From assembly GCF_000235425.2 (NCBI RefSeq), contig NZ_KI912266.1:6230029-6294028 (forward strand): a stretch of DNA of 64,000 nucleotides. Reading direction: 5' to 3'. Every line of letters starts with the position of its first letter. The stretch's first letter is position 1. Both the position numbers and the translations under genes were made by a program. The notes under the pieces were generated by a model. That model had not been told where the DNA came from, ran no database searches, and was given only the letters and a program-made list of their open reading frames with translations. The stretch comes from Pseudofrankia saprophytica. Lineage in GTDB: Bacteria; Actinomycetota; Actinomycetes; Frankiales; Frankiaceae. Below, one piece after another: positions 1 to 64,000 of this stretch.

Positions 1-104
1 GTCACCCGGGGACGACGTGTGGGCAGGCTCACGGCCCGCTCTATACGGTCAACGCGACCGGTCGGGTATCTCGCCCTGACCACACCCGAGGAGGCGCGGC
101 CACG

Positions 105-968
105 ATGGATCTTGGTGGAGTCGGCATCTGGAATGCCCAGCTGCGCTACGGCGCCCCCGGCCCGGCCGCCGAGGCCGCGGCCGAGCTCGACGAGCTCGGC
201 TACCGGGCGATCTGGATCCCGGACACCGGCGGGCCGGTGTTCGACGCGCTGGAGAACCTGCTCGCGGCGACGCACCGCACCACCATCGCCACCGGGATCC
301 TCAATCTCTGGATGCACGAACCCGCCGACGTCGCCGCCTCGCGGGCGGCGCTCACCGACAAGTTCGGCGGCCGGCTGCTGCTCGGGATCGGAGTGAGCCA
401 CGCGCCGCTCATCGACCAGATCAAGGAGCCCGGCCGCTACCGGGCGCCACTGCGGGCGATGACGAGCTTCCTCGACGGCCTCGACGCCGCCACGCCGCCG
501 GTGCCGGTGGCCGACCGGGTGCTCGCCGCCCTCGGCCCGAAGATGCTCGAGCTCGCCCGCACCCGGGCCGGCGGCGCGCACCCATACCTGGTCAGCCCGG
601 AGCACACCGCGATCGCGCGCGAGGCGCTGGGGACCGGGCCGCTGCTGGCGCCGGAGCAGACCGTCGTCCTGACCGACGACCGGGTCGTCGGCCTGGGGAT
701 CGCCCGCCAGTTCCTGGCCGGCTACCTGCAGCTTCCGAACTACGCGAACAACCTGCGCAGGCTCGGGTTCACCAACGAAGACCTGTTCTCCATCACCGAC
801 CGCCTCGTGGACGCCACGGTCGTCATCGGGGACGAAGCCGCCATCGCGCGGCGGGTGGCGGAGCACCGCGCCGCCGGCGCCGACCACGTCTGCGTCCAGG
901 TCCTCACCGCCGACAGCTCCCTCCCCCGCGAGGAATGGCGCCGGCTGGCGCCCGCCCTGCTCAGCTGA
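105..968 (+). CDS. LLM-class F420-dependent oxidoreductase
   Basis: The 287-residue product looks like a luciferase-like TIM-barrel flavin/F420 enzyme of the probable F420-dependent oxidoreductase subgroup (TIGR03620-like). It begins with the short beta-strand plus GxWN segment (GVGIWNAQLRYG), followed by an 'ELGYRAIWIPD' strand, and has the 'RLLLGIGVSH' and 'GADHVCVQVL' strands usual in this fold. It should use reduced F420 for hydride transfer on an unknown substrate. The start is the ATG preceded by a GAGGAGG ribosome-binding site. It is transcribed alone, and the next gene begins about 165 bp downstream. Confidence 0.88.
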   Translation: MDLGGVGIWNAQLRYGAPGPAAEAAAELDELGYRAIWIPDTGGPVFDALENLLAATHRTTIATGILNLWMHEPADVAASRAALTDKFGGRLLLGIGVSHAPLIDQIKEPGRYRAPLRAMTSFLDGLDAATPPVPVADRVLAALGPKMLELARTRAGGAHPYLVSPEHTAIAREALGTGPLLAPEQTVVLTDDRVVGLGIARQFLAGYLQLPNYANNLRRLGFTNEDLFSITDRLVDATVVIGDEAAIARRVAEHRAAGADHVCVQVLTADSSLPREEWRRLAPALLS

Positions 969-1133
969 CCAACCCGCCGGCGGGTGCCGTCGCCCTCGAA
1001 CCGGTTCGGTCACCGGCTGTCCGGGATTGGCCAGTTCCGGGACGAGGGGGCGGCGCGCTACCGTTGCGGCGGGAGGTGGCCTCTGGTGACCGGGCAGACC
1101 ACTGAGGGTGCACGGGACCGGCCCAGTTGGGAC

Positions 1134-1568
1134 GTGCCGGTGGAGCTGCTGGTCGTCCTCGGCCCGGGCATCGACGGCCCCGCCGCCCCCGCGCCGCCCC
1201 GGCGCTCGACGCCGGGCACCGCGACCCCACCGCCGCCCACCCGGCCGCTGACGGCGCTCGAGGCGCTGCGCCAGCTCGTGCCGGTGACGCTGGACTACCC
1301 ACCGCGGCTGGCGCTGGTCCCGCTGCCGCCCCGGGCCGCCGGCCGGATCGCCGAGCAGCCCTACATCGTCGGCGTCTACACGGAGGCCCCGCCGCCGGCA
1401 GTCCTGGCGACGCTGCGCCCGGCCGAACGGCTCTTCGTCGACGCGTGGCTGCTGCGCGTCGAGGATCGCGTCTACCGTCGCAAGCGCCATCGCCACGGCG
1501 AGGGTCTCCCCTGGGACGCCCCCGGCCACGAGCCCCCCGACGCACCGGGCTCGGCCGTCCCAGCGTAG
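1134..1568 (+). CDS. hypothetical protein
   Basis: I do not recognise this product. The GTG at 1134 gives 144 residues; the frame stays open upstream to a GTG at 984, so the start is uncertain. After a Pro/Ala-rich linker comes a folded-looking core of about 75 residues (LTALEALRQLVPVTLDYPPRL, then AEQPYIVGVYTEAPPPAVLA and RLFVDAWLLRVEDRVYR), and then a charged tail. Third-position GC bias supports coding. It converges on the RNase H/phosphatase gene, with only 12 bp between the two stops. No membrane segment or cofactor motif is visible. Confidence 0.5.
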   Translation: MPVELLVVLGPGIDGPAAPAPPRRSTPGTATPPPPTRPLTALEALRQLVPVTLDYPPRLALVPLPPRAAGRIAEQPYIVGVYTEAPPPAVLATLRPAERLFVDAWLLRVEDRVYRRKRHRHGEGLPWDAPGHEPPDAPGSAVPA

Positions 1569-1580
1569 CGGGGAGACCCC

Positions 1581-2762
1581 TTACTCTCCGGCCAGGGACC
1601 CGTCGGCGAGGTGGCTGACGTCGTTGAAGGCGTGCAGGACGGCGGGGCCGTCGGCATACCAGGCGATCGTCGTCAGCGACGCCAGGTCCAGGTGCAGCCG
1701 GTAGAAGACGGCGGGCCCGGCGGCGAGTGCCAGCGACGCGGCCGACTTGATCGGCCCCATGTGGGTGACGACGAGCAGCCGCCCGCCGGGGAAGGCGGCG
1801 CGATGCGCCGCGAGCGCGGCGTCGACGCGCTCGATCGTGGCCGCGAGGCTCTCTCCGCCGGGCGGCGGCACGGCCGGGTCCGCGAGCCAGGCGGACAGCT
1901 CGTCGGGGTGACGCTCGCGGGCCTCGGCGAAGGTCAGTCCCTCCCAAATACCGAAGTCCGTCTCCCGCAGCTGTTCGTCGACGACGAACGCGACCTCGTC
2001 GCGCCCCGGCGCGGGGACGAGCCCGCCGTGGGCCGCCTCCGCCGTCTGGCGGGCGCGCTTGAGCGGCGAGCAGATCACCGCGTCGAACGCCTCGCCGCGC
2101 AGCCGCGCGGCCGCGGCGGCGGCCTGGGCGTGACCGACGTCGGTCAGCGCCGCGTCGACCGTCCCGCCGAAACGCTTCTCGATCGACACCGGGGTCTGCC
2201 CGTGGCGCAGCAGCACGGTCCAGGTCGGGGGCGCCGGCGGCGCCACCCAGCCCGACAGCCGCCGGGTCGACGGCGCGGGCGTCGGGGCCGGGTCCGGGGA
2301 CTGGGGCGTGGAGGGCTCCCAGACGCGGCCGGCGGCGGCCGCGTCCATGGCCTCGTTCGCGAGCCGGTCGGCGTCCTTGTTGCGCTCCCGGGGGATCCAG
2401 CGGTAGCGGACGGGAGCCGACCGGGCCGCGGCGAGCTCGCCGGCCTCGGCGGCCAGCGGCCGCATCGACGGGTGCTTGATCTTCCAGCGGCCGCTCATCT
2501 GCTCGACGACGAGCTTCGAGTCCATCCGGACCTCGACGTCGGCGTCCGGGGCGACCTCGGCGGCGGCCCGCAGACCGGCGATCAGGCCCTGGTACTCGGC
2601 GACGTTGTTCGTCGCGACGCCGATCGCGCCGGCCCGCTCGGCGAGCACCGCGCCGCTGTCGGCGTCGCGGACCACCGCGCCGTAGCCGGCCGGGCCCGGG
2701 TTGCCCCGCGACCCGCCGTCGGCCTCGACGACGATCCGGGCGCCTGGCACCGCGACCGCCAC
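1581..2762 (-). CDS. bifunctional RNase HI / histidine (acid) phosphatase
   Basis: This 393-residue protein has two domains. Residues about 5-135 form an RNase HI domain with the acidic active site (IVVEADGGSRGNPGPAG, then NNVAEYQGL, RMDSKLVVEQM and RERNKDADRLAN), which should cut RNA in RNA-DNA hybrids. A Pro-rich linker leads to a histidine-phosphatase domain (residues about 190-393) with the RHGQT phospho-histidine motif, a ETDFGIWEG motif and the second catalytic His in VVTHMG. The mycobacterial homologue, Rv2228c, is described with the same architecture. The GTG start shares its G with the TAG stop of the zinc-ribbon gene (TAGTG), which points to translational coupling. Confidence 0.93.
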   Translation of the reverse strand: MAVAVPGARIVVEADGGSRGNPGPAGYGAVVRDADSGAVLAERAGAIGVATNNVAEYQGLIAGLRAAAEVAPDADVEVRMDSKLVVEQMSGRWKIKHPSMRPLAAEAGELAAARSAPVRYRWIPRERNKDADRLANEAMDAAAAGRVWEPSTPQSPDPAPTPAPSTRRLSGWVAPPAPPTWTVLLRHGQTPVSIEKRFGGTVDAALTDVGHAQAAAAAARLRGEAFDAVICSPLKRARQTAEAAHGGLVPAPGRDEVAFVVDEQLRETDFGIWEGLTFAEARERHPDELSAWLADPAVPPPGGESLAATIERVDAALAAHRAAFPGGRLLVVTHMGPIKSAASLALAAGPAVFYRLHLDLASLTTIAWYADGPAVLHAFNDVSHLADGSLAGE

Positions 2763-3505
2763 TAGATCCCCGACTCCGCGGTCCGGACGAGGATGCGCCG
2801 GCACTCCTCGCAGCGCAGCACCTCGTCGGCCGGGCTGTCCGCGAGGATGCGCAGATCCGCGCCGGAGAGCTCCAGGTGGCAGCCCTCGCAGCGGCGGCGC
2901 ACCAGCTTCGCCGCGCCCACGCCGTTCGACGTCGACCGGATCCGCTCGTAGAGGGTCACCAGCGGCACCGGCAGCGCCGGGGCGAGCGTCTCGCGCTCCT
3001 GGCGCGTCTCGGCGGCCTGGGCGTCGATCTCGGCGAACGCCTCGTCGCGGCGGGCCGCGGAGGTGTCCAGCTCGGCCTGGACCCGGTCGCGCTCGGCGAC
3101 GAGCTTCGCCAGCCGCGTGTCGAGCTCCTCGGCCGCCTCCATCTTCTCCAGCGCCTCGTCCTCCAGCACCCCCTGCCGGCGGGCGAGTGAGGCGAGCTCG
3201 GACTGCAGGTTCTCCAGCTCGCGGGCGTTGCTGACCTGGCCGGCGTCCAGGCGGCGACGGTCGCGGTCGGCGCGGGAGCGCACCAGGTCGATCTCGTCGT
3301 CGAGCTTGCGCTGCGTGCGGGCGAGGTCGGAGATCTCGGTCTCGACCCGGACGATGTCGGCGCGCAGTGAGTCGATCACCTTGGTGCGCTCGGCGATGAC
3401 GGCGAGCTCGGGCAGGTCGCGGCGGCGGGCCGCCAGCCGGTCCAGGCCCGAGTCGAGGGTCTGTAGGTCGAGGAGCCGGAGCTGGGTGGCTGGGTCGGCC
3501 TTCAT
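2762..3505 (-). CDS. C4-type zinc-ribbon coiled-coil protein
   Basis: The 247-residue protein belongs to the conserved actinobacterial zinc-ribbon family found next to Nif3 and RNase H genes. Residues about 1-185 are a long heptad-rich antiparallel coiled coil (many Leu, Glu, Arg; LRADIVRVETEISDLARTQ). The C-terminus carries a zinc ribbon with two Cys pairs (RRCEGCHLELS and VLRCEECRRILV). Its function is unknown; a nucleic-acid or scaffold role is usually assumed. The ATG is preceded by GAGGAG. It is the middle gene of the minus-strand Nif3-ribbon-RNaseH block and overlaps the next gene by one base. Confidence 0.9.
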   Translation of the reverse strand: MKADPATQLRLLDLQTLDSGLDRLAARRRDLPELAVIAERTKVIDSLRADIVRVETEISDLARTQRKLDDEIDLVRSRADRDRRRLDAGQVSNARELENLQSELASLARRQGVLEDEALEKMEAAEELDTRLAKLVAERDRVQAELDTSAARRDEAFAEIDAQAAETRQERETLAPALPVPLVTLYERIRSTSNGVGAAKLVRRRCEGCHLELSGADLRILADSPADEVLRCEECRRILVRTAESGI

Positions 3506-3579
3506 GGTCTCCTCGCGGCGAGCTTCGCGGGTCGGGCAGGGACAGGTGCAGGGACAGGCAAGGCGGGGCGGGCGGCCGG

Positions 3580-4494
3580 CTACGGCGTCCGGGGTGGGGT
3601 GCCCTGGGGGACGTGCAGCCGCCACGGGTCGGTGACGAGCGTCGACACCGACGTGACCACGGTACGGCCGGTGGCGGACAACGCGGCGGCAAGCCGCTCG
3701 GCCGCGTAGGCGAGCCACGGCCACTCGCTGGCCCAGTGGGCGACGTCGACGATCGCGACGCCGTGCGCGGCGACGGCGTCGAGCACGTGGTGGTGGCGCC
3801 CGTCGGCGGTGAGGAAGGCGTCCGCGCCGGCGGCGTCCGCCGCGGCGGCGAGCTCGCCCCCGGAGCCGCCGCAGACCGCTACCCGGCGCACCGGCCGGTC
3901 CGGGTCGCCGGTGGCCCGCACGCCGCCGGCGGTCGTCGGCAGCGCGGCTGCGACCCGGGCGCAGAACGCCGACAGCGGCTCGGCCTCGGGCAGCTCGCCG
4001 AGCCGGCCGTGCCCCGGGTGGTCGGGGCCCTCGGCCAGCGGGCGCACGTCGGTGAGGCCGAGCGCGGCCGCGAGGGCGTCGTTGACGCCGGCACAGGCCA
4101 CATCGGCATTCGTGTGGGCGGTGAACAGTGCCGCCCCGCCGCGGATGAGGGTGGTGACGACCCGCCCGCCGGCGGTCGTCGCCGCGACGCCGTGCACGCC
4201 GCGCAGGAACAGGGGGTGGTGGGTGACGAGCAGACCCGCGCCGAGCGCCACCGCCTCGGCGGCCACCTCGACGGTCGGGTCGACCGCGAAGTGGACGTGA
4301 CCCACGTGCGCGCCCAGCTCACCGACGGACAGGCCCACGGCGTCCCACGACTCGGCGAACCCCGGCGGGTAGGCGTCCTCGATCGCGGCCACGCAGTCGG
4401 CGACGGTCACGACGCCGGCGGCGGGCGCACGGCTGGGAGTGACCACGCCGCCGCCGCCCGTGTCGTCACCCGTCGTGTCCGCTTGGTTGTTCAT
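3580..4494 (-). CDS. Nif3-like dinuclear metal centre protein
   Basis: The 304-residue product belongs to the Nif3/YbgI family, toroidal hexamers that bind two metal ions per subunit. Often annotated as GTP cyclohydrolase I type 2, its physiological reaction is not settled. Metal-ligand motifs are visible: VTHHPLFLRG, AHTNADVA and the C-terminal VDVAHWASE. An N-terminal extension of about 30 residues (TGDDTGGGGVVTPSRAPAAG) precedes the fold, which begins at VADCVAAIEDAYPP. The ATG at 4494 is chosen because upstream residues of the open frame have shadow-like composition. The gene lies 74 bp upstream of the zinc-ribbon gene on the same strand. Confidence 0.9.
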   Translation of the reverse strand: MNNQADTTGDDTGGGGVVTPSRAPAAGVVTVADCVAAIEDAYPPGFAESWDAVGLSVGELGAHVGHVHFAVDPTVEVAAEAVALGAGLLVTHHPLFLRGVHGVAATTAGGRVVTTLIRGGAALFTAHTNADVACAGVNDALAAALGLTDVRPLAEGPDHPGHGRLGELPEAEPLSAFCARVAAALPTTAGGVRATGDPDRPVRRVAVCGGSGGELAAAADAAGADAFLTADGRHHHVLDAVAAHGVAIVDVAHWASEWPWLAYAAERLAAALSATGRTVVTSVSTLVTDPWRLHVPQGTPPRTP

Positions 4495-4683
4495 CAGCGC
4501 GACCCTACCGGGGGCCGGATACGCCAAATCGCAACGCCGTAAGTTCACTGACGGTGCGGACTGTCCGGGCCGAACGAGGCGCATCGTCCGCTTCTTCGCG
4601 TTCTTCGCGCCTCGCCCGGCTTCATGGCAAATCGGCTGGGCAGTCCGGGACCCATTACGTCCACGACGAAGGGAGACGGCCAC

Positions 4684-4938
4684 ATGGCCGACGTGTCGGT
4701 GCGCTTCCAGGTCGCCGGTGACTCCGAGATCGTGCTCAACCTGGCCACCGGACAGGCGGTGCGCCTGGTCGAGGCGATCATGCGCAAGGTCTCCGAGGCC
4801 ATGAGTGCGCAGGCCGCCGCCCAGGGCGGGGCCGGAGCGATCTCGCCGGGGATGCCCATGCAGATGCCGGGCTGGCCGGACATGAACTCCGGGCCTTCCA
4901 CCGGCGGCGGCCCACCGCACCGCCTGCCGCCCGGCTGA
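4684..4938 (+). CDS. small hypothetical protein, divergent from nif3-like gene
   Basis: This is an 84-residue protein of unknown function. The first 40 residues look like a small alpha/beta unit (VSVRFQVAGDSEIVLNLATG, QAVRLVEAIMRKVSEAM). The rest is a Gly/Pro/Met-rich tail (SPGMPMQMPGWPDM) without obvious structure. The ATG follows a good AAGGGAGAC ribosome-binding site. It is divergent from the Nif3-like gene, with about 190 bp of shared upstream DNA that is slightly less GC-rich than the surroundings. No signal peptide or Cys is present. Confidence 0.65.
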   Translation: MADVSVRFQVAGDSEIVLNLATGQAVRLVEAIMRKVSEAMSAQAAAQGGAGAISPGMPMQMPGWPDMNSGPSTGGGPPHRLPPG

Positions 4939-5140
4939 CCGAGGCGGGTCGGATTGGCAAGAACCTGCCACACCTGGCCGCTCGCGGCGGCGTGTCTCCT
5001 GGCTGCCGATAGCCGATAGCTGCCGAGTAGGGCGAAAGTGCCCGTCCGACCCGGAGCGGCACGGTACAAATCCCGACAGCAGTCCACAGTGCTCCCTACT
5101 GCTCCCCACTGCTTATCCACGAGAGGACGAAGGATCGACT

Positions 5141-7366
5141 ATGGCGGGGGATGTTCCGGCCGACGAGCGGGTGTTGATCGCGCCCGGCGCCACCGGGTCT
5201 TCTGGGGCGAGCGGAGCCGGCGTGCGCGCGGCGTCCGACGATCAGCTGGCCACGCCGGCCGCCGGCTCCCTCGCGCAGCCGGCGGGCCAGGGCCCCGCGA
5301 GCCCCGCCGCCGTCGCCACCGGGGAGCGCGTCCTGCACCGCTACGGCCGGGTGCAGGTCCTCGGCACCCTCGGCACTCCCGGCTCCCGCGGCACTCCCGG
5401 TGTCGCCGGTGGGCAGCCGGCGGGCACGGAGCGGTCGACGCCGCGGGCCGCGGCCGTGGCGGACGACCACCACGACCGCGCCGCCGTCGGCTCGACCGAC
5501 GGGTCGGTCGTCGCGACGACGGGCCTCGCCGCCGGGCTGGACCGGACCGAGACCCTCGGCCTCGAGGCGTTCCGGCTGCGGGCCAGCGCCGCCTACCGGC
5601 GGGGCAAACAGGAGCGCCCGCGCGACGGGCAGCTGTGGGACATGGAGCACGCCTGCACCGACATCGCGCCACCCCGGGGGGCTGCCGCGCGTGTCCGCCC
5701 ACCGGCCGCGTCCCGCTCCACCGTCGCCGCCGTCGCCCCCGACGGCACCTCCACCCCGGGCGACGTGGGCGCCGCGCCCCTGAGCTCCTACCTGGAGGGC
5801 AGCGTCGCCGTCGGCCTGGTCCTCGTCGAGGGACCCACCGCCGACCTGCAGTTCACCGCGGCCGAGCGGACGAAGGTCGTCGCCGAGGCGCAGAACGGCC
5901 TGTCCTGGCTCGCCGCCGCCAACCCGGCCGCCGACGTCACCTTCAGCTACGACATCCAGATCGTCCGGCTCAGCCAGGCCGCCGACCCGTCCCAGGACGA
6001 CCTGGAGGCGTACTGGCGCGACCCGACGATGGCCAAGCTCGGCTACCAGGCGAACTTCGACGGCGTCTACGACTACGCCGACGTCGTCCGCGGCCAGCTC
6101 GGCACCCGCTGGGGCTACGTCATCTTCGTCACCAAGTACCCGGTGCGCTACTTCGCCTACGCGGCCATCGGTGGGCCGCGGCTCGTGCTGACGTACGACA
6201 ACGACGGCTGGGGCCCGGACAACCTCGACCGGGTGATCGCCCACGAGTCATGCCACATCTTCGGCGCGGTCGACGAGTACGCGTCGTCGGGCTGCGACTG
6301 CGGCGGCGCCTGGGGCCGGTTCGGTGTGCCCAACGGCAACTGCGACGCCTGCGCCGCCGCCCCTGTCGACTGCCTGATGCGTGGCAACACGTTCAACTTC
6401 TGCCGGTACACCCCGGCACACGTCGGCTGGGGCCGGGGCGCCGCCGGCAACCCGCTCCTCATCCAGGCCAAGGGTCTGGGACAGCTCGGCAACTTCGAGC
6501 TGCTCACCGCCTCGTCGTTCTCGGGCCTCACCCACCGGTGGGAGAACTTCGACCAGGCGGGCTTCCCCTGGGAGGACCCCTTCCAGACCGCCCAGGTGCT
6601 CGGCCGCCTCGACGCCGTGTCGATGGTCCAGAGCACCCTGCAGGCGCCGGGGCCGCTGGAGACCGTCGTGCGGGCCGGTGTCGACCTGCACTTCCTGTGG
6701 CGGGACAGCACCAGCTCGTTCGCCTGGTCGAAGCCCGCCCGGATCGCCACCGGCGCCGCCGGCACGCACTCGCTGGTGCAGAGCCGGTACGGCGCCCGGG
6801 GCAACTTCGAGATGCTCTTCCCGTCGACCGGCGTCGGCCTCATGCACATGTGGCGCAATCATGACGTCTTCGGCTTCCCCTGGAGCAACCCGCGCCAACT
6901 GCTGACCGAGCTCGGCCACGTCGACGCCGTCAGCCTCATCCAGGGCAGCCGGGGCGGCGGCGTCGGCAGCCTGGAGGCCGTCGTCCGGGTGGGCAGCCGG
7001 CTGCTGCACATCTGGCGCGACCAGACCGCCGCGGCCGCCTGGCACGTCACGGTCGCCTTCGCCGACGGCGTCGCCGGCAACCCGGTGTTGATCGAGAGCG
7101 TCTTCGGGACCTCGCGCAACTTCGAGGTCGTCGTCCCGAGCGCGAGCGGCGGCCTGATCCACTACTGGCGGAACAACAGCGCCTTCGGCACTCCGTGGAG
7201 CGGCCCACGCCCGTTCGCGACGAACCTGGGGCGGGTCGACGGGGTGACGATGATCCAGAGCACCTTCCAGGGCCACCTGGAGGTCGTGGCCCGCGTCGGC
7301 GACCGCCTCCACCAGATGTTCCGCGACGCCGCCGGCAACTGGTTCCCCGCCAGCCGCATCGCCTAG
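5141..7366 (+). CDS. zinc metallopeptidase-like protein with C-terminal beta-propeller repeats
   Basis: This 741-residue protein has an unusual architecture. Residues 1-110 are Gly/Ala/Pro-rich, with a short collagen-like GXY stretch (GTPGSRGTPG). A middle domain (about 215-420) contains a zincin-type HExxH site at residues 368-372 (AHESCHIFGAVDEY), followed by a Cys-rich loop (SSGCDCGG, NCDACAAAP) that may form disulphides. Residues about 430-741 form six blade-like repeats of about 50 residues, alternating 'NFELLTAS..GLTHRWEN' and 'LETVVRAG..LHFLWRD' types; these resemble PLL-like or fucose-lectin propellers. No clear signal peptide is seen. The start follows GAGGACGAAGG. Its stop overlaps the stop of the convergent deaminase gene. 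Peptidase activity is inferred from the motif only. Confidence 0.72.
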   Translation: MAGDVPADERVLIAPGATGSSGASGAGVRAASDDQLATPAAGSLAQPAGQGPASPAAVATGERVLHRYGRVQVLGTLGTPGSRGTPGVAGGQPAGTERSTPRAAAVADDHHDRAAVGSTDGSVVATTGLAAGLDRTETLGLEAFRLRASAAYRRGKQERPRDGQLWDMEHACTDIAPPRGAAARVRPPAASRSTVAAVAPDGTSTPGDVGAAPLSSYLEGSVAVGLVLVEGPTADLQFTAAERTKVVAEAQNGLSWLAAANPAADVTFSYDIQIVRLSQAADPSQDDLEAYWRDPTMAKLGYQANFDGVYDYADVVRGQLGTRWGYVIFVTKYPVRYFAYAAIGGPRLVLTYDNDGWGPDNLDRVIAHESCHIFGAVDEYASSGCDCGGAWGRFGVPNGNCDACAAAPVDCLMRGNTFNFCRYTPAHVGWGRGAAGNPLLIQAKGLGQLGNFELLTASSFSGLTHRWENFDQAGFPWEDPFQTAQVLGRLDAVSMVQSTLQAPGPLETVVRAGVDLHFLWRDSTSSFAWSKPARIATGAAGTHSLVQSRYGARGNFEMLFPSTGVGLMHMWRNHDVFGFPWSNPRQLLTELGHVDAVSLIQGSRGGGVGSLEAVVRVGSRLLHIWRDQTAAAAWHVTVAFADGVAGNPVLIESVFGTSRNFEVVVPSASGGLIHYWRNNSAFGTPWSGPRPFATNLGRVDGVTMIQSTFQGHLEVVARVGDRLHQMFRDAAGNWFPASRIA

Positions 7367-9192
7367 CGCTGGCCGGCGGCGGGGCGCTCCCGCGTCCCGC
7401 CGTTGTCCAGCGTGGAGGCGATGGTGTCGAGAAGGCTCTCCAGGTCGGCGAGCGGGGCGCAGGCGGAGCGGGGCCGGGGGCCGGGCAGCGCGGCGAGGAC
7501 CCGCATCTCGGTGACCAGGCGGGTCAGGCCGTCGGTCTCGGCGAACGCCGGGTCGCTGATGCTCGGGCGCAGGGCCGCCTCGTGGGCACGCCAGATCACG
7601 GCCCGGCCGTCGAGGCGGATCCGCTCGCCGCGGGCGCGCCGCACGTCGTCGGCCTTGCGCGGCACCCAGGAGAACAGGTCCGACAGGCGGTGGTGGGAGA
7701 AGCCGGAGAACGGCTCGAACGACACCCGGTCGGTACGCGCGGTCGGCTCGGGGAACAGGTCGATCGCGTCGCGGTGCAGCTCGCCGCCCTTGCTCTTGTG
7801 GTACGGCTCCAGGTAGACGACCCGGGCCAGGCCGGAGGCGATGATGTTGCGGGTGCATTCGTGGCAGGGCAGCGTCGTGCTGTAGAGGGTGCCGCCCTCG
7901 ATCGCGATCCCGCGGCGGGCGGCGGAGGTGATCGCCACCATCTCGGCGTGCGTGGTCCGGCCGTACTCGATGACGTCGAACAGGTCCGCGTCGCGGATGT
8001 TCTCGTCGTTGATGGCCAGTTCGGTGAGCTCCGCGACGGTGCGCTGGCGCAGTTCGGGGGTGAACCAGCCTGCGCGCAGCCGGGCCAGCAGGTCGGCGAG
8101 GATCTGCGCCCGGATGCCGTCGGAGGCGTCCAGGCCGGCCATGAACTCGCGCCCGTCCGGCTGGCTCTCGGTGTGGTAGTAGCCGCCGCCGGCCTTCGGC
8201 ACCTCGTTCGCGCCGACCGCGACGATCTGCTCGTCCACCATGATCGCGGTGCCGACGCGGCGGGCCAGCACGGCCGTGGTGAGCGAGCCCCGGTAGGCCG
8301 CGGCCATGCCCAGCTCGTCCATCGTCAGCGTGTGGAACGGGTGGCTGTGGATGCACTCGACCAGGCGGCGCACGTGCCGGCGGGTCTGCGTCGGGTCGTC
8401 GCAGCGGACGAACAGGTCGCAGCGCTCCAGCGCCGCCGACGACGACAGCCGCAGCCCGCGCCCGACCGGTGCCGAGGTCAGGCTGGTCGCCAGGCCGAAG
8501 TCGCGGTCCACGGCGTGGGTCGCGGCCCGCTCGGCGTCGGTCGCGGCCAGCCCGGCACTGCGCTCGAACAGCTGCGCGAGCATCCTGGCCCGCTCCGGGC
8601 GCGGCGCGTCGCACGCGATGAAGAAGGCGCGCCGGCCGTAGACCTGGCGCAGCGTCTCCACCTCGGCCTTGTGGGTCAGGCTGTCGAGAACGAACGCGCG
8701 CGGGCGGGTGTGGTCGATGCCGTCGCCACCCCGGATCTCGTGGATCTCCCGCACCCCGGCGAGCGCGACCGCGTCCGCCCGGCCCAGCCGCGCCCGCAGC
8801 TGGTCGCCCGCGTCCATCAGCAGCTCACGCCGCGTCGGCTCGTCCGCCGGCCGTGCCACGGCCTTGGACGGACCCGCGAGCCGGAGCTTGCCGGGGGCGA
8901 CGCCGGCGGCACCGGCCAGACCGGCGTCGTCACGGCCGGCGCTGTCGCGGTCCGCGCTGTCACGGTCCGCGCTGTCGCGGTCGGCGTCGTCACGGCCGGG
9001 CGTCAGCCGCGTGAGCAGGGCGTCCAGATCGATCCGGAAGACCTGGTAGTTCGCGGCCGCGAGCGCGGCGTGCAGCTCCTGGAGCACGGGCGCCGTCTCC
9101 GTGCCGACGGTCCGCACGATCCCGAACACCAGCTCCGGCGTACGCAGGTGCTCGGCGAGCCCGATCCGGCACCCACCCTCGTCGTCCGCCAT
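7363..9192 (-). CDS. anti-phage dCTP deaminase (DCD/AvcD family)
   Basis: The 609-residue protein matches the two-domain plan of anti-phage deoxycytidine deaminases. The N-terminal P-loop-kinase-like region opens with ELVFGIVRTVGTE (residues 20-32), where the family carries a degenerate P-loop. The C-terminal deoxycytidylate-deaminase domain has the zinc site H415-A-E417 and P442-C-H-E-C446, followed by the family-typical VVYLEPYHKSKGGELH. Known members deplete dCTP/dCMP pools during phage infection and block phage DNA synthesis. Residues about 66-91 are a repeated acidic insert (RDSAD units) between the first strand-helix units, encoded by short tandem repeats. The ATG follows AAGGAGATC. The gene is monocistronic and ends inside the stop codon of the convergent peptidase gene. 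Confidence 0.87.
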   Translation of the reverse strand: MADDEGGCRIGLAEHLRTPELVFGIVRTVGTETAPVLQELHAALAAANYQVFRIDLDALLTRLTPGRDDADRDSADRDSADRDSAGRDDAGLAGAAGVAPGKLRLAGPSKAVARPADEPTRRELLMDAGDQLRARLGRADAVALAGVREIHEIRGGDGIDHTRPRAFVLDSLTHKAEVETLRQVYGRRAFFIACDAPRPERARMLAQLFERSAGLAATDAERAATHAVDRDFGLATSLTSAPVGRGLRLSSSAALERCDLFVRCDDPTQTRRHVRRLVECIHSHPFHTLTMDELGMAAAYRGSLTTAVLARRVGTAIMVDEQIVAVGANEVPKAGGGYYHTESQPDGREFMAGLDASDGIRAQILADLLARLRAGWFTPELRQRTVAELTELAINDENIRDADLFDVIEYGRTTHAEMVAITSAARRGIAIEGGTLYSTTLPCHECTRNIIASGLARVVYLEPYHKSKGGELHRDAIDLFPEPTARTDRVSFEPFSGFSHHRLSDLFSWVPRKADDVRRARGERIRLDGRAVIWRAHEAALRPSISDPAFAETDGLTRLVTEMRVLAALPGPRPRSACAPLADLESLLDTIASTLDNGGTRERPAAGQR

Positions 9193-9478
9193 GATCTCCT
9201 TGCCGGTTCGGCGTCCCCGTCGGACACCGCGTTCCGTCCACCCTGTCAGCCCACCCTGTCAGCGTCCCCTCGGGTCCCGCAACGCGGTCTCCCCCGGCTC
9301 TCCCGGCTGGCCCCGGGCGGCTCCGGGCTGGTCGGCCACGGCGGCCCGGCCCAGCTGGTTCGTCGTCGAGCTAGCCCTGGCCGGTTGCGGGCGATATCCC
9401 AGGGCATTCCTGTCCGGGGCCGGTGCCCGATGCGTCCGGCTCCACGAACGTGGCAGGTCGCGAGCCTGGGAGGTCGCG

Positions 9479-9835
9479 ATGGAAGTAGAGCGAGCACCGA
9501 TCGAGGTGCTGTTCACGTGCCGGCGCTGCCAGCTGGAGTGGCGGCAGGCCTATGAGGTGGTCCGGTGGACCGGATACGAGGGCGACGTCGTCGAGACGTA
9601 CTTCCGCCGGGGGATACCGGTGCCCTCGCCGAAGCTGGGCCAGCGCTGCCCACGGTGCGCCAGCCTGAACGTGGCCTGGACGGACGCCTCGTTCCTGCCG
9701 CCGCGGCGCGCCACCCGGCCCGTCGAACCGGTCGTGAGCTCCCGCTGGTCCACGCCCGAGCCAAAGCGGGCCCCGCTCCGGTTCTTCACCCGCGCCGCCC
9801 ACCAGCGTGAGCCGCTGACCCGCCGCTTCCCGTAG
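9479..9835 (+). CDS. small zinc-ribbon protein
   Basis: This 118-residue hypothetical protein has two Cys pairs that would form a zinc ribbon: FTCRRCQLEW near the N-terminus and QRCPRCASLNV about 40 residues later. A basic Arg/Pro-rich tail follows (PKRAPLRFFTRAAHQREP). The ATG lies behind GGGAGGTCGCG, which decides this start over the much longer open frame upstream. The function is unknown; a nucleic-acid-binding role would fit. It is divergent from the dCTP deaminase gene, with a 286-bp gap. Confidence 0.75.
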   Translation: MEVERAPIEVLFTCRRCQLEWRQAYEVVRWTGYEGDVVETYFRRGIPVPSPKLGQRCPRCASLNVAWTDASFLPPRRATRPVEPVVSSRWSTPEPKRAPLRFFTRAAHQREPLTRRFP

Positions 9836-10035
9836 CCGCGCGCCCTGAACCCCGGAGACCACGGCCAGGCCGGCCTGGCGACCATCGGACGAGCGACGGG
9901 TAAACGGTGCCCAAACCAGGGCATAAGACCCGTCGGGCCACCCCCGCCCTGGCCAGACCGACGGAGAGGGGCGGGGGCGGGGCGTCGAGGCCCGCGCGGT
10001 GGGACGATAGGACGAAGGGGACGGAGGCGACCAGT

Positions 10036-10761
10036 GTGACGGACGAATCGACGGAGCCAGGTGAGGCGCCCGGCGACCTGGGCGGCGAGCCGGCGACCGA
10101 GCGGCTGGCGTTGTTCCCGCTCGGAACGGTGCTGCTGCCCGGACTGCTGCTGCCGCTGCAGATCTTCGAGCCCCGCTACCGGGAGCTGGTCGGCGAGCTG
10201 CTCGACCTGCCGGAACAGGCACCGCGCGCGTTCGGCGTCGTCGCGATCCGGCACGGCCGCGAGGTCGGCCCGCAGCATCCCGAGCTCTACGACGTCGGCT
10301 GCTCGGCGGTGCTGCGCCGGGCCGAGCGGCTCCCGGACGGCCGGTACTCGCTGATGACCGTGGGCGAGCGCCGGTTCACGATCCACTCGGTCGACACCGA
10401 GAGCCGGCCCTACCTGATCGGCGAGGTGGCCTACCTGGCCGACGCCGCCGGCGACACCGCGGGCGCGCTCGTGCCGTCGGTGCAGGCCCTGCTGCGCGAG
10501 TACACCACCAGGCTGGCCGAGAAGAAGGCGCTGGAGATCCGCCTGCCCGACCTGCCCGACGACCCGGTGGCGCTGTCCTACCTGGTCGCCGCCGCGGTCG
10601 TGCCGGACATCGCGCACCGCCAGGAGCTGCTCGAGGCCCCGGACGCGCACAGCCGGCTGCGCGCCGAGCAGGCCATGCTGCGCCGCGAGCTGGCGCTGCT
10701 GACCACGATCACCACGGTCAGCTCCCCCGGTCTCGCCCGGATCCCGCCCAGCCTGAACTAG
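10036..10761 (+). CDS. LON substrate-binding-domain protein
   Basis: The 241-residue protein consists of a LON N-terminal (substrate-recognition/PUA-like) domain without the AAA+ or protease domains. The characteristic opening is RLALFPLGTVLLPGLLLPLQ followed by IFEPRYRELV, and the helical second half is LPDDPVALSYLVAAAVV. Such stand-alone LON-N proteins are common in actinobacteria, and their role is not well defined. The GTG at 10036 follows GGGGACGGAGG and begins VTDESTEPGEA. The gene converges with the TetR gene, 28 bp apart. Confidence 0.85.
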   Translation: MTDESTEPGEAPGDLGGEPATERLALFPLGTVLLPGLLLPLQIFEPRYRELVGELLDLPEQAPRAFGVVAIRHGREVGPQHPELYDVGCSAVLRRAERLPDGRYSLMTVGERRFTIHSVDTESRPYLIGEVAYLADAAGDTAGALVPSVQALLREYTTRLAEKKALEIRLPDLPDDPVALSYLVAAAVVPDIAHRQELLEAPDAHSRLRAEQAMLRRELALLTTITTVSSPGLARIPPSLN

Positions 10762-10789
10762 CCAGCCCGAAATCCAGCCAGCCTGACAC

Positions 10790-11458
10790 CTAGGGCGAGA
10801 GCGGGGCCGGGGTCTCGCGGATGCGCAGGCCGTTGAGGAACAGGTCGACGGCGTGTTGGATGTGCGCCTCCTCGACCTCGGGCCGGCGATGGATTCCGTA
10901 GGCGGCAAGCCAGGCCGGCATGGCGCCGACCATGGCGAAGAACTGCTCGGCGGCGATCTCGACGTCGCGGACGACGATCGTGCCTGCGTGCTCGTGCCTG
11001 CGCAGCAGATCCATGATCACTCGTATCCTCGGCGTCCAGGTGATGGCCTGGGAGCTCGCGGCGAAGTCGGGGAACCGGGCGGACTCGGCGATCGCCATCC
11101 GGCTGAGCCGAACCAGATCCGGGTCGACGGACCGCGCCAGGATGGCGCGCGCGATCGTCTCCAGGCTGGCGGCGAGGTCGTCCGGCAGCGGTTCCAGGGC
11201 TCCTTCGTCCCGTTCCAGCCGCGTCAGCGCCCACGAGCTCACGGCGATGAAGAGCGCGCGCTTGTCGGAGTAGCGGGCGTAGAGCGTGCCCTTGGTGACG
11301 CCGGCGGCCTGCGCGACCGCCTCCATGCTGGTGCCGTCGTACCCGTTCTCCAGGAACGCGTCGACGGCCGCGCGCCGGATCCGGTCGGTCAGTCGGGCCG
11401 CCTGCGTCGACGTCGGCCGCCCTGAGCGGGATCGCTCCCTCCCCACCTCAGACACCAC
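10790..11458 (-). CDS. TetR/AcrR family transcriptional regulator
   Basis: The 222-residue protein has an N-terminal TetR helix-turn-helix (residues about 24-70: RRAAVDAFLENGYDGTSMEAVAQAAGVTKGTLYARY, here given as consecutive motifs) and an AefR-like C-terminal ligand domain (SLETIARAILARSVDPDLVRL). The likely ligand is a small hydrophobic molecule. It is divergent from the Rieske oxygenase gene, and two related palindromes lie between them, so it probably represses that gene and itself. Two adjacent GTG codons (11458 and 11455) could start it. Confidence 0.88.
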   Translation of the reverse strand: MVSEVGRERSRSGRPTSTQAARLTDRIRRAAVDAFLENGYDGTSMEAVAQAAGVTKGTLYARYSDKRALFIAVSSWALTRLERDEGALEPLPDDLAASLETIARAILARSVDPDLVRLSRMAIAESARFPDFAASSQAITWTPRIRVIMDLLRRHEHAGTIVVRDVEIAAEQFFAMVGAMPAWLAAYGIHRRPEVEEAHIQHAVDLFLNGLRIRETPAPLSP

Positions 11459-11616
11459 CCGACAACCCTACGGTCCCGCCCGTTTCGGGCGACGGTGCGC
11501 GACGGCCACGGGGCACGGGCCGCGTGTGACGAGCACGGGCCGGGTGCGACGGGCAGGGGCCGCGGGCGCCGGGCGGGAGCCAGCGGCGCCGGCGTCCGCG
11601 TCCGGCCGGTTGACCT

Positions 11617-11666
11617 AAATCGTACGGGACCGTATGGTTAATCAACCGGACGGCACCGTACGATTT
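11617..11666. promoter_or_regulatory. paired operator-like palindromes between TetR gene and Rieske oxygenase gene
   Basis: AAATCGTACGG (11617-11627) recurs as a perfect inverted copy, CCGTACGATTT (11656-11666). Each copy is also one half of its own imperfect dyad of the form CRTACGG-N2-CCGTAYG. The pair lies 45-94 bp upstream of the Rieske ATG and in the shared promoter region of the TetR gene. This is the usual arrangement of TetR operators, though binding is inferred. Confidence 0.7.
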
Positions 11667-11710
11667 TCGGCCGCTGGCCCGCTGCCACGACCGACTCGGG
11701 AGGCAGATCG

Positions 11711-12976
11711 ATGGCGCACTTCCCCAAACCCGCCGAGGGCAGCTGGACCGAGCACTTCCCGAGCCTCGGCACCGGCTTCGTCTCGTTCGAGGACTCGATC
11801 TCGCCCGAGTACTACGAGGTCGAGCGCAAGGCGATCTTCCAGCACACCTGGCTGAACGTCGGCCGCGTCGAGCAGATCCCGAAGACCGGCAGCTACTTCA
11901 CCAAGGAGATCCACGCCGCCCGCACGTCGGTGATCGTCGTCCGGGACGCCGATGGCGGGGTCCGCGCGTTCCACAACATCTGCCGCCATCGCGGTAACAA
12001 GCTGGTCTGGCAGGAGAACCCGGGCGAGGAAGTCAGCGGCACGGCCCGCCAGTTCATCTGCAAGTACCACGCCTGGCGTTACGGCCTCGACGGCGCGTGC
12101 ACGTTCGTGCAGCAGGAGTCGGAGTTCTTCGACCTCGACAAGGCGACGCTCGGGCTCGTCCCAGTGCGCTGCGAGGTGTGGGAGGGCTTCGTCTTCATCA
12201 ATCTCGACGACAACGACTCCACGTCGGCGCGCGAGTACCTCGGCCGTTTCGCGAAGGGTCTCGAGGGCTACCCGTTCGGCGAGATGACGCAGACCTGGAA
12301 GTACCGCGCCGAGGTCGGCGCGAACTGGAAGCTCTACATCGACGCGTTCGCCGAGTTCTACCACGCGCCCGTGCTGCACGGTAAGCAGTACGTGAGCTCC
12401 GAGAGCCGCAAGATCCAGGCATACGGCTACGAGGGGCTGCACTACGACATCGACGGGCTGCACGGGATGCAGTCCACCTGGGGCGGGATGTCACCGCCGA
12501 AGGACCTCAGCATGGTCAAGCCGATCGACCGCGCGCTGCGCAGCGGCAACTTCGGCCCCTGGGACCGGCCCGACCTCCCCGGGCTCGACCAGCTGCCGTC
12601 CGGCCTCAACCCAAGCCGTCACCACAAGTGGGGCAACGACTCCTACGTCTTCTTCCCGAACTTCATGATCCTGGTGTGGGCGCCGGGCTGGTACCTCACC
12701 TACCACTACTGGCCGACGGCCTACAACAAGCACATCTTCGAGGGCACCCTCTACTTCGTCCCGCCGAAGAACGCCACCGAGCGGATGCGTCAGGAACTGG
12801 CGGCGGTCACCTTCAAGGAGTTCGCTCTCCAGGACTCCAACACCCTGGAGGCCACCCAGACGATGCTCGAGTCCCGCGTCGTCACCCAGTTCCCGATCAA
12901 CGACCAGGAAATCATGATCCGCCATCTCCACAAGACCGCGGCCGACTATGTCGCCAGCCACCAGGCGCAGCACTGA
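11711..12976 (+). CDS. Rieske non-haem iron oxygenase, alpha subunit
   Basis: This 421-residue ring-hydroxylating oxygenase subunit has a Rieske [2Fe-2S] domain with C91-R-H93 and C117-K-Y-H120 ligands. The C-terminal catalytic domain carries the mononuclear iron site around AEFYHAPVLH (His218, His223). It should hydroxylate an aromatic or alicyclic ring with electrons from a separate reductase, which is not encoded nearby. The ATG follows CGGGAGG. The gene is divergent from a TetR gene and ends at a strong terminator. The substrate cannot be told from sequence; nearby lipid and sterol genes suggest a hydrophobic substrate. Confidence 0.92.
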   Translation: MAHFPKPAEGSWTEHFPSLGTGFVSFEDSISPEYYEVERKAIFQHTWLNVGRVEQIPKTGSYFTKEIHAARTSVIVVRDADGGVRAFHNICRHRGNKLVWQENPGEEVSGTARQFICKYHAWRYGLDGACTFVQQESEFFDLDKATLGLVPVRCEVWEGFVFINLDDNDSTSAREYLGRFAKGLEGYPFGEMTQTWKYRAEVGANWKLYIDAFAEFYHAPVLHGKQYVSSESRKIQAYGYEGLHYDIDGLHGMQSTWGGMSPPKDLSMVKPIDRALRSGNFGPWDRPDLPGLDQLPSGLNPSRHHKWGNDSYVFFPNFMILVWAPGWYLTYHYWPTAYNKHIFEGTLYFVPPKNATERMRQELAAVTFKEFALQDSNTLEATQTMLESRVVTQFPINDQEIMIRHLHKTAADYVASHQAQH

Positions 12977-13007
12977 GCAAACGGCCGGGCAGCACACACG
13001 ACCAGAA

Positions 13008-13061
13008 AGCGCCGACGGCCCCGGCCGGCCAGGAACCTGACCGGCCGGGGCCGTCGGCGCT
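13008..13061. terminator. strong bidirectional terminator between Rieske and P450 genes
   Basis: A perfect 21-bp stem (13008-13028 with 13041-13061) and a 12-nt loop are followed by TATTTT on the plus side and preceded by AGAAA, which is TTTCT on the minus side. It lies between convergent genes and should end transcription from both. Confidence 0.85.
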
Positions 13062-13063
13062 AT

Positions 13064-13123
13064 TTTCATGATCTGGTGGAATCTTGGGAGAAAAGACTCC
13101 GGGGATTCCGCCAGATCATGAAA
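13064..13123. terminator. second hairpin, minus-strand terminator side
   Basis: A 20-bp stem (13064-13083 with 13104-13123, one G-T wobble) encloses a 20-nt loop containing a small GGAG/CTCC stem. The arms end in TTTT and AAA, so the minus-strand transcript of the P450 gene would end in a hairpin followed by U residues. It is unusually AT-rich for this genome. Confidence 0.7.
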
Positions 13124-13140
13124 TGGCCCAGATCGCGAGC

Positions 13141-14331
13141 TCAGATCACGATGGGCAGCTTCTGGTAGCCGCGGACGGTGCTGGTGTGGAGGCGGACGGC
13201 GTTCTCGTGGTCGACCTCCCAGGTCGGGAAACGCTTCAGGGTCTCCTCGATCGCCAGCCGGCTCTCCAGGCGGGCGAGCCCGGCGCCGAGACAGAAGTGG
13301 ATGCCGTGGCCGAGGGAGACGTGGCTGTCGAAGCTCCGGTGGATGTCGTAGACGTCGGGGTCGTCGTACTTGCGGTCGTCGCGGCCGGCGGAGCCGGTGA
13401 GCAGCAGGATCTTGGACTTGGCCGGGATCGTGGTGCCGTGCAGCTCGACGTCGCGGGTGGTGACCCGCCCCTGCACGGGGGACGGCGCCTCGTAGCGCAG
13501 CGTCTCCTCGACGGCGTTCCTGGTCAGGGACGGGTCGGCGGCCAGCTCGGCGCGCTGGTCGGGGTGGGCGGCGAGGATGTCGGCGGCCCAGCCGAGGAGG
13601 CGGGCCACGGTCTCGGTGCCGGCGGCGGTGAGCAGGGTGGTGAAGTCGGTGGCCTCCCGCGTCGAGAGCCGCCGGGTACCGCCGTCGGCGGCGCGGACCT
13701 CGGCCTGGACGAGGGCGGTCATCAGGTCGTCCCGAGGCGTGACGCGGCGGGCCTCGATCTGCTCGGCGAAGTACAGGTGCAGCTTCGTGGCGGCGGCCAC
13801 GGCGATCTCGTTGGCCATCCCGGCGGTCTCGTCGTGGTGGAAGGTCCCGTCGATCATGTGGCGGACCTCCTCCCGGTCCGCCGGGTCGACCCCGATGAGC
13901 TGGGAGATGACCATGGAGGGCAGCAGCGCTGCGAAGTCCTGGACGTAGTCGAACCCGCCGCCGCCGACATGCGGGTCGAGCAGCTGGGCGCAGGTCTCGC
14001 GGATGGCGCCCTCCAGGCCGCCGACCCGGCGCGGGGTGAAGGCCCGGGAGACCAGGACCCGCAGCGTCGTGTGGGCAGGGGGATCCATGAAGATCATCTG
14101 CCCGGTGTCCCACGGCTCCGGGGTCATGATCTCGAGCACCGTGCCGTAGCGGGAGCTGAAGGTGGCCGGGTCCAGGTGGGCCTCGTCGACGTCCTCGAAC
14201 CGCGATAACGCGTAGAAGTCGAACTTCTCGTTCCGGTATACCGGCCGCTCGTCCCGCATCCGCCGCCACACCGGGTGTGGGTCGAGATCCATCGCCTTGT
14301 CGTACGGATCCCAGTACAGATCCTCGGTCAC
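13141..14331 (-). CDS. cytochrome P450
   Basis: The 396-residue bacterial class I P450 has the I-helix oxygen-activation motif AGTETVARLL, the K-helix ExxR (EETLRYE) and the haem loop LGHGIHFCLGAGLA with the thiolate ligand at Cys347. It hydroxylates a hydrophobic substrate and needs a ferredoxin; a [3Fe-4S] ferredoxin is encoded at 17066. The GTG start is preceded by AAAGAGGG. It is divergent from a TetR gene, and two identical palindromes lie between them, so substrate-induced derepression is likely. The family resembles CYP125/CYP142-like or other actinobacterial lipid P450s only in general layout. Confidence 0.95.
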   Translation of the reverse strand: MTEDLYWDPYDKAMDLDPHPVWRRMRDERPVYRNEKFDFYALSRFEDVDEAHLDPATFSSRYGTVLEIMTPEPWDTGQMIFMDPPAHTTLRVLVSRAFTPRRVGGLEGAIRETCAQLLDPHVGGGGFDYVQDFAALLPSMVISQLIGVDPADREEVRHMIDGTFHHDETAGMANEIAVAAATKLHLYFAEQIEARRVTPRDDLMTALVQAEVRAADGGTRRLSTREATDFTTLLTAAGTETVARLLGWAADILAAHPDQRAELAADPSLTRNAVEETLRYEAPSPVQGRVTTRDVELHGTTIPAKSKILLLTGSAGRDDRKYDDPDVYDIHRSFDSHVSLGHGIHFCLGAGLARLESRLAIEETLKRFPTWEVDHENAVRLHTSTVRGYQKLPIVI

Positions 14332-14351
14332 GCTGGCCCTCTTTCGCTGAT

Positions 14352-14400
14352 GCGATCGCCGATCGCCTTCTGGTTCGTGGAGTATGCGATCGTCGATCGC
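14352..14400. promoter_or_regulatory. two identical-type palindromic operators between P450 and TetR genes
   Basis: GCGATCG-N-CGATCGC occurs twice, at 14352-14366 (N is C) and at 14386-14400 (N is T), 34 bp centre to centre and both preceded by T. Perfect 7-bp half-sites in the 100-bp divergent gap strongly suggest the operator of the adjacent TetR protein, controlling both promoters. Confidence 0.78.
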
Positions 14401-14430
14401 AGACTGTCAAGATGGTGCTTGAATGGTGGA

Positions 14431-15267
14431 ATGGAGCGGCGATCACTCGTGGAGTCCGGCGATACCCGGCTCGACGCGCCTGAGCGCGCGGCCGGGGCGC
14501 GCGAGCATGGCACCGGTCCCGCCGAGCCAGCACCGCCGGCTCCCCCTGGGTACGAAGGCACACCGCCCGAGGCGGGTTCCGCCCGCTGGTGGGCACAGCG
14601 GGCGGCGTCCGCCGGCAGGCGGCGCCCGCGCCCGGGAGGACTGTCCTCGCAGCGGATCGTCGAGGCCGCGCTGGACGTCCTGCGCGACGGCGGGATCGAC
14701 GGGTTGACCCTGCGCTGCGTCGCCGAGCGGCTCGACACCACCATCGCCTCGCTCTACCGGCACATCGCCAGCCGGGACGAGCTGATCGCGCTGATCGCCG
14801 ACCACGTCATGGGCGAGATCCGGCTCGACCGCACCGGCCGTGGCTGGCGCGCCGACATCGAGGCGTTGATGCGCGACTTTCGCCGGATCAGCCTCGACCA
14901 GCCACTGCCGCCGTCCGCGCGCAGCAGGACCGGCTACGGGCCGAACATGCTGCGGGTCGTCGACGCGGCGCTTGGCCTGTTCCTGGAGGCCGGCCTGACC
15001 GCGGACCAGGCGGGCTACGCCACCATCACGATGCTGGAGCTCATGGCCAGCGACGCGATCCTGCGGGTCCACCGCCCCCAGAGCTCGGGCGGCCCGACGG
15101 GATCCGACGGGTTCGGCGAACTTCTCGACGGGCTACCGGCCGACCAGCTCACCGCCCTGCGCGCCGCCGGCGGCAGCTACATCAGCGCCAACGCGGACGA
15201 CGTCTTCGACCACAGCATGGCCATCTTCCTCGACGGCGTGGCCAGCCGGGTGCCCAGGAGCGGGTGA
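14431..15267 (+). CDS. TetR/AcrR family transcriptional regulator
   Basis: This 278-residue regulator has an unusually long, disordered N-terminus of about 70 residues (Ala/Pro/Gly/Arg-rich) before the TetR helix-turn-helix (SSQRIVEAALDVLRDGG, LRCVAERLDTTIASLYRHI). The C-terminal domain is of the TetR_C tetracycline-repressor-like type. It probably binds the two GCGATCG palindromes in front of the gene and controls the divergent P450. The ATG at 14431 has a weak ribosome-binding site, and the frame is open further upstream, so the start could be wrong by tens of residues. Confidence 0.82.
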   Translation: MERRSLVESGDTRLDAPERAAGAREHGTGPAEPAPPAPPGYEGTPPEAGSARWWAQRAASAGRRRPRPGGLSSQRIVEAALDVLRDGGIDGLTLRCVAERLDTTIASLYRHIASRDELIALIADHVMGEIRLDRTGRGWRADIEALMRDFRRISLDQPLPPSARSRTGYGPNMLRVVDAALGLFLEAGLTADQAGYATITMLELMASDAILRVHRPQSSGGPTGSDGFGELLDGLPADQLTALRAAGGSYISANADDVFDHSMAIFLDGVASRVPRSG

Positions 15268-15313
15268 CGGCGCCGGGCTGGTCGCCCGGTCAGGCGCCGG
15301 GCTCCTCCACCGG

Positions 15314-16777
15314 TCAGGGGGTTTCGAGGATCTGGCGGGTGAGGGTGGCGCGGTCGAGCTTGTGGACGGCGGTGAGCGGCAGGTCGGCGGCCACGCGCAG
15401 GTCCTCGGGGAGCTTGTAGTGCGCGAGGAGGCCGGAAAGGTGGTCGCGCACCTCGGCGAGCGTCGGCGGGCGGGCGCCGTCGCGGGGGACGACGACGGCG
15501 ACGCCGATCTCGCCCATCACCGGGTCGGGGCGGGGCACGACGGCGCACTGGGCGACGGCGGGGTGGGTGCCGAGCGCGGCCTCGACCTCCGCCGGATAGA
15601 CGTTGTAACCGCCGCGGATGAACATCTCCTTGCGCCGCCCGACCAGCCGGACCAGGCCCCGCTCGTCGACGCGGCCCAGGTCCCCGGTGCGGATCCAGCC
15701 GTCGACGACCGTCGCCGCCGTCGCCGCCGGGTCGCGCCAGTAGCCGGCGAACGCGCTCGGGGTGCGCAGCCACAGCTCGCCGACCTCGCCCCCGCCGGCC
15801 GGGCGGCCGTCGTCTGCGCGGATCTCGCGGGCGATGCCGGGGCGCGGCCGGCCGATCGTGAACAGCGCCTCCTCGTCGTCGGCGTCCGGCGCGGTGCCCA
15901 GCCCGCAGCCACCCGACTCGGTCGAGGAGTAGCGCACGCTGTAGGGGGCGTTCAGCCGGCGGCGGGCCTCCTCGATGAGCGCCGGCGGTGACGCCGCCGC
16001 GCCTGCGATGATCACCTTGACGGCGCTCAGGTCGAAGCTGTCGAAGTCGGGAACGCGTAACAGCAGCGCGAGCTGCGGGGCGACGGCGTTGACGGTCGTC
16101 ATCCGGTGCTCGGCGAGCAGCGCGAGGGTGTCCCGGGCCCGCCAGCGGCCCTGGATGTACATGCGCAGGCCGCGCCGCAGGTACCAGGGCAGCTTGGTCA
16201 TGAAACCGACGTGGGCGAACTGGGTGGTCGCCATCGTCGGCTCACCGGGGCGGTCCGCCCACAGGCCGCCGGTGTCGATCTGGGTGACGGCGCGCAGCTG
16301 CCGCTCGGTGAAGACCGCCGCCTTGGGCGTGCCGGTGGTGCCGGAGGTGAACACGATCGCGACCGGGCGGGCCTCGTCGCCTGGCAGCGGGCCGGGCGCG
16401 GTCGCCGAGCCGGTCTCGAGCGCCGCCGTGCCGTACGCCGCCAGCTCGTCGACCTCGTGGCCGTTGGTGAGCACGACGACCGGGTCGGCGAGCTCGGTGA
16501 GCCGTTCCTGCTCGGGCGGGGCGAGCACCGGGTTCACCCCGGCGGTGATGGCGCCCAGTTTCGCGGCGGCGGCGTAGGCGAGCACGTAGCGGCTGGTCGA
16601 GGCGATCCGCAGGACCAGCCGGTCGCCGGTGCCCAGCCCGCGAGCCGCGAGCCCGGCCGCGACCGCGTCCGAACCGGTGTCCAGCGCCGCGAACGAAAGC
16701 CGGGTGCCGTCGGGATCGACGAACGCCGCCGCGTCCCCGAACCGCCGAGCCGCCTCCCGCACCGTGTCCGCCAGCAT
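15314..16777 (-). CDS. acyl-CoA synthetase (AMP-forming ligase)
   Basis: The 487-residue member of the acyl-adenylate superfamily shows the motifs in order: phosphate loop VFTSGTTGTPKA, YSSTESGG, GELWLRTPSAFAGYW, WIRTGDLGR, GRRKEMFIRGGYNVYP and a C-terminal catalytic Lys region (VHKLDRATL). It should activate a fatty, sterol-derived or aromatic acid to its CoA thioester. The ATG at 16777 gives a normal family length. The gene converges with the upstream TetR gene and is divergent from the ferredoxin/enoyl-CoA hydratase unit, fitting a shared catabolic route. Confidence 0.93.
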   Translation of the reverse strand: MLADTVREAARRFGDAAAFVDPDGTRLSFAALDTGSDAVAAGLAARGLGTGDRLVLRIASTSRYVLAYAAAAKLGAITAGVNPVLAPPEQERLTELADPVVVLTNGHEVDELAAYGTAALETGSATAPGPLPGDEARPVAIVFTSGTTGTPKAAVFTERQLRAVTQIDTGGLWADRPGEPTMATTQFAHVGFMTKLPWYLRRGLRMYIQGRWRARDTLALLAEHRMTTVNAVAPQLALLLRVPDFDSFDLSAVKVIIAGAAASPPALIEEARRRLNAPYSVRYSSTESGGCGLGTAPDADDEEALFTIGRPRPGIAREIRADDGRPAGGGEVGELWLRTPSAFAGYWRDPAATAATVVDGWIRTGDLGRVDERGLVRLVGRRKEMFIRGGYNVYPAEVEAALGTHPAVAQCAVVPRPDPVMGEIGVAVVVPRDGARPPTLAEVRDHLSGLLAHYKLPEDLRVAADLPLTAVHKLDRATLTRQILETP

Positions 16778-17065
16778 GAACCAGAACGTATCCAATCTGC
16801 ATGTCACGGGCCCGCGGTCGGGAAACGAGCTGATCCAACGTTCCCCGGCGAACGGGAGACAACGGCGGGCTGGCGACGAGCGCGGCGCGGCGATCATTCG
16901 GCCGGACACGGGGTACGGCAGGCTGGTGCGTGGGCAGCCTGCTCGTGGTGGGCCATATGCGGTTTGATGAGGGTACGGGCCGCCAGAGGCACGCCGCGTC
17001 GGCGCTCCTGCACCGGCCGGATCACCACTGCGGGATCACCACTGAAGGACTGAAGGAGGGTCATC

Positions 17066-17254
17066 ATGCGGGTCGTTGTCGATTTCGACGTCTGCGAGAG
17101 CAACGCGATCTGTGTCGGGCTGGTGCCGTCGGTTTTCGAGCTGGACGACAACGAGTACCTGTCGGTCGACGAGGAGCCTGACGAGTCGCTGCGTCCGGAC
17201 CTGGAGAAGGCCGTGCGCTCCTGCCCCAAGCAGGCCATCAAGCTGGTCGACTGA
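17066..17254 (+). CDS. [3Fe-4S] ferredoxin
   Basis: The 62-residue ferredoxin has Cys10, Cys16 and Cys53-Pro as cluster ligands. The position of the fourth ligand in a [4Fe-4S] protein is Asn13, so a three-iron cluster is expected. Such ferredoxins feed electrons to actinobacterial P450s, and the P450 at 13141 is the likely partner although not in the same operon. The ATG follows a good GAAGGAGGG site. The enoyl-CoA hydratase gene follows 70 bp downstream on the same strand. Confidence 0.94.
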   Translation: MRVVVDFDVCESNAICVGLVPSVFELDDNEYLSVDEEPDESLRPDLEKAVRSCPKQAIKLVD

Positions 17255-17265
17255 GGCGGTTTTCG

Positions 17266-17290
17266 GTGGCGGGCGCTTCGCGCCCGCCAC
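17266..17290 (+). terminator. intercistronic hairpin (attenuator or mRNA-stability element)
   Basis: A perfect 11-bp stem (17266-17276 with 17280-17290) and a TTC triloop lie directly after the ferredoxin stop. There is no downstream T-run, and a same-strand gene starts 35 bp later. It may therefore lower rather than end transcription, or protect the ferredoxin mRNA. Confidence 0.55.
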
Positions 17291-17324
17291 AGGATCGCCC
17301 CGCGAGCGTTGGTAGGAGACGGTC

Positions 17325-18074
17325 ATGACCGACCATGTGCAGACCGAGGCAGCCGGCGGGGTGCTGACCGTCCGGATCAACCGGCCGGACAAGCGCAACG
17401 CGATCACGCAGGACATGTACCAGGCGCTCGGCGACGCGCTGGTCGGCGCGGAGGCCGACGAGTCCGTCCGGGTCGTGCTCTTCACCGGCAGCGGCGGCGC
17501 GTTCACCGCCGGGAACGAGCTCGCCGACATCGCCGAACGCGACGTCCTCGAGCCGGGCGGCCCGACCGACCGCTTCATCCGGGCACTCATCGACACGACC
17601 AAGGTGCTGGTCGCCGAGGTCGACGGCGCGGCGATCGGCATCGGCACGACGATGCTGCTGCACTGCGACCTGGTGTACGCGACGGCCCGGTCGAAGTTCG
17701 GGATGCCGTTCGTCAACCTCGGGGTGGTGCCGGAGGCGGCGTCGTCGGTGCTGCTGCCCCGGCTCACCGGGCAGCAGCGGGCGTCGAAGCTGCTGTTGTT
17801 CGGGGACGTCTTCAGCGCGCAGGAGGCGTTGGAGGCCGGGATCGTCACCGAGGTGCTGGCGGACGCCGACGCGCTGCGGGCACGGGTCGCCGACCGGGTG
17901 GCGGCGCTGCTCGCCCGCCCCGCGGGGGCCCTCGCGGCGGTCCGCCGGCTGCTGCACGGCGACACGACGATCGCCGAGCTGCACGCCGCGGCGACGCTGG
18001 AGGGCGAGGTCTTCACCCGCACCTCCAGGTCCCCCGAGGCCCAGGCCGCCATCGCCAGACTCACCAGGCGCTAG
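17325..18074 (+). CDS. enoyl-CoA hydratase/isomerase family protein
   Basis: The 249-residue crotonase-fold protein has the oxyanion-hole segments GAFTAGNELADI and DGAAIGIGTTMLLHCD. A Glu in the active-site loop LGVVPEAASS matches the conserved crotonase catalytic Glu. It should hydrate or isomerise an enoyl-CoA in beta-oxidation. The ATG follows GGTAGGAGACGG. It lies after the ferredoxin, is divergent from the acyl-CoA synthetase and is followed by a TetR gene, giving a compact lipid-degradation cluster. Confidence 0.92.
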   Translation: MTDHVQTEAAGGVLTVRINRPDKRNAITQDMYQALGDALVGAEADESVRVVLFTGSGGAFTAGNELADIAERDVLEPGGPTDRFIRALIDTTKVLVAEVDGAAIGIGTTMLLHCDLVYATARSKFGMPFVNLGVVPEAASSVLLPRLTGQQRASKLLLFGDVFSAQEALEAGIVTEVLADADALRARVADRVAALLARPAGALAAVRRLLHGDTTIAELHAAATLEGEVFTRTSRSPEAQAAIARLTRR

Positions 18075-18111
18075 GGTCCTGCCCGTAGATCGTCGGAGTC
18101 GCCGTAGCCAC

Positions 18112-18141
18112 GGCCGTGGCCGTGGCCGTGGCCGTGGCCGT
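18112..18141. repeat. hexanucleotide microsatellite
   Basis: About five perfect copies of the unit GGCCGT lie in the 146-bp gap between the enoyl-CoA hydratase gene and the TetR gene. A slippage-prone tract in this promoter region could alter spacing, but no such role is shown. Confidence 0.75.
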
Positions 18142-18220
18142 CAGCGGCCGTCGGTGGTCATGGATCATGGAGCCATGGCCCGCCGGCGACGACGGTGGCG
18201 ACGATGACGGGGAGGTCCGC

Positions 18221-18910
18221 ATGGTCGAGCGTCGGGTGGGGCGGCCGCCCCGGATCGACCGGGCCATGATCGCCAGAGCCGCCGGTGAGATCGGCATCGA
18301 CCAGGTCAGCCTGCGCTCGGTGGCCGACCGGCTCGGGGTGAGTGTCCCCGGGCTCTATCACTATGTGCGGGGCCGCGACGACCTGCTCCAGCTGGCCGCC
18401 GAGCAGTCCGCGGCGACGATCGCGCTGCCGGCCGACCGCGGCCAGCACTGGGCGTTATGGCTGCTGGAGTCGGCCGACATCCTGCGGCGCAGGTTCGTCG
18501 AGTCGCCCGCGTTGCTGGCCCAGTTCATGAGCGGCGCCTTCGGGCTGGACCAGATGGTCGACGTGCTGGAGGCCGTGATCGCGGCGCTGGTCGGCAAGGG
18601 GTTCGGCGCGCGCGAGGCGTTCGAGGCCTACGTGCTGGTGACGCAGGGCGCGATGGGCGCGGCGGTCGGCGAGATCCGCCGCCGGCAGATCGACGAGACC
18701 AACCACCCGATCGCACTGGAGTACCAGCGGGTGTTCGCCCAGCGGGACCCGTCGGACCTGGCGCACCTGCGGGCGATGCTCGCCGACGGCCCGCCGCCCG
18801 AGTCGAGGCCGGACGACCAGCTCACCACCGTGCTCGCCGGCATCGCCGCCCGTCGCGGCGACGACTGGCGCGACGTCGTCGCCCAGCTGCACCAGCGCTC
18901 CCGGGGCTGA
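18221..18910 (+). CDS. TetR family transcriptional regulator
   Basis: The 229-residue protein starts MVERRVGRPPRIDRAM, and its TetR helix-turn-helix is VSLRSVADRLGVSVPGLYHYV. The ATG at 18221 is chosen over upstream in-frame starts because GGGGAGG precedes it at ideal spacing. The C-terminal domain is TetR_C-like with a QFMSGAFGLDQM segment. It follows the enoyl-CoA hydratase on the same strand and may control that unit. Confidence 0.86.
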   Translation: MVERRVGRPPRIDRAMIARAAGEIGIDQVSLRSVADRLGVSVPGLYHYVRGRDDLLQLAAEQSAATIALPADRGQHWALWLLESADILRRRFVESPALLAQFMSGAFGLDQMVDVLEAVIAALVGKGFGAREAFEAYVLVTQGAMGAAVGEIRRRQIDETNHPIALEYQRVFAQRDPSDLAHLRAMLADGPPPESRPDDQLTTVLAGIAARRGDDWRDVVAQLHQRSRG

Positions 18911-19012
18911 CCGGCGCACCGGGCCGCCCGGGTGGCGCGTGGCCCGGATGGCGCCGGCCCGGTCAAGCGGTTCGGGGGCCGCGGCCAGGGCACACCGGAC
19001 GACGTGACTCGG

Positions 19013-19345
19013 ATGCTTCCTCCCCAACGTCAGCCGGATGCGCCGCGTCGCTCCGTCGGCAGGTTCGCCGCGTTCACCGGCGCGGCGCCGGCCCGAAGCC
19101 CGCTGCGGCTGCGGGCCGCGCTCGCGTTGTTCGGGCTGGTGTTCTGTGGTGTCGCCGCGGGGCTGTTCGCCGCCGCCGGCTGGACGGTGCCCGCCATCCT
19201 GCTCTGTGTCGTCGGGGCCACGGCCGTCGTAGACCTGATCGTGATCGGGCGCCGGATGCGCCAGCGGCGGCGCTCGCTTCCGCCGGGCTTCGGCCAGGGC
19301 GCCGCGCCCGGGAACCGACCCCGCAGCGGGAGCTACCCGCAGTAG
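19013..19345 (+). CDS. small two-helix membrane protein (DUF6343-like)
   Basis: This 110-residue protein has two adjacent transmembrane segments (LRAALALFGLVFCGVAAGLF and VPAILLCVVGATAVVDLIVI). They are preceded by the motif ARSPLRLR and followed by a basic RRMRQRRR stretch. The layout resembles the actinobacterial DUF6343 family, a match made from memory. The function is unknown. The start could be ATG 19013 or GTG 19004. Confidence 0.6.
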   Translation: MLPPQRQPDAPRRSVGRFAAFTGAAPARSPLRLRAALALFGLVFCGVAAGLFAAAGWTVPAILLCVVGATAVVDLIVIGRRMRQRRRSLPPGFGQGAAPGNRPRSGSYPQ

Positions 19346-19358
19346 GGCCGTGCCCGCT

Positions 19359-19539
19359 TTCTGATGGTCCATGAGGAATGCCGCCGCGGCGGCCCGCTAC
19401 GCCCGCGCAAGGCCGGCCGGCGACCGGCCGCGCACCATGGTCCTGACCAGCGGCTATACGATCGTGCGCCCGGAACCGTTGACCTTGGTCCCCGCACGCT
19501 CTTACCTTCGTGCTCCCACTATCTGACGGGCCATCAGAT
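19359..19539. promoter_or_regulatory. two related palindromes upstream of cholesterol oxidase
   Basis: ATCTGACGGGCCATCAGAT (19521-19539) is a 19-bp near-perfect dyad 30 bp before the cholesterol oxidase ATG. A second, weaker copy with the same core (TCTGATGGTCCATGAGG, 19360-19376) lies about 160 bp further upstream. Both fit CTGAYGG-N-CCATSAG. This is operator-like; the cognate regulator is unknown, but a TetR protein is encoded at 18221. Confidence 0.6.
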
Positions 19540-19568
19540 ATGGCTCTCGGAGCACGGAGGAGACCGCG

Positions 19569-21449
19569 ATGGGACGACGGCGCGACGACCTGGGCGGCAC
19601 GGAGTCTGGCGGCGACGACGCGGACGGCGCCGGCTTACCCGGCCTGTCCGGCATGTCAGGCCTGTCTGACATTGCAAGCACGGCAAGCACGGTAGGCACG
19701 ACAGGCGCCGCCGGAACCGCCGGCGGGGGGACGCGGCGCGTGGTGCTGGCAGGGGCGCTCGGCGCGGCGGCGGTGACGGCCGTCGGCTGGACGCCGGTCG
19801 CGCGGGTGGCGGCGGCGCACGCCGACCCGCCGGCGCCGCCGAACTTCCCGGCGTCGATCCCGCTGTACCGGCAGACGTTCCAGAACTGGTCGCGCGAGAT
19901 CAACGTCACCGGCGTGTGGACCTGCGCGCCGGCGACCCCCGCCGACGTGGTGACCCTCGCGAACTGGGCCAGGGCCAACAACTACAAGATCCGCCCCCGC
20001 GGCATGGCGCACGGCTGGTCGCCGCTGTCGGTCGCCGTCGGGTCGACCGGCAACAACGTCATCTTCGTCGACACCACCCAGCACCTCACCACCGTCACGA
20101 TCACCGGTTCGTCCGGGTCGACGCCGGCGACCGTACGCGCGCAGACCGGCGTCTCCATGGACAGTCTGCTCACCCAGCTGCAGGCCGCCGGCTACGGCCT
20201 GACCGCCACCCCCGCGCCCGGTGACCTCACCGTCGGCGGCGTGCTCGCGATCGACGCGCACGGCACCGCCGTCCCGGCCAGCGGCGAGACCCGGGTCGCC
20301 GGCACCACCTACGGCTCGCTGTCCAACCTGATCACGTCGCTGACCGCCGTCGTCTGGAACTCCGCGACCAGCCAGTACGTGCTGCGCACGTTCAGCCGGT
20401 CCGAGGCGGAGTCGAAGGCGTTCCTGGCACACCTGGGACGCGCGTTCCTCACCGAGGTGACGCTGCAGGTCGGCGCCAACCAGCGGCTGCGCTGCCAGAG
20501 CTGGTTCAACGTGCCGTGGACGGAGCTGTTCGCCGCCCAGGGCTCCAGCGGGCGCACCTTCGCCAGCTACGTCAACTCCGCCGGCCGGGTCGAGGCGATC
20601 TGGTTCCCGTTCACCGACACCCCGTGGCTGAAGGTGTGGAGCCGCAGCCCGAACAAGCCGCTGCTCTCCCGCCAGGTGTCCAGCCCGTACAACTACTCGT
20701 TCTCCGACAGCCTGCCGTCGTCGATCACGGACCTCGTCAGCCAGATCTCGACCGGCCACCCGGAGCTCGCCCCGACGCTCGGCCAGACGCAGATCGCCGT
20801 CGTCGGCGCCGGCCTGATCACCACCTCCACCTGGGACATCTGGGGCTGGTCGAAGGACCTGCTGCTCTACGTCCGCCCGACCACGCTGCGGGTCACGGCC
20901 AACGGCTACGCGATCCTCACCAGCAGGGCGAACATCCAGCGCGTCATCAACGAGTTCTGCACGTACTACAACAACAAGCTGACCACCTACCAGAACAACG
21001 GGCAGTACCCGATGAACGGGCCGGTCGAGATCCGGGTCACCGGCCTCGACGCCGCCGGCGACGTCGGCGTGCCGAGCTCCGGCTCGCCGCAGCTTTCCGC
21101 CCTGCGCCCACGGCCCGACCACCCGGAATGGGACGTCGCGGTCTGGCTGGACATCCTCACCGTGCCTGGCACTCCGTACGCGAACCAGTTCTACCGCGAG
21201 GTCGAGGCCTGGGTCTTCTCCAACTACTCGGGCAGCTACGCCTCGGCCCGGGTGGAATGGTCCAAGGGCTGGGGCTACACGAACAGCGCCGCCTGGGCCG
21301 ACGGCACCGCGATCGGCACGACGGTGCCGAACTCGCTGCGCACCGGTCAGCCGGGCGGGGACAACTTCGACACCGCGGTCGCGACGCTGAACGCGTTCGA
21401 CCCGAACCGCGTCTTCTCCAGCCCCCTGCTCGACGCCCTCCTGCCCTGA
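19569..21449 (+). CDS. class II (VAO-type, covalent FAD) cholesterol oxidase
   Basis: The 626-residue protein has a PCMH-type FAD-binding domain (residues about 95-290) with RPRGMAHGWSPLSV, where the His is the likely covalent flavin attachment site. A cholesterol-oxidase substrate-binding domain follows (from about residue 290). The reaction would be oxidation and isomerisation of 3-beta-hydroxysteroids to 4-en-3-ones with O2. A twin-arginine-like export signal (TRRVVLAGALGAAAVTAVGW) lies at residues about 55-75, after an odd Gly/Ser/Thr-rich leader of short repeats, so the true start may be later. The GGAGGAGA site before the ATG at 19569 supports the start given. The gene fits the sterol/lipid catabolic zone. 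Confidence 0.9.
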   Translation: MGRRRDDLGGTESGGDDADGAGLPGLSGMSGLSDIASTASTVGTTGAAGTAGGGTRRVVLAGALGAAAVTAVGWTPVARVAAAHADPPAPPNFPASIPLYRQTFQNWSREINVTGVWTCAPATPADVVTLANWARANNYKIRPRGMAHGWSPLSVAVGSTGNNVIFVDTTQHLTTVTITGSSGSTPATVRAQTGVSMDSLLTQLQAAGYGLTATPAPGDLTVGGVLAIDAHGTAVPASGETRVAGTTYGSLSNLITSLTAVVWNSATSQYVLRTFSRSEAESKAFLAHLGRAFLTEVTLQVGANQRLRCQSWFNVPWTELFAAQGSSGRTFASYVNSAGRVEAIWFPFTDTPWLKVWSRSPNKPLLSRQVSSPYNYSFSDSLPSSITDLVSQISTGHPELAPTLGQTQIAVVGAGLITTSTWDIWGWSKDLLLYVRPTTLRVTANGYAILTSRANIQRVINEFCTYYNNKLTTYQNNGQYPMNGPVEIRVTGLDAAGDVGVPSSGSPQLSALRPRPDHPEWDVAVWLDILTVPGTPYANQFYREVEAWVFSNYSGSYASARVEWSKGWGYTNSAAWADGTAIGTTVPNSLRTGQPGGDNFDTAVATLNAFDPNRVFSSPLLDALLP

Positions 21450-21593
21450 GCTCGACGCCCTCCTGCCCTGACGCGGTGGCCGGGACGGACGCGCCGCGTT
21501 CGTCCCGGCCACCGCCGTATCGTGGCCCGAGGCGACCATGAGTGCCCGGCGAGGCGCATCCAGCGGCCGCGGGGCGACGAGCTGGGGGGACGA

Positions 21594-22853
21594 GTGGACA
21601 GCGCGCCGGAGGACCGGGAGCAGGCGGCGCTACGCTCCGGGCTGCGCCGGATGCGGACGGTCGCCGCCTGCCTGCTGGGATTCGCGGTCGCGGTGTACAT
21701 CGCGACCTCGCTGTGGCGGGACGCGCCCGGCTGGGTGGGCTATGTGCGGTCCGCCGCCGAGGCGGGCACGGTCGGCGCGCTGGCCGACTGGTTCGCGGTG
21801 ACGGCCCTGTTCCGCCACCCGCTGGGCCTGCCGATCCCGCACACCGCGATCATCCGCAAGCGCAAGGACGACCTGGGTCGCGGCCTGCAGTCCTTCGTCT
21901 CCACCCACTTCCTCACCGAGGCCATCGTCCGCGACAAGGTCAACCAGATCGAGGTGGCGAACCGGGTGGGGGCCTGGCTGTGCCAGCCCGACCACGCCGA
22001 CCGGGTCAGCGCCGAGGTCGCCGCCCGGCTCGCGTCGACGCTGCGCAAGGCGAACGACGAGCTGATCGTCGAGCTGGTCGAGAAGTCGGTGGTGCCCCGG
22101 CTGGTGGACGTGCCGCTGGCGCCGGTGCTCGGCGTCCTGCTCGAGCGGGCGATCGAGGACGGGCTGCAGCACCGCGTCGTCGACGTGCTGCTCGAGCAGG
22201 CCGAGGACTGGCTGATCAAACATCCGAGCGCGGTACACGACGCCGTGCTGGACCGTGCCCCCGGCTTCGCGCCGAAGTGGCTCAACGAGGCGGTCGCGGC
22301 CAAGGTCTACGCCGAGGCGGTGAAGCTCATCGGCGCGCTGCGCGCGGACCGCCACCACCGGATGCGCCAGAGCCTCGACAGCTTCCTCACCGACCTGGCC
22401 GGCAAGCTGAGGACCGACCCGGACCTGCGGGCCAGGGTCGAGGACGTCAAGGCGAGGGCGCTCGCCTCCCCCGTCGCCGGCGACGCGATCTCCCGGATGT
22501 GGGAGACGGCCAAGGGCCTCCTACTCGACCTGACCACCGACGAGCACGGCGTGGCCCGCCGCGCGGCGACCACGCACCTGGCCAGCCTCGGCCTCAAGCT
22601 CACGGCCGACCCGGAGCTGGCCGCCTCCGTGAACCGCACGGCCGCGGACCTCGCGACGCGCGCCGTCGGCCGGTACAAGGGCGACATCGCGGCCATCATC
22701 GGCGACACCGTCGCCCGCTGGGAGCCGGCCGAGGCGTCCCGGCGCATCGAGCTGCAGGTCGGCCGTGACCTGCAGTTCATCCGGATCAACGGCACCGTCG
22801 TCGGCGCCCTAGCCGGCGTCCTGATCCACCTCGTCACCGAGCTCGCCCTGTAG
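21594..22853 (+). CDS. DUF445 family membrane-associated protein
   Basis: The 419-residue DUF445 (YjiN-like) protein has an N-terminal transmembrane segment (MRTVAACLLGFAVAVYIATS) followed by the family signature ADWFAVTALFRHPLGLPIPH and IIRKRKDDLGRGLQSFV. The remainder is long amphipathic helix, and a final hydrophobic helix is near GALAGVLIHLVTEL. Its function is unknown. The GTG at 21594 lies behind GGGGGGACGA and is preferred over longer open-frame starts. Confidence 0.88.
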   Translation: MDSAPEDREQAALRSGLRRMRTVAACLLGFAVAVYIATSLWRDAPGWVGYVRSAAEAGTVGALADWFAVTALFRHPLGLPIPHTAIIRKRKDDLGRGLQSFVSTHFLTEAIVRDKVNQIEVANRVGAWLCQPDHADRVSAEVAARLASTLRKANDELIVELVEKSVVPRLVDVPLAPVLGVLLERAIEDGLQHRVVDVLLEQAEDWLIKHPSAVHDAVLDRAPGFAPKWLNEAVAAKVYAEAVKLIGALRADRHHRMRQSLDSFLTDLAGKLRTDPDLRARVEDVKARALASPVAGDAISRMWETAKGLLLDLTTDEHGVARRAATTHLASLGLKLTADPELAASVNRTAADLATRAVGRYKGDIAAIIGDTVARWEPAEASRRIELQVGRDLQFIRINGTVVGALAGVLIHLVTELAL

Positions 22854-23012
22854 GCCCCTGCCCGGCGGAAACCACGCCGGGAAGGGAGGAACCACCAGCA
22901 CCACGAACCACGAACCACCGCCAACCACCACCGGCCCACCGAGAGGCCTCGACTGGCCGCGCCAGGAGGCGCGCAGGGTCACCACGCGGGGCGTCTGGCA
23001 CCATGGGCACCC

Positions 23013-24416
23013 GTGACGACCGAGCGGACGCCGGCCGCGTCGTCGCGGCGGACTCCCCTGGTGCTCGCCATGCGGGTGCTGCCGGCCGGGTGGCCGGCCT
23101 TCGCGCCGGTGGTGCTGACGGGCCTGGTCGCCGTCATCTGGCTGACCTACGTACACCCGCTGGTCCATTTCGACATCGACGTGTTCCTGCGCGCCGGCAC
23201 CGCCGTCGCCGCCGGGCGCGACCCCTACCCGCGGCCCGGCACCGCGGACGTCTACTCCGGGTTCGCGTTCGTCTACCCGTACCTGATCGCGTTCCCGTTC
23301 GCCCTACTCGCCTGGCTGCCGCGCGGCGGAGCCGAGGCGCTGTTCATCGGCCTGTCGGTGCTGGCCGTGCTCGCCGGCTGCCGGCTGGCCGGAGCGCGGC
23401 GCTGGAGCCTGTACGCGCTCGTGCTGGCCGCGTCGTCGACGATCATCGGACTGCAGATGGGGACGCTGAACGCGGCCCTGTTCGCCGGGCTCGCGGGGCT
23501 GTGGCGGCTGCGGGACCGTCCGGTGCCCGCCGGCCTGCTCGCGGCACTGCTCGTCTACAGCAAGCTCTTCCTGCTGCCGCTGCCGCTGTGGCTGCTGCTC
23601 ACCGGGCGCCACCGCGCCGCGGCGGTCGCCGCGGGCACGCTCGGCGCGCTGTTCGGCCTCGGCGAGCTGGTCAGCCCGGTGGACCTCACGACCTACGGCG
23701 ACATGCTGAACGCCCTGGCCCGCGCGGAGGCCCCCGCCGGCCTGAGCCTGACCGGGCTGCTGATGAACGCGGGCCTTGGCCTGGGACCTGCGACCTGGGT
23801 GGCGCGCTCGGTGGCCGTGGCCCTGCTCACCGCCTGCTGGGCCGTGGGGCGGCGGGCGGCGCGGGCGCGGTGGGCCGGCGACGACCGGCTGATGTTCGCC
23901 GCCACGGTCGCGGCGGCGCTGCTCGCGTCGCCGATCGTGTGGAGCCACTACCTGCTGCTGCTCGCGGCGCCGCTGCTGGTGCTCGAGGGCGGCGAGCGGG
24001 CCGGGGCGCTGGCCACGGCGACCGTCGTGAGCTGGCTGCTGGTGACCCCGCACCTGAGCACCCCGCCGGAGCTCTTCGCCTCGGCCCTCGTGCTCGCCGT
24101 GCTCGCCGCCGGTCCCTTCGGTGACGTCGCCCGCCGCGCCGCCGCCGAACGCGGGACCGGCGGCCTGGCCGCGCTCGCGGTCCCCGTGCTGGTGGTCGCG
24201 GCGCCCGCGGTGGCGGGGCTGGAGCTGTGCTGGGCGCTCGCCCGAGCGCACCACGGCGGCGACGCCGTGACCGGCGCCTACCTGGTGACGCTCGGCCTGC
24301 TCGCGCTGCCCGCCTGGGCCGCCCGCCAGGTGCGCGGTGGGTACGAGCCGCGGCGGGATCCGCGCGCGACGCGCCTAGCCGTAGGTGGGGTTCAGCCGCA
24401 AGCGGACGACGATTAG
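23013..24416 (+). CDS. GT87/DUF2029-type integral membrane glycosyltransferase
   Basis: The 467-residue polytopic protein has about ten hydrophobic segments. The GT87-type opening is HPLVHFDIDVFLRAGTAVA with the Asp after the first membrane helix, then RDPYPRPG. Such polyprenyl-phosphate-mannose-dependent transferases add sugars to cell-envelope glycolipids in actinobacteria. The acceptor here is unknown. The GTG start is in the context CACCCGTGACG. A hairpin terminator follows at 24431. Confidence 0.8.
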   Translation: MTTERTPAASSRRTPLVLAMRVLPAGWPAFAPVVLTGLVAVIWLTYVHPLVHFDIDVFLRAGTAVAAGRDPYPRPGTADVYSGFAFVYPYLIAFPFALLAWLPRGGAEALFIGLSVLAVLAGCRLAGARRWSLYALVLAASSTIIGLQMGTLNAALFAGLAGLWRLRDRPVPAGLLAALLVYSKLFLLPLPLWLLLTGRHRAAAVAAGTLGALFGLGELVSPVDLTTYGDMLNALARAEAPAGLSLTGLLMNAGLGLGPATWVARSVAVALLTACWAVGRRAARARWAGDDRLMFAATVAAALLASPIVWSHYLLLLAAPLLVLEGGERAGALATATVVSWLLVTPHLSTPPELFASALVLAVLAAGPFGDVARRAAAERGTGGLAALAVPVLVVAAPAVAGLELCWALARAHHGGDAVTGAYLVTLGLLALPAWAARQVRGGYEPRRDPRATRLAVGGVQPQADDD

Positions 24417-24430
24417 CTCACGCTCGTGGC

Positions 24431-24457
24431 GCCGGTCCGGCGAAAGGCCGGTCCGGC
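24431..24457 (+). terminator. hairpin terminator after GT87 gene
   Basis: Two copies of GCCGGTCCGGC flank GAAAG; since the unit is nearly self-complementary, they pair as an 11-bp stem with one T-T mismatch. There is no T-run, as is common in high-GC actinobacteria. Confidence 0.6.
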
Positions 24458-24931
24458 ATGTACGGTGATAACTCTGACGGCTGCTCACGCCGTCATGCGC
24501 CCGCGCCGTCCGCGAACCACGCGGTCACCGGGCGTTAGGTCGGTGCGAGCGCGCGCCGGCTCACCTTGTTCGCTGGCCCTTCGGGTCCAGCTTCCCAAGG
24601 GCCGCAATGTCCGCCCGGGGGGACGACCCCCGGACCCCCCGATGTCGAGCTTCGCTCGACCGGGGACGCAGACGGGGCGGATCCTCGGGGGTTGGATCTT
24701 TGAGCCAGCTTCCTGGCCGCCATGGAGTCCGGTCTCGCACCGTCTGACGGAATTCGTCAGGCAGGCGGGTGGTTCCAGGTGGTCGGTTGGCGTGGTCCCT
24801 GACGGGGCCGGGCCTGGGTGGGTGGCGCGGTCGGCCCGAGGATCCTCTCGGTATCTCTCGCGAAGCCGGCCTGCCGCATACCGGCCGCCGGCACGTGTTC
24901 ACGCATGGGCACGGTGGCCCCGACCTGATCG
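24458..24931 (+). other. long structured leader region of the DEAD-box helicase gene
   Basis: About 470 bp holds no convincing gene but several dyads: CCCC-GTCGAGC-TTC-GCTCGAC-GGGG (24637-24665), an adjacent CCGGGGGGACGACCCCCGG block, and CTGACG-N5-CGTCAG (24744-24760). Long, structured 5' leaders are typical of cold-induced DEAD-box helicase genes. Some of the hairpins may instead be dispersed REP-like elements. No riboswitch family was recognised. Confidence 0.5.
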
Positions 24932-26593
<1,662 letters not shown>

Positions 26594-26673
26594 CAGCACA
26601 GCCGGGTGACTGTCCTGACGCGGTCGCAGCCACCCGGCGGGACGTCCTGACCATGGGACGCTGACGAGGCATT

Positions 26674-26720
26674 CAGATAGGCCGGCCAGTCCAGGAAACC
26701 TGGACTGGCCGGCCTATCTG
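26674..26720. terminator. 22-bp perfect-stem bidirectional terminator
   Basis: CAGATAGGCC... (26674-26695) pairs perfectly with 26699-26720 across an AAA loop. It lies between the helicase gene and the convergent small gene, and includes the last codons and TAG stop of the small gene, so the stop codon is inside the stem. Confidence 0.85.
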
Positions 26721-26950
26721 GCTTTACGCTTCGCGCCCGGCAACGGACGTCTGCCCTTCAGCGCCGAGGTGATCCTCGCGTTCAGGCGCTGCTGGCTGTG
26801 GCCAACGTGCCACATTCCGCACACGCAGGGATAAGCCACAAGATCGGATGATCCGTCCCGGCGGAAGCGAAGGTCGTTGCGATGGCGCAGCGCGGCCTGC
26901 TCGGTCGGGTACGCCTGCTTTTCCGGACGTGGGCACTGCTTCAAGGTCAT
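26714..26950 (-). CDS. small Cys/His protein of unknown function
   Basis: The 78-residue basic protein begins MTLKQCPRPEKQAYPTEQAA. A Cys/His cluster (YPCVCGMWHVGH) resembles short actinobacterial or phage proteins with a CxCGxWH knuckle. A zinc- or nucleic-acid-binding role is possible but unproven. The ATG at 26950 follows GGGGGGAACGG. Its 3' end is buried in the terminator stem. Confidence 0.65.
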   Translation of the reverse strand: MTLKQCPRPEKQAYPTEQAALRHRNDLRFRRDGSSDLVAYPCVCGMWHVGHSQQRLNARITSALKGRRPLPGAKRKAR

Positions 26951-27121
26951 GTCCGTTCCCCCCGGCGGATACGCCCAGACGGCCGCCCAGCCGGCAAAGC
27001 CGCGGATCAAGCCTAGCCGTGACCTTCAGCACCGGTTGACCCCGGCCATGGCGAGGCACAGCCGCGAGATCTATGGACTCGAGGGGGACCCATGGACCCG
27101 CGGGGGACGGGCCCGGCCGAG

Positions 27122-30100
27122 CTACGCGACGGCGGAGGCGCCGAGCAGGGCTTTGAGGTCGCCCATCAGGGCGGGGGTGCGGCGGACCTTGTAGGAGTCG
27201 TCGAGGCGCAGCAGGGTCGTGCGGTGCGGGGACTGCAGGTGCAGGTGCACCTCGGTCGTGCCGGGGTGGGTGGCGAGCACCTCGCGCAGGCGGTCGACCG
27301 TCGGCGCGTTGACCCGCGACGTCGGCAGCGTGATCACGATCGGCGGGGTGAGGGCGTGCTCGGACAGGTCGGGCACGGACAGCTCGGAGGCGACCAGCCG
27401 GGGCGCGTCCTCCCGCTTGTCGAGCCGGCCCTTGACGATGACGATCGCGTCCTCGGACAGCTGGGTCGCGCACGTCTCGTAGGTCTGGGGGAAGAACATC
27501 ACCTCGAGGCCGCCCTCGAGGTCCTCGATGGTCGTGAGCGCCCAGACCTTGCCCTGCTTGGTGACCTTGCGCTGCAGGCTGGAGATGATCCCGCCGATCG
27601 TGACGACGGCGCCGTCCGGATAGTCGGCGAGCGCGGCGACCGTGCAGTCGGCCTTCGCCGTCAGGATGTGCGCGACCTCGGACAGCGGGTGGTCGGAGAC
27701 ATACAGGCCGAGCATGTCGCGCTCGTGCGCGAGCTTGACGGACTTCTCCCACTCCTTGTCGGAGAACTCCATGGCGCCGAAGGCGGAGGTGGTCGGGTCG
27801 TCGTCGACCTCGCCGAACAGGCTCTCCTGGCCCAGGGCGCTCTGCTTCTTCGCCGCCATTACGGCGTCGACGGCCTGCTCGTGCCGTTCGACCAGCCCAC
27901 GGCGGGTGTGCCCGAAGCTGTCGAACGCGCCGGCCTTGATCAGTGACTCGATCGTCCGCTTGTTGCAGACCACGGCCTCGACCTTGTCGAGGAAGTCCGG
28001 GAACGAGGTGAAGTCGCCCTTGGACCCGCGGGTGCGGGTGATCGAGTCGACGACGTTCGCGCCCACGTTGCGGATCGCGGCGAGGCCGACCCGGATCTCG
28101 CTGTCACCGTGGGGGGTGTAGTCGGCGTCGGAGTAGTTCACGTCGGGCGGGAGCACCTTGATGCCCATCCGGCGGCACTCGTTCAGGTAGATCGCGCTCT
28201 TGTCCTTGTCGTCGCGCACGGACGTCAGGAGCGCGGCCATGTACTCGGCCGGGTAGTTGGCCTTCAGGTAACCGGTCCAGTAGGACACCAGCCCGTAGGC
28301 GGCGCTGTGCGCCTTGTTGAACGCGTAGTCGGAGAACGGGACGAGGATGTCCCACAGCGTCTTGATCGCCGCGTCCGAGTACCCGTTCGCCTTCATCCCC
28401 GCGGAGAAGGGGGCGAACTCCTTGTCGAGGATCTCCTTCTTCTTCTTGCCCATCGCGCGGCGCAGCAGGTCGGCCTGGCCGAGCGTGTACCCGCCGACCG
28501 CCTGCGCGATGGCCATGACCTGCTCCTGATAGACGATCAGGCCGTAGGTCGTGCCGAGAATCTCGTCGAGCGAGGTGCCGAGATCCGGGTGGATCGGGGT
28601 GATCTCCTGCTGGCCGTTCTTGCGCAGTGCGTAGTTGGTGTGCGAGTTCGCGCCCATCGGGCCGGGGCGGTAGAGCGCGATGACGGCGGAGATGTCCTCG
28701 AAGTTGTCCGGGCGCATGAGCCGCAGCAGCGACCGCAGCGGCCCGCCGTCGAGCTGGAACACCCCGAGCGTGTCACCGCGGGCGAGCAGTTCGTAGGTGG
28801 TCTTGTCGTCGAGCCCCAGCCCGAGCAGGTCGATCGTGATCCCGCGGTTGCGCTCGACGTTGCGGACGGCGTCGTCCATCACCGTCAGGTTGCGCAGCCC
28901 GAGGAAGTCCATCTTCAGCAGGCCGAGGTTCTCGCAGGTCGGGTAGTCGAACTGCGTGATGATCGACCCGTCGGCGTCCCGGCGCCACACCGGGATGTGG
29001 TCGATGATCGGCTCGGCCGACATGATGACGCCGGCGGCGTGCACGCCGGCCTGGCGGATCAGCCCCTCCAGGCCCTTCGCCGTGTCGATGACCTTGCGGA
29101 CGTCGGCGTCGGACTCGTAGAGCGACCGGATCTCGCCGGCCTCGCTGTAGCGCTGGTGGTTCGGGTCGAAGATCCCGGACAGCGGGATGTCCTTGCCCAT
29201 CACCATCGGCGGCATGGCCTTGGTGATCCGGTCGCCGACGGCGTACGGGTAGCCGAGGACCCGGGCCGAGTCCTTGATGGCGGCCTTCGCCTTGATCGTG
29301 CCGTAGGTGACGATCTGGGCGATCCGGTCGTCGCCCCATTTCTCCGTCACGTACCGGATGACGTCCGCGCGGCGGCGGTCGTCGAAGTCGATGTCGATGT
29401 CCGGCATCGACACGCGGTCGGGGTTGAGGAACCGCTCGAAGATCAGGCCGTGCGGCAGCGGGTCCAGGTCGGTGATGCCGAGCGCGTAGGCGATGAGCGA
29501 GCCGGCGGCGCTGCCGCGGCCAGGGCCGACCGCGATGCCGTTGCGCTTCGCCCACATGATGAAGTCCGCGACGACCAGGAAGTACGACGGGAACCCCATC
29601 TGGAGGATGACGCCGATCTCGTACTCGACCTGGGTGCGGTGCTTCTCGTCGATGCCGTCCGGGAAGCGGCGCTCCATCCCCCGCAGCACCTCGGCGCGGA
29701 AGAACGACTCCTCGGTCTCGCCCTCGGGGACCGGGAACAACGGCATGAGGTTGTGCTTCTTGAACATGCCGGACGTGTCGACCCGCTCGGCGATGAGCAG
29801 GGTGGTGTCGCAGCCCTCACGCCAGGCGTCGCTGGTGTCGATCGCCCGCATCTGGTCGGCGCTCTTGAGGAAGTAGCCCGAGCCCTCGAACTGGAACGAC
29901 GGGTTCGCGACGGTCGAGGCGGTCTGCACGCACAGCAGGGCCGAGTGCGTCTCCCGCTCGGACTCGTAGGTGTAGTGCGAGTCGTTCGTGACGACGAACT
30001 TCATGTTCAGCTTGCGGGCGATGTCGATCAGCCCGTCGCGGACCCGGCGCTCGATCTCGATGCCGTGGTCCATGATCTCGCAGAAGTAGTTCTCCGCGCC

Positions 30101-30643
30101 GAAGATCTCCTGGTAGGTGGCCGCGGCCTTCAGCGCGAGGTCGGGGTGGCCCAGGCGCAGCCGGGTCTGCACCTCGCCGGACGGGCAGCCGGTCGTCGCC
30201 ATCAGGCCGGCCGAGTGCTCGGCGATGATGTCCCGGTCCATCCGCGGCCACTTGATGTAGTGGCCCTCGATCGAGGCCCGGGAGTTCAGCCGGAACAGGT
30301 TGTGCAGCCCCTCGGCGTCGCGCGCCCACATGGTCATGTGGGTGTAGGAGCCGCCACCGGAGACGTCGTCGCTCTTCTGGTGCGGCTCGCCCCAGCGGAC
30401 CCGCTGCTTGAGCAGCCGCGACTCGGGGGCGACGTACGCCTCGCACCCGATGATCGGCTTCACGCCGGCCGCGGTGGCCTGCTTGTGGAAGTCGTAGGCC
30501 CCGTACATGTAGCCGTGGTCGGTGATCGCCACGGCGGGCATCTTCTGACGTCCGACCTCGGCGAACATGTCCTTGAGCCGGGCGGCTCCGTCGAGCATCG
30601 AGTACTCGGTGTGGACATGCAGGTGCACAAAGGAGTCGGACAC
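27122..30643 (-). CDS. dnaE: DNA polymerase III alpha subunit, DnaE1 type
   Basis: The 1173-residue replicative polymerase has a PHP domain at the N-terminus (FVHLHVHTEYSMLDG), with metal-binding residues kept. In actinobacterial DnaE1 the PHP domain acts as the proofreading exonuclease. The palm catalytic aspartates are in PDIDIDFDDRR, and GPGRGSAAGS and the finger motif region YALRKNGQQEITPIHPDLG match the family. A C-terminal OB fold (AVVTIGGIISSLQRKVTKQG) and beta-clamp region follow. Full length matches actinobacterial DnaE1, so this is the chromosomal replicase rather than DnaE2. The ATG at 30643 opens the PHP domain. The upstream 547 bp carry an unusual palindrome pair. Confidence 0.97.
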   Translation of the reverse strand: MSDSFVHLHVHTEYSMLDGAARLKDMFAEVGRQKMPAVAITDHGYMYGAYDFHKQATAAGVKPIIGCEAYVAPESRLLKQRVRWGEPHQKSDDVSGGGSYTHMTMWARDAEGLHNLFRLNSRASIEGHYIKWPRMDRDIIAEHSAGLMATTGCPSGEVQTRLRLGHPDLALKAAATYQEIFGAENYFCEIMDHGIEIERRVRDGLIDIARKLNMKFVVTNDSHYTYESERETHSALLCVQTASTVANPSFQFEGSGYFLKSADQMRAIDTSDAWREGCDTTLLIAERVDTSGMFKKHNLMPLFPVPEGETEESFFRAEVLRGMERRFPDGIDEKHRTQVEYEIGVILQMGFPSYFLVVADFIMWAKRNGIAVGPGRGSAAGSLIAYALGITDLDPLPHGLIFERFLNPDRVSMPDIDIDFDDRRRADVIRYVTEKWGDDRIAQIVTYGTIKAKAAIKDSARVLGYPYAVGDRITKAMPPMVMGKDIPLSGIFDPNHQRYSEAGEIRSLYESDADVRKVIDTAKGLEGLIRQAGVHAAGVIMSAEPIIDHIPVWRRDADGSIITQFDYPTCENLGLLKMDFLGLRNLTVMDDAVRNVERNRGITIDLLGLGLDDKTTYELLARGDTLGVFQLDGGPLRSLLRLMRPDNFEDISAVIALYRPGPMGANSHTNYALRKNGQQEITPIHPDLGTSLDEILGTTYGLIVYQEQVMAIAQAVGGYTLGQADLLRRAMGKKKKEILDKEFAPFSAGMKANGYSDAAIKTLWDILVPFSDYAFNKAHSAAYGLVSYWTGYLKANYPAEYMAALLTSVRDDKDKSAIYLNECRRMGIKVLPPDVNYSDADYTPHGDSEIRVGLAAIRNVGANVVDSITRTRGSKGDFTSFPDFLDKVEAVVCNKRTIESLIKAGAFDSFGHTRRGLVERHEQAVDAVMAAKKQSALGQESLFGEVDDDPTTSAFGAMEFSDKEWEKSVKLAHERDMLGLYVSDHPLSEVAHILTAKADCTVAALADYPDGAVVTIGGIISSLQRKVTKQGKVWALTTIEDLEGGLEVMFFPQTYETCATQLSEDAIVIVKGRLDKREDAPRLVASELSVPDLSEHALTPPIVITLPTSRVNAPTVDRLREVLATHPGTTEVHLHLQSPHRTTLLRLDDSYKVRRTPALMGDLKALLGASAVA

Positions 30644-31190
30644 GGCAAGCCTTCCATCCGGGGTCCGGGCCGAGGGCCGGGGCGCGGGCCGAGGGCAGGT
30701 GCGGGACGACGGCGCACAGAGGACAAGACACCCAATACGGGCATCATGCTGATGTCCGGTGATCGGGGTGATGTCGGGGCGGTGTCAGCAGCCTAGCCCC
30801 AGGGTCTGACATCCCAGCGGCCGACACGACCGGCGTTTTCAAGATCCATAAAGGCCTCGCCCCGCCGGGCCGGCGACGGAAACGTACCGGCCGGCACCCG
30901 GCACCATCGGTCGCGGAAAGTGCTCGGGCGCACACGGCTGAACGGCCCGCTGCCGGGCCCGAAAGTGCGGGCCCACCAGATCCTCCCCACCCCAGGACCG
31001 CCCGCGAGCCCCGCCCACCGCGTCCGCCCGCCGACCGTGGTCGATGACGGAGCTCATGAGCTCCGTCATCGACCACGGTTCAGAAAGGATCTTCGGGTCG
31101 TGGTCGATGACGGTGTCCATAGGCCCGTCATCGACCACAAAACGATGCAGCGGGGGCGGCCGGCGGGCGAGGAACGGACGGCTGGGCTCG
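30644..31190. other. long intergenic region upstream of dnaE
   Basis: The 547 bp between two minus-strand genes hold no supported ORF. The 30680-30790 part is a plausible dnaE leader. The 31034-31138 part holds two hairpins with identical arms (separate entry). Stretches such as 30836-30860 are relatively AT-rich (GTTTTCAAGATCCATAAAGG) and may contain a promoter. Confidence 0.5.
31034..31138. repeat. 46-bp perfect palindrome plus second hairpin with identical 14-bp arms
   Basis: 31034-31079 is a perfect 46-bp palindrome without a loop (centre GAGCTCATGAGCTC). 31100-31138 is a hairpin whose 14-bp arms are GTGGTCGATGACGG and its complement, with an 11-nt loop. The same 14-mer forms the outer part of the first palindrome, so it occurs four times in about 100 bp in alternating orientation. 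It may be a double operator, a paired terminator or a mobile palindromic repeat. Confidence 0.85.
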
Positions 31191-32222
31191 TCAGGAGAAG
31201 GCGGGCTCACCGCCGAGCGAGGCGGGCAGGGACCCGCCGACCGGCTGGGCCCCGGCCACCGGAGCCCCAGCCGCCGGGGCCAGGGTCGCCGGGGCGAGGG
31301 CCGCCGCGCCGGGGCCGTCGAGCCAGGCGACGATGAGCGCCGTGGTCTGGTCCACCGCCTCCAGCTGTGGCAGGTGGCCGCAGTCGTCGAGCAGCTCCAC
31401 CTGCCAGTCCGGGCGGCGGGCGGCCACGTGCCGGGCGGCCGCGACGGGCACCAGCCGATCCTTACGCCCGTGCACGAGCAGCGTCGGCGCCGCCACCGCC
31501 GCCACCGCCGCGGCCAGCGGACCGGGCCGCGCGATCTGGCGGACGACCGACCGGGTGGCCGCGACCAGAGCCGCGTCGCTCGCCGGGCCGGCCCCAGGCG
31601 CCGCCGCCCGCTCGGCCGACAGAGCCACCATCGCCGCGACCGCGTCCGCCGGCACCCGCCGCGGGTCGACGGTCGTGCGCCGCAGCGCCTGTTCGACCAG
31701 TTCCTCGGTGGAGTACCGAACGCGGCGCCGGGCGAGCACCACCGAGCCGACCTTGGGCAGCACCATCCCGGTGAACATCCCGAGGATCGAGGCGTCCGGC
31801 GGCCGCAGCCGCGGGATCGGCAGCGCCGGCGAGATCAGTACCAGCCCGGTGACCGAGGCCGGGTCGGCGGCGGCGTGCAGGACGCTGATCATCCCGCCCA
31901 TCGAGTTGCCTACCAGCAGCACCGGCGCCCCTCCGGACACCGCGGCGAGGAAGCCAGCCAGCAGCCGGGTGTTGGCCGCGACGTCGCTGCCCCGCTCCCC
32001 CACCGGCGTGCGGCCGAAGCCGGCGAGGTCGAGCGCCAGCACCCGGGCCCGCGTCGCCAGCCGCGGCGCGAGCGACCACCAGCTGGTGTGCGAGGCGCCC
32101 AGCCCGTGCACGCACACCACCAGTGGGCCGTCCGCCGGCCCGCCGAAGTCGGCGTAGTACACCGGCCCGTCGACGTCCGCCCAGCGCCCCTCGCGCCCGA
32201 CAGCCTGATCCGTGTCCAGCAT
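31191..32222 (-). CDS. alpha/beta hydrolase
   Basis: The 343-residue alpha/beta-hydrolase-fold enzyme has the oxyanion region VVCVHGLGASHTSW, nucleophile elbow GNSMGGM, catalytic Asp near GRKDRLVPV and catalytic His in DCGHLPQLE. The C-terminus has an Ala/Pro-rich repeat tail (LAPATLAPAAGAPVAGAQP). It resembles lipid or ester hydrolases of actinobacteria; the substrate is unknown. The ATG at 32222 follows GGGGGAGGG. Confidence 0.9.
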   Translation of the reverse strand: MLDTDQAVGREGRWADVDGPVYYADFGGPADGPLVVCVHGLGASHTSWWSLAPRLATRARVLALDLAGFGRTPVGERGSDVAANTRLLAGFLAAVSGGAPVLLVGNSMGGMISVLHAAADPASVTGLVLISPALPIPRLRPPDASILGMFTGMVLPKVGSVVLARRRVRYSTEELVEQALRRTTVDPRRVPADAVAAMVALSAERAAAPGAGPASDAALVAATRSVVRQIARPGPLAAAVAAVAAPTLLVHGRKDRLVPVAAARHVAARRPDWQVELLDDCGHLPQLEAVDQTTALIVAWLDGPGAAALAPATLAPAAGAPVAGAQPVGGSLPASLGGEPAFS

Positions 32223-32349
32223 CGGCCCTCCCCCTGCCCGCCCAACCCGCGCCCTCCTGCCTAGCAAAGGACGACGGTGGCGGCCCCGACTGTGACGCAG
32301 CTATCTCCCGCCCCGGACGTCCGGGTCTCGGCGTCACCACGCCCGCTCG

Positions 32350-32408
32350 ATACCGTTTTGGTACGGACGCCGTGACGCGCCCGTATCGGTACCAACTGCG
32401 CGGTACTG
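32350..32408 (+). promoter_or_regulatory. cluster of GGTAC half-sites before a small ORF
   Basis: TACC-N5-GGTA (32351-32363), CCGTATC (32381-32387), CGGTACC (32387-32393) and CGGTAC (32401-32406) lie 30-90 bp before the ATG at 32437. Repeated related half-sites in both orientations suggest a regulator-controlled promoter. This is pattern-based only. Confidence 0.4.
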
Positions 32409-32436
32409 ATTGTCAGCGAACGAGGGGGTCTCGCGG

Positions 32437-32610
32437 ATGGAACTGAACGAAGCGGCCGTGTCGGCCGGTGCGTGGACGCTGCCAGGCCAGCGTGACGCCG
32501 GTGCCGAGCAGGTACCGGCCGAGACCGCCCCGACCGAGTCGGACGTCATCGCGGTGGGCCCGGTGGCCAACCCGAAGCGCCTGCGTCTGGGAGTGCCCAC
32601 CTCGGTCTGA
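32437..32610 (+). CDS. small ORF with strong ribosome-binding site, 57 residues
   Basis: The encoded acidic peptide starts MELNEAAVSAGAWTLPG and ends ANPKRLRLGVPTSV. Codon choice is typical of real genes here (AAC, GAG, ATC, GTC), and CGAGGGGG precedes the ATG. It has no Cys, signal peptide or known domain. A peptide precursor or small regulatory protein is possible, but no modification enzymes are adjacent, so the function is unknown. Confidence 0.5.
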   Translation: MELNEAAVSAGAWTLPGQRDAGAEQVPAETAPTESDVIAVGPVANPKRLRLGVPTSV

Positions 32611-32953
32611 CCTTCGCCGAGGGCCTCGGTTCGCCCGGGCCTCGCCATCGTCGCGAGGCCTGAACCTGGTGGTCGAGGCGCACGCCCACGGGACGTGCTC
32701 GGCCCGCTCCGGTTGCCGGGGCGGGCCGTTGTGCTTTCCGAGGACTGTCCTGCGGCGCACGGTGGACGGCGTGGCGGACGACGCAGCAGACGACGCGGCG
32801 AACGGCTCAACGGACGACGCGGTGGACGACGCGGCGAACGGCCCCCACCGTGGTGGGGGGCGGTGGACGAGACCACGGCCAGCCCCATTGGCAGGGTGTC
32901 CGGAGCGACCTAGTTTTTTGATCATGAGACCCGCTGGGCGCCGCCAGGGCGAC
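32611..32953. other. gene-poor stretch with imperfect 32-bp direct repeat and hairpin
   Basis: No supported gene is present. A 32-nt unit occurs at 32775-32806 and again at 32811-32842 with three mismatches. It is followed by a CCCCCACC/GGTGGGGG hairpin (32842-32859) and a T6 run at 32914-32919. The hairpin may end transcription from the small ORF. Confidence 0.5.
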
Positions 32954-33139
32954 ATGAGGTTCGGCCGCGAGGAGAAGCGCGGCGGCGCCAAGTACGGACC
33001 TCCGCCCGAGGACGAGCACTCCGATCAGGGGCCGCTCACCTGCGGCGGCTGCGGCGGCACCGGCTATGTCCAGCGCGAGCACCGCGGCGCGCACGCCGTC
33101 GACGTCTGTGTCTCCTGCGACGGCCGGGGGCGGATATGA
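32954..33139 (+). CDS. small DnaJ-type zinc-finger protein
   Basis: The 61-residue protein carries two CxxCxGxG-type motifs (LTCGGCGGTGYV and CVSCDGRGRI) that would bind one zinc ion, as in half of the DnaJ Cys-rich domain. The N-terminus is basic (MRFGREEKRGGAKYGPPP). The ATG at 32954 follows AGGGCGAC; an alternative ATG lies at 32924. The function is unknown. A possible 67-residue ORF overlaps its stop by ATGA. Confidence 0.65.
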   Translation: MRFGREEKRGGAKYGPPPEDEHSDQGPLTCGGCGGTGYVQREHRGAHAVDVCVSCDGRGRI

Positions 33140-33339
33140 CCGGCCACGGCCGGCACGCGCCCCGCGCGCCGCGCCAGACCTGCGCCCACCCCCAGGAGCA
33201 GCCGCCCGTGACCTCCAAACCCGCGCCGGTCGACGCACGGCCGGCCGGCAAACGCTGCGCCGTATGGACGCGCGGTGACACCGGCGCGACCCGTCACCAG
33301 CCCGGCCCACGACACCGCGGCACCGAGCCGCCCGTGTAG
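33136..33339 (+). CDS. possible small ORF coupled to zinc-finger gene
   Basis: The ATG overlaps the TGA of the zinc-finger gene (ATGA). The product would be 67 residues, basic and without recognisable features. Third positions are moderately GC-rich, but the composition (Pro, Arg, His, Thr) is close to non-coding translation. Kept as a weak candidate. Confidence 0.25.
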   Translation: MTGHGRHAPRAPRQTCAHPQEQPPVTSKPAPVDARPAGKRCAVWTRGDTGATRHQPGPRHRGTEPPV

Positions 33340-33496
33340 CTCCACGCCGCCCGTGTAGATCCACGCGGCGCGGGTACGTCCGCTGCCTGCCGGTTTCACC
33401 TGTCTCACCCCGTCTTCGGCCGGGTTGGCACAATCGGTGCTCCGGCCGAGCTCAGTGCCGACACGAGGTCGGGACGGGTGGCGCGAGAGGCAGGCC

Positions 33497-34387
33497 ATGG
33501 ATTTCGACGACGATCGGGTCGACACCTCCCAGCTCGAGGACCAGCGCGGCGGGCGCGGCGCCGGCGGCAAGATCGCGCTGGGTGGCGGCGGCGCCGGCGT
33601 CATCGGCGTGGTCATCTACCTGCTGGTGACGCTCCTCGGCGGCGGTGACGGCACGTCGGCCCCCGTGGGCGGGTCGGGTGGCGGCGGGACCGAGGCCGGC
33701 GCGTCTGCCGCGGCCGACCTGGCGGCCCGCTGCAACGCCTCGGGCGCGATCGACCAGTACGACGACTGCTTCGTACTGAAGGTCTTCAACGAGGTCAACG
33801 AGGTCTGGACCAGCTACTTCCAGCAGCACGGCCAGACCTACACCCGCCCGACGCTGGTCTACTTCGAGCAGGCCGTCTCGACCGGCTGCGGACAGGCCTC
33901 GTCGGAGGTCGGCCCGTTCTACTGCCCGAACGGCCAGCGGGTCTACATCGACCTCGGGTTCCTGAAGCAGCTGCAGGACCAGTACGGCGCCCAGGGCCGC
34001 TACGCGCAGGCCTACATCGTCGCCCACGAGGTCGGCCACCACATCCAGACGCTCACTGGCACCGAGGAACGGCTGCGCCAGGCGCAGCAGGCCGACCCGT
34101 CCCAGGAGAACGCGCTGTCGGTGCAGCTGGAGCTGCAGGCCGACTGCTACGCGGGCGTCTGGAGCACGCTCGCCGACAAGGCCGGCAACGTGACCGTCGG
34201 CCAGTCCGACATCGACGAGGCGCTGAACGCCGCCGAGGCCGTCGGCGACGACCGCATCGAGCAGAAGGCCGGCGTGGACGTCAATCCGGAGACCTGGACC
34301 CACGGCTCCGCCCAGCAGCGCAGCACCTCGTTCAAGACCGGCGCCAGCGGCGCCACCCTCGAGTCCTGCGGGACCGTCCCCCACTGA
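33497..34387 (+). CDS. YpfJ-type neutral zinc metallopeptidase
   Basis: The 296-residue protein has one N-terminal transmembrane segment (AGVIGVVIYLLVTLLGG) and a large outside domain of the putative neutral zinc metallopeptidase family. The zinc site is in YIVAHEVGHHIQTLTG with the downstream Glu in QLELQADCYAG. The family signature FYCPNGQRVYIDLGFL is present. Four Cys may pair outside the cell. The ATG follows GAGAGGCAGG. The stop codon is the first three bases of an 18-bp tandem repeat array. Confidence 0.9.
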   Translation: MDFDDDRVDTSQLEDQRGGRGAGGKIALGGGGAGVIGVVIYLLVTLLGGGDGTSAPVGGSGGGGTEAGASAAADLAARCNASGAIDQYDDCFVLKVFNEVNEVWTSYFQQHGQTYTRPTLVYFEQAVSTGCGQASSEVGPFYCPNGQRVYIDLGFLKQLQDQYGAQGRYAQAYIVAHEVGHHIQTLTGTEERLRQAQQADPSQENALSVQLELQADCYAGVWSTLADKAGNVTVGQSDIDEALNAAEAVGDDRIEQKAGVDVNPETWTHGSAQQRSTSFKTGASGATLESCGTVPH

Positions 34388-34492
34388 CCTTCGGGACGGC
34401 ACCGACCTTCGGGACGCCACCGGTCTTCGGGATGCCACTGACCTTCCGGACGCCACTGACCTTCGGGACGTCACCGGTCTTCGGGACGCCGC
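34385..34492. repeat. six tandem 18-bp repeats spanning the metallopeptidase stop
   Basis: Six consecutive 18-bp units (consensus TGACCTTCGGGACGCCAC) run from the TGA of the metallopeptidase gene to just before the convergent isochorismatase-like gene. Copies differ at 1-4 positions. The 18-bp length keeps frame: in reverse it would read as VPKVSG-type hexapeptides, but the reverse gene ends before it. Confidence 0.85.
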
Positions 34493-34506
34493 GCCGCGTC
34501 CCGCCG

Positions 34507-35127
34507 TCACCCCAAGGTGGCGGCGGGAACGCGGCCAGAGGCGAAGGCGGAGCTCCCGGGCAGGCGGGTGCCGGCGGCCAGGGCGGCGAGCCAGGCGTCG
34601 GTCGTCCCGACCGCGGCGAAGCCCGCGTGCAGCACGGTGAGGGCGCGCGCGTGCATCTGCTCGGCGGTGAGCGCGCCGACCTCGTTGGCATAGGCGAGCG
34701 TGCCCGTCGCGTCGGAGAGCACCTCGACGGCGAAGCCGGCGTGGGAGGCCTGGCGGGCGGTGGTGTCGACGCAGTGGTGGGTCATGTAGCCGACGAGCGT
34801 CACCGTGTCGACGGCGCGCTCCCGCAGCCAGCCCTCGAGCCCGGTGCCGGTGAACGAGCCGGGCAGGCGCTTGCGCAGCAGCACGTCACGCGGCCGCGCG
34901 GCGACCACCGGGTGCAGCTCCCAGCCGGAGCTGCACCCGGCGAACGCCGGCAGGCCGGCGTCCGCGTCCTGCTGGATCACCACGACCGGGATCCCGCGGT
35001 CGCGGGCGACGTCCATGGCCTGGCCGATCCGGTCGAGCGAACCGGCCAGCGGCGGGTAGGTGATCGGCAGCGTTCCCGTGTCGTACTCCCGCTGCACGTC
35101 GATGACGATGAGTGCCCGGTTGGACAT
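34507..35127 (-). CDS. isochorismatase-like cysteine hydrolase
   Basis: This 206-residue isochorismatase-superfamily hydrolase has the catalytic triad Asp10 (LIVIDVQ), Lys86 (LLRKRLPGSF) and Cys119 (MTHHCVDTT). Relatives hydrolyse C-N or ether bonds in nicotinamide, carbamoyl or similar substrates. The ATG follows CGGAGAAGG. It is divergent from a DJ-1/PfpI-AraC regulator that probably controls it, a common pairing. Confidence 0.9.
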   Translation of the reverse strand: MSNRALIVIDVQREYDTGTLPITYPPLAGSLDRIGQAMDVARDRGIPVVVIQQDADAGLPAFAGCSSGWELHPVVAARPRDVLLRKRLPGSFTGTGLEGWLRERAVDTVTLVGYMTHHCVDTTARQASHAGFAVEVLSDATGTLAYANEVGALTAEQMHARALTVLHAGFAAVGTTDAWLAALAAGTRLPGSSAFASGRVPAATLG

Positions 35128-35146
35128 CGCGCCTTCTCCGTTCTGT

Positions 35147-35197
35147 GAATTCTCCGTGGCCGTGAAATCTCCGTGGCCGTGGAATCTCCGTGGCGGT
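35147..35197. repeat. three tandem 17-bp repeats in divergent promoter region
   Basis: Three consecutive 17-bp units (GAAATCTCCGTGGCCGT and variants) lie 20-70 bp upstream of the isochorismatase-like gene and about 107 bp before the AraC gene. AraC-family proteins bind direct repeats, so these may be its binding sites. Confidence 0.7.
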
Positions 35198-35303
35198 CGG
35201 CCGCGGTGGAAGCAGCATCCCGTCCGGGTTTCGGGCAAAGGAGTGGCTTGAAAGCCACCGTCCGATAGATTCAAGCCAGGATGGTCGTCGGGAGGAGCGG
35301 GCC

Positions 35304-36299
35304 GTGGCGCGTGACCGGGACACGGTGGCGGTGGTCTTCGGCGACGGGCAGCCGATGTTCGAGGCGTCCGTGCCGGCCAGGGTGTTCGGGCCGGTCCATC
35401 CGGACGTGCCGGCGCACGCGGTGCTGGCCGTCGCCGGCGAGCCGGGCCCGCTGACCGCGTCGGCCGGCATCCGGATCGACCCGCCCCATGGGCTGGACGC
35501 GCTCGCCGACGCGGGGATGGTGATCGTCCCTGGCTGGCGGGCGCCCGACGGGGCGCCGCCGCCGGACGCCCTGGTCACCGCCCTGGTCACCGCCCACGAC
35601 GACGGTGCCGTCGTCGTCGGGCTGTGCCTGGGCTCCTTCGTGCTCGCCGCCGCCGGGCTGCTCGACGGCCGGCGCGCGACCACGCACTGGCGGCACGCCG
35701 GCACGCTCGCCGCGCGGTACCCCGAGGTCGACGTGGACCCGGACGTGCTCTACGTCGACGCGGGTGACGTCGTCACCAGCGCCGGCAGCGCCGCCGGGAT
35801 CGACGCCTGCCTGTACCTGCTGCGCGCGCGGCGCGGAGCGGCGGCCGCGAACGCGGTCTCCCGGGCGCTGGTCGTCGCTCCGCACCGGCCCGGTGGCCAG
35901 GCTCAGTACATCGAGCACCCGGTGCCGGCGGCCCGCGCGGGCGGGGACCCGGTCGCCGAGGCGATGGCGCTGGCGCTGTCCCGGCTCGGCGACGCGAGCC
36001 TCGACGTCGACGCGCTCGCCCGCCACGTCCACCTGAGCCGGCGTACCTTCGACCGCCGCTTCCGCGCCCACACCGGCAGCTCCCCGCTGCGGTGGCTGCT
36101 CACCCAGCGGGTGCTGCGGGCCCAGCGCCTGCTCGAGGAGCAGCCCGGCCTGGGCGTGGACGCCGTCGCCCGGCGGGTCGGCTTCGCCGACGCCGTCTCC
36201 CTGCGCCCGCACTTCCGCCGCGTCGTCGGCGTCGCGCCCCAGATCTACCGCGCCACCTTCGCGGGCACGGATGCCCGCGTGACGGCGGCAGTCACCTGA
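35304..36299 (+). CDS. GlxA-type (DJ-1/PfpI + AraC) transcriptional regulator
   Basis: The 331-residue regulator has an N-terminal class-I glutamine-amidotransferase-like domain (GLCLGSFVLAAAGLLDGR, with the nucleophile-elbow Cys) and a C-terminal AraC double helix-turn-helix (DVDALARHVHLSRRTFDRRF; VDAVARRVGFADAVSLRPHF). The first domain senses a metabolite rather than catalysing. It probably activates the divergent isochorismatase-like gene. The GTG at 35304 follows GGGAGGAG. Confidence 0.9.
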   Translation: MARDRDTVAVVFGDGQPMFEASVPARVFGPVHPDVPAHAVLAVAGEPGPLTASAGIRIDPPHGLDALADAGMVIVPGWRAPDGAPPPDALVTALVTAHDDGAVVVGLCLGSFVLAAAGLLDGRRATTHWRHAGTLAARYPEVDVDPDVLYVDAGDVVTSAGSAAGIDACLYLLRARRGAAAANAVSRALVVAPHRPGGQAQYIEHPVPAARAGGDPVAEAMALALSRLGDASLDVDALARHVHLSRRTFDRRFRAHTGSSPLRWLLTQRVLRAQRLLEEQPGLGVDAVARRVGFADAVSLRPHFRRVVGVAPQIYRATFAGTDARVTAAVT

Positions 36300-36461
36300 C
36301 TGATGGCGGACGGTGCCGACGCGGAAATGATCGGACCGCCGGGTCGCCCCCGGCCGGGCCCGCCGGACCGGGCCGCCGGGGCGGGCCGCCGGACCGGGCG
36401 CGTGGGCGGTGCTCGGGCCGCCCGGGTGTCATACCGGCTCATTACTCTGAAGAACGGGCTG

Positions 36462-36482
36462 GCCCGCGGACGCTCCGCGGGC
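36462..36482 (+). terminator. hairpin between AraC and ftsH genes
   Basis: GCCCGCGGA (36462-36470) and TCCGCGGGC (36474-36482) form a perfect 9-bp stem with a CGC loop in a 249-bp gap without genes. It may terminate the regulator transcript or lie in the ftsH leader. Confidence 0.5.
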
Positions 36483-36548
36483 ACCGGAGCGCGCTGGTGC
36501 CAGGCACCGCGCGAGCCGGAGCCGCGGCCGCTGTGACGGGAGTCTGAC

Positions 36549-38558
36549 GTGATCTCACGAGTCCGCCTGCCGGGCGTGCACCATTCGGCGCCGGCGAAGT
36601 CGGGCCCGCCGCGGGACCCGGCGCCCAAGCCGGCGCCGCCGAGGCCGCCGCTCTGGCGCAGCTGGCTGCTGCCGATCGGGCTGCTGATCACGGCGCTGCT
36701 GCTGTTCGTCCCCAGCATGTCCGGCGGCGGCACGAAGTCGTTCGACTACTCGGATCTGCTCAAGCGGGTCAACACCGGGACGGTCGCCTCGGTGACGATC
36801 AACGACAAGGGCGCCGTCGACGGCAAGCTCAAGGACGGCACCACGTTCACCAGCCAGATCCCGACCGCGCTGGACACGACCGCCCTCTCCTCCCAGCTCC
36901 AGTCCAAGGGCGTGGCGGTCAAGGGGACGCAGACGGGCGGCTCCTGGATCTCGGTCCTGCTGAGCTTCCTGCCGCTGCTGCTGCTCGTCGGCTTCTTCGT
37001 CTGGACGGGACGGCAGACGCGACGGCAGCTGTCCGGCGGCGGTCCACTCGGCGCCATCGGCCGGTCCAAGGCGAAGATCACCGACTCGGAACGCCCGGAG
37101 ACCCGGTTCGCCGACGTCGCCGGCTACGAGGGCGCGAAGCAGGAGATCAGCGAGGTCGTCGACTTCCTGCGCAACCCCGACCGCTACCGCCGCGCCGGCG
37201 CGAAGGGCCCACGCGGGGTGCTGATGGTCGGCCCTCCCGGCACCGGCAAGACGCTGCTCGCCCGGGCCGTCGCCGGCGAGGCCGAGGTGCCGTTTCTGTC
37301 GATCTCCGGCTCCGGCTTCATCGAGATGTTCGTCGGGGTCGGCGCCTCCCGGGTCCGCGACCTGTTCGCCGAGGCCCGCAAGCGGTCACCGTCGATCATC
37401 TTCATCGACGAGATCGACTCGATCGGCGGCCGGCGCGGCGGCTCGGTGATCGGCGGCGCGAACGACGAGCGGGAGCAGACCCTCAACCAGCTGCTCGCCG
37501 AGATGGACGGCTTCGACGCCAGCACCGGCATCGTCGTGCTGGCCGCGACCAACCGTCCGGAGACGCTCGACACGGCGCTGCTGCGCCCCGGCCGGTTCGA
37601 CCGGCAGGTGACCGTCCCACTGCCGACCCAGACGGAGCGGGCCGCGATCCTCGCGGTGCACGCCCGCGGCAAGCAGCTCGGCGCGGACGTCGACTTCGAC
37701 GTCATCGCCCGCGGCACCCCCGGCTTCTCCGGCGCGGACCTGGCGAACCTGGTGAACGAGGCCGCGATCCACGCGGTGCGCGACGGCCGGGACATCTTCA
37801 CCGCCGCGGACCTGGACGCGGCCCGCGACCGGATCCTGCTCGGCCAGCGGGACGCGTCGAACGCGCTGCTGCCCGACGAGAAGCGCTCGGTCGCGTACCA
37901 CGAGTCCGGGCACGCGCTGGTCGCGGCGCTGTCCGAGCATGCCGACCCGGTCGCGAAGGTGACGATCCTGCCGTCCGGGATGGCGCTCGGCGTCACCCAG
38001 CAGCTACCCGAGGCGGAACGCCACCTCTACACCGAGGCCTACCTGCTCGACAGCCTGGCGGTCCGCCTCGGCGGCCGGGCGGCGGAACTGGTCGCCTTCG
38101 GCTACGGCTCCACCGGCGCGTCCAGCGACCTGGCCGGGGCGACGCAGCTGGCGACGCGGATGGTGCGCGAGTTCGGTCTCTCCCCCGCGCTCGGGCCGGT
38201 CGGCTACGGCGGGCGCGATCAGCAGTTCCTGGGCGGCGAGGAGGTCGTCAGCCGGCCCTACTCGGAAGGCACCCAGCGCGTCGTCGACGACGAGGTCGCT
38301 CGCCTGCTGCGCGAGGCCGAGGCCCGGGCCGTCGACCTGCTGCGCACGCACCACGACGCCCTGGACCACCTCGCCGCCCTCCTCCTGGAGAAGGAGACCG
38401 TGGACGGCGCCGCCGTCACCGACATCCTGCGCCTGACCTCTCCGGTGCCCGAGGACCTTGCGGTCGAGCCCGGCGACACCCCCGGCCTCGGCCTGGCGAG
38501 GGAGACCGCGGGTGCCGTCGCGGGCCTGGCCGCGCCGCGTCCGGCCCCCGAGGCCTAG
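36549..38558 (+). CDS. ftsH: ATP-dependent zinc metalloprotease FtsH
   Basis: The 669-residue membrane AAA+ protease has a proline-rich cytosolic N-terminus, two transmembrane segments (about 37-56 and 138-156) flanking a short FtsH extracellular domain, then the AAA domain with Walker A VGPPGTGKTLL, Walker B SIIFIDEIDSIG and the second region of homology. The M41 protease domain has H451-ESG-H455. It degrades membrane and regulatory proteins. Because actinobacteria often have more than one FtsH, this may be a paralogue rather than the principal copy. The GTG follows GGGAGTCTGAC. Confidence 0.95.
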   Translation: MISRVRLPGVHHSAPAKSGPPRDPAPKPAPPRPPLWRSWLLPIGLLITALLLFVPSMSGGGTKSFDYSDLLKRVNTGTVASVTINDKGAVDGKLKDGTTFTSQIPTALDTTALSSQLQSKGVAVKGTQTGGSWISVLLSFLPLLLLVGFFVWTGRQTRRQLSGGGPLGAIGRSKAKITDSERPETRFADVAGYEGAKQEISEVVDFLRNPDRYRRAGAKGPRGVLMVGPPGTGKTLLARAVAGEAEVPFLSISGSGFIEMFVGVGASRVRDLFAEARKRSPSIIFIDEIDSIGGRRGGSVIGGANDEREQTLNQLLAEMDGFDASTGIVVLAATNRPETLDTALLRPGRFDRQVTVPLPTQTERAAILAVHARGKQLGADVDFDVIARGTPGFSGADLANLVNEAAIHAVRDGRDIFTAADLDAARDRILLGQRDASNALLPDEKRSVAYHESGHALVAALSEHADPVAKVTILPSGMALGVTQQLPEAERHLYTEAYLLDSLAVRLGGRAAELVAFGYGSTGASSDLAGATQLATRMVREFGLSPALGPVGYGGRDQQFLGGEEVVSRPYSEGTQRVVDDEVARLLREAEARAVDLLRTHHDALDHLAALLLEKETVDGAAVTDILRLTSPVPEDLAVEPGDTPGLGLARETAGAVAGLAAPRPAPEA

Positions 38559-38818
38559 GCGTGTCCTACGGCTTCCGGCCACGCGAGGCTCCGCCATCAT
38601 CGCCGCAGGGGTCCCCGGGAGGTCGGCGCCAGCCGATCTTCCGGGGGAGCGACTTCGGCCTGGCCCGCTTCCCGTGATCTTTGCCGGCCAGGCATGGACC
38701 GCGGACCCCGCCGAACGGCCGTGATCGTTTGACGGTACGAACAAAGGGGACAAAGCGGGACGAGGACACCGGTCGGCGAGGGGTTCACTTTCGCTCGTTC
38801 AGAGAGGTAGGCGGGACG

Positions 38819-40780
38819 GTGAGGGTGCGACTCGGACGGCTGTTGTGGTGGCGTCATGGCGGTGGACCCGCCGGGACGGCACCCGGCGCTCCGGCACAGG
38901 CCCTGAGGCAGGCGCCGACACGGGCGCCGAAACAGACGCCGACACGGGCGCCGGCGGTCGCGGTACCAGCGCAGGCCCCTGCGCCGGACGCGAGCGGCGA
39001 CGGCGACGGCGACGCGGGTGACGAGACCGACGGCCTGCTCGACGCGGTGGCCTCGGCCGCGTTCGGGTTCGCGGCCCTGCGCCCCGGGCAGCGCGCGGCG
39101 ATGCGGACGATCGTCGAGGGCCGCGACACCCTGTGCGTGCTGCCGACCGGGGCCGGCAAGTCGGCCGTCTACCAGATCCCGGCACTGCTGCTCGACGGGC
39201 CGACGATCGTCGTCTCGCCGTTGATCGCGTTGCAGCGCGACCAGGTCCGCGGGCTGACGGAACGCCTCGGCGGCCTCGACGCCTTCGGCGGTGGGACCGA
39301 GGGCGGAAAGGCCAGCTCCCCGGGCGCCGCGGTGGTGGCGAACTCGCAGACCAGCGCGCGGGCGCTGGCCGAGGCGTTCGGCGCGATCCGGCACGGCACC
39401 AGCGAGTTCCTCTTCCTCGCCCCGGAGCAACTGGCCAAACCCGAGATCCGGGCGCTCCTACGTGAGGCCGAGCCCTCGTTGTTCGTCATCGACGAGGCGC
39501 ACTGCATCTCCTCCTGGGGCCACGACTTCCGCCCCGACTACCTGCGCCTCGGCGAGGTCATCGACGACCTGGGGCACCCGACCGTCGTCGCCCTCACCGC
39601 GACCGCCGCGCCGCCGGTCCGCCGCGAGATCGCCGAACGGCTGCGGATGCGCGACCCGGCCGAGACCGTCGCGGGCTTCGACCGGCCGAACATCCACCTC
39701 AACGTCCGGACCTTCACCGACGACGCGGCCAAGCGCGCCGCGCTCGTCGAGTACGCGGCCGTCGAGGCCAAGCCGGGCATCGTCTACGCGGCCACCCGCC
39801 GCTCCACCGAGGAGATCGCCACCGAGCTCGCCGCGCTCGGCCTGGCGGCCCAGCCCTACCACGCGGGGCTCGGCGCGGCCCGGCGGCGCCAGACCGAGAC
39901 GGCGTTCCTCGGCGGCGAGCTGGACGTCGTCGTCGCGACCACGGCGTTCGGCATGGGCATCGACAAGCCCGACGTCCGCTTCGTCGCCCATGCCGATGTC
40001 GCCGACTCGCTCGACTCCTACTACCAGGAGATCGGCCGTGCGGGCAGGGACGGCGAGCCGGCCAACGCCTGCCTGTTCTTCCGCCCCGAGGACCTCGGCC
40101 TGCGCCGGTTCTTCATCGCCGGCCCACCCGACCCGGTCCAGCTGCGGCGGATCGCGGTCCTCATGTCGCACGCCGACGGGCCGGTCCCGCTGTCCCGGCT
40201 CGCCAAGGAGGCTGACCTCACCGAGTCGGCGCTGATCCGGCTCGTCGACCTGCTCGCGCAGGCCGACGCGCTGGCCGTGCGGGACGACGGCAGCGTCGAG
40301 CACCGCCCCGACGCCCCGGACCCGGCCGCCGCCGCGGCCCGCGCCACCGAGCGCGCCCAGGCCCGCCGGACTGTCGACCGGTCCCGCGTCGACGAGATCC
40401 GCGGCTACGCCGAGACCCGCGGCTGCCGCCGTCGCTACCTGCTCACCTACTTCGGCGAGCCCTACGACGCCGACTGCGGCAACTGCGACCGTTGCGAGGC
40501 CGCGGCGGCGGCCCGGCCGGACGGACCGCCCAGCCCGGAGACGGCCGCGCGCGCGGCGGCCGAGCAGGCGTTGGCCGGCCACGCGTTCCCGGTGAGCACC
40601 AAGGTCCGCCATCAGCAATGGGGCATCGGCCAGGTGGTCCGCGACGAGGGCGACCGGCTCACCGTCCTGTTCGACGACGCCGGCTACCGCACCCTCGCCC
40701 TGGCCGCCGTCCTGTCCCGCGACCTGCTCGTTCCGCTCGACCTGGACGGCGGACCCGGCGCGCCCACCGCGGACAGCTGA
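38819..40780 (+). CDS. RecQ-like ATP-dependent DNA helicase with C-terminal CarD/SH3-like domain
   Basis: The 653-residue protein has a disordered repeat-bearing N-terminus ([16 protein letters not shown]), then a superfamily 2 helicase core: Walker [12 protein letters not shown] near residue 110, DEAH box [12 protein letters not shown] near 224, and motif [14 protein letters not shown]. The RecQ zinc site is [24 protein letters not shown], seen here as its Cys residues. The last 60 residues ([29 protein letters not shown]) look like an SH3/CarD-type barrel used by helicases to contact DNA or protein. A 3'-5' repair helicase is expected. The HRDC domain is missing. The GTG follows GAGAGGTAGGCGGG. 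Confidence 0.9.
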
Positions 40781-41018
40781 GCGTCGGCCGACCGGCTGCC
40801 GACCGCCGTCCGTCCGGGGCCCGCGCGACGAGGGCCGGGTGACGGCGTCAGGCGCGCGACAGCGGTCGGACAGGGGATAAGCGGGCGGTCTGGACGGGCG
40901 GGCGCGGTAGGGTCGGGCTCGCCGGAACTGTCCGGCTTCAGCGCTTCTCGGGGGACGTGGTGCTGCGCGGACGAGGCGGGCGGGCGCTGCCCGCCGGTGA
41001 CTGGTTGGAGCGGCCCCG

Positions 41019-43577
41019 GTGACGCCGGCGCCGGACGGGCTGGGCCGGGCACGGCCGCTGACCGCCGCGGACCCCGCCCAGGTCGGTCCCTACCGGCTGG
41101 ACGGGCTGCTGGGCCGTGGCGGGATGGGCAGCGTCTACCTTGGCCGCACCTCCGCCGGCCGCAGGGTGGCCGTCAAGGTGGTCAAGGCGGAGTACGCGGC
41201 CGATCCCGGCTACCAGCGGCTGTTCGAGGAGGAGGCCAGGCTCGCGCGCGGCATCGTCCGCTCCTGCACGCCTGAGTTCCTCGACGCCGGCACCCACGAC
41301 GGCCAGCCGTACATCGTCACCGAGTACATCGACGGGCCCACGCTCGAGGAGGCGATCCACCAGAGCGGGCCGTTGGAGCCCGCGGCCCTCGAACGCGTGG
41401 CGCTCGCGGTCGCCACCGCGCTGACCGCGATCCATCGCGCCGGCGTCGTCCATCGCGACCTCAAACCGTCCAACGTCCTGCTGTCCGTCCACGGGCCGCT
41501 CGTCATCGACTTCGGCATCGCGCTCGCCGTGAACAGCTCGACGCTGCGCGGGAAGGACGGATCCGGCACGCCCGCGTTCATGGCACCTGAACAGGTGACC
41601 CGCGACCAGGTGGGGCCGGCGGCCGACATCTTCGCCTGGGGCGGGGTCGTCGTGTTCGCCGCCACCGCCCGCCCGCCTTTCGGGGAGGGTCCGGCCCTCG
41701 CGCAGCTGTACCGGGTGGTCAACGAACAGCCCGACCTCACCGGCGTTCCCGAGCCGCCGCGGTCGGTGGTCGCCTGGGCGATGCGCCGGGACCCGGCCCA
41801 GCGCCCGACCGCGGCCGCGCTGTTCAACCGCCTGGTCAGCTCGCCGTCCGCCGCCGCGTCCGCGCCGACAGAGCCGTCCCAGCACCGCGCCGGCGGATCG
41901 GTGGCCGGCGCGGGTGCCGCGGGCACGGGCAGGCGGCCCGCCGGCACCGGTACGGGTGGGGACACACGGCCGAGCCTGCCTCCGTCCTCGGCGCCGCTCC
42001 CGCCGACAAGGACATGGCCCGGCTCCTCGCCGCCGCGTGATTCCCCGCCGCCGCGTGATCCTCCGCCGCCGCGTGATCCCTCGCCGACGGCGGGCACGCG
42101 GCGTCGCCCTGGGCCGCGCCGGCGCCGGCTGATCGTCCTCGCCGCCGCGGCGGCGACCGCGCTGGCGGTGGGGATCCCGCTGCTGGTGGTACAGCCCGGG
42201 CGCGGCGGCGACGGCGGGCCCGAGGCGGCGCGGCGGGCCTCGGAGACGCTCGCCGCGGCGGCCCAGCAGGCCCAGGACGAGGATCCGGGCCTCGCCCGCA
42301 GGCTCGCGCTCGCCGCCTACCGCGCCGCACCGACGCGGCAGGCACACCTGAGCCTGCTGGCCGCCTACCTGTCGCCTGGCCAGCCAGCCACCACCTTCGC
42401 CGGCCATACAGCGGCCATCGCCGACGTCGCGTTCAGTCCAGACGGCCGGCTGCTCGCCACCACCGGCACGAAGGACCACGTCGCCCACCTGTGGGACACC
42501 AACCGGCGAGGCGAGAACGTCATGTCCCTCGCCACCCTGCAGGGCCACACGGACTGGCTGGGCGACGTGGCGTTCAGCCCGGACGGAAGACTGCTCGCCA
42601 CGGTCAGCGCCGACGGCACCGCCCGGCTGTGGGATACCACCGACCGCGGCATCGGCGTGAAACCGCTGGCCACGTTCACCGGGCACGTGGGCGGCGTCTG
42701 GGACGTGGCGTTCAGCCCGGACGGGAGGCTGCTCGCCACCGGCGGCGTCGACGGCACCGCCCGGCTGTGGGACCCGACCCGCCGTGGCGACAACATCGCG
42801 CCGCTCGCGACCTTCGCCGGCCACACCTCGGTCGTCGGCGAGGTGGCCTTCAGCCCCGACGGCAAGCTGCTCGCCACCGGCAGCGCCGACGGCACCGCCC
42901 GCCTCTGGGACACCTCGATCCGCGCCGTGACCAGTGACCCACGCACCACGTTCGTCGGCCATGCCCAGGGCGTCAACGAACTCGCGTTCAGCCCGAACGG
43001 AAGACTGCTGGCCACAGCGAGCGACGACGCCACCGCGCGCCTCTGGGACACGGTCGGGCGTGGTTCCTCCGTCGCCGCGGTCACCACGTTCACCGGCCAC
43101 GTGAACTCGGCCGGCGACGTGGCGTTCAGCCCCGACGGCAGGCTGCTCGCCACCACCAGCGGCGACGGCACCGCCCGCCTCTGGGAGACGGCGTCGCGCG
43201 GCCCCAGCATCACTCCGCTCGCGAGCCTCACCGGCCACACCGACACGGTCAACGACGTCGCGTTCAGCCCCGACGGCCTGCTGCTGGCCACCTCCGGCAC
43301 CGACGGCACCGCCCGCCTCTGGGACGCCGCCGGTCGCGGCGGCAACGTCACCCCGCTGGCCACGCTGGAAGGCCACACGGGCAAGGTCGACGACGTCCTG
43401 TTCAGCCCCGACGGCTCCCGGCTCGCCACGACCGGCGCCGACCTCACCGCCCGGCTCTGGGATCTCTCCCCCGACCGCATCGCCGCCCGCGCCTGTGCCA
43501 ACCCCGCCAACCAGCTCACCCAGGCGGAGTGGACCCTCCAGGTCAAGAACCTCGCCTACGTCGACCCCTGCCCCTGA
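41019..43577 (+). CDS. transmembrane Ser/Thr protein kinase with eight WD40 repeats
   Basis: This 852-residue kinase has the glycine loop GRGGMGSVYLG, Lys53, HRDLKPSN, DFG and an APE-type loop, all intact. A Pro-rich linker, with three 18-bp DNA repeats at 42028-42081 coding PPPRDP units, leads to a transmembrane helix (about residues 367-387). The outer part carries eight WD40 units of about 43 residues (GHTAAIADVAFSPDG type, 460-850), predicted to form a beta-propeller sensor or docking platform. The signal sensed is unknown. The GTG follows TTGGAGCGG. The nearly identical WD40 DNA repeats could recombine. Confidence 0.93.
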   Translation: MTPAPDGLGRARPLTAADPAQVGPYRLDGLLGRGGMGSVYLGRTSAGRRVAVKVVKAEYAADPGYQRLFEEEARLARGIVRSCTPEFLDAGTHDGQPYIVTEYIDGPTLEEAIHQSGPLEPAALERVALAVATALTAIHRAGVVHRDLKPSNVLLSVHGPLVIDFGIALAVNSSTLRGKDGSGTPAFMAPEQVTRDQVGPAADIFAWGGVVVFAATARPPFGEGPALAQLYRVVNEQPDLTGVPEPPRSVVAWAMRRDPAQRPTAAALFNRLVSSPSAAASAPTEPSQHRAGGSVAGAGAAGTGRRPAGTGTGGDTRPSLPPSSAPLPPTRTWPGSSPPRDSPPPRDPPPPRDPSPTAGTRRRPGPRRRRLIVLAAAAATALAVGIPLLVVQPGRGGDGGPEAARRASETLAAAAQQAQDEDPGLARRLALAAYRAAPTRQAHLSLLAAYLSPGQPATTFAGHTAAIADVAFSPDGRLLATTGTKDHVAHLWDTNRRGENVMSLATLQGHTDWLGDVAFSPDGRLLATVSADGTARLWDTTDRGIGVKPLATFTGHVGGVWDVAFSPDGRLLATGGVDGTARLWDPTRRGDNIAPLATFAGHTSVVGEVAFSPDGKLLATGSADGTARLWDTSIRAVTSDPRTTFVGHAQGVNELAFSPNGRLLATASDDATARLWDTVGRGSSVAAVTTFTGHVNSAGDVAFSPDGRLLATTSGDGTARLWETASRGPSITPLASLTGHTDTVNDVAFSPDGLLLATSGTDGTARLWDAAGRGGNVTPLATLEGHTGKVDDVLFSPDGSRLATTGADLTARLWDLSPDRIAARACANPANQLTQAEWTLQVKNLAYVDPCP

Positions 43578-43618
43578 CCGTCAGGCGACGCGGAGGAGGC
43601 GGCGTGTCGTCTCACGCC

Positions 43619-43657
43619 GGCGAGCCCGACCGCCGAGGGCCTGCGGTCGGGCTCGCC
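43619..43657. terminator. bidirectional terminator between kinase and pectate lyase genes
   Basis: A perfect 15-bp stem (43619-43633 with 43643-43657) and a 9-nt loop lie in the 86-bp gap between two convergent genes. Confidence 0.85.
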
Positions 43658-43663
43658 GCGCGG

Positions 43664-44818
43664 TCAGCGGTAGGTGAGGTCCGACGGCGTGTAGCGGCAG
43701 TAGGTCCCGTCGGCGCCGGTGCCGAGCTTCACCGGTTCGTCGCCGGCGTCGTTGCCCTCGTACCGGTCACAGATGCTGATCTTCTTCTTGGCGTCGCCGA
43801 CGATCGTGATTCCGGACAGCGTCGCGGTGTCGCCGTAGTTCGAGTTGATTCCGGCGAGCGTCTTGCCGGGCGCGGTGACGGTGACGTTCTGGATGACGAC
43901 CGCGCGCCGGTACTGGGCCGAGCAGTTGCCGCACGACCGGTACAGCTTCCCGAAGTCCGCCACCTGGAAGTTCCGGATGACCATCGTGCCCGGTCCGTTG
44001 TGCTGGAACACCTTGTCCGACGCGTGCCGGGCGCCGCCGCCGTCGATCGTCATGGTCTGCGTCGCGGAGGTGCCCTTGAAGGTCGCCGCGTCCTCGCCTA
44101 CGTCCTCCCACCAGACGTTGCGCAGGGTGCAGGTCCCCAGGCAGTGGATGCCATCCCCGGCGGGCGCACCGATGACCACGTTCTGCACGGTGCCGCCGTT
44201 CGCCACCTCGAACAGGGCCGGCTGGTCCTCCGACTGCCCCCCGTCGCCGACTCCGCTGTAACGCCGAAGCTGACCGTCGAAGGTGCCGGAGACCTTGATG
44301 GTGGTTCTGGAGCTGACGTCGCCGGTGGGCGTCGGCCAGGCCGCGGGTGTGGCGGGAACGGTGGCCGCGACCGACGTCGCCGGCGCCGGCGGCGCCGTGG
44401 TGCCGACCGGCGTGACCGTGGTCGTGGCCGGGGGTGTCCGCGTGGGGGACGCGCCGGCCGTCGCCGTCGTCCCGGGTGACGTCCCGGCCGGGCCGGATGG
44501 TGGGCTGACCACGGTCCCGCCGCCGCCGGAAGGCGTGACCCCCGGCTGACAGCCGGCCAGAAGGGCACCACCGCCCAGCATCGCCAGCGCGGCGAGCACC
44601 GCCGCGCGCTTCGGCGCGTTCCGCCCGCGGGCGGGTCCCGCCCGCCGGGCGCCCGCCGGTTCGGACCCGTGGGATCGAAGCAGATGATCTTTCAGTCGTC
44701 GCCGCAAGGCAGGCCTCTCGGTCGGCGACCGGCCGATCCCCTCCTTCTCTCGACCAGCCGCGACGGTTTCCTCCCGCCTACTAGTCGTGTCCGCGCGCGG
44801 TTTGGTTGCCTCATACAC
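43664..44818 (-). CDS. PL3 family pectate lyase, probable lipoprotein
   Basis: The 384-residue protein has a C-terminal polysaccharide lyase family 3 domain (about 170-384), with the PL3 signature GDGIHCLGTCTLRNVWWEDV and EDAATFKG, and calcium/substrate residues in the right-handed beta-helix. It should cleave polygalacturonate by beta-elimination. A lipobox (ALLAGC, Cys90) ends a hydrophobic stretch (AAVLAALAMLGGGALL), so it is likely tethered outside the cell. A Thr/Pro/Ala linker of about 75 residues separates anchor and lyase. The first 70 residues before the signal are unusual, and the true start may be nearer residue 70. Confidence 0.88.
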   Translation of the reverse strand: MYEATKPRADTTSRREETVAAGREKEGIGRSPTERPALRRRLKDHLLRSHGSEPAGARRAGPARGRNAPKRAAVLAALAMLGGGALLAGCQPGVTPSGGGGTVVSPPSGPAGTSPGTTATAGASPTRTPPATTTVTPVGTTAPPAPATSVAATVPATPAAWPTPTGDVSSRTTIKVSGTFDGQLRRYSGVGDGGQSEDQPALFEVANGGTVQNVVIGAPAGDGIHCLGTCTLRNVWWEDVGEDAATFKGTSATQTMTIDGGGARHASDKVFQHNGPGTMVIRNFQVADFGKLYRSCGNCSAQYRRAVVIQNVTVTAPGKTLAGINSNYGDTATLSGITIVGDAKKKISICDRYEGNDAGDEPVKLGTGADGTYCRYTPSDLTYR

Positions 44819-44910
44819 CGATCTTCGTGGGGAAGCGTGGCCCAGGCAGGGCCAGTGCCAGTGACCGGCCCCGGCTGGCCAGCTGGTCAGCCGGCCGCCC
44901 GGCCGCCCGG

Positions 44911-46470
44911 TCAGCCGGTCAGCCGGAATTCCAGGTCGGCTTCGGGGATGGCGGTGTCCAGCTGGGCCTTCTGGAGCTGGCCGGAGTAGTCCCAGTTCAT
45001 GGACTGCCAGCGGGTGACCTGGTCGAGTACCCAGCGGCCCGACTGGCGGGAGCCGTTGCCGGAGCGGCCGTTGCCCCCGAAGGGGAGATGGGCCTCGGCA
45101 CCTGAGGTGGAGTTGTTGACGCTGACCATGCCGGCGGACACGCCGCGGCGGAACCGGAAGACCGTCGCCGGGTCGTTGGTGTAGATCGCGCTCGACAGGC
45201 CGTAGCCGGGGAGGTTGGCCAGCTCGATGGCCTCCTCGAGGGTGCGGTAGGTGGTCAGGCCGACGATCGGGCCGAACGTCTCCTCGCGGAACAGCTCGTC
45301 GTCGGGAAGCAGTCCGTCGACGACGACCGGGTGGTAGTAGAGGCCATCGGCCGGGTCGCCGACGAACCCGCGCCGCGGCGCGCCGACGCTGATCCGCCCG
45401 ACGGCCGTCGAGCCGAACGTCGAGTGGTGCTCGCGGATCAGGTCCAGGTGGCGCTCATAACCGGCGGCGAACTTCGCGTCGAGCAGCGGGCCGTACAGGA
45501 CGGCGCGGGTCGGGTCGCCGATCGGCGCGTTCTCGACGGCGACGGCGAGCCGGCGGCGGAAACCCACGTAGACGGACTCGTGGACGATCAGTGTGCCGAG
45601 CGACGTGCACCGCTGCCCGGCGGTCCCGAAGCCGCCGAACAGGGCGCCGTCGACGGCCAGGTCGATGTCGGCGTCCGGCGCGACGACCATCGGGTTCTTG
45701 CCGCCGAGCTCCAGGCACGGCGTCTGCAGGTGCCGGCCGCACAGCTCGCCGATCTGCCGGCCGACGGCCGTCGAGCCGGTGAAGCCGACCTTGTCGACGA
45801 GGCCGGCCGCAAGCGTCCGCGCGAGGCCGTCGGCCGTCGCCTCGCCGGACGCCGGGACCATCGAGAGCACGCCGGCGGGCAGGCCCGCGTGCCGGGCGAG
45901 CTCGGTGAGCGCCCGGGCGCAGGCGGCGGCGTACTCGGCCGGCTTCCAGACGACCGCGTTGCCGCACAGCAACGCCGGCACGATGTACCAGCTCGGCACC
46001 GCGACCGGGAAGTTCCCCGCGGTGATCACCATCATGACGCCGACCGGCTCGCGGAACGTGAACAGCTGCTTGTCGGGCATCTCCGATGGCACGGTCTCGC
46101 CGTAGAGTCGCCGTCCCTCACCGAGGAAGAACCGGCAGGTGTCGACGATCTCCTGCACCTCGCCGCGGGCCTCGGCGAGTGGCTTGCCGATCTCCCTGGT
46201 CACCAGCCGGGCGAGCGCGTCGGCGTTGTCCTCGACGAGCCGGCCGAAGTTGCCGATCACGGTGCCGCGCACCGGCGCCGGCACGTCCGCCCAGCCGCGC
46301 TGGGCCGCCCGGGCGACCTGGGCCGCCGCGACCAGCACCTCCGCCCCGCCGAGGCGGACCGCCGCGACGACCTCGCCGTGGCGCGCCGGGTTCGTCGAGG
46401 CGACCGTCGGCCCCTCGGACTCGATGCCCTCGATCATGGGCGCCACCAGCGGCGGGTGCACCAGGGTCAT
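44911..46470 (-). CDS. aldehyde dehydrogenase, probable alpha-aminoadipate semialdehyde dehydrogenase
   Basis: The 519-residue ALDH has the catalytic Glu in CLELGGKNP and catalytic Cys in GTAGQRCTSLG, an NAD site (FTGSTAVGRQ) and VNNSTSGAEAHLPFGG near the end. It starts 2 bp after the lysine 6-aminotransferase stop, which identifies it as the Pcd-type enzyme that oxidises 2-aminoadipate 6-semialdehyde (or its cyclic form piperideine-6-carboxylate) to alpha-aminoadipate. The ATG follows GGGAGCTGACG. Confidence 0.9.
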   Translation of the reverse strand: MTLVHPPLVAPMIEGIESEGPTVASTNPARHGEVVAAVRLGGAEVLVAAAQVARAAQRGWADVPAPVRGTVIGNFGRLVEDNADALARLVTREIGKPLAEARGEVQEIVDTCRFFLGEGRRLYGETVPSEMPDKQLFTFREPVGVMMVITAGNFPVAVPSWYIVPALLCGNAVVWKPAEYAAACARALTELARHAGLPAGVLSMVPASGEATADGLARTLAAGLVDKVGFTGSTAVGRQIGELCGRHLQTPCLELGGKNPMVVAPDADIDLAVDGALFGGFGTAGQRCTSLGTLIVHESVYVGFRRRLAVAVENAPIGDPTRAVLYGPLLDAKFAAGYERHLDLIREHHSTFGSTAVGRISVGAPRRGFVGDPADGLYYHPVVVDGLLPDDELFREETFGPIVGLTTYRTLEEAIELANLPGYGLSSAIYTNDPATVFRFRRGVSAGMVSVNNSTSGAEAHLPFGGNGRSGNGSRQSGRWVLDQVTRWQSMNWDYSGQLQKAQLDTAIPEADLEFRLTG

Positions 46471-46472
46471 CG

Positions 46473-48038
46473 TCAGCTCCCGTCTCCCGTCAGGTCCGCG
46501 CACGCGGCCAGCCGCCCGCCCCCACCGCCACCGTAAGCGGGCGACGACTCGGTCGCAGGCCGAAGGGCCGGGGTCGCCCTGCCCGCCACCACACCGGCCT
46601 CGCCAGCTCCACCGGCCAGGGCCGCCGCCACCCGGCCGAAGGCGGCGAGGGCCGCGTCGATCTCGTCGTCGGTGATCGTGAGCGCCGGGCGCACCCGGAC
46701 CGTGACGTCGCCGGCGGGCAGGGTGAGCACGTGCTCGTCGACGCGCAGCCGGCGCAGGGCCTCGTCGCGGGTGGCGCGGTCGGGCAGGTCGAACGCGCAG
46801 AGCAGGCCCAGGCCACGCGGGTTGGACAGCAGCCGGGGATGACCGGCGGCGAGCGCCGTGAGCCCGGCCAGCAGCCGCTCGCCGGCGCGCGCGGCGGCTT
46901 CGAAGAGCCGGTCGCGCTCGATGACCTCCAGCATCCGGGTCGAGCGGACCATGTCGACGAGCCCGCCACCCCAGGTGGAGTTGATCCGGCCGGGTACCCG
47001 GAACACGTTGTCCGCCACCTCGTCGACCCGGCCACCGGCCATCACCCCGCCGACCTGCGCCTTCTTCGCGAACGCGACGACGTCCGGCCGCAGGCCGAGG
47101 CGCTGGTAGCACCAGGCGGCGCCGGTGGCGCCCACCCCGGTCTGCACCTCGTCGAGGACGAACAGGGCGTCGCGTGCGTGCGCGAGCTCACCGAGGGCGG
47201 CGAGGAACTCCGGCCGCAGGTGCCGGTCGCCGCCCTCGCACTGGATCGGCTCGGCGAGGACGCAGGCGATGTCGTGCGGGTGGCGCTCGAACGCCGCCTT
47301 GGCCGCCTCGAGCGCCCGCCGCTCGGCGGCGCGCACGGCCGCGAGGCTCGCCGCGGTCACCGGGAACGTCTGTGCCGGGCTGTCGATCCGCGGCCAGTCG
47401 AACGTGGGGAAGCGGTCGGTCTTGTTCGGGTCGGTGTTGGTGACCGAGAGGGTGTAGCCGCTGCGGCCGTGGAAGGCGTGCCGCAGGTGCAGCACGCGGG
47501 TGCCGAGCCGTGCCGGGCGGCCGTGCGCCTCGTTGTGCCGGCTCTTCCAGTCGAAGGCGCATTTCAGGGCGTTCTCGACGGCGAGCGCCCCGCCTTCGAC
47601 GAAGAACAGGTGCGGCAGGCGCGGGTCGCCGAGCACCCGGGCGAAGGTCGCGACGAACTCGGCGTAGGCGACGGTCGCGACGTCCGGGTTCGCCGGCTTG
47701 TTGAGCGCGGCCCGGCCGAGCTCGGCCACGACCTCGGGGTCGTCGGCCAGCTCGGGTGGGTTGACGCCGAGCGGGGCGGAGGCGAAGAAGCTGTACAGGT
47801 CGAGGTAACGCTCGCCGGTGCGGGCGTCGACGAGCGTGCGCCCGCGGCTCGCGGCCAGGTCGACGACCAGGTCCAGCCCGTCCACCAGCACGTGGCGCCC
47901 CAGCACCGCCGGCACGTCTCGCGGCGCCACGGTCACCCGGCCGGTCCCGGTCAGCCACGCGCCGCCGCCGTCCGACGGGCGCGACGCGGCGGGCTCGCGG
48001 CGGACAGCGGTACCAGTCACGAACGCGGGCACGGCCAC
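46473..48038 (-). CDS. lat: L-lysine 6-transaminase
   Basis: The 521-residue PLP enzyme of aminotransferase class III matches Lat: LFFVEGGALAVENALK, AFDWKSRHNEAHG, the PLP Asp in FVLDEVQTGVG, the PLP Lys in FAKKAQVGGVM and STWGGGLVDMVR. It transfers the epsilon-amino group of L-lysine to 2-oxoglutarate. With the adjacent dehydrogenase it makes alpha-aminoadipate. In cephamycin producers this feeds beta-lactam synthesis; no such biosynthetic genes are here, so lysine catabolism is the likely role. GTG 48038 follows GGGGAGG. The C-terminus has an extra 45-residue Gly/Ala tail. Confidence 0.92.
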   Translation of the reverse strand: MAVPAFVTGTAVRREPAASRPSDGGGAWLTGTGRVTVAPRDVPAVLGRHVLVDGLDLVVDLAASRGRTLVDARTGERYLDLYSFFASAPLGVNPPELADDPEVVAELGRAALNKPANPDVATVAYAEFVATFARVLGDPRLPHLFFVEGGALAVENALKCAFDWKSRHNEAHGRPARLGTRVLHLRHAFHGRSGYTLSVTNTDPNKTDRFPTFDWPRIDSPAQTFPVTAASLAAVRAAERRALEAAKAAFERHPHDIACVLAEPIQCEGGDRHLRPEFLAALGELAHARDALFVLDEVQTGVGATGAAWCYQRLGLRPDVVAFAKKAQVGGVMAGGRVDEVADNVFRVPGRINSTWGGGLVDMVRSTRMLEVIERDRLFEAAARAGERLLAGLTALAAGHPRLLSNPRGLGLLCAFDLPDRATRDEALRRLRVDEHVLTLPAGDVTVRVRPALTITDDEIDAALAAFGRVAAALAGGAGEAGVVAGRATPALRPATESSPAYGGGGGGRLAACADLTGDGS

Positions 48039-48152
48039 GGGACCTCCCCGGATCGCGGGAACGCGGACTGGGCAGTACGGCACCGAACACGCAACACCGG
48101 AAATAAGCCGCCGCATCCACCTCTACGCAGGAGATCCTTCACCAGATCATCG

Positions 48153-48172
48153 ATTTTGACAAATTTTTTACG
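48153..48172 (-). promoter_or_regulatory. AT-rich island upstream of lat
   Basis: ATTTTGACAAATTTTTTACG lies about 115 bp before the lat start. It is by far the most AT-rich short stretch nearby and contains the small dyad TTTGACAAA. It may hold promoter elements or an Lrp/AsnC-type site, as lysine catabolic genes are often Lrp-controlled. Confidence 0.5.
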
Positions 48173-48230
48173 TCACCGCTCGTCGACGGGTCACCCTCGG
48201 CGGACAACCGGCCGCGATGGAACGCCAAGA

Positions 48231-48257
48231 CACCCGCAGGGCTTCGCCCTGCGGGTG
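48231..48257 (-). terminator. terminator after Ser/Thr kinase gene
   Basis: A perfect 12-bp stem (48231-48242 with 48246-48257) and a TTC triloop lie 22 bp past the kinase stop on the minus strand. Confidence 0.8.
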
Positions 48258-48279
48258 GGAAGGATCTGGCGGGAACGAC

Positions 48280-50076
48280 CTACGGCGAGGGAGTGACGTC
48301 GGGGGTCCGGGACGCGCCGGGGGGCGAGGTGGAAGTGCCGGGCGTCGTGCCGGTGCCTGTCGACGTGATGGGAGGCGTCGTTCGGGGGCCCTGGGTGTCG
48401 GTCTCGTTGTCCGTGGCCGGCGCGGCCGAAGTGGTCGTCGGGCCGGTCGGCCGCCGGGACGGGGGCCGGGTGGTGCGCCGCGACGATGGCGAGGCGGAGA
48501 CCGACTCGATGGCCTCGGACGTCGACGCGGAGACGGAGACGGACGGTGTCGACGAGGCGGAGGTGGCGGAGGTGGGCGAGGTCGCGCTGACCGACAGGTC
48601 CGAGTCGTCGCCACCGCCGTGGCTGGTCAGGACCAGCGCGAGGGCGACGCCACCGGCGAGCAGCACGACCAACGCGGCCGCCAGCAGCGCCTTCATCGCC
48701 GTCGACCGCCCGGTCCGCGCCCCGTCGCCCGGCCGGCCCCGCCCGTCGGACCAGCCCGCCGCCGCCGCTCCAGCGGCCGCGCCGAAGGCGTCCGTCCTGG
48801 CGCCACCGTTTCCACGGGGCAGAGGCCCCGTGGGCGGGCGTACGTAGGTCGGGATGTCGGACCCGTCCGTCCAGTCGTCACCCTCGCGGCCCGGGCCGCC
48901 GCCGACCGGCAACGGGCCGGTGGCATAGCCCGGGCGGGCGCCGTCACGGCCGGCGGGCCGGGACCGGTCGCCGCGTGGCGGCCCCGACGGCTCACCCGGG
49001 CGGCCCTGCCGCGGCTGGCCGGCGAGTCCCTGGGTGGACCGCAGGTTCAACGTCTGCCCGGCAGAGGTCCCCCGCAGCGCGTCCGCCTCCGCCGCCGCCC
49101 GTGAGCGGGCCGACGGGGCCGGCGATTTGGACGGCGGCAGGGCCAGGGGCGGCGCCGGGGTCGGCGGCTGCTCGACCCACGTCACCAGCGCGGTCTCGAC
49201 CGCCTGGTCCGACTCCTGGGGAGTGTGGATCTCGCGATGCAGCAGGCCGCTGACGAGAACCGTCGCGGACGGACGCGCTCGCGGGTCCTTCGCCAGCGCC
49301 GCCCGCACCAGGTCGACCAGCTGGGGCGGGACGCCGGCGAGGTCCGGCTCGGCGTGCTGGATGAGGCCGACGGCCTCGAGCGGGCTCGAGCCATGGAACG
49401 GCGAGTGCCCGGTGGTGGCGTAGGTGACGCAGGCGCCCCAGGCGAACACGTCGGCCGGCGGGCCGACCGTTTCGCCGCGCAGCTGCTCGGGCGCCATCCA
49501 GACGAGGGTGCCGACGCGTTGGCCGATCTGGGTCCTGGCCTGGGTGAGGTCGGGGTCGGAGTCGGTGGTCGAGCCGCCGAGCATGGGTTGGGTGGTCAGC
49601 GCGACCCCGAAGTCGATGATCTTCGGGCCTTCCCAGCCGAGGATGACGTTGGCCGGCTTGAGGTCGCGGTGCACGACGCCGACCGCGTGCATCGCGACCA
49701 GCCCGTCGGCGAGGCCGGCGGCGAAGCCGACGACGAGCCGTGGCGCGAGCGGCCCCCTGCCGGCGACCGCGTCGAGGAGGGTGGCGCCCTCGACGTACTC
49801 GGTGGCCAGCCACGGCGACTCGGCCTCGGTGTCCGCGTCGACGACGGTCGCCACCGAGCCGCTGCTGATCATCCGGACGGCGTCGACCTCGCGGCGGAAG
49901 CGGGCGCGGAACCGCGGGTCGCCGGCGAGCTCGGGCGTGGGGACCTTCACCGCGACCGGGCGGTCGTCCGGCCCGAACCCCAGATAGACGGTGCCCATGC
50001 CGCCGGAGCCGAGCCGACCGGTCATCCGGAACGGGCCGATCATGCGCGGATCGGCGTCGCCGAGTGGTGCCAGCAC
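48280..50076 (-). CDS. transmembrane Ser/Thr protein kinase with disordered outer tail
   Basis: The 598-residue kinase has the loop GSGGMGTVYLG, Lys44, HRDLKPAN (Asp138), DFG 155-157 and an APEQLRGE activation segment. A 190-residue Pro/Gly/Arg-rich juxtamembrane linker precedes one transmembrane helix (about 462-482). The outside tail of about 115 residues is almost only Ser, Thr and Pro (SATSPTSATSASSTPS), resembling O-mannosylated wall-spanning regions. There are no PASTA repeats. The GTG start gives MLAPLGDADPRMIGPF, nearly the same opening as the next kinase, so the two are recent-looking paralogues. Confidence 0.93.
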   Translation of the reverse strand: MLAPLGDADPRMIGPFRMTGRLGSGGMGTVYLGFGPDDRPVAVKVPTPELAGDPRFRARFRREVDAVRMISSGSVATVVDADTEAESPWLATEYVEGATLLDAVAGRGPLAPRLVVGFAAGLADGLVAMHAVGVVHRDLKPANVILGWEGPKIIDFGVALTTQPMLGGSTTDSDPDLTQARTQIGQRVGTLVWMAPEQLRGETVGPPADVFAWGACVTYATTGHSPFHGSSPLEAVGLIQHAEPDLAGVPPQLVDLVRAALAKDPRARPSATVLVSGLLHREIHTPQESDQAVETALVTWVEQPPTPAPPLALPPSKSPAPSARSRAAAEADALRGTSAGQTLNLRSTQGLAGQPRQGRPGEPSGPPRGDRSRPAGRDGARPGYATGPLPVGGGPGREGDDWTDGSDIPTYVRPPTGPLPRGNGGARTDAFGAAAGAAAAGWSDGRGRPGDGARTGRSTAMKALLAAALVVLLAGGVALALVLTSHGGGDDSDLSVSATSPTSATSASSTPSVSVSASTSEAIESVSASPSSRRTTRPPSRRPTGPTTTSAAPATDNETDTQGPRTTPPITSTGTGTTPGTSTSPPGASRTPDVTPSP

Positions 50077-50327
50077 TAGTCCCCCAACCCCCGAGGTGGC
50101 GCCGCGGCCGGATCGGGGCCGCGGTCGACCTCACGAAGGTGGCACCACCTTTGCCCCTCACCTTCTCAACAGTCGACCCGCCGCGCCGGTTTATTTCCCG
50201 ACATCATGAATGTCGGTTCCAGGACATCGCCCATCCGTGCCAGCGGGCCCGACGGAAGGGCCCGGCAGAAGGCCCAGGGGCAGAGCCCGGTGGAGAAGCC
50301 GGCGCGCGCCACGGTGACGCCGCCCGG

Positions 50328-52166
<1,839 letters not shown>

Positions 52167-52606
52167 GCGTGCTCGTCTCCTCCCGGGGGCCCAGGTCTCA
52201 AGTGCCCAGGTATGCCCAGGTCTCTAGTGCCCAGGTATCAGACGCATAGGCGCCTATGCGGTGGTTCCTCGACATCGGGCCCGATATGCGTCCCCGCGAG
52301 CGCGCCGACGGATCGCCAGCGCGCACGGCCGGTCACCCGGACACGTCGCCTTCGTACGCATTCTTGCCTGACGCCGGATTCGCCGTCCCCGAAGGTCGGG
52401 GCCACGACGGAGGGCGCGGCCGAAGCCCCGGCGGCGATGTGCCAACCTAGAACGCTGGAGTGGCGTTTCGCGCCCCTCGACCACGCCTCGCACCACGCGC
52501 ACCCGCCGGCCGCGCTCGCACGCGCCCGGCGCGGGCTGGCACCGGTGCCGGGGCGGATCGGGGTGGGTCGAGGCGCGGGTGGAGGCACGCGGAGAGGGTC
52601 TGGCGG
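52167..52606. promoter_or_regulatory. divergent control region between kinase and ATPase operon
   Basis: 440 bp without a supported gene. It holds a 25-bp tandem duplication (52189-52213 and 52214-52238, one mismatch), an 18-bp perfect palindrome CGCATAGGCGCCTATGCG (52243-52260) and a 12-bp palindrome ATCGGGCCCGAT (52274-52285). This density of repeats between divergent transcripts suggests regulator binding. The right half (52300-52600) shows nothing distinctive. Confidence 0.6.
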
Positions 52607-53350
52607 ATGTCGGGGGAGAAGCCGGTCGGACGCGACGGTGGGCGGCCCGGTGACCGGCTCACGGGCGGCCAGGTCGGTATCCTGCTCGCCCTCATGGCCG
52701 AGGGCCGGCCGTTGCCCAACCCGGAACTGGCCGCCCGCTTCCGGCTCTCGCTGGACGGCGTCGACCGACGCCGGCTGAACGACCTGAGGCTGGTCACCAG
52801 CCGCCGGGCCGGCCGTTCCTACGTCCACGAGCTGACCGACGCCGGCTGGGCCCGTTGCCGCCGCGAGCTCGCCGCACCGCCGCCCGACCGGCGCGGCGGC
52901 ATCCCGCCCGGCGCCGTCCACGCGCTGCTCGCCGGGCTCGCCCGGCATCTCGACCGCACCGGCCTCGACCTGGCGGACCTGTTCGCCCGCCCGCCCGCCG
53001 GCCCGGGCACGACGACGGGCCAGGCCGAACTCGCCGGGACCGAGACCAAGGCCGGGGCGGACGCGGAGTCAGTGGCGGCGGCCAGCGAGGAGGTCGAGCG
53101 GCGGATCAGGACGGCGTACGGGGCTCTCGCCCGGTGGCCCGGGGACTGGGTGCGGCTCGCGGAGCTGCGGCCGCGTCTCGGGGCCGACCTGGCGCGCACC
53201 GACGTCGACGCCGTGCTGCGACGGATGAACCGCGGACCGGGGGTGACCGTCGCCCCGGACGAGGACCAGAAGGCGCTGACGGGCGCCGACCGGCGCGAGG
53301 CCATCGAGATCGGTGGCCAGGCCAAACACCTGATCATGGTCGAGGGCTGA
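52607..53350 (+). CDS. winged-helix protein, first gene of the ATPase operon
   Basis: The 247-residue protein begins with a MarR-like winged helix (GDRLTGGQVGILLALMAEGR, ELAARFRLSLDGVDRRRLND, RSYVHELTDAGWARC). A middle linker is Ala/Gly/Thr-rich, and a second winged-helix-like C-terminal unit ends LTGADRREAIEIGGQAKHLI. The role is not known. It is separated by 4 bp from the next gene, so the two are surely co-translated, and it may be the regulator or DNA-binding subunit of the ATPase. The ATG follows GGAGAGGG. Confidence 0.75.
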   Translation: MSGEKPVGRDGGRPGDRLTGGQVGILLALMAEGRPLPNPELAARFRLSLDGVDRRRLNDLRLVTSRRAGRSYVHELTDAGWARCRRELAAPPPDRRGGIPPGAVHALLAGLARHLDRTGLDLADLFARPPAGPGTTTGQAELAGTETKAGADAESVAAASEEVERRIRTAYGALARWPGDWVRLAELRPRLGADLARTDVDAVLRRMNRGPGVTVAPDEDQKALTGADRREAIEIGGQAKHLIMVEG

Positions 53351-53354
53351 GCGG

Positions 53355-55049
53355 ATGCCGGCAACCACCGAGCGAGAGGCCTTCGCCGCGCTCAACCTCA
53401 ACTGGATCCGCACCGCCGACGGCGTGTGGACGCCGTCGCCCGTGCACGTGAACGGGCTGCACGCGGACACGGTCCGCTCGCTGCTCGACGCGATCCGGGA
53501 CGCGGCGGCGAGCCCCGAGGACAACCCGCCGGGCCTCGTCGTCCAGGGGCAGGCCGGCGCCGGGAAGACGCACCTGCTCGGCTGGGTCCGTGAGCAGGTG
53601 CACGCCGCCGGCGGTTACTTCTTCCTCGTCGGCCCGCTGGGCGGCGCGGCGCCGTTCTGGGAGAGCGTCATCGGCGCCGTCGTCGACGGCCTGACCCGCC
53701 CGGTCGAGGGCGAGGGCGGCGAGACCCAGCTGCGGCTGTTCCTGCGCCGCCTCGCCGGCGTCGTCGGCGCCTCGCCGGCGATCGTCGACGCGGTCACCGG
53801 CCGGATCCCGCTGGAGCCGGTCCACCTGAAGGACTTCGTCGTGGCGCTGCGCAGCTACGACCGCCGCCTCGGCGGCGACTGCCAGGACACCCTGCGGGCA
53901 CTCGTCCTGTTCGGCTCGGAGGACCTCGACGACGAGGACGTGGGGCGCGGCTACCTCCAGTCGATGGAGGAGCAGTTCCCGAACGAGCGCGCCGAGCGCG
54001 GCATGCGCGCGCCCGCCAAGCCCGCGACCGAGATCGTCCGCGAGCTGTCCCGGCTGCTCGCGCTCACCGGCCCGACCATCATCGCCGTCGACCAGATCGA
54101 CACCGCCACCGCCGAGACCCAGCTCCCCCACGGCCACCCCGACTCCCCCGACCGTCCCGAACCCGCCGCCCCCCTGGACGACGACGCGGCCGGCCCGGGC
54201 GGCCCCTGGGTCAGCCCGATCGTCAACGAGGTCGCCGACGGGCTGCTGGGGCTGCGTGACCTGACCAGCAGGACGCTGTGCCTGCTCGCCTGCCTGCCGA
54301 TCACCTGGGACCTGGTGGCCACGCAGGCGGTCCGCTCGGTGCGCGACCGGTTCCGGGTGGTCAGCCCGCTGGGCGTCATCGGCGCGGGAGAGCTCGCCGA
54401 ACAGCTCGTCGCCCGCCGGTTCGCCCGGCGCTACGGAGCGATCGGGTTCATCCCGCCGTACCCGACCTGGCCGGTGCGCCCCGAGGCATTGCTCGCGGCG
54501 GGCGACTACACCCCGCGGGCGCTGCTCCAGCACATCGACGCCCACGTGCGTGCCTGCCTCGCCGCGGCGACCTACACCGAGCTGCGCTCCTTCGACGACG
54601 TCGCCACCCCGAACGCCGCGGCCATCGACACCGCGGCCCAGGACGCGGCCGCGCCGACCCTCGGCGCTGCGCCCGCGGCCGGGGGCGCGCCCGGCCGGGG
54701 CGCGCCCGGCGGGCGGGGCACCGATCTCCGTCGGCGGCGCGATCCTGGTCAACGACGCAGCCCAGGAGCAGGAGTTCGACCTCGACAGCCCGGCCGGCCG
54801 GCGGCTCGTCGTCGGCTTCGCCGAGCTGGACGTCGCCTGGGCCCGCCTGCGCGCCGGTGCGCCGGGGCTCGAGGCGCTGGCCGACCACGACGAGGACGAA
54901 GCCGTCCCCGACCTGCTCGCCGCCGGGCTGGACGCCTGGATAGCCGAGCTCGGCCCCGCCGGCCGCGTCTTCAGCCGGGACGCCCGGCCGAGCGCCAAAC
55001 CCGCGCTGCACGCCCGGCTGCGCCGCGTCCTCGACGAGACGACCGGTGA
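53355..55049 (+). CDS. large P-loop ATPase, N-terminal part (frame lost near 54,700)
   Basis: The frame opens 4 bp after the winged-helix gene. Residues about 1-440 are convincing: Walker A VVQGQAGAGKTHLLGWV, Walker B region PTIIAVDQID and a helical sensor part (LLGLRDLTSRTLCLLACLPI) as in AAA/STAND-like ATPases. After about 54,700 the translation turns into Arg/Pro-rich shadow sequence until a stop at 55049, while coding statistics move to the +1 frame. The two frames therefore probably form one interrupted gene of about 1529 residues (53355-57945). The family is not recognised by name. Confidence 0.75.
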   Translation: MPATTEREAFAALNLNWIRTADGVWTPSPVHVNGLHADTVRSLLDAIRDAAASPEDNPPGLVVQGQAGAGKTHLLGWVREQVHAAGGYFFLVGPLGGAAPFWESVIGAVVDGLTRPVEGEGGETQLRLFLRRLAGVVGASPAIVDAVTGRIPLEPVHLKDFVVALRSYDRRLGGDCQDTLRALVLFGSEDLDDEDVGRGYLQSMEEQFPNERAERGMRAPAKPATEIVRELSRLLALTGPTIIAVDQIDTATAETQLPHGHPDSPDRPEPAAPLDDDAAGPGGPWVSPIVNEVADGLLGLRDLTSRTLCLLACLPITWDLVATQAVRSVRDRFRVVSPLGVIGAGELAEQLVARRFARRYGAIGFIPPYPTWPVRPEALLAAGDYTPRALLQHIDAHVRACLAAATYTELRSFDDVATPNAAAIDTAAQDAAAPTLGAAPAAGGAPGRGAPGGRGTDLRRRRDPGQRRSPGAGVRPRQPGRPAARRRLRRAGRRLGPPARRCAGARGAGRPRRGRSRPRPARRRAGRLDSRARPRRPRLQPGRPAERQTRAARPAAPRPRRDDR

Positions 55050-57945
55050 CGAGGCGCACTGGTCGTTCCGGGCGATCCTGACCACCCACCCGGGCACCGC
55101 GCTGACCAGGCTGAACAGCGCCTGCACGATGGCCGGGATCGCCACCGGGATCGGCGCGGGCGAGGGCGGCCGCATCCGCCGCCGGGACCGGGGCCTCGCC
55201 GGGCTCGACGGCGCCGCGGTGGCGGGGCGGCGGGGGCTGGTGGTGCTGCGCACCGCCGAATGGAGCAAGGGCGCGAAGACGCAGGACGCGGTGGAGGCGT
55301 TCGAGCGGGCCGGCGGCATCACCCATTTCCTCGCGGACGAGGACGTGCGGACGTTCGCCGCGCTGCGCCAGCTTCTCGACGGCCGCCACCCCGCGCTGGA
55401 GACCTGGCTGCTCGCCCGCCGCCCGGCGAGCTCCACTCCCCTGTTCACGTCGGCCCTCGACGCCGTCTACCGCGAGCTCGCGCCCGCACCAGGCCACTAC
55501 CCGCCGGTGGTCGGCGCCCCGGCGGCCCAGGTCGCCGCCAATCCGCTCGTCGTGCAGGCCATCCACCCGCCGCGCCGTTCACCGTTCGCCCCGGCGCCAG
55601 CACCAGCGCCGGCGTTGGCCCCGACCAGGCTCGTCCTCACCGCCCTGCCTCCGCCCTCCCCGCGTCCGCCGACCCACTCCGCCGCCCCGCCCCCGATGCC
55701 GGCGCCCGCCGCCGTGACAGCTCCGCCAGTCACGGCGGCTCCACCGGTCACGGCGGCTCCGCCAGTCACGGCGGCTCCGCCAGTCACGGCGGCTCCGCCA
55801 GTCACGGCGGCTCCACCGGTCACGGCGGCTCCACCGGTCACGGCGGCTCCACCGGTCACGAAACTGGAATCGCCGGCGCCGGCGCCAGTTCTCCCCGCAT
55901 CCCAGCCGCTCCGCCTCGCGCCGTCGGCCGCTCCGACTCCGTCGGCCCCGCTGGCGGCGGAGCCGACGGTCCTGATCCCGCCTGTCCCGGCGTTGCCCCC
56001 CACGCCCCCCACACCCGCGCCGCCCCCCACGCCCGCGCCGCCCTCGGCGCGTTCGGAGCCGCCAACCGCCGTGCTCGCTCCCGCGCCGACGCCCACGGTG
56101 GGCGCGGTGACCGGGCCGGCGGCGGAGCCGGCCGGCTGGCCACGGGCCGCGCGGCCGGCCTCGCCAAGGACGCCCTGGGCGGCCGGCCCCGACGAGGACG
56201 TCCACGACGCGGCCTCCTTGCCCCTGCTGGTGCCGGTGTTCGTCCCCGGCGAGCCGGCACGTTCCTCGTCGGCTCCGCCACCGCCCGCGACAGCGGAACC
56301 GGCCCCCGACGCGCCGCTGCTGGTACCGGTGGCGCTGCCGAGGATGCCCGGCGCGGCGGCCCATCCGGGCGACGCCGATCCACTGCCGGTCCCTCTGTCT
56401 CCGCCTCCGCTGGAGACTCCTCCGCCCGCGCCGAAGGCTCCTCAGCCCCCGGCGGAAATCGTGCGGCCCGCGACGGAAGCCGCTCAGCCTCCCGCCGTCG
56501 TCGAACCGGCCGGGTTCCAGGACGGGGTGGCCCGGCTCGTCCCCGTCGCGCTGCCGCTGGCCACCGGCGGCAACGGATCCCGGGGCCAGGCGGTACCAGC
56601 CGAGCGGCCAGCGGCCGCCGGCGGCAACGGGTCCGCGGGCCACGTCGAACCACCCCCACCTGAGCGGGGCGTCGCCAGGCTCGTACCGGTCGCGGGCCCG
56701 GCGGGGTACCTACCGGTGGCGCCGGTCAGGCCAGCGGCGTCCGAGGCGCCCCACCTGGCCCCTGCTTGGCCAAGCCTCCCGCAATCCCAGCGGACCCCGC
56801 TGGTCGTACCCGCGCCGACGGCCGGCGGCAACGGGTCGGCCGATCCCACCGGGTGGTTGGGGCACGCGGATCCGACGGCGACCGGTGCGGGGTCCGCGAA
56901 CGGTGTGCCTCCCGGCACCGCGGACGCCGGCGGCGCCGGCCCTGGTGCGGCTGGAGCTGGGGCTGGGGGCGAGGTTGGGGCTGAGGGCGACGACGAGGTC
57001 GCGGGCGAGGAGCCGGGCGAGCTGGTGGCGGTCGGGACGGCGGCGGGGACCGGGGCGGCGGTGGAGCTCCGGTTGGCGGCGCTGCGCCGGCACGCGGTGA
57101 TCTTCGCCGGGTCCGGCTCGGGGAAGACGGTGCTGGTGCGCCGGCTGGTCGAGGAGTGCGCGCTGCGCGGCGTCTCGTCGATCGTGCTGGACCCAACGGG
57201 TGAGCTGGCGCGCCTCGGCGAGGCCTGGCCGGCGCCGCCGCGGCACGGGTGGGGTCGCGGCGACGCCGAACTGGCCCGCGAGTACCTGGCGGCCACCGAC
57301 GTCGTCGTGTGGACGCCGAACCGTGACGATGGCCGGCCGCTGCGCCTGACCGCGGGTGACGACGGCCCGGCGACCGATCCGGGCACGCTGCTCGCCCCGG
57401 CGCTGGGACGCCGTGCCCGGGTGTCGGTGGTCAGCCTGGTGGGGCTGGAGACGGACGAGGAGCGGCAGGCCTTCGTCGGCGAGCTGCAGCGGGCGCTGCT
57501 CGCCTGGGCCGGCAGACGCTCGGCGGCTGGCCGGCCGCTCGCGGGCCTGCTCGTGCTCGACGAGGCGCAGACGTTCGCGCCGGCCGGGCTGACGACGCCA
57601 ACCACGGACAGCACGATCGCGTTGCTCGACCAGGCCGGCGATCACGGGCTGGGCCTGGTGCTCGCGACCCAGTCCCCGAAGGGGCTGGACCCAAGGGTCT
57701 CGGCGGCCGCGGCCACGCACTTCCTCGGCAGGCTGAACGCTCCAGCGCAGATCGACGCGGCCCGCGCGCTGGCGACGGCGCTCGGCGGCGAGGCGCCGGA
57801 GATCGGCCGTCTCGGCGTCGGCGAGTTCTACGCCGCCAGCGCCGGCCTCCCTGTCCAGCGGGTGAGCACCCCGCTCTGCCTCACCCAACATCCCGGCTGG
57901 CCGCTGCCCCCCGCCGACATCCTGGCCCGCGCCCGCCGCCACTGA
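54550..57945 (+). CDS. large P-loop ATPase, C-terminal part with HerA/FtsK-like ATPase domain
   Basis: The frame is open from an ATG at 54550, but real coding probably begins near 54,715 (PISVGGAILVNDAAQEQEF). It encodes an alpha/beta middle domain (about 54,720-55,500), a 1,400-bp Pro/Ala/Gly-rich linker including eight PPVTAA repeats, and a HerA/VirB4-like ATPase: Walker A FAGSGSGKTVLV at about 57,103, Walker B LLVLDEAQTFAP at about 57,545 and the motif LATQSPKGLDP. Such motors pump or remodel DNA, or act in conflict systems. It continues the frame of the upstream ATPase after a one-base shift. Confidence 0.78.
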   Translation: MPASPRRPTPSCAPSTTSPPRTPRPSTPRPRTRPRRPSALRPRPGARPAGARPAGGAPISVGGAILVNDAAQEQEFDLDSPAGRRLVVGFAELDVAWARLRAGAPGLEALADHDEDEAVPDLLAAGLDAWIAELGPAGRVFSRDARPSAKPALHARLRRVLDETTGDEAHWSFRAILTTHPGTALTRLNSACTMAGIATGIGAGEGGRIRRRDRGLAGLDGAAVAGRRGLVVLRTAEWSKGAKTQDAVEAFERAGGITHFLADEDVRTFAALRQLLDGRHPALETWLLARRPASSTPLFTSALDAVYRELAPAPGHYPPVVGAPAAQVAANPLVVQAIHPPRRSPFAPAPAPAPALAPTRLVLTALPPPSPRPPTHSAAPPPMPAPAAVTAPPVTAAPPVTAAPPVTAAPPVTAAPPVTAAPPVTAAPPVTAAPPVTKLESPAPAPVLPASQPLRLAPSAAPTPSAPLAAEPTVLIPPVPALPPTPPTPAPPPTPAPPSARSEPPTAVLAPAPTPTVGAVTGPAAEPAGWPRAARPASPRTPWAAGPDEDVHDAASLPLLVPVFVPGEPARSSSAPPPPATAEPAPDAPLLVPVALPRMPGAAAHPGDADPLPVPLSPPPLETPPPAPKAPQPPAEIVRPATEAAQPPAVVEPAGFQDGVARLVPVALPLATGGNGSRGQAVPAERPAAAGGNGSAGHVEPPPPERGVARLVPVAGPAGYLPVAPVRPAASEAPHLAPAWPSLPQSQRTPLVVPAPTAGGNGSADPTGWLGHADPTATGAGSANGVPPGTADAGGAGPGAAGAGAGGEVGAEGDDEVAGEEPGELVAVGTAAGTGAAVELRLAALRRHAVIFAGSGSGKTVLVRRLVEECALRGVSSIVLDPTGELARLGEAWPAPPRHGWGRGDAELAREYLAATDVVVWTPNRDDGRPLRLTAGDDGPATDPGTLLAPALGRRARVSVVSLVGLETDEERQAFVGELQRALLAWAGRRSAAGRPLAGLLVLDEAQTFAPAGLTTPTTDSTIALLDQAGDHGLGLVLATQSPKGLDPRVSAAAATHFLGRLNAPAQIDAARALATALGGEAPEIGRLGVGEFYAASAGLPVQRVSTPLCLTQHPGWPLPPADILARARRH
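54660..54725 (+). other. apparent +1 frameshift site in G/C-rich repeat
   Basis: The coding frame changes by one base in a tract holding G5 (54681-54685), two copies of GGCGCGCCCGGC and two G4 runs. One extra base would restore a continuous 1530-codon frame. This could be a sequencing error in a homopolymer, a real mutation or programmed slippage. Confidence 0.7.
55720..55863 (+). repeat. eight tandem 18-bp coding repeats
   Basis: The unit GCTCCGCCAGTCACGGCG (with A/G and T/C swaps) is repeated eight times and encodes A-PPVTA hexapeptides in the disordered linker. Copy number is likely to vary between strains. Confidence 0.9.
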
Positions 57946-58030
57946 TCCGAGCCCATGGCCGTCGGCACGCCAGCGCACCACACACTCCTGGCGGTCGGCC
58001 GGTTCCCCTGAGGTCTGGATATTTAGGATG

Positions 58031-58064
58031 CGCGTAGATAATCTGCGCACAGGTTATCTACGCG
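58031..58064. promoter_or_regulatory. 34-bp near-perfect palindrome before SRPBCC gene
   Basis: CGCGTAGATAA (58031-58041) and TTATCTACGCG (58054-58064) are exact inverted arms. The 12-bp centre is also symmetric apart from two positions, giving a 34-bp dyad. It ends 16 bp before the ATG of the SRPBCC gene, which is followed by a MarR gene, so it is the probable MarR operator. Confidence 0.8.
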
Positions 58065-58080
58065 GCGACAGGGGCGGTTC

Positions 58081-58530
58081 ATGTGGAGCTTTGAGCACAG
58101 CGTGACAACGACGGCGGCGGCCGAGGCGGTGTGGCGGCTGTGGGCGGACGTGAGGGGCTGGGGAGCCTGGAACGCCGACATCGAGCAGATCGAGATCAGC
58201 GGCCCGTTCGCGGTGGGAAGCGAGATCGTCATGAACCCGCACGGCGAGAATCCGGTGCGGCTGCGGCTGGCCGAGGTCGTCGAGCCGGAGCGGTTCGTCG
58301 ACGAGGCCGACCTCGGCGACGTCCTGATACGTACCACCCACCGCGTCGACCCGGTCGAGGGCGGAGACAGCACGGTGACCTACCAGATGGAGATCAGTGG
58401 CCCGGCAGCCGACGAGCTCGGACCCCAGGTCGGTCCTATGATTACGGCCGACTTCCCGGAGACGATCGCCGCGCTGGTCCGCCTCGCCGAGATCACCGCG
58501 CCGGCGGCGGCACGGGCGGACGCACCCTAG
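58081..58530 (+). CDS. SRPBCC (START-like) family protein
   Basis: The 149-residue helix-grip protein has an N-terminal strand FEHSVTTTAAAEAVWRLWAD, the WGAWNADIEQIEI loop and a C-terminal helix (TIAALVRLAEIT). Members bind hydrophobic ligands, and some are polyketide cyclases or co-chaperones. The position directly behind a MarR-type palindrome and before a MarR gene suggests induction by a small hydrophobic compound. The ATG follows CAGGGGCGG. Confidence 0.85.
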   Translation: MWSFEHSVTTTAAAEAVWRLWADVRGWGAWNADIEQIEISGPFAVGSEIVMNPHGENPVRLRLAEVVEPERFVDEADLGDVLIRTTHRVDPVEGGDSTVTYQMEISGPAADELGPQVGPMITADFPETIAALVRLAEITAPAAARADAP

Positions 58531-58618
58531 CCGAGGGACGCGCCGCCATGGGCGACGGTCGTGCGGTCGCGGGCTCATCCGGCTGGCGGAGCTGTGACGG
58601 AAGGCTGGGCGGTCGAAC

Positions 58619-59059
58619 GTGGCGCTGCATCCGAACGAGAGCCCCGGCTTTCTGTTGTGGCACGCCACGCTGCGCTGGCAGCGCGCCATTGCCACGGCGC
58701 TGGCGCCGCTCGGCCTGACGCACGTCCAGTTCGTGCTGCTCGCCTCCGTCTGGTGGCTGAACGGGCAAGGCGAGCGGCCCAACCAGCTGGCCGTCGCCGC
58801 ATACGCCGGAACCGACGTGAAGATGACCTCCCAGGTGCTGCGCACGCTGGAACGCAACGGCCTGGTCGAGCGCGCGACCGACCCGGACGACACCCGGGCG
58901 AAGCTGTTGCGGGTCACCGCGCAGGGCGGCGAGCTGGCGCCACGTGCGGTCGCCACCATCGAGCGGGTAGACGCCGAGTTCTTCAGCCCGGTACACAGCG
59001 GCGACGCTGTCCACCTCCTGCGGCAGCTGACAGGACGGGACAGTGGGCCCGGCGCCTGA
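58619..59059 (+). CDS. MarR family transcriptional regulator
   Basis: This 146-residue winged-helix regulator has SPGFLLWHATLRWQRAIATAL, the recognition part YAGTDVKMTSQVLRTLERNG and the wing ERATDPDDTRAKLLRVT. It likely represses its own operon through the 34-bp palindrome at 58031. The GTG at 58619 has only a weak ribosome-binding site. It is 88 bp after the SRPBCC gene on the same strand. Confidence 0.87.
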   Translation: MALHPNESPGFLLWHATLRWQRAIATALAPLGLTHVQFVLLASVWWLNGQGERPNQLAVAAYAGTDVKMTSQVLRTLERNGLVERATDPDDTRAKLLRVTAQGGELAPRAVATIERVDAEFFSPVHSGDAVHLLRQLTGRDSGPGA

Positions 59060-59129
59060 CCCCGTCGCGGGGTCCGCCCACTGTGACTCCCATCAACACG
59101 GGCGGGCCGGCGGGCCGCTGCAGCAGCCA

Positions 59130-60698
59130 TCACGAGCAGGCGGACGGTCTGTCGTCGCGTCGAACGCCGTCGGCGTCGTCTGGGGGTTCCCAGATTCCGG
59201 TATAGAGATGCTCGACGGTGCGGTGCAGAGGGTTTCTTCGTGGCTGACGCCGCGGGTCGATGGAATAGGGCGGGACAAAGTACGGATGCCCGTCCGATCC
59301 CATAACGACGACCCACTCTCCTCGATGCACGGTCCGGTGATGGAAGCCGCACAATAGAGCAAGGTTGTCAAGGTTGGTCTTGCCGCCGGAAAGCCAGTGC
59401 ACGATGTGATGCGCGTCCGTCCACGCCGCATTCTTCTGGCACCCAGGGAACGTGCATCCGCCGTCCCGCGCGACCAGAGCCCGGCGCAGCGGTGGTGGGA
59501 TGATTCGGCGGGTGCGGCCAAGCTCAAGGGGCACGCCTTCGCGGGAGAGCAGAACGTGGGTGAGGTTGGCGTCGCAGCAGATTCTTTCCAGAGCGGCGTG
59601 GGACAGTGGCAGGCCATGCCCGGTGGCGGCCGGAGTGGCGCCATCCCGGCCGAGCAGGGTGTCGATCGTGGTGGTGACTGTCAGGTGGGGCCGGGTACCG
59701 CGGGCGGTCGGCAGCGTGCCCGTGCCCAGGACACGTTCGGTGAGGTCGATGAGGGCGTCGGCGCGCAGCTGCGGGACGGTGCGGCGGTCTTCGGGGTGCT
59801 CGCCGAGTGGTTTCGGCCGGGCGAGGGGTTCGAGGGCGGCGCGGAGGGTGGCGGCGCCCTCGGCGTCCAGCGTGCCGTGCAGGCGGGTGGTGCCGTCGGG
59901 CTGATCGGTCAGGTGCAGCTCGCGGCGTCGGGCCTGGTCACCATCGTCGCGCGGTTCGGAGCCGGGCGGGTGCAGCTGGTCCCGCAGACGGGCCTGGATG
60001 GTCCTGCCAAGTGCGGCCAGGTCGCCGGAGTCGAGGATCTCCGCCTGGACCAGCAGGAACTCCTCGGCCCAGTGACGCTGCTCGCACGGCGTGTCCGCCG
60101 GGAGCGCCCGCAGCGCCGTGACGATGACGACGGCCTGGTCACGGCTGATCGCGGTACCGGTGAGGGCCTCACCGACACGCGGGTAGATGCGGTCGAGGTC
60201 ACGGGCCAGCTCGATGGTGCGGCGGGCGTCGGCGGGGCGCATCTTCAGTTGCCAGCGCAGCAGCTCCGCCGTCGAGGGCAGGTCCTCATCGCCGAACACC
60301 GGCCGCAGGTCCCGGCCGCCCAGGTCCCGGACCACCGCGAGCTGGACCGCGCCCAGCAGCCGGCCGGCCCGCTCCGCGGCGTCGAGGAACTCCAACGCCT
60401 CTGCGTCGGACAGCGCCCACAGGCTCGCCCCAGCCAACGCCTTCAACCCACCGACCACGCCGTCCAGCTCAGCCAGCACATGATGCCGCCCACCAAACCC
60501 GACGCCAGCCCCATCCCCCGGGATATCGGCGCCAGAAATGCCGCCCTCGAATACCGTCGCCGCACAGTTCTCGCGCCCGCTTTCCGTCGCACCCGGCCGG
60601 TTGTGGTCAACCGGGCCCAAAGAAACCTCGGACTCCGGCCGGCCCCATCCCCTGATGGGCCGGTCATCCGGTTCCTCGCGAACGGGTGGCTCGGGCAT
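59130..60698 (-). CDS. DUF222 domain HNH endonuclease (13E12-type)
   Basis: The 522-residue protein has a DUF222 domain (about 70-370: SDAEALEFLDAAERAGRLLGAV, MRPADARRTIELARDLD) and a C-terminal HNH nuclease motif (RDGGCTFPGCQ, DAHHIVHWLSGG, LALLCGFHHRTVH). The zinc Cys pair and HNH residues are intact. This family is multicopy in many actinobacteria (REP13E12 in mycobacteria) and is linked to mobile DNA. The ATG at 60698 is used. A perfect 24-bp palindrome lies 45 bp upstream. Confidence 0.92.
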   Translation of the reverse strand: MPEPPVREEPDDRPIRGWGRPESEVSLGPVDHNRPGATESGRENCAATVFEGGISGADIPGDGAGVGFGGRHHVLAELDGVVGGLKALAGASLWALSDAEALEFLDAAERAGRLLGAVQLAVVRDLGGRDLRPVFGDEDLPSTAELLRWQLKMRPADARRTIELARDLDRIYPRVGEALTGTAISRDQAVVIVTALRALPADTPCEQRHWAEEFLLVQAEILDSGDLAALGRTIQARLRDQLHPPGSEPRDDGDQARRRELHLTDQPDGTTRLHGTLDAEGAATLRAALEPLARPKPLGEHPEDRRTVPQLRADALIDLTERVLGTGTLPTARGTRPHLTVTTTIDTLLGRDGATPAATGHGLPLSHAALERICCDANLTHVLLSREGVPLELGRTRRIIPPPLRRALVARDGGCTFPGCQKNAAWTDAHHIVHWLSGGKTNLDNLALLCGFHHRTVHRGEWVVVMGSDGHPYFVPPYSIDPRRQPRRNPLHRTVEHLYTGIWEPPDDADGVRRDDRPSACS

Positions 60699-60742
60699 GC
60701 CTCAACGGAACCACACATTCAAACACCTGTCCATTCCGCGGC

Positions 60743-60766
60743 ATTCGGGGGGTGCACCCCCCGAAT
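60743..60766. terminator. 24-bp perfect palindrome upstream of HNH gene
   Basis: ATTCGGGGGGTGCACCCCCCGAAT followed by TTTTC (plus strand). It could be a terminator for plus-strand reading, an operator in the HNH gene promoter or the edge of a mobile unit. The 221-bp gap around it (60699-60919) otherwise shows no gene. Confidence 0.6.
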
Positions 60767-60919
60767 TTTCCGATGCGGAAAAGCAGACGACCACGTTGCG
60801 GTGCTCGAATCCTAAGCGACCCGCAGCCAACGCGCACAAGCCGGCAATCAGAGGGGAAGCCACTCCCCCAACGGCTATGCGGGTAATGGTCACGCAAAAC
60901 GCGAGACCGGGCGGGTCAG

Positions 60920-61699
60920 TCAGGTACGGGCGGCGGCGTTGGCCAGGATGGCGTCGTGGACGTACCGAGCAAGGCCTGGGGTGACGATCTCGTAGACCTG
61001 GGTGAAACGCTCGTCGGCGAGATACATCTCAGCGAGACCGACGTGGATGTCATAACTGCAGTCGTAGAACCAGCGGGTGATGTGCTGGCGGTGTTCCTCG
61101 GCCAACGCCGTGGCCTCCGGGCCATCCGCCGGTAGGCCGGACAGCAGCGCCGCACGCCAGGCACACAGCGCCGCGTCACTCTCGGTCTTCAGGCGCGCCC
61201 AGTCATCCTTCGTGTAGGACGCGGCCCGGCGCTGGGACTCCTGGTATGCGTCGGTCTCACCGAACCGGTGCTCGGCCTCGTCCGCCCACTCACCGCCCAC
61301 CTTGTCCGTGCCGAAGACCTCAAGTTGTTCTTCGGGCGTCAGTTGCATGCCCATGGTGCGCGCCTCCAACTGCCTGTCGATCGCGGCGATCATGGCCGCG
61401 AGCCGCTCGCCGCGTTCCACCAGCAGCCCGCGCTGCCGGCGGAGGTGGCCGGCGGTGTCCACGCCCGGGTCGCTCACCAGCGCCCGGATCTCCTCCAGTG
61501 GAAAGCCGAGCTCGCGGTATACGAGCACCTGCCGGAGCCGCTCGAGATCCGCCGCGCTGTACACCCGGTAACCGACCACTGTCCGCCCGGACGGGCAGAC
61601 CAGCCCGATCTGGTCGTAGTGATGCAGCGTCCGCACGGTGACCCCGGAAAGCCTGGCCACCCTCCCGACGGTCAGCTCGCCGGCGCTCTCGCCCTCCAC
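60920..61699 (-). CDS. MerR family regulator with TipAS domain
   Basis: The 259-residue protein has a MerR DNA-binding domain (LTVGRVARLSGVTVRTLHHYD, GYRVYSAADLERLRQVLVYRELG), a dimer helix, and a TipAS-type antibiotic-recognition domain (about 140-250; YTKDDWARLKTESDAAL, HITRWFYDCSYDIHVGLAEMY). TipA proteins bind thiopeptides, sometimes through a Cys, and then activate multidrug genes; here Cys in YDCSYD is a candidate. The GTG start is chosen; the site upstream is weak. It is followed by no obvious target gene. Confidence 0.92.
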   Translation of the reverse strand: MEGESAGELTVGRVARLSGVTVRTLHHYDQIGLVCPSGRTVVGYRVYSAADLERLRQVLVYRELGFPLEEIRALVSDPGVDTAGHLRRQRGLLVERGERLAAMIAAIDRQLEARTMGMQLTPEEQLEVFGTDKVGGEWADEAEHRFGETDAYQESQRRAASYTKDDWARLKTESDAALCAWRAALLSGLPADGPEATALAEEHRQHITRWFYDCSYDIHVGLAEMYLADERFTQVYEIVTPGLARYVHDAILANAAART

Positions 61700-61773
61700 A
61701 CCTCGACTCTGCGCCCTGACGTCGCGGCAGGGTCAAGCCCCGGCGACGCGCCGGCCTGCATCACCAGAGGGCG

Positions 61774-62535
61774 TCACCAGGGGTAGGTGCCGCCGTTCTC
61801 GTTCAGGAACACTCCCGAGCCTTCGTCATGCCTGGCGAGCACCTGGGCCGCGATCCGGGCGCCGCCCTCCTCGGCGCTGTCCCAGCCGGAGTGGCCGTTG
61901 AGGTCGGTGGCGCAGTAACCCGGGGAGAGCGCGTTGACGGTGATGCCGACAGTGCGGAGCTCATGCGCGTAGATCAGCGTGATGGCGTTCAGCGCCGCCT
62001 TGGACGAGTTGTAGCCGAGAAGCTGCGCGAATTTCCCCAGCGTCGGACCGGGATCGGCCAGGACGGCGAAGGTGCCCAGGCCGCTGGAGACGTTGCCGAT
62101 GACCGCGCCGGGTGACCGGCGCAGCAGACCGAGCATGGCGTTCGTGACGGCCACGACGCCGAAGACGTTGGTCTCGTAGATCTCGCGCAGCGCGGAGACC
62201 GGCAGCGTCGAGGGCGCGCGGCCCTGGTCGCGGGTGATGCCGGCGTTGTTGACGAGGATGTCCAGCCGGCCGTGCCGGGCGTCGATGACCGCGGCCGCGC
62301 GCGCGATCGTCGCCTCATCCGTGACGTCCAGGTGAAGAAACGCGACGTCCAGCCCTTGCTGGGCGAGCGCCGCGGCCGCCGCCTCGCCCAGTTCGGGGCT
62401 GCGCGCGCCGAGCAGCACGGTGTGGCCCTGCCTGGCGATGGCCGTCGCCGTGGCGAGACCGATGCCCTTGTTCGCTCCGGTGACGAGCACGATCTTGCGA
62501 GGGGAGGCCTGGGAAACGGGTTCGTGGGAGGTCAT
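61774..62535 (-). CDS. short-chain dehydrogenase/reductase
   Basis: The 253-residue SDR has the NADP site VTGANKGIGLAT, DILVNNAGI, the catalytic Ser in GNVSSGLG and YxxxK in LLGYNSSKAALN. It resembles carbonyl-reductase-type SDRs. The ATG at 62535 excludes an upstream basic extension. It is divergent from an XRE/MmyB regulator, a pairing seen often in actinobacteria, and is probably its target. Confidence 0.93.
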   Translation of the reverse strand: MTSHEPVSQASPRKIVLVTGANKGIGLATATAIARQGHTVLLGARSPELGEAAAAALAQQGLDVAFLHLDVTDEATIARAAAVIDARHGRLDILVNNAGITRDQGRAPSTLPVSALREIYETNVFGVVAVTNAMLGLLRRSPGAVIGNVSSGLGTFAVLADPGPTLGKFAQLLGYNSSKAALNAITLIYAHELRTVGITVNALSPGYCATDLNGHSGWDSAEEGGARIAAQVLARHDEGSGVFLNENGGTYPW

Positions 62536-62621
62536 GGGTCTCACCGTCACGTCGGGGACCGGCCATGAGGAGAGCAGTCCCGAGGCTGGTATCGGCGGTC
62601 CCATGGTTCGCGGGCCCGCGC

Positions 62622-62631
62622 GGGTACACCC
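62622..62631. promoter_or_regulatory. small dyad GGGT-AC-ACCC in SDR/XRE promoter gap
   Basis: A 10-bp dyad lies 8 bp before the ATG of the XRE gene and about 90 bp before the SDR start. It is possible operator DNA for the regulator; short, so of weak weight. Confidence 0.3.
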
Positions 62632-62638
62632 TCGTGTC

Positions 62639-63508
62639 ATGGACCAGGCCAGCCGCGACGAGATGGCGGCCTTCCTGCGCGGGCGGCGCGCCCGGGTACA
62701 GCCGGCGGACGTGGGCCTGCCGGCCGGACCGCGCCGCCGCACGCCGGGGCTGCGCCGCCAGGAGGTCGCCCAGCTGGCCGGCATGTCGGTCGACTACTAC
62801 GTCCGCCTCGAACAGGGCCGCGGGCCACGCCCGTCCGGCCAGATCCTCGGCGCCATCAGCCGGGCGCTGCGCCTGTCCGACGCCGAACGCGCCTACCTGC
62901 ACCATCTGTCCGGCGAGCAGCCGCCGACCGCGTCCGTCCTGTCGTCCGACGTCAGCCCAGGGGTCCTGCACCTGCTGGACCGCTTCGACGACGCGCCCGC
63001 CCTGGTCTGCGACGCCAAGTACGACATCCTGGCGTGGAACCCGATGGGCGCGGCGCTGCTCGGCGACCTCTCCGCCGTCCCACCGGCCGAACGCAACGTC
63101 ATCTGGCGTTTCTTCACCCGGGCCGGCACCCGGGAAAGGCACGACCCGGCCAGCGTGGAGCGGTTCGCCCGCGAGTCAGTGGCGGACCTGCTCGCCGCCG
63201 CGGCGCGCTACCCGCGCGACCCGGGAATCCGTGACCTGGTCGGGCGGCTGCTCGGCGCCAGCGAGGAGTTCCGTCGCCTGTGGGCCGAACGGGAGCTCCA
63301 GGTGCGCCGCTCCACCCACAAACGGATCCGCCACCCCGAGGTCGGCTGGCTCGACCTCGACTGCGACGCCCTGCACGACCCCGAGCGCGACCACTGGATC
63401 ATCCTGTACACGGCGGCCCCCGGGACGCCCACCCACCGGGCACTCCAACTACTCAAGGTCCTCGGAACGCAGTGGTCGACGGCGCCCGGGTCCACCGCGA
63501 CCTCCTGA
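62639..63508 (+). CDS. XRE family regulator with MmyB-like ligand domain
   Basis: The 289-residue protein has an XRE helix-turn-helix (RRTPGLRRQEVAQLAGMSVDYYVRLEQGR) and a MmyB-type PAS-like ligand domain, marked by ALVCDAKYDILAWNPMGAALLGD and NVIWRFFTR. It senses a fatty-acid-like ligand in related cases and controls the neighbouring dehydrogenase. The start could be ATG 62639 or in-frame ATG 62603. Confidence 0.92.
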   Translation: MDQASRDEMAAFLRGRRARVQPADVGLPAGPRRRTPGLRRQEVAQLAGMSVDYYVRLEQGRGPRPSGQILGAISRALRLSDAERAYLHHLSGEQPPTASVLSSDVSPGVLHLLDRFDDAPALVCDAKYDILAWNPMGAALLGDLSAVPPAERNVIWRFFTRAGTRERHDPASVERFARESVADLLAAAARYPRDPGIRDLVGRLLGASEEFRRLWAERELQVRRSTHKRIRHPEVGWLDLDCDALHDPERDHWIILYTAAPGTPTHRALQLLKVLGTQWSTAPGSTATS

Positions 63509-63546
63509 CCGTCCGCCGCGCACGCCGCCCCGTACCGCCCCGGCGG

Positions 63547-64000
63547 TCAGGCCGGCGTCGTGGCCCGCCGCGTGACCAGTCCGAGCACCTCGGCCAGGGC
63601 GGCGCGCACCCGCTCGTCGCCGATCAACCCATCCGGCCCCACCGCGCTGCGCGCGACGGGGACGCGCACCGGACTGGGAGTCGCGACGACCGCGCCGACG
63701 TAGCCCAGCACGGTCGCCAGCGTGGCGTCCGCCCCGCCCCCTCGCCCCTCGGCGGCCACGTTGATCCAGGCAACCGGCTTGCCGTAGAGCTCACCGCCCC
63801 CGACCGTCCAGTCGAGCAGGTTCTTCAGGCTGCCCGGCAACGATCCCGCGTACTCCGGCGTGCAGAACAGCACGGCGTCCGCCGCGTCGATGCGCCGCCT
63901 CAGCTCGGCCACGGCCGGGTGGACCGGTTCCTGGTCATCGGGCACGAACGCAGGCAGCCGCGCCAGGTCGTCGTAGAGATCGGCGACGACGCCGTCGGGG
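63547..64000 (-). CDS. NADPH-dependent FMN reductase, 5' end beyond window
   Basis: The partial flavodoxin-like reductase keeps its C-terminal 150 residues. The flavin-binding segment DAVLFCTPEYAGSLPGSLKN and the following NLLDWTVGGGELYGKPVAWIN are typical of the NADPH-dependent FMN reductase/ArsH-like family. The frame is open to the window edge (PDGVVADLYDDLARLPAF), so the start and first Rossmann strand lie outside. It converges on the XRE gene. Confidence 0.88.
   Translation of the reverse strand, partial: PDGVVADLYDDLARLPAFVPDDQEPVHPAVAELRRRIDAADAVLFCTPEYAGSLPGSLKNLLDWTVGGGELYGKPVAWINVAAEGRGGGADATLATVLGYVGAVVATPSPVRVPVARSAVGPDGLIGDERVRAALAEVLGLVTRRATTPA

Follow-up and report, generated by a model that had tools for sequence, protein, structure and literature searches.

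The locus lies in a 64,000-nucleotide stretch of Pseudofrankia DNA (the window) and consists of a deaminase gene on the minus strand, a small gene that diverges from it, and the region between the two. The features are as follows.

7363..9192, minus strand: anti-phage-type dCTP/dCMP deaminase gene, 609 aa (PADLOC dCTPase, PF00383 and NF041025 matches; orthologs in 8/8 genus genomes)
7657..8334, minus strand: C-terminal zinc deaminase domain, residues 287-512, with H415-A-E417 and P442-C-H-E-C446 (alignments and model)
8347..9132, minus strand: predicted N-terminal adenylate-kinase-like domain, residues 21-282 (AlphaFold2 model; 3lw7_A, Z 16.0; family alignment)
8854..8994, minus strand: low-confidence loop at residues 67-113 (pLDDT <50), which carries the RDSAD-like repeat and marks an insertion point of variable length
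8921..8999, minus strand: imperfect 15-bp tandem repeat, five RDSAD-like units (unit pattern only here in its own genome)
9193..9478, no strand: intergenic gap separating the divergent deaminase and zinc-ribbon genes (fold z-score 0.16; identity at or below that of four-fold sites in 8/8 pairs)
9238..9263, minus strand: 13-bp unit GCTGACAGGGTGG in two copies; as a single copy it forms the conserved block upstream of the gene, with an extended -10-like TGACAGGGT
9479..9835, plus strand: small C4 zinc-ribbon protein gene, 118 aa, divergent conserved neighbour (C-x2-C pairs by eye)

The deaminase gene is real. Its frame starts with an ATG at 9192 on the minus strand, which AAGGAG precedes by three bases, and its base composition resembles that of its neighbours (GC3 0.964). 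Open frames of 568-623 aa with the zinc site intact are present in all eight genomes of the genus, and dN/dS is 0.04-0.26 in 28 pairs, indicating purifying selection.

The protein belongs to the known family of anti-phage dCTP deaminases, in which it is a divergent actinobacterial member. An earlier note on this DNA had placed it in the DCD/AvcD family, and this is backed by its fusion of a kinase-like to a deaminase domain, by relatives on plasmids, and by the PADLOC dCTPase profile (PDLC02373), which matches residues 14-519 with 383 bits (E 8.2e-115; the library has no curated cut-off in the search used). The same profile matches 12/12 aligned family members, and Pfam PF00383 also matches in the deaminase. 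The alignment to NCBIfam NF041025 (anti-phage dCTP deaminase) is near-complete, covering 431 of 437 profile positions, but its 300.1 bits lie below the equivalog cut-off of 400. Relatives from Streptomyces (321.3) and Rhodococcus (363.7) also miss this cut-off, and we therefore speak of a divergent branch; all seven other family members tested pass it (424-504 bits), and none of 393 class genomes does. Among plasmid records, 25 match over at least 80% of the protein, 23 of them Klebsiella and all of these at 28.1% identity, and many plasmid-borne relatives carry the annotation ‘anti-phage dCTP deaminase’. Long matches are found in viral contigs as well (17 of the 80 loci kept), and the Streptomyces relative (49% identity in the best segment) lies ~0.7 kb from a GajA gene (678.6 bits). 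Among the literature matches listed, no title dealt with the deaminase gene in Frankia or Pseudofrankia.

The zinc deaminase motifs singled out earlier, H415-A-E417 and P442-C-H-E-C446, supply the HxE and PCxxC of the zinc site. Two family alignments, of 12 and 21 members, keep H415, E417, P442, C443, H444 and C446 unchanged throughout, but not E445. The tail segment VVYLEPYHKSKGGELH is also found in the protein, as had been reported. An AlphaFold2 model (pLDDT 78.6, pTM 0.77) predicts two domains. Residues 287-512 match dCMP deaminases (best Z 17.6), and residues 21-282 share the fold of the Sulfolobus AdkA-like adenylate kinase related protein 3lw7_A (Z 16.0, rmsd 2.5, 167 aligned, 17% identity), from which the Pseudofrankia protein differs in its missing P-loop lysine and an inserted 47-residue low-confidence loop. 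A family profile search also recovers 3lw7 and 3h0k (E 1e-5), so that predicted structure and profile both give a kinase-like N-terminal domain fused to a zinc deaminase domain. The deaminase fold and zinc motif are common to the dCMP deaminases of human (2w4l) and T4 (1vq2) and the dCMP/dCTP deaminase of PBCV-1 (7fh4), but these match only residues ~287-512. The protein is not a single-domain housekeeping dCMP deaminase, as residues 21-282 are an extra domain. The structural check against dCMP deaminases came out mixed: the kinase-like domain is present, but the top Foldseek rows are single-domain dCMP deaminases resembling the C-terminal domain, and no kinase appears among the 50 rows listed. 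No solved chain spanning both domains was found in sequence searches or among the structure-search matches listed. The N-terminal P-loop, described earlier as a P-loop-like segment, is degenerate (GIVRTVGTET, without the Walker A lysine). In neither family alignment (12 and 21 sequences) does any member have a canonical GxxxxGK[ST] near the start.

The loop at residues 67-113, for which the model draws a low-confidence helix at 68-78, contains five 5-residue units at residues 67-91 (RDDAD, RDSAD, RDSAD, RDSAG and RDDAG). The units of what had been called an acidic repeat are real, but the label fits only in part: the 26 residues include 5 Arg besides 10 Asp, and acidic and basic residues number 10 each in the 56-residue loop. 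The pattern GCSGACCGYGACAGC occurs three times in the genome, all inside the deaminase gene (backward control, 0). Loop length in the eight species is 7, 11, 11, 11, 16, 33, 56 and 80 aa, and the weight first placed on the repeat was not borne out, since the RDSAD repeat is missing from all seven sibling species. A slippage switch was considered and rejected: compared between species, with one strain per species, the loop varies from 7 to 80 aa and always in frame, and the RDSAD unit is present in 1/8 species only. The repeat may best be regarded as lineage-specific filler within an exposed loop.

Orthologs of the deaminase are present in 8/8 genomes of the genus, a comparable copy in only 2 of 385 other class genomes sampled, and a full-length copy in none of 27 genomes from elsewhere in the taxonomic family. 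In all eight genus genomes the deaminase adjoins the divergent zinc-ribbon gene, whose product has no Pfam or PADLOC match. The idea that the family generally has the zinc-ribbon protein as a partner was rejected, as ORF lists inspected by eye show no similar gene beside the Rhodococcus, Streptomyces or G044 relatives; the G044 genome is among those without a zinc-ribbon match. The zinc-ribbon gene also occurs without the deaminase (5/5 g2 genomes, 36-43% identity); no further neighbour is clearly shared by the g2 stretches, which therefore reveal no empty site. Vertical inheritance was assessed by comparing FastTree trees of the deaminase and zinc-ribbon proteins. Both trees group G001, G002 and G003 and, loosely, the genome analysed here with G005 and G006; G007 falls with the latter group in the deaminase tree (support 0.921) and with the G001 group in the zinc-ribbon tree (0.551). 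The deaminase gene lies on the chromosome beside the zinc-ribbon gene and has probably been inherited vertically. Because it is found throughout the genus with a constant zinc-ribbon neighbour, is under purifying selection and has so few comparable copies elsewhere, it looks like a resident gene and not like mobile defence. The housekeeping Dcd scores above cut-off in 8/8 genus genomes, and a replacement role is therefore not needed.

Upstream of the gene, the 13-bp tandem repeat described earlier at 9238-9263 is there, its unit repeated exactly. It is one of several duplications in the window, where exact 10-30 bp tandem duplications are more frequent than chance (6, against a mean of 0.375 and a maximum of 3 in 40 second-order Markov shuffles). 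A degenerate pattern for the conserved element, composed after the alignment was seen, is found 40-126 bp upstream of the ATG in 7/8 genomes (shuffles: average 0.013 of 8, maximum 1); two copies occur only in the genome analysed here and in G005, and G007 is without the element. The extended -10 reading relies on conservation and resemblance, because a sigma-70 scan of 7300-9900 found no promoter. A genome-wide regulon was considered for the element and gave no signal (CGCTGACAGGGT occurs four times in the genome, against two for the backward control). The conserved element could serve as a promoter, with transcription most likely beginning ~20-110 bases ahead of the start codon.

We think it likely that this resident gene of the genus encodes a deoxycytidine-nucleotide deaminase with two domains, akin to AvcD/DCD, that drains the deoxycytidine pool upon phage infection. 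Anti-phage dCTP deaminases are thought to deprive phages of a DNA building block. In Pseudofrankia, the C-terminal zinc domain would most likely convert dCTP and dCMP to dUTP and dUMP, and the adenylate-kinase-like domain would most likely hold the enzyme idle or sense infection; upon infection the pool would be drained and phage DNA synthesis would stall. The predicted architecture, catalytic residues, distribution, synteny and purifying selection suggest such an enzyme, for which we infer the substrate, the infection trigger and the anti-phage effect. Several observations count against this reading: the NF041025 score below its cut-off, the missing kinase among the Foldseek rows, the low confidence of the modelled deaminase domain at ~331-410, the degenerate P-loop (as regards the role of the N-terminal domain), and the lack of a convincing defence gene in the 10 neighbouring ORFs (two marginal coiled-coil protein matches, 17.3 and 18 bits). 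Defence genes are also rarely fixed in a genus.

A fuller analogy would be a complete type III toxin-antitoxin pair of the AvcID kind, in which an AvcI-like RNA encoded at 9193-9478 holds the deaminase inactive, and the earlier note had pointed to this gap. PMC10511110 and PMC12409362 describe the biochemistry of AvcD and its phage defence; in Vibrio, AvcI adjoins avcD and, according to a figure legend, measures ~280 nt on northern blots. A pair is favoured by the enzyme's homology to the AvcD family, by that arrangement and by the 286-bp gap; we nonetheless find it very doubtful, as folding, conservation and length do not support an AvcI equivalent. The whole gap has no unusual fold (z-score 0.16; 107/200 shuffles at least as stable); four sub-stretches gave z-scores of -0.25 to -1.60. 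Its length varies from 228 to 351 bp across the eight species, and its identity is lower than that of four-fold synonymous sites in seven and equal in one (0.89) of the 8 pairs tested (28 possible); in the three between-sub-group pairs it differs from that of shuffled sequence by no more than 0.07. Rfam has no match within the window at gathering thresholds, and a promoter at the conserved element would leave too short a leader.

A resident metabolic enzyme, that is, a genus-specific deoxycytidine-nucleotide deaminase serving pyrimidine balance or dTTP supply instead of defence, is unlikely but deserves some weight. It would suit the genus-wide presence, the constant neighbour, the purifying selection, the neighbour-like base composition and the absence of a convincing defence gene nearby, but the genus already has the housekeeping Dcd throughout, the wider family is carried on plasmids and viral contigs, the Streptomyces relative lies near GajA, and the 27 genomes from elsewhere in the taxonomic family have no full-length copy. 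That the gene is an inactive remnant of a former defence gene is barely credible: the missing P-loop lysine and the score under the NCBI cut-off could be read this way, but the low dN/dS, the intact zinc site and the open frames argue against decay, and the canonical P-loop is missing from both family alignments.

The Pseudofrankia protein shares with AvcD of AvcID (Vibrio, E. coli ETEC) a zinc deaminase domain with HAE and PCxxC motifs, a VVYxEPYxKS-like segment and the N-terminal region, a likeness drawn through annotated plasmid relatives and not from AvcD itself. It differs from AvcID in being chromosomal and genus-wide and in showing no sign of AvcI, and its identity with the plasmid-borne relatives listed is 27-33%. 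A more specific version of the preferred reading, which we consider quite unlikely, would be a deoxycytidine-depleting deaminase that is a permanent, vertically inherited gene of the genus and free of an RNA antitoxin, controlled by a nucleotide-sensing pseudo-kinase domain or by the divergent zinc-ribbon protein.

The repeat and the upstream region do not bear the weight first given them. All three actinobacterial members scanned fall short of the NCBI equivalog cut-off, which implies that this branch is under-annotated. The gene would also be a case of an anti-phage-type enzyme fixed in a genus instead of carried on mobile islands and, if an AvcI-like RNA is dispensable here, it may help explain how such deaminases stay harmless in healthy cells.

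The deaminase gene lies on the minus strand between two plus-strand genes:

5141-7366, plus strand: 741-aa protein, its gene sharing 4 bp with the 3′ end of the deaminase gene
9192-7363, minus strand: 609-aa deaminase, with an ATG start and AAGGAG three bases 5′ of it
9193-9478: upstream gap of 286 bp
9479-9835, plus strand: C4 zinc-ribbon protein, uncharacterised and of no Pfam family

The 741-aa protein has no Pfam match; by eye it carries an HExxH-type motif (HESCH) and repeated Trp-containing segments. Its gene adjoins the deaminase in three sibling Pseudofrankia species (G004, G005 and G006) and was not found in the stretches fetched from the other four.

The earlier note had placed the deaminase in the anti-phage dCTP deaminase family, correctly: it is a divergent member of this known family. 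Pfam searches return deaminase models only, the PADLOC dCTPase profile matches residues 14-519 (383 bits), and the NCBIfam model for anti-phage dCTP deaminases (NF041025) aligns over 431 of 437 positions at 300.1 bits, short of its cut-off of 400. Among nine relatives scanned, those from Streptomyces (321.3) and Rhodococcus (363.7) also fall under the cut-off, and the other seven, five encoded on proteobacterial plasmids and two on viral contigs, score 424-504; in a sample of 393 genomes of the class, nothing attains it. The protein thus sits on a divergent branch left unnamed by the NCBI model, and the Rhodococcus copy carries the annotation “hypothetical protein”. The closest named relatives are from Pseudofrankia (88-90% identity, best segment), followed by records named Frankia (81-82%). 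A plasmid collection yields 57 matching records; in 25 the match covers at least 80% of the query, and 23 of those are Klebsiella records at the same identity. None of 987 matching phage records covers that much: among the best 20 listed, two are family-like (65-70% covered) and 18 match nothing outside residues 271-504, most of them carrying a dCMP deaminase annotation.

Of the zinc deaminase motifs given in the earlier note, H415, E417, C443 and C446 are unchanged across both family alignments (12 and 21 sequences). An AlphaFold2 model built from 21 sequences has a mean pLDDT of 78.6 and a pTM of 0.77, with low confidence at about residues 331-410 of the deaminase domain. By VIA-align, residues 287-512 superpose on dCMP deaminases, the best match having Z 17.6 and rmsd 3.5 over 136 aligned positions; residues 21-282 match the AdkA-like adenylate kinase 3lw7 with Z 16.0 and rmsd 2.5 over 167. 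No kinase is among the best 50 Foldseek matches listed, so the kinase match rests on VIA-align and on a profile of 12 aligned family members, which finds 3lw7 and 3h0k (E about 1e-5). The P-loop reads GIVRTVGTET. Neither alignment contains a protein with a canonical GxxxxGK[ST] motif within the first 120 residues (the stretch is largely missing from three of the 21 sequences), though a lysine does occur close by in a few, for instance L067 and L102. AvcD is described as deaminating dCTP and dCMP (PMC10511110, PMC12409362), and the enzyme here very likely shares this chemistry.

The acidic RDSAD repeat insert of the earlier note is present in P. saprophytica, but its unit is confined to this one of eight genus genomes, and the loop as a whole holds 10 acidic and 10 basic residues. 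Measured between the landmarks D[AT]LL and DEP[TA]R, the loop is 56 residues long here and 11, 11, 11, 16, 33, 80 and 7 in the seven siblings; G005 and G006 fill it with other Ala, Gly and Pro-rich sequence, and in the other five it spans 7-16 residues. Residues 67-113 are modelled at pLDDT below 50 (a low-confidence helix is drawn at 68-78), and the unit pattern has no occurrence outside the gene in the 9.98 Mb, two-contig genome. We read the loop as a tolerated, expansion-prone segment rather than a conserved functional insert. Other tandem repeats in the window include a long one of 138-bp period at 42418-43462, whose consensus resembles WD40-like units by eye, and two of 18-bp period (34381-34490 and 55747-55843).

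In Vibrio, the RNA AvcI inhibits AvcD until phage shut-off of transcription releases it (as described in PMC10511110 and PMC12409362), and an equivalent had been proposed for the upstream gap. The gap separates the divergent pair in all eight genomes (228-351 bp, taking the conserved zinc-ribbon start in G005), but the proposal finds no support in it: the fold z-score of the 286 nt is 0.16 (-0.25 to -1.60 for four sub-stretches), and, taken over its full length, the gap is no more constrained than four-fold sites in the eight genome pairs compared (of 28 possible).

Ungapped identity of the upstream gap vs four-fold-site identity (own, P. saprophytica; G001-G007, siblings)
own-G005: 0.82 vs 0.87
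own-G006: 0.67 vs 0.85
G005-G006: 0.66 vs 0.91
G001-G003: 0.89 vs 0.89
G001-G002: 0.62 vs 0.83
own-G004: 0.48 vs 0.68
own-G001: 0.51 vs 0.69
own-G007: 0.56 vs 0.64

One short block departs from this: GCTG[AG][CA]A[GC]GG[TC]G occurs in seven of the eight genomes, 40-126 bp 5′ of the deaminase ATG. The 13-bp tandem repeat reported earlier is real and consists of two copies of this block, a doubling seen only in P. saprophytica and G005. The pattern was composed after the alignment had been inspected; 2,000 Markov shuffles of 360-bp upstream pieces gave it in a mean of 0.013 of 8 genomes (maximum 1), and three coding stretches gave it in none of the eight. Within the block, TGACAGGGT resembles an extended -10 element; a sigma-70 consensus scan found no site. 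If the block is a promoter, the deaminase leader would measure about 20-110 nt and could not accommodate an RNA the size of AvcI (given as about 280 nt in PMC10511110). On a small E. coli plasmid (L067), a 60-codon “hypothetical protein” is annotated at 124-306, 54 bp 5′ of an anti-phage dCTP deaminase, a place in which one might look for an RNA of the AvcI type; it is possibly a mis-annotation.

The deaminase gene is present in all eight genus genomes (86-99% identity over 549 ungapped columns; dN/dS 0.04-0.26, 28 pairs), always divergent from the zinc-ribbon gene, with the outer neighbours rearranged. The zinc-ribbon protein keeps its C-terminal TRRFP in all eight. The deaminase and zinc-ribbon trees recover the same closest groups and place G007 differently; the GC3 of the deaminase (0.964) is in line with its neighbours (0.87-0.98, one row left out). 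Among 27 other genomes of the taxonomic family none has a full-length copy (one weak match, G029, residues 28-97), and comparable matches come from only two of the 385 class-sample genomes outside the genus. That in G044 spans positions 1-437; that in G068 spans 41-437, lies at a contig start and reads CCHLC in place of PCHxC. A distant relative of the zinc-ribbon gene (36-43% identity) occurs without the deaminase in five of five genomes of another genus, g2, and the deaminase was therefore either gained in the ancestor of Pseudofrankia or lost in g2; no empty site came to light in g2.

As to its role, housekeeping Dcd (TIGR02274) is over cut-off in all eight genomes, which argues against a replacement metabolic function. 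The Streptomyces relative (L007, 3224-4822, minus strand) has a GajA-type gene (5542-7401, plus strand; PADLOC 678.6 bits) about 0.7 kb away, in what is likely a defence island, which fits a defence role; around the Pseudofrankia gene, the 10 neighbouring ORFs include no convincing defence gene. What agrees least with defence is the fixation across the genus, and a resident role there is possible. There is no evident RNA antitoxin, so the kinase-like domain comes first as a candidate for controlling the enzyme. The interest of this deaminase lies in its fixation throughout a whole genus and in the question of how it is controlled.
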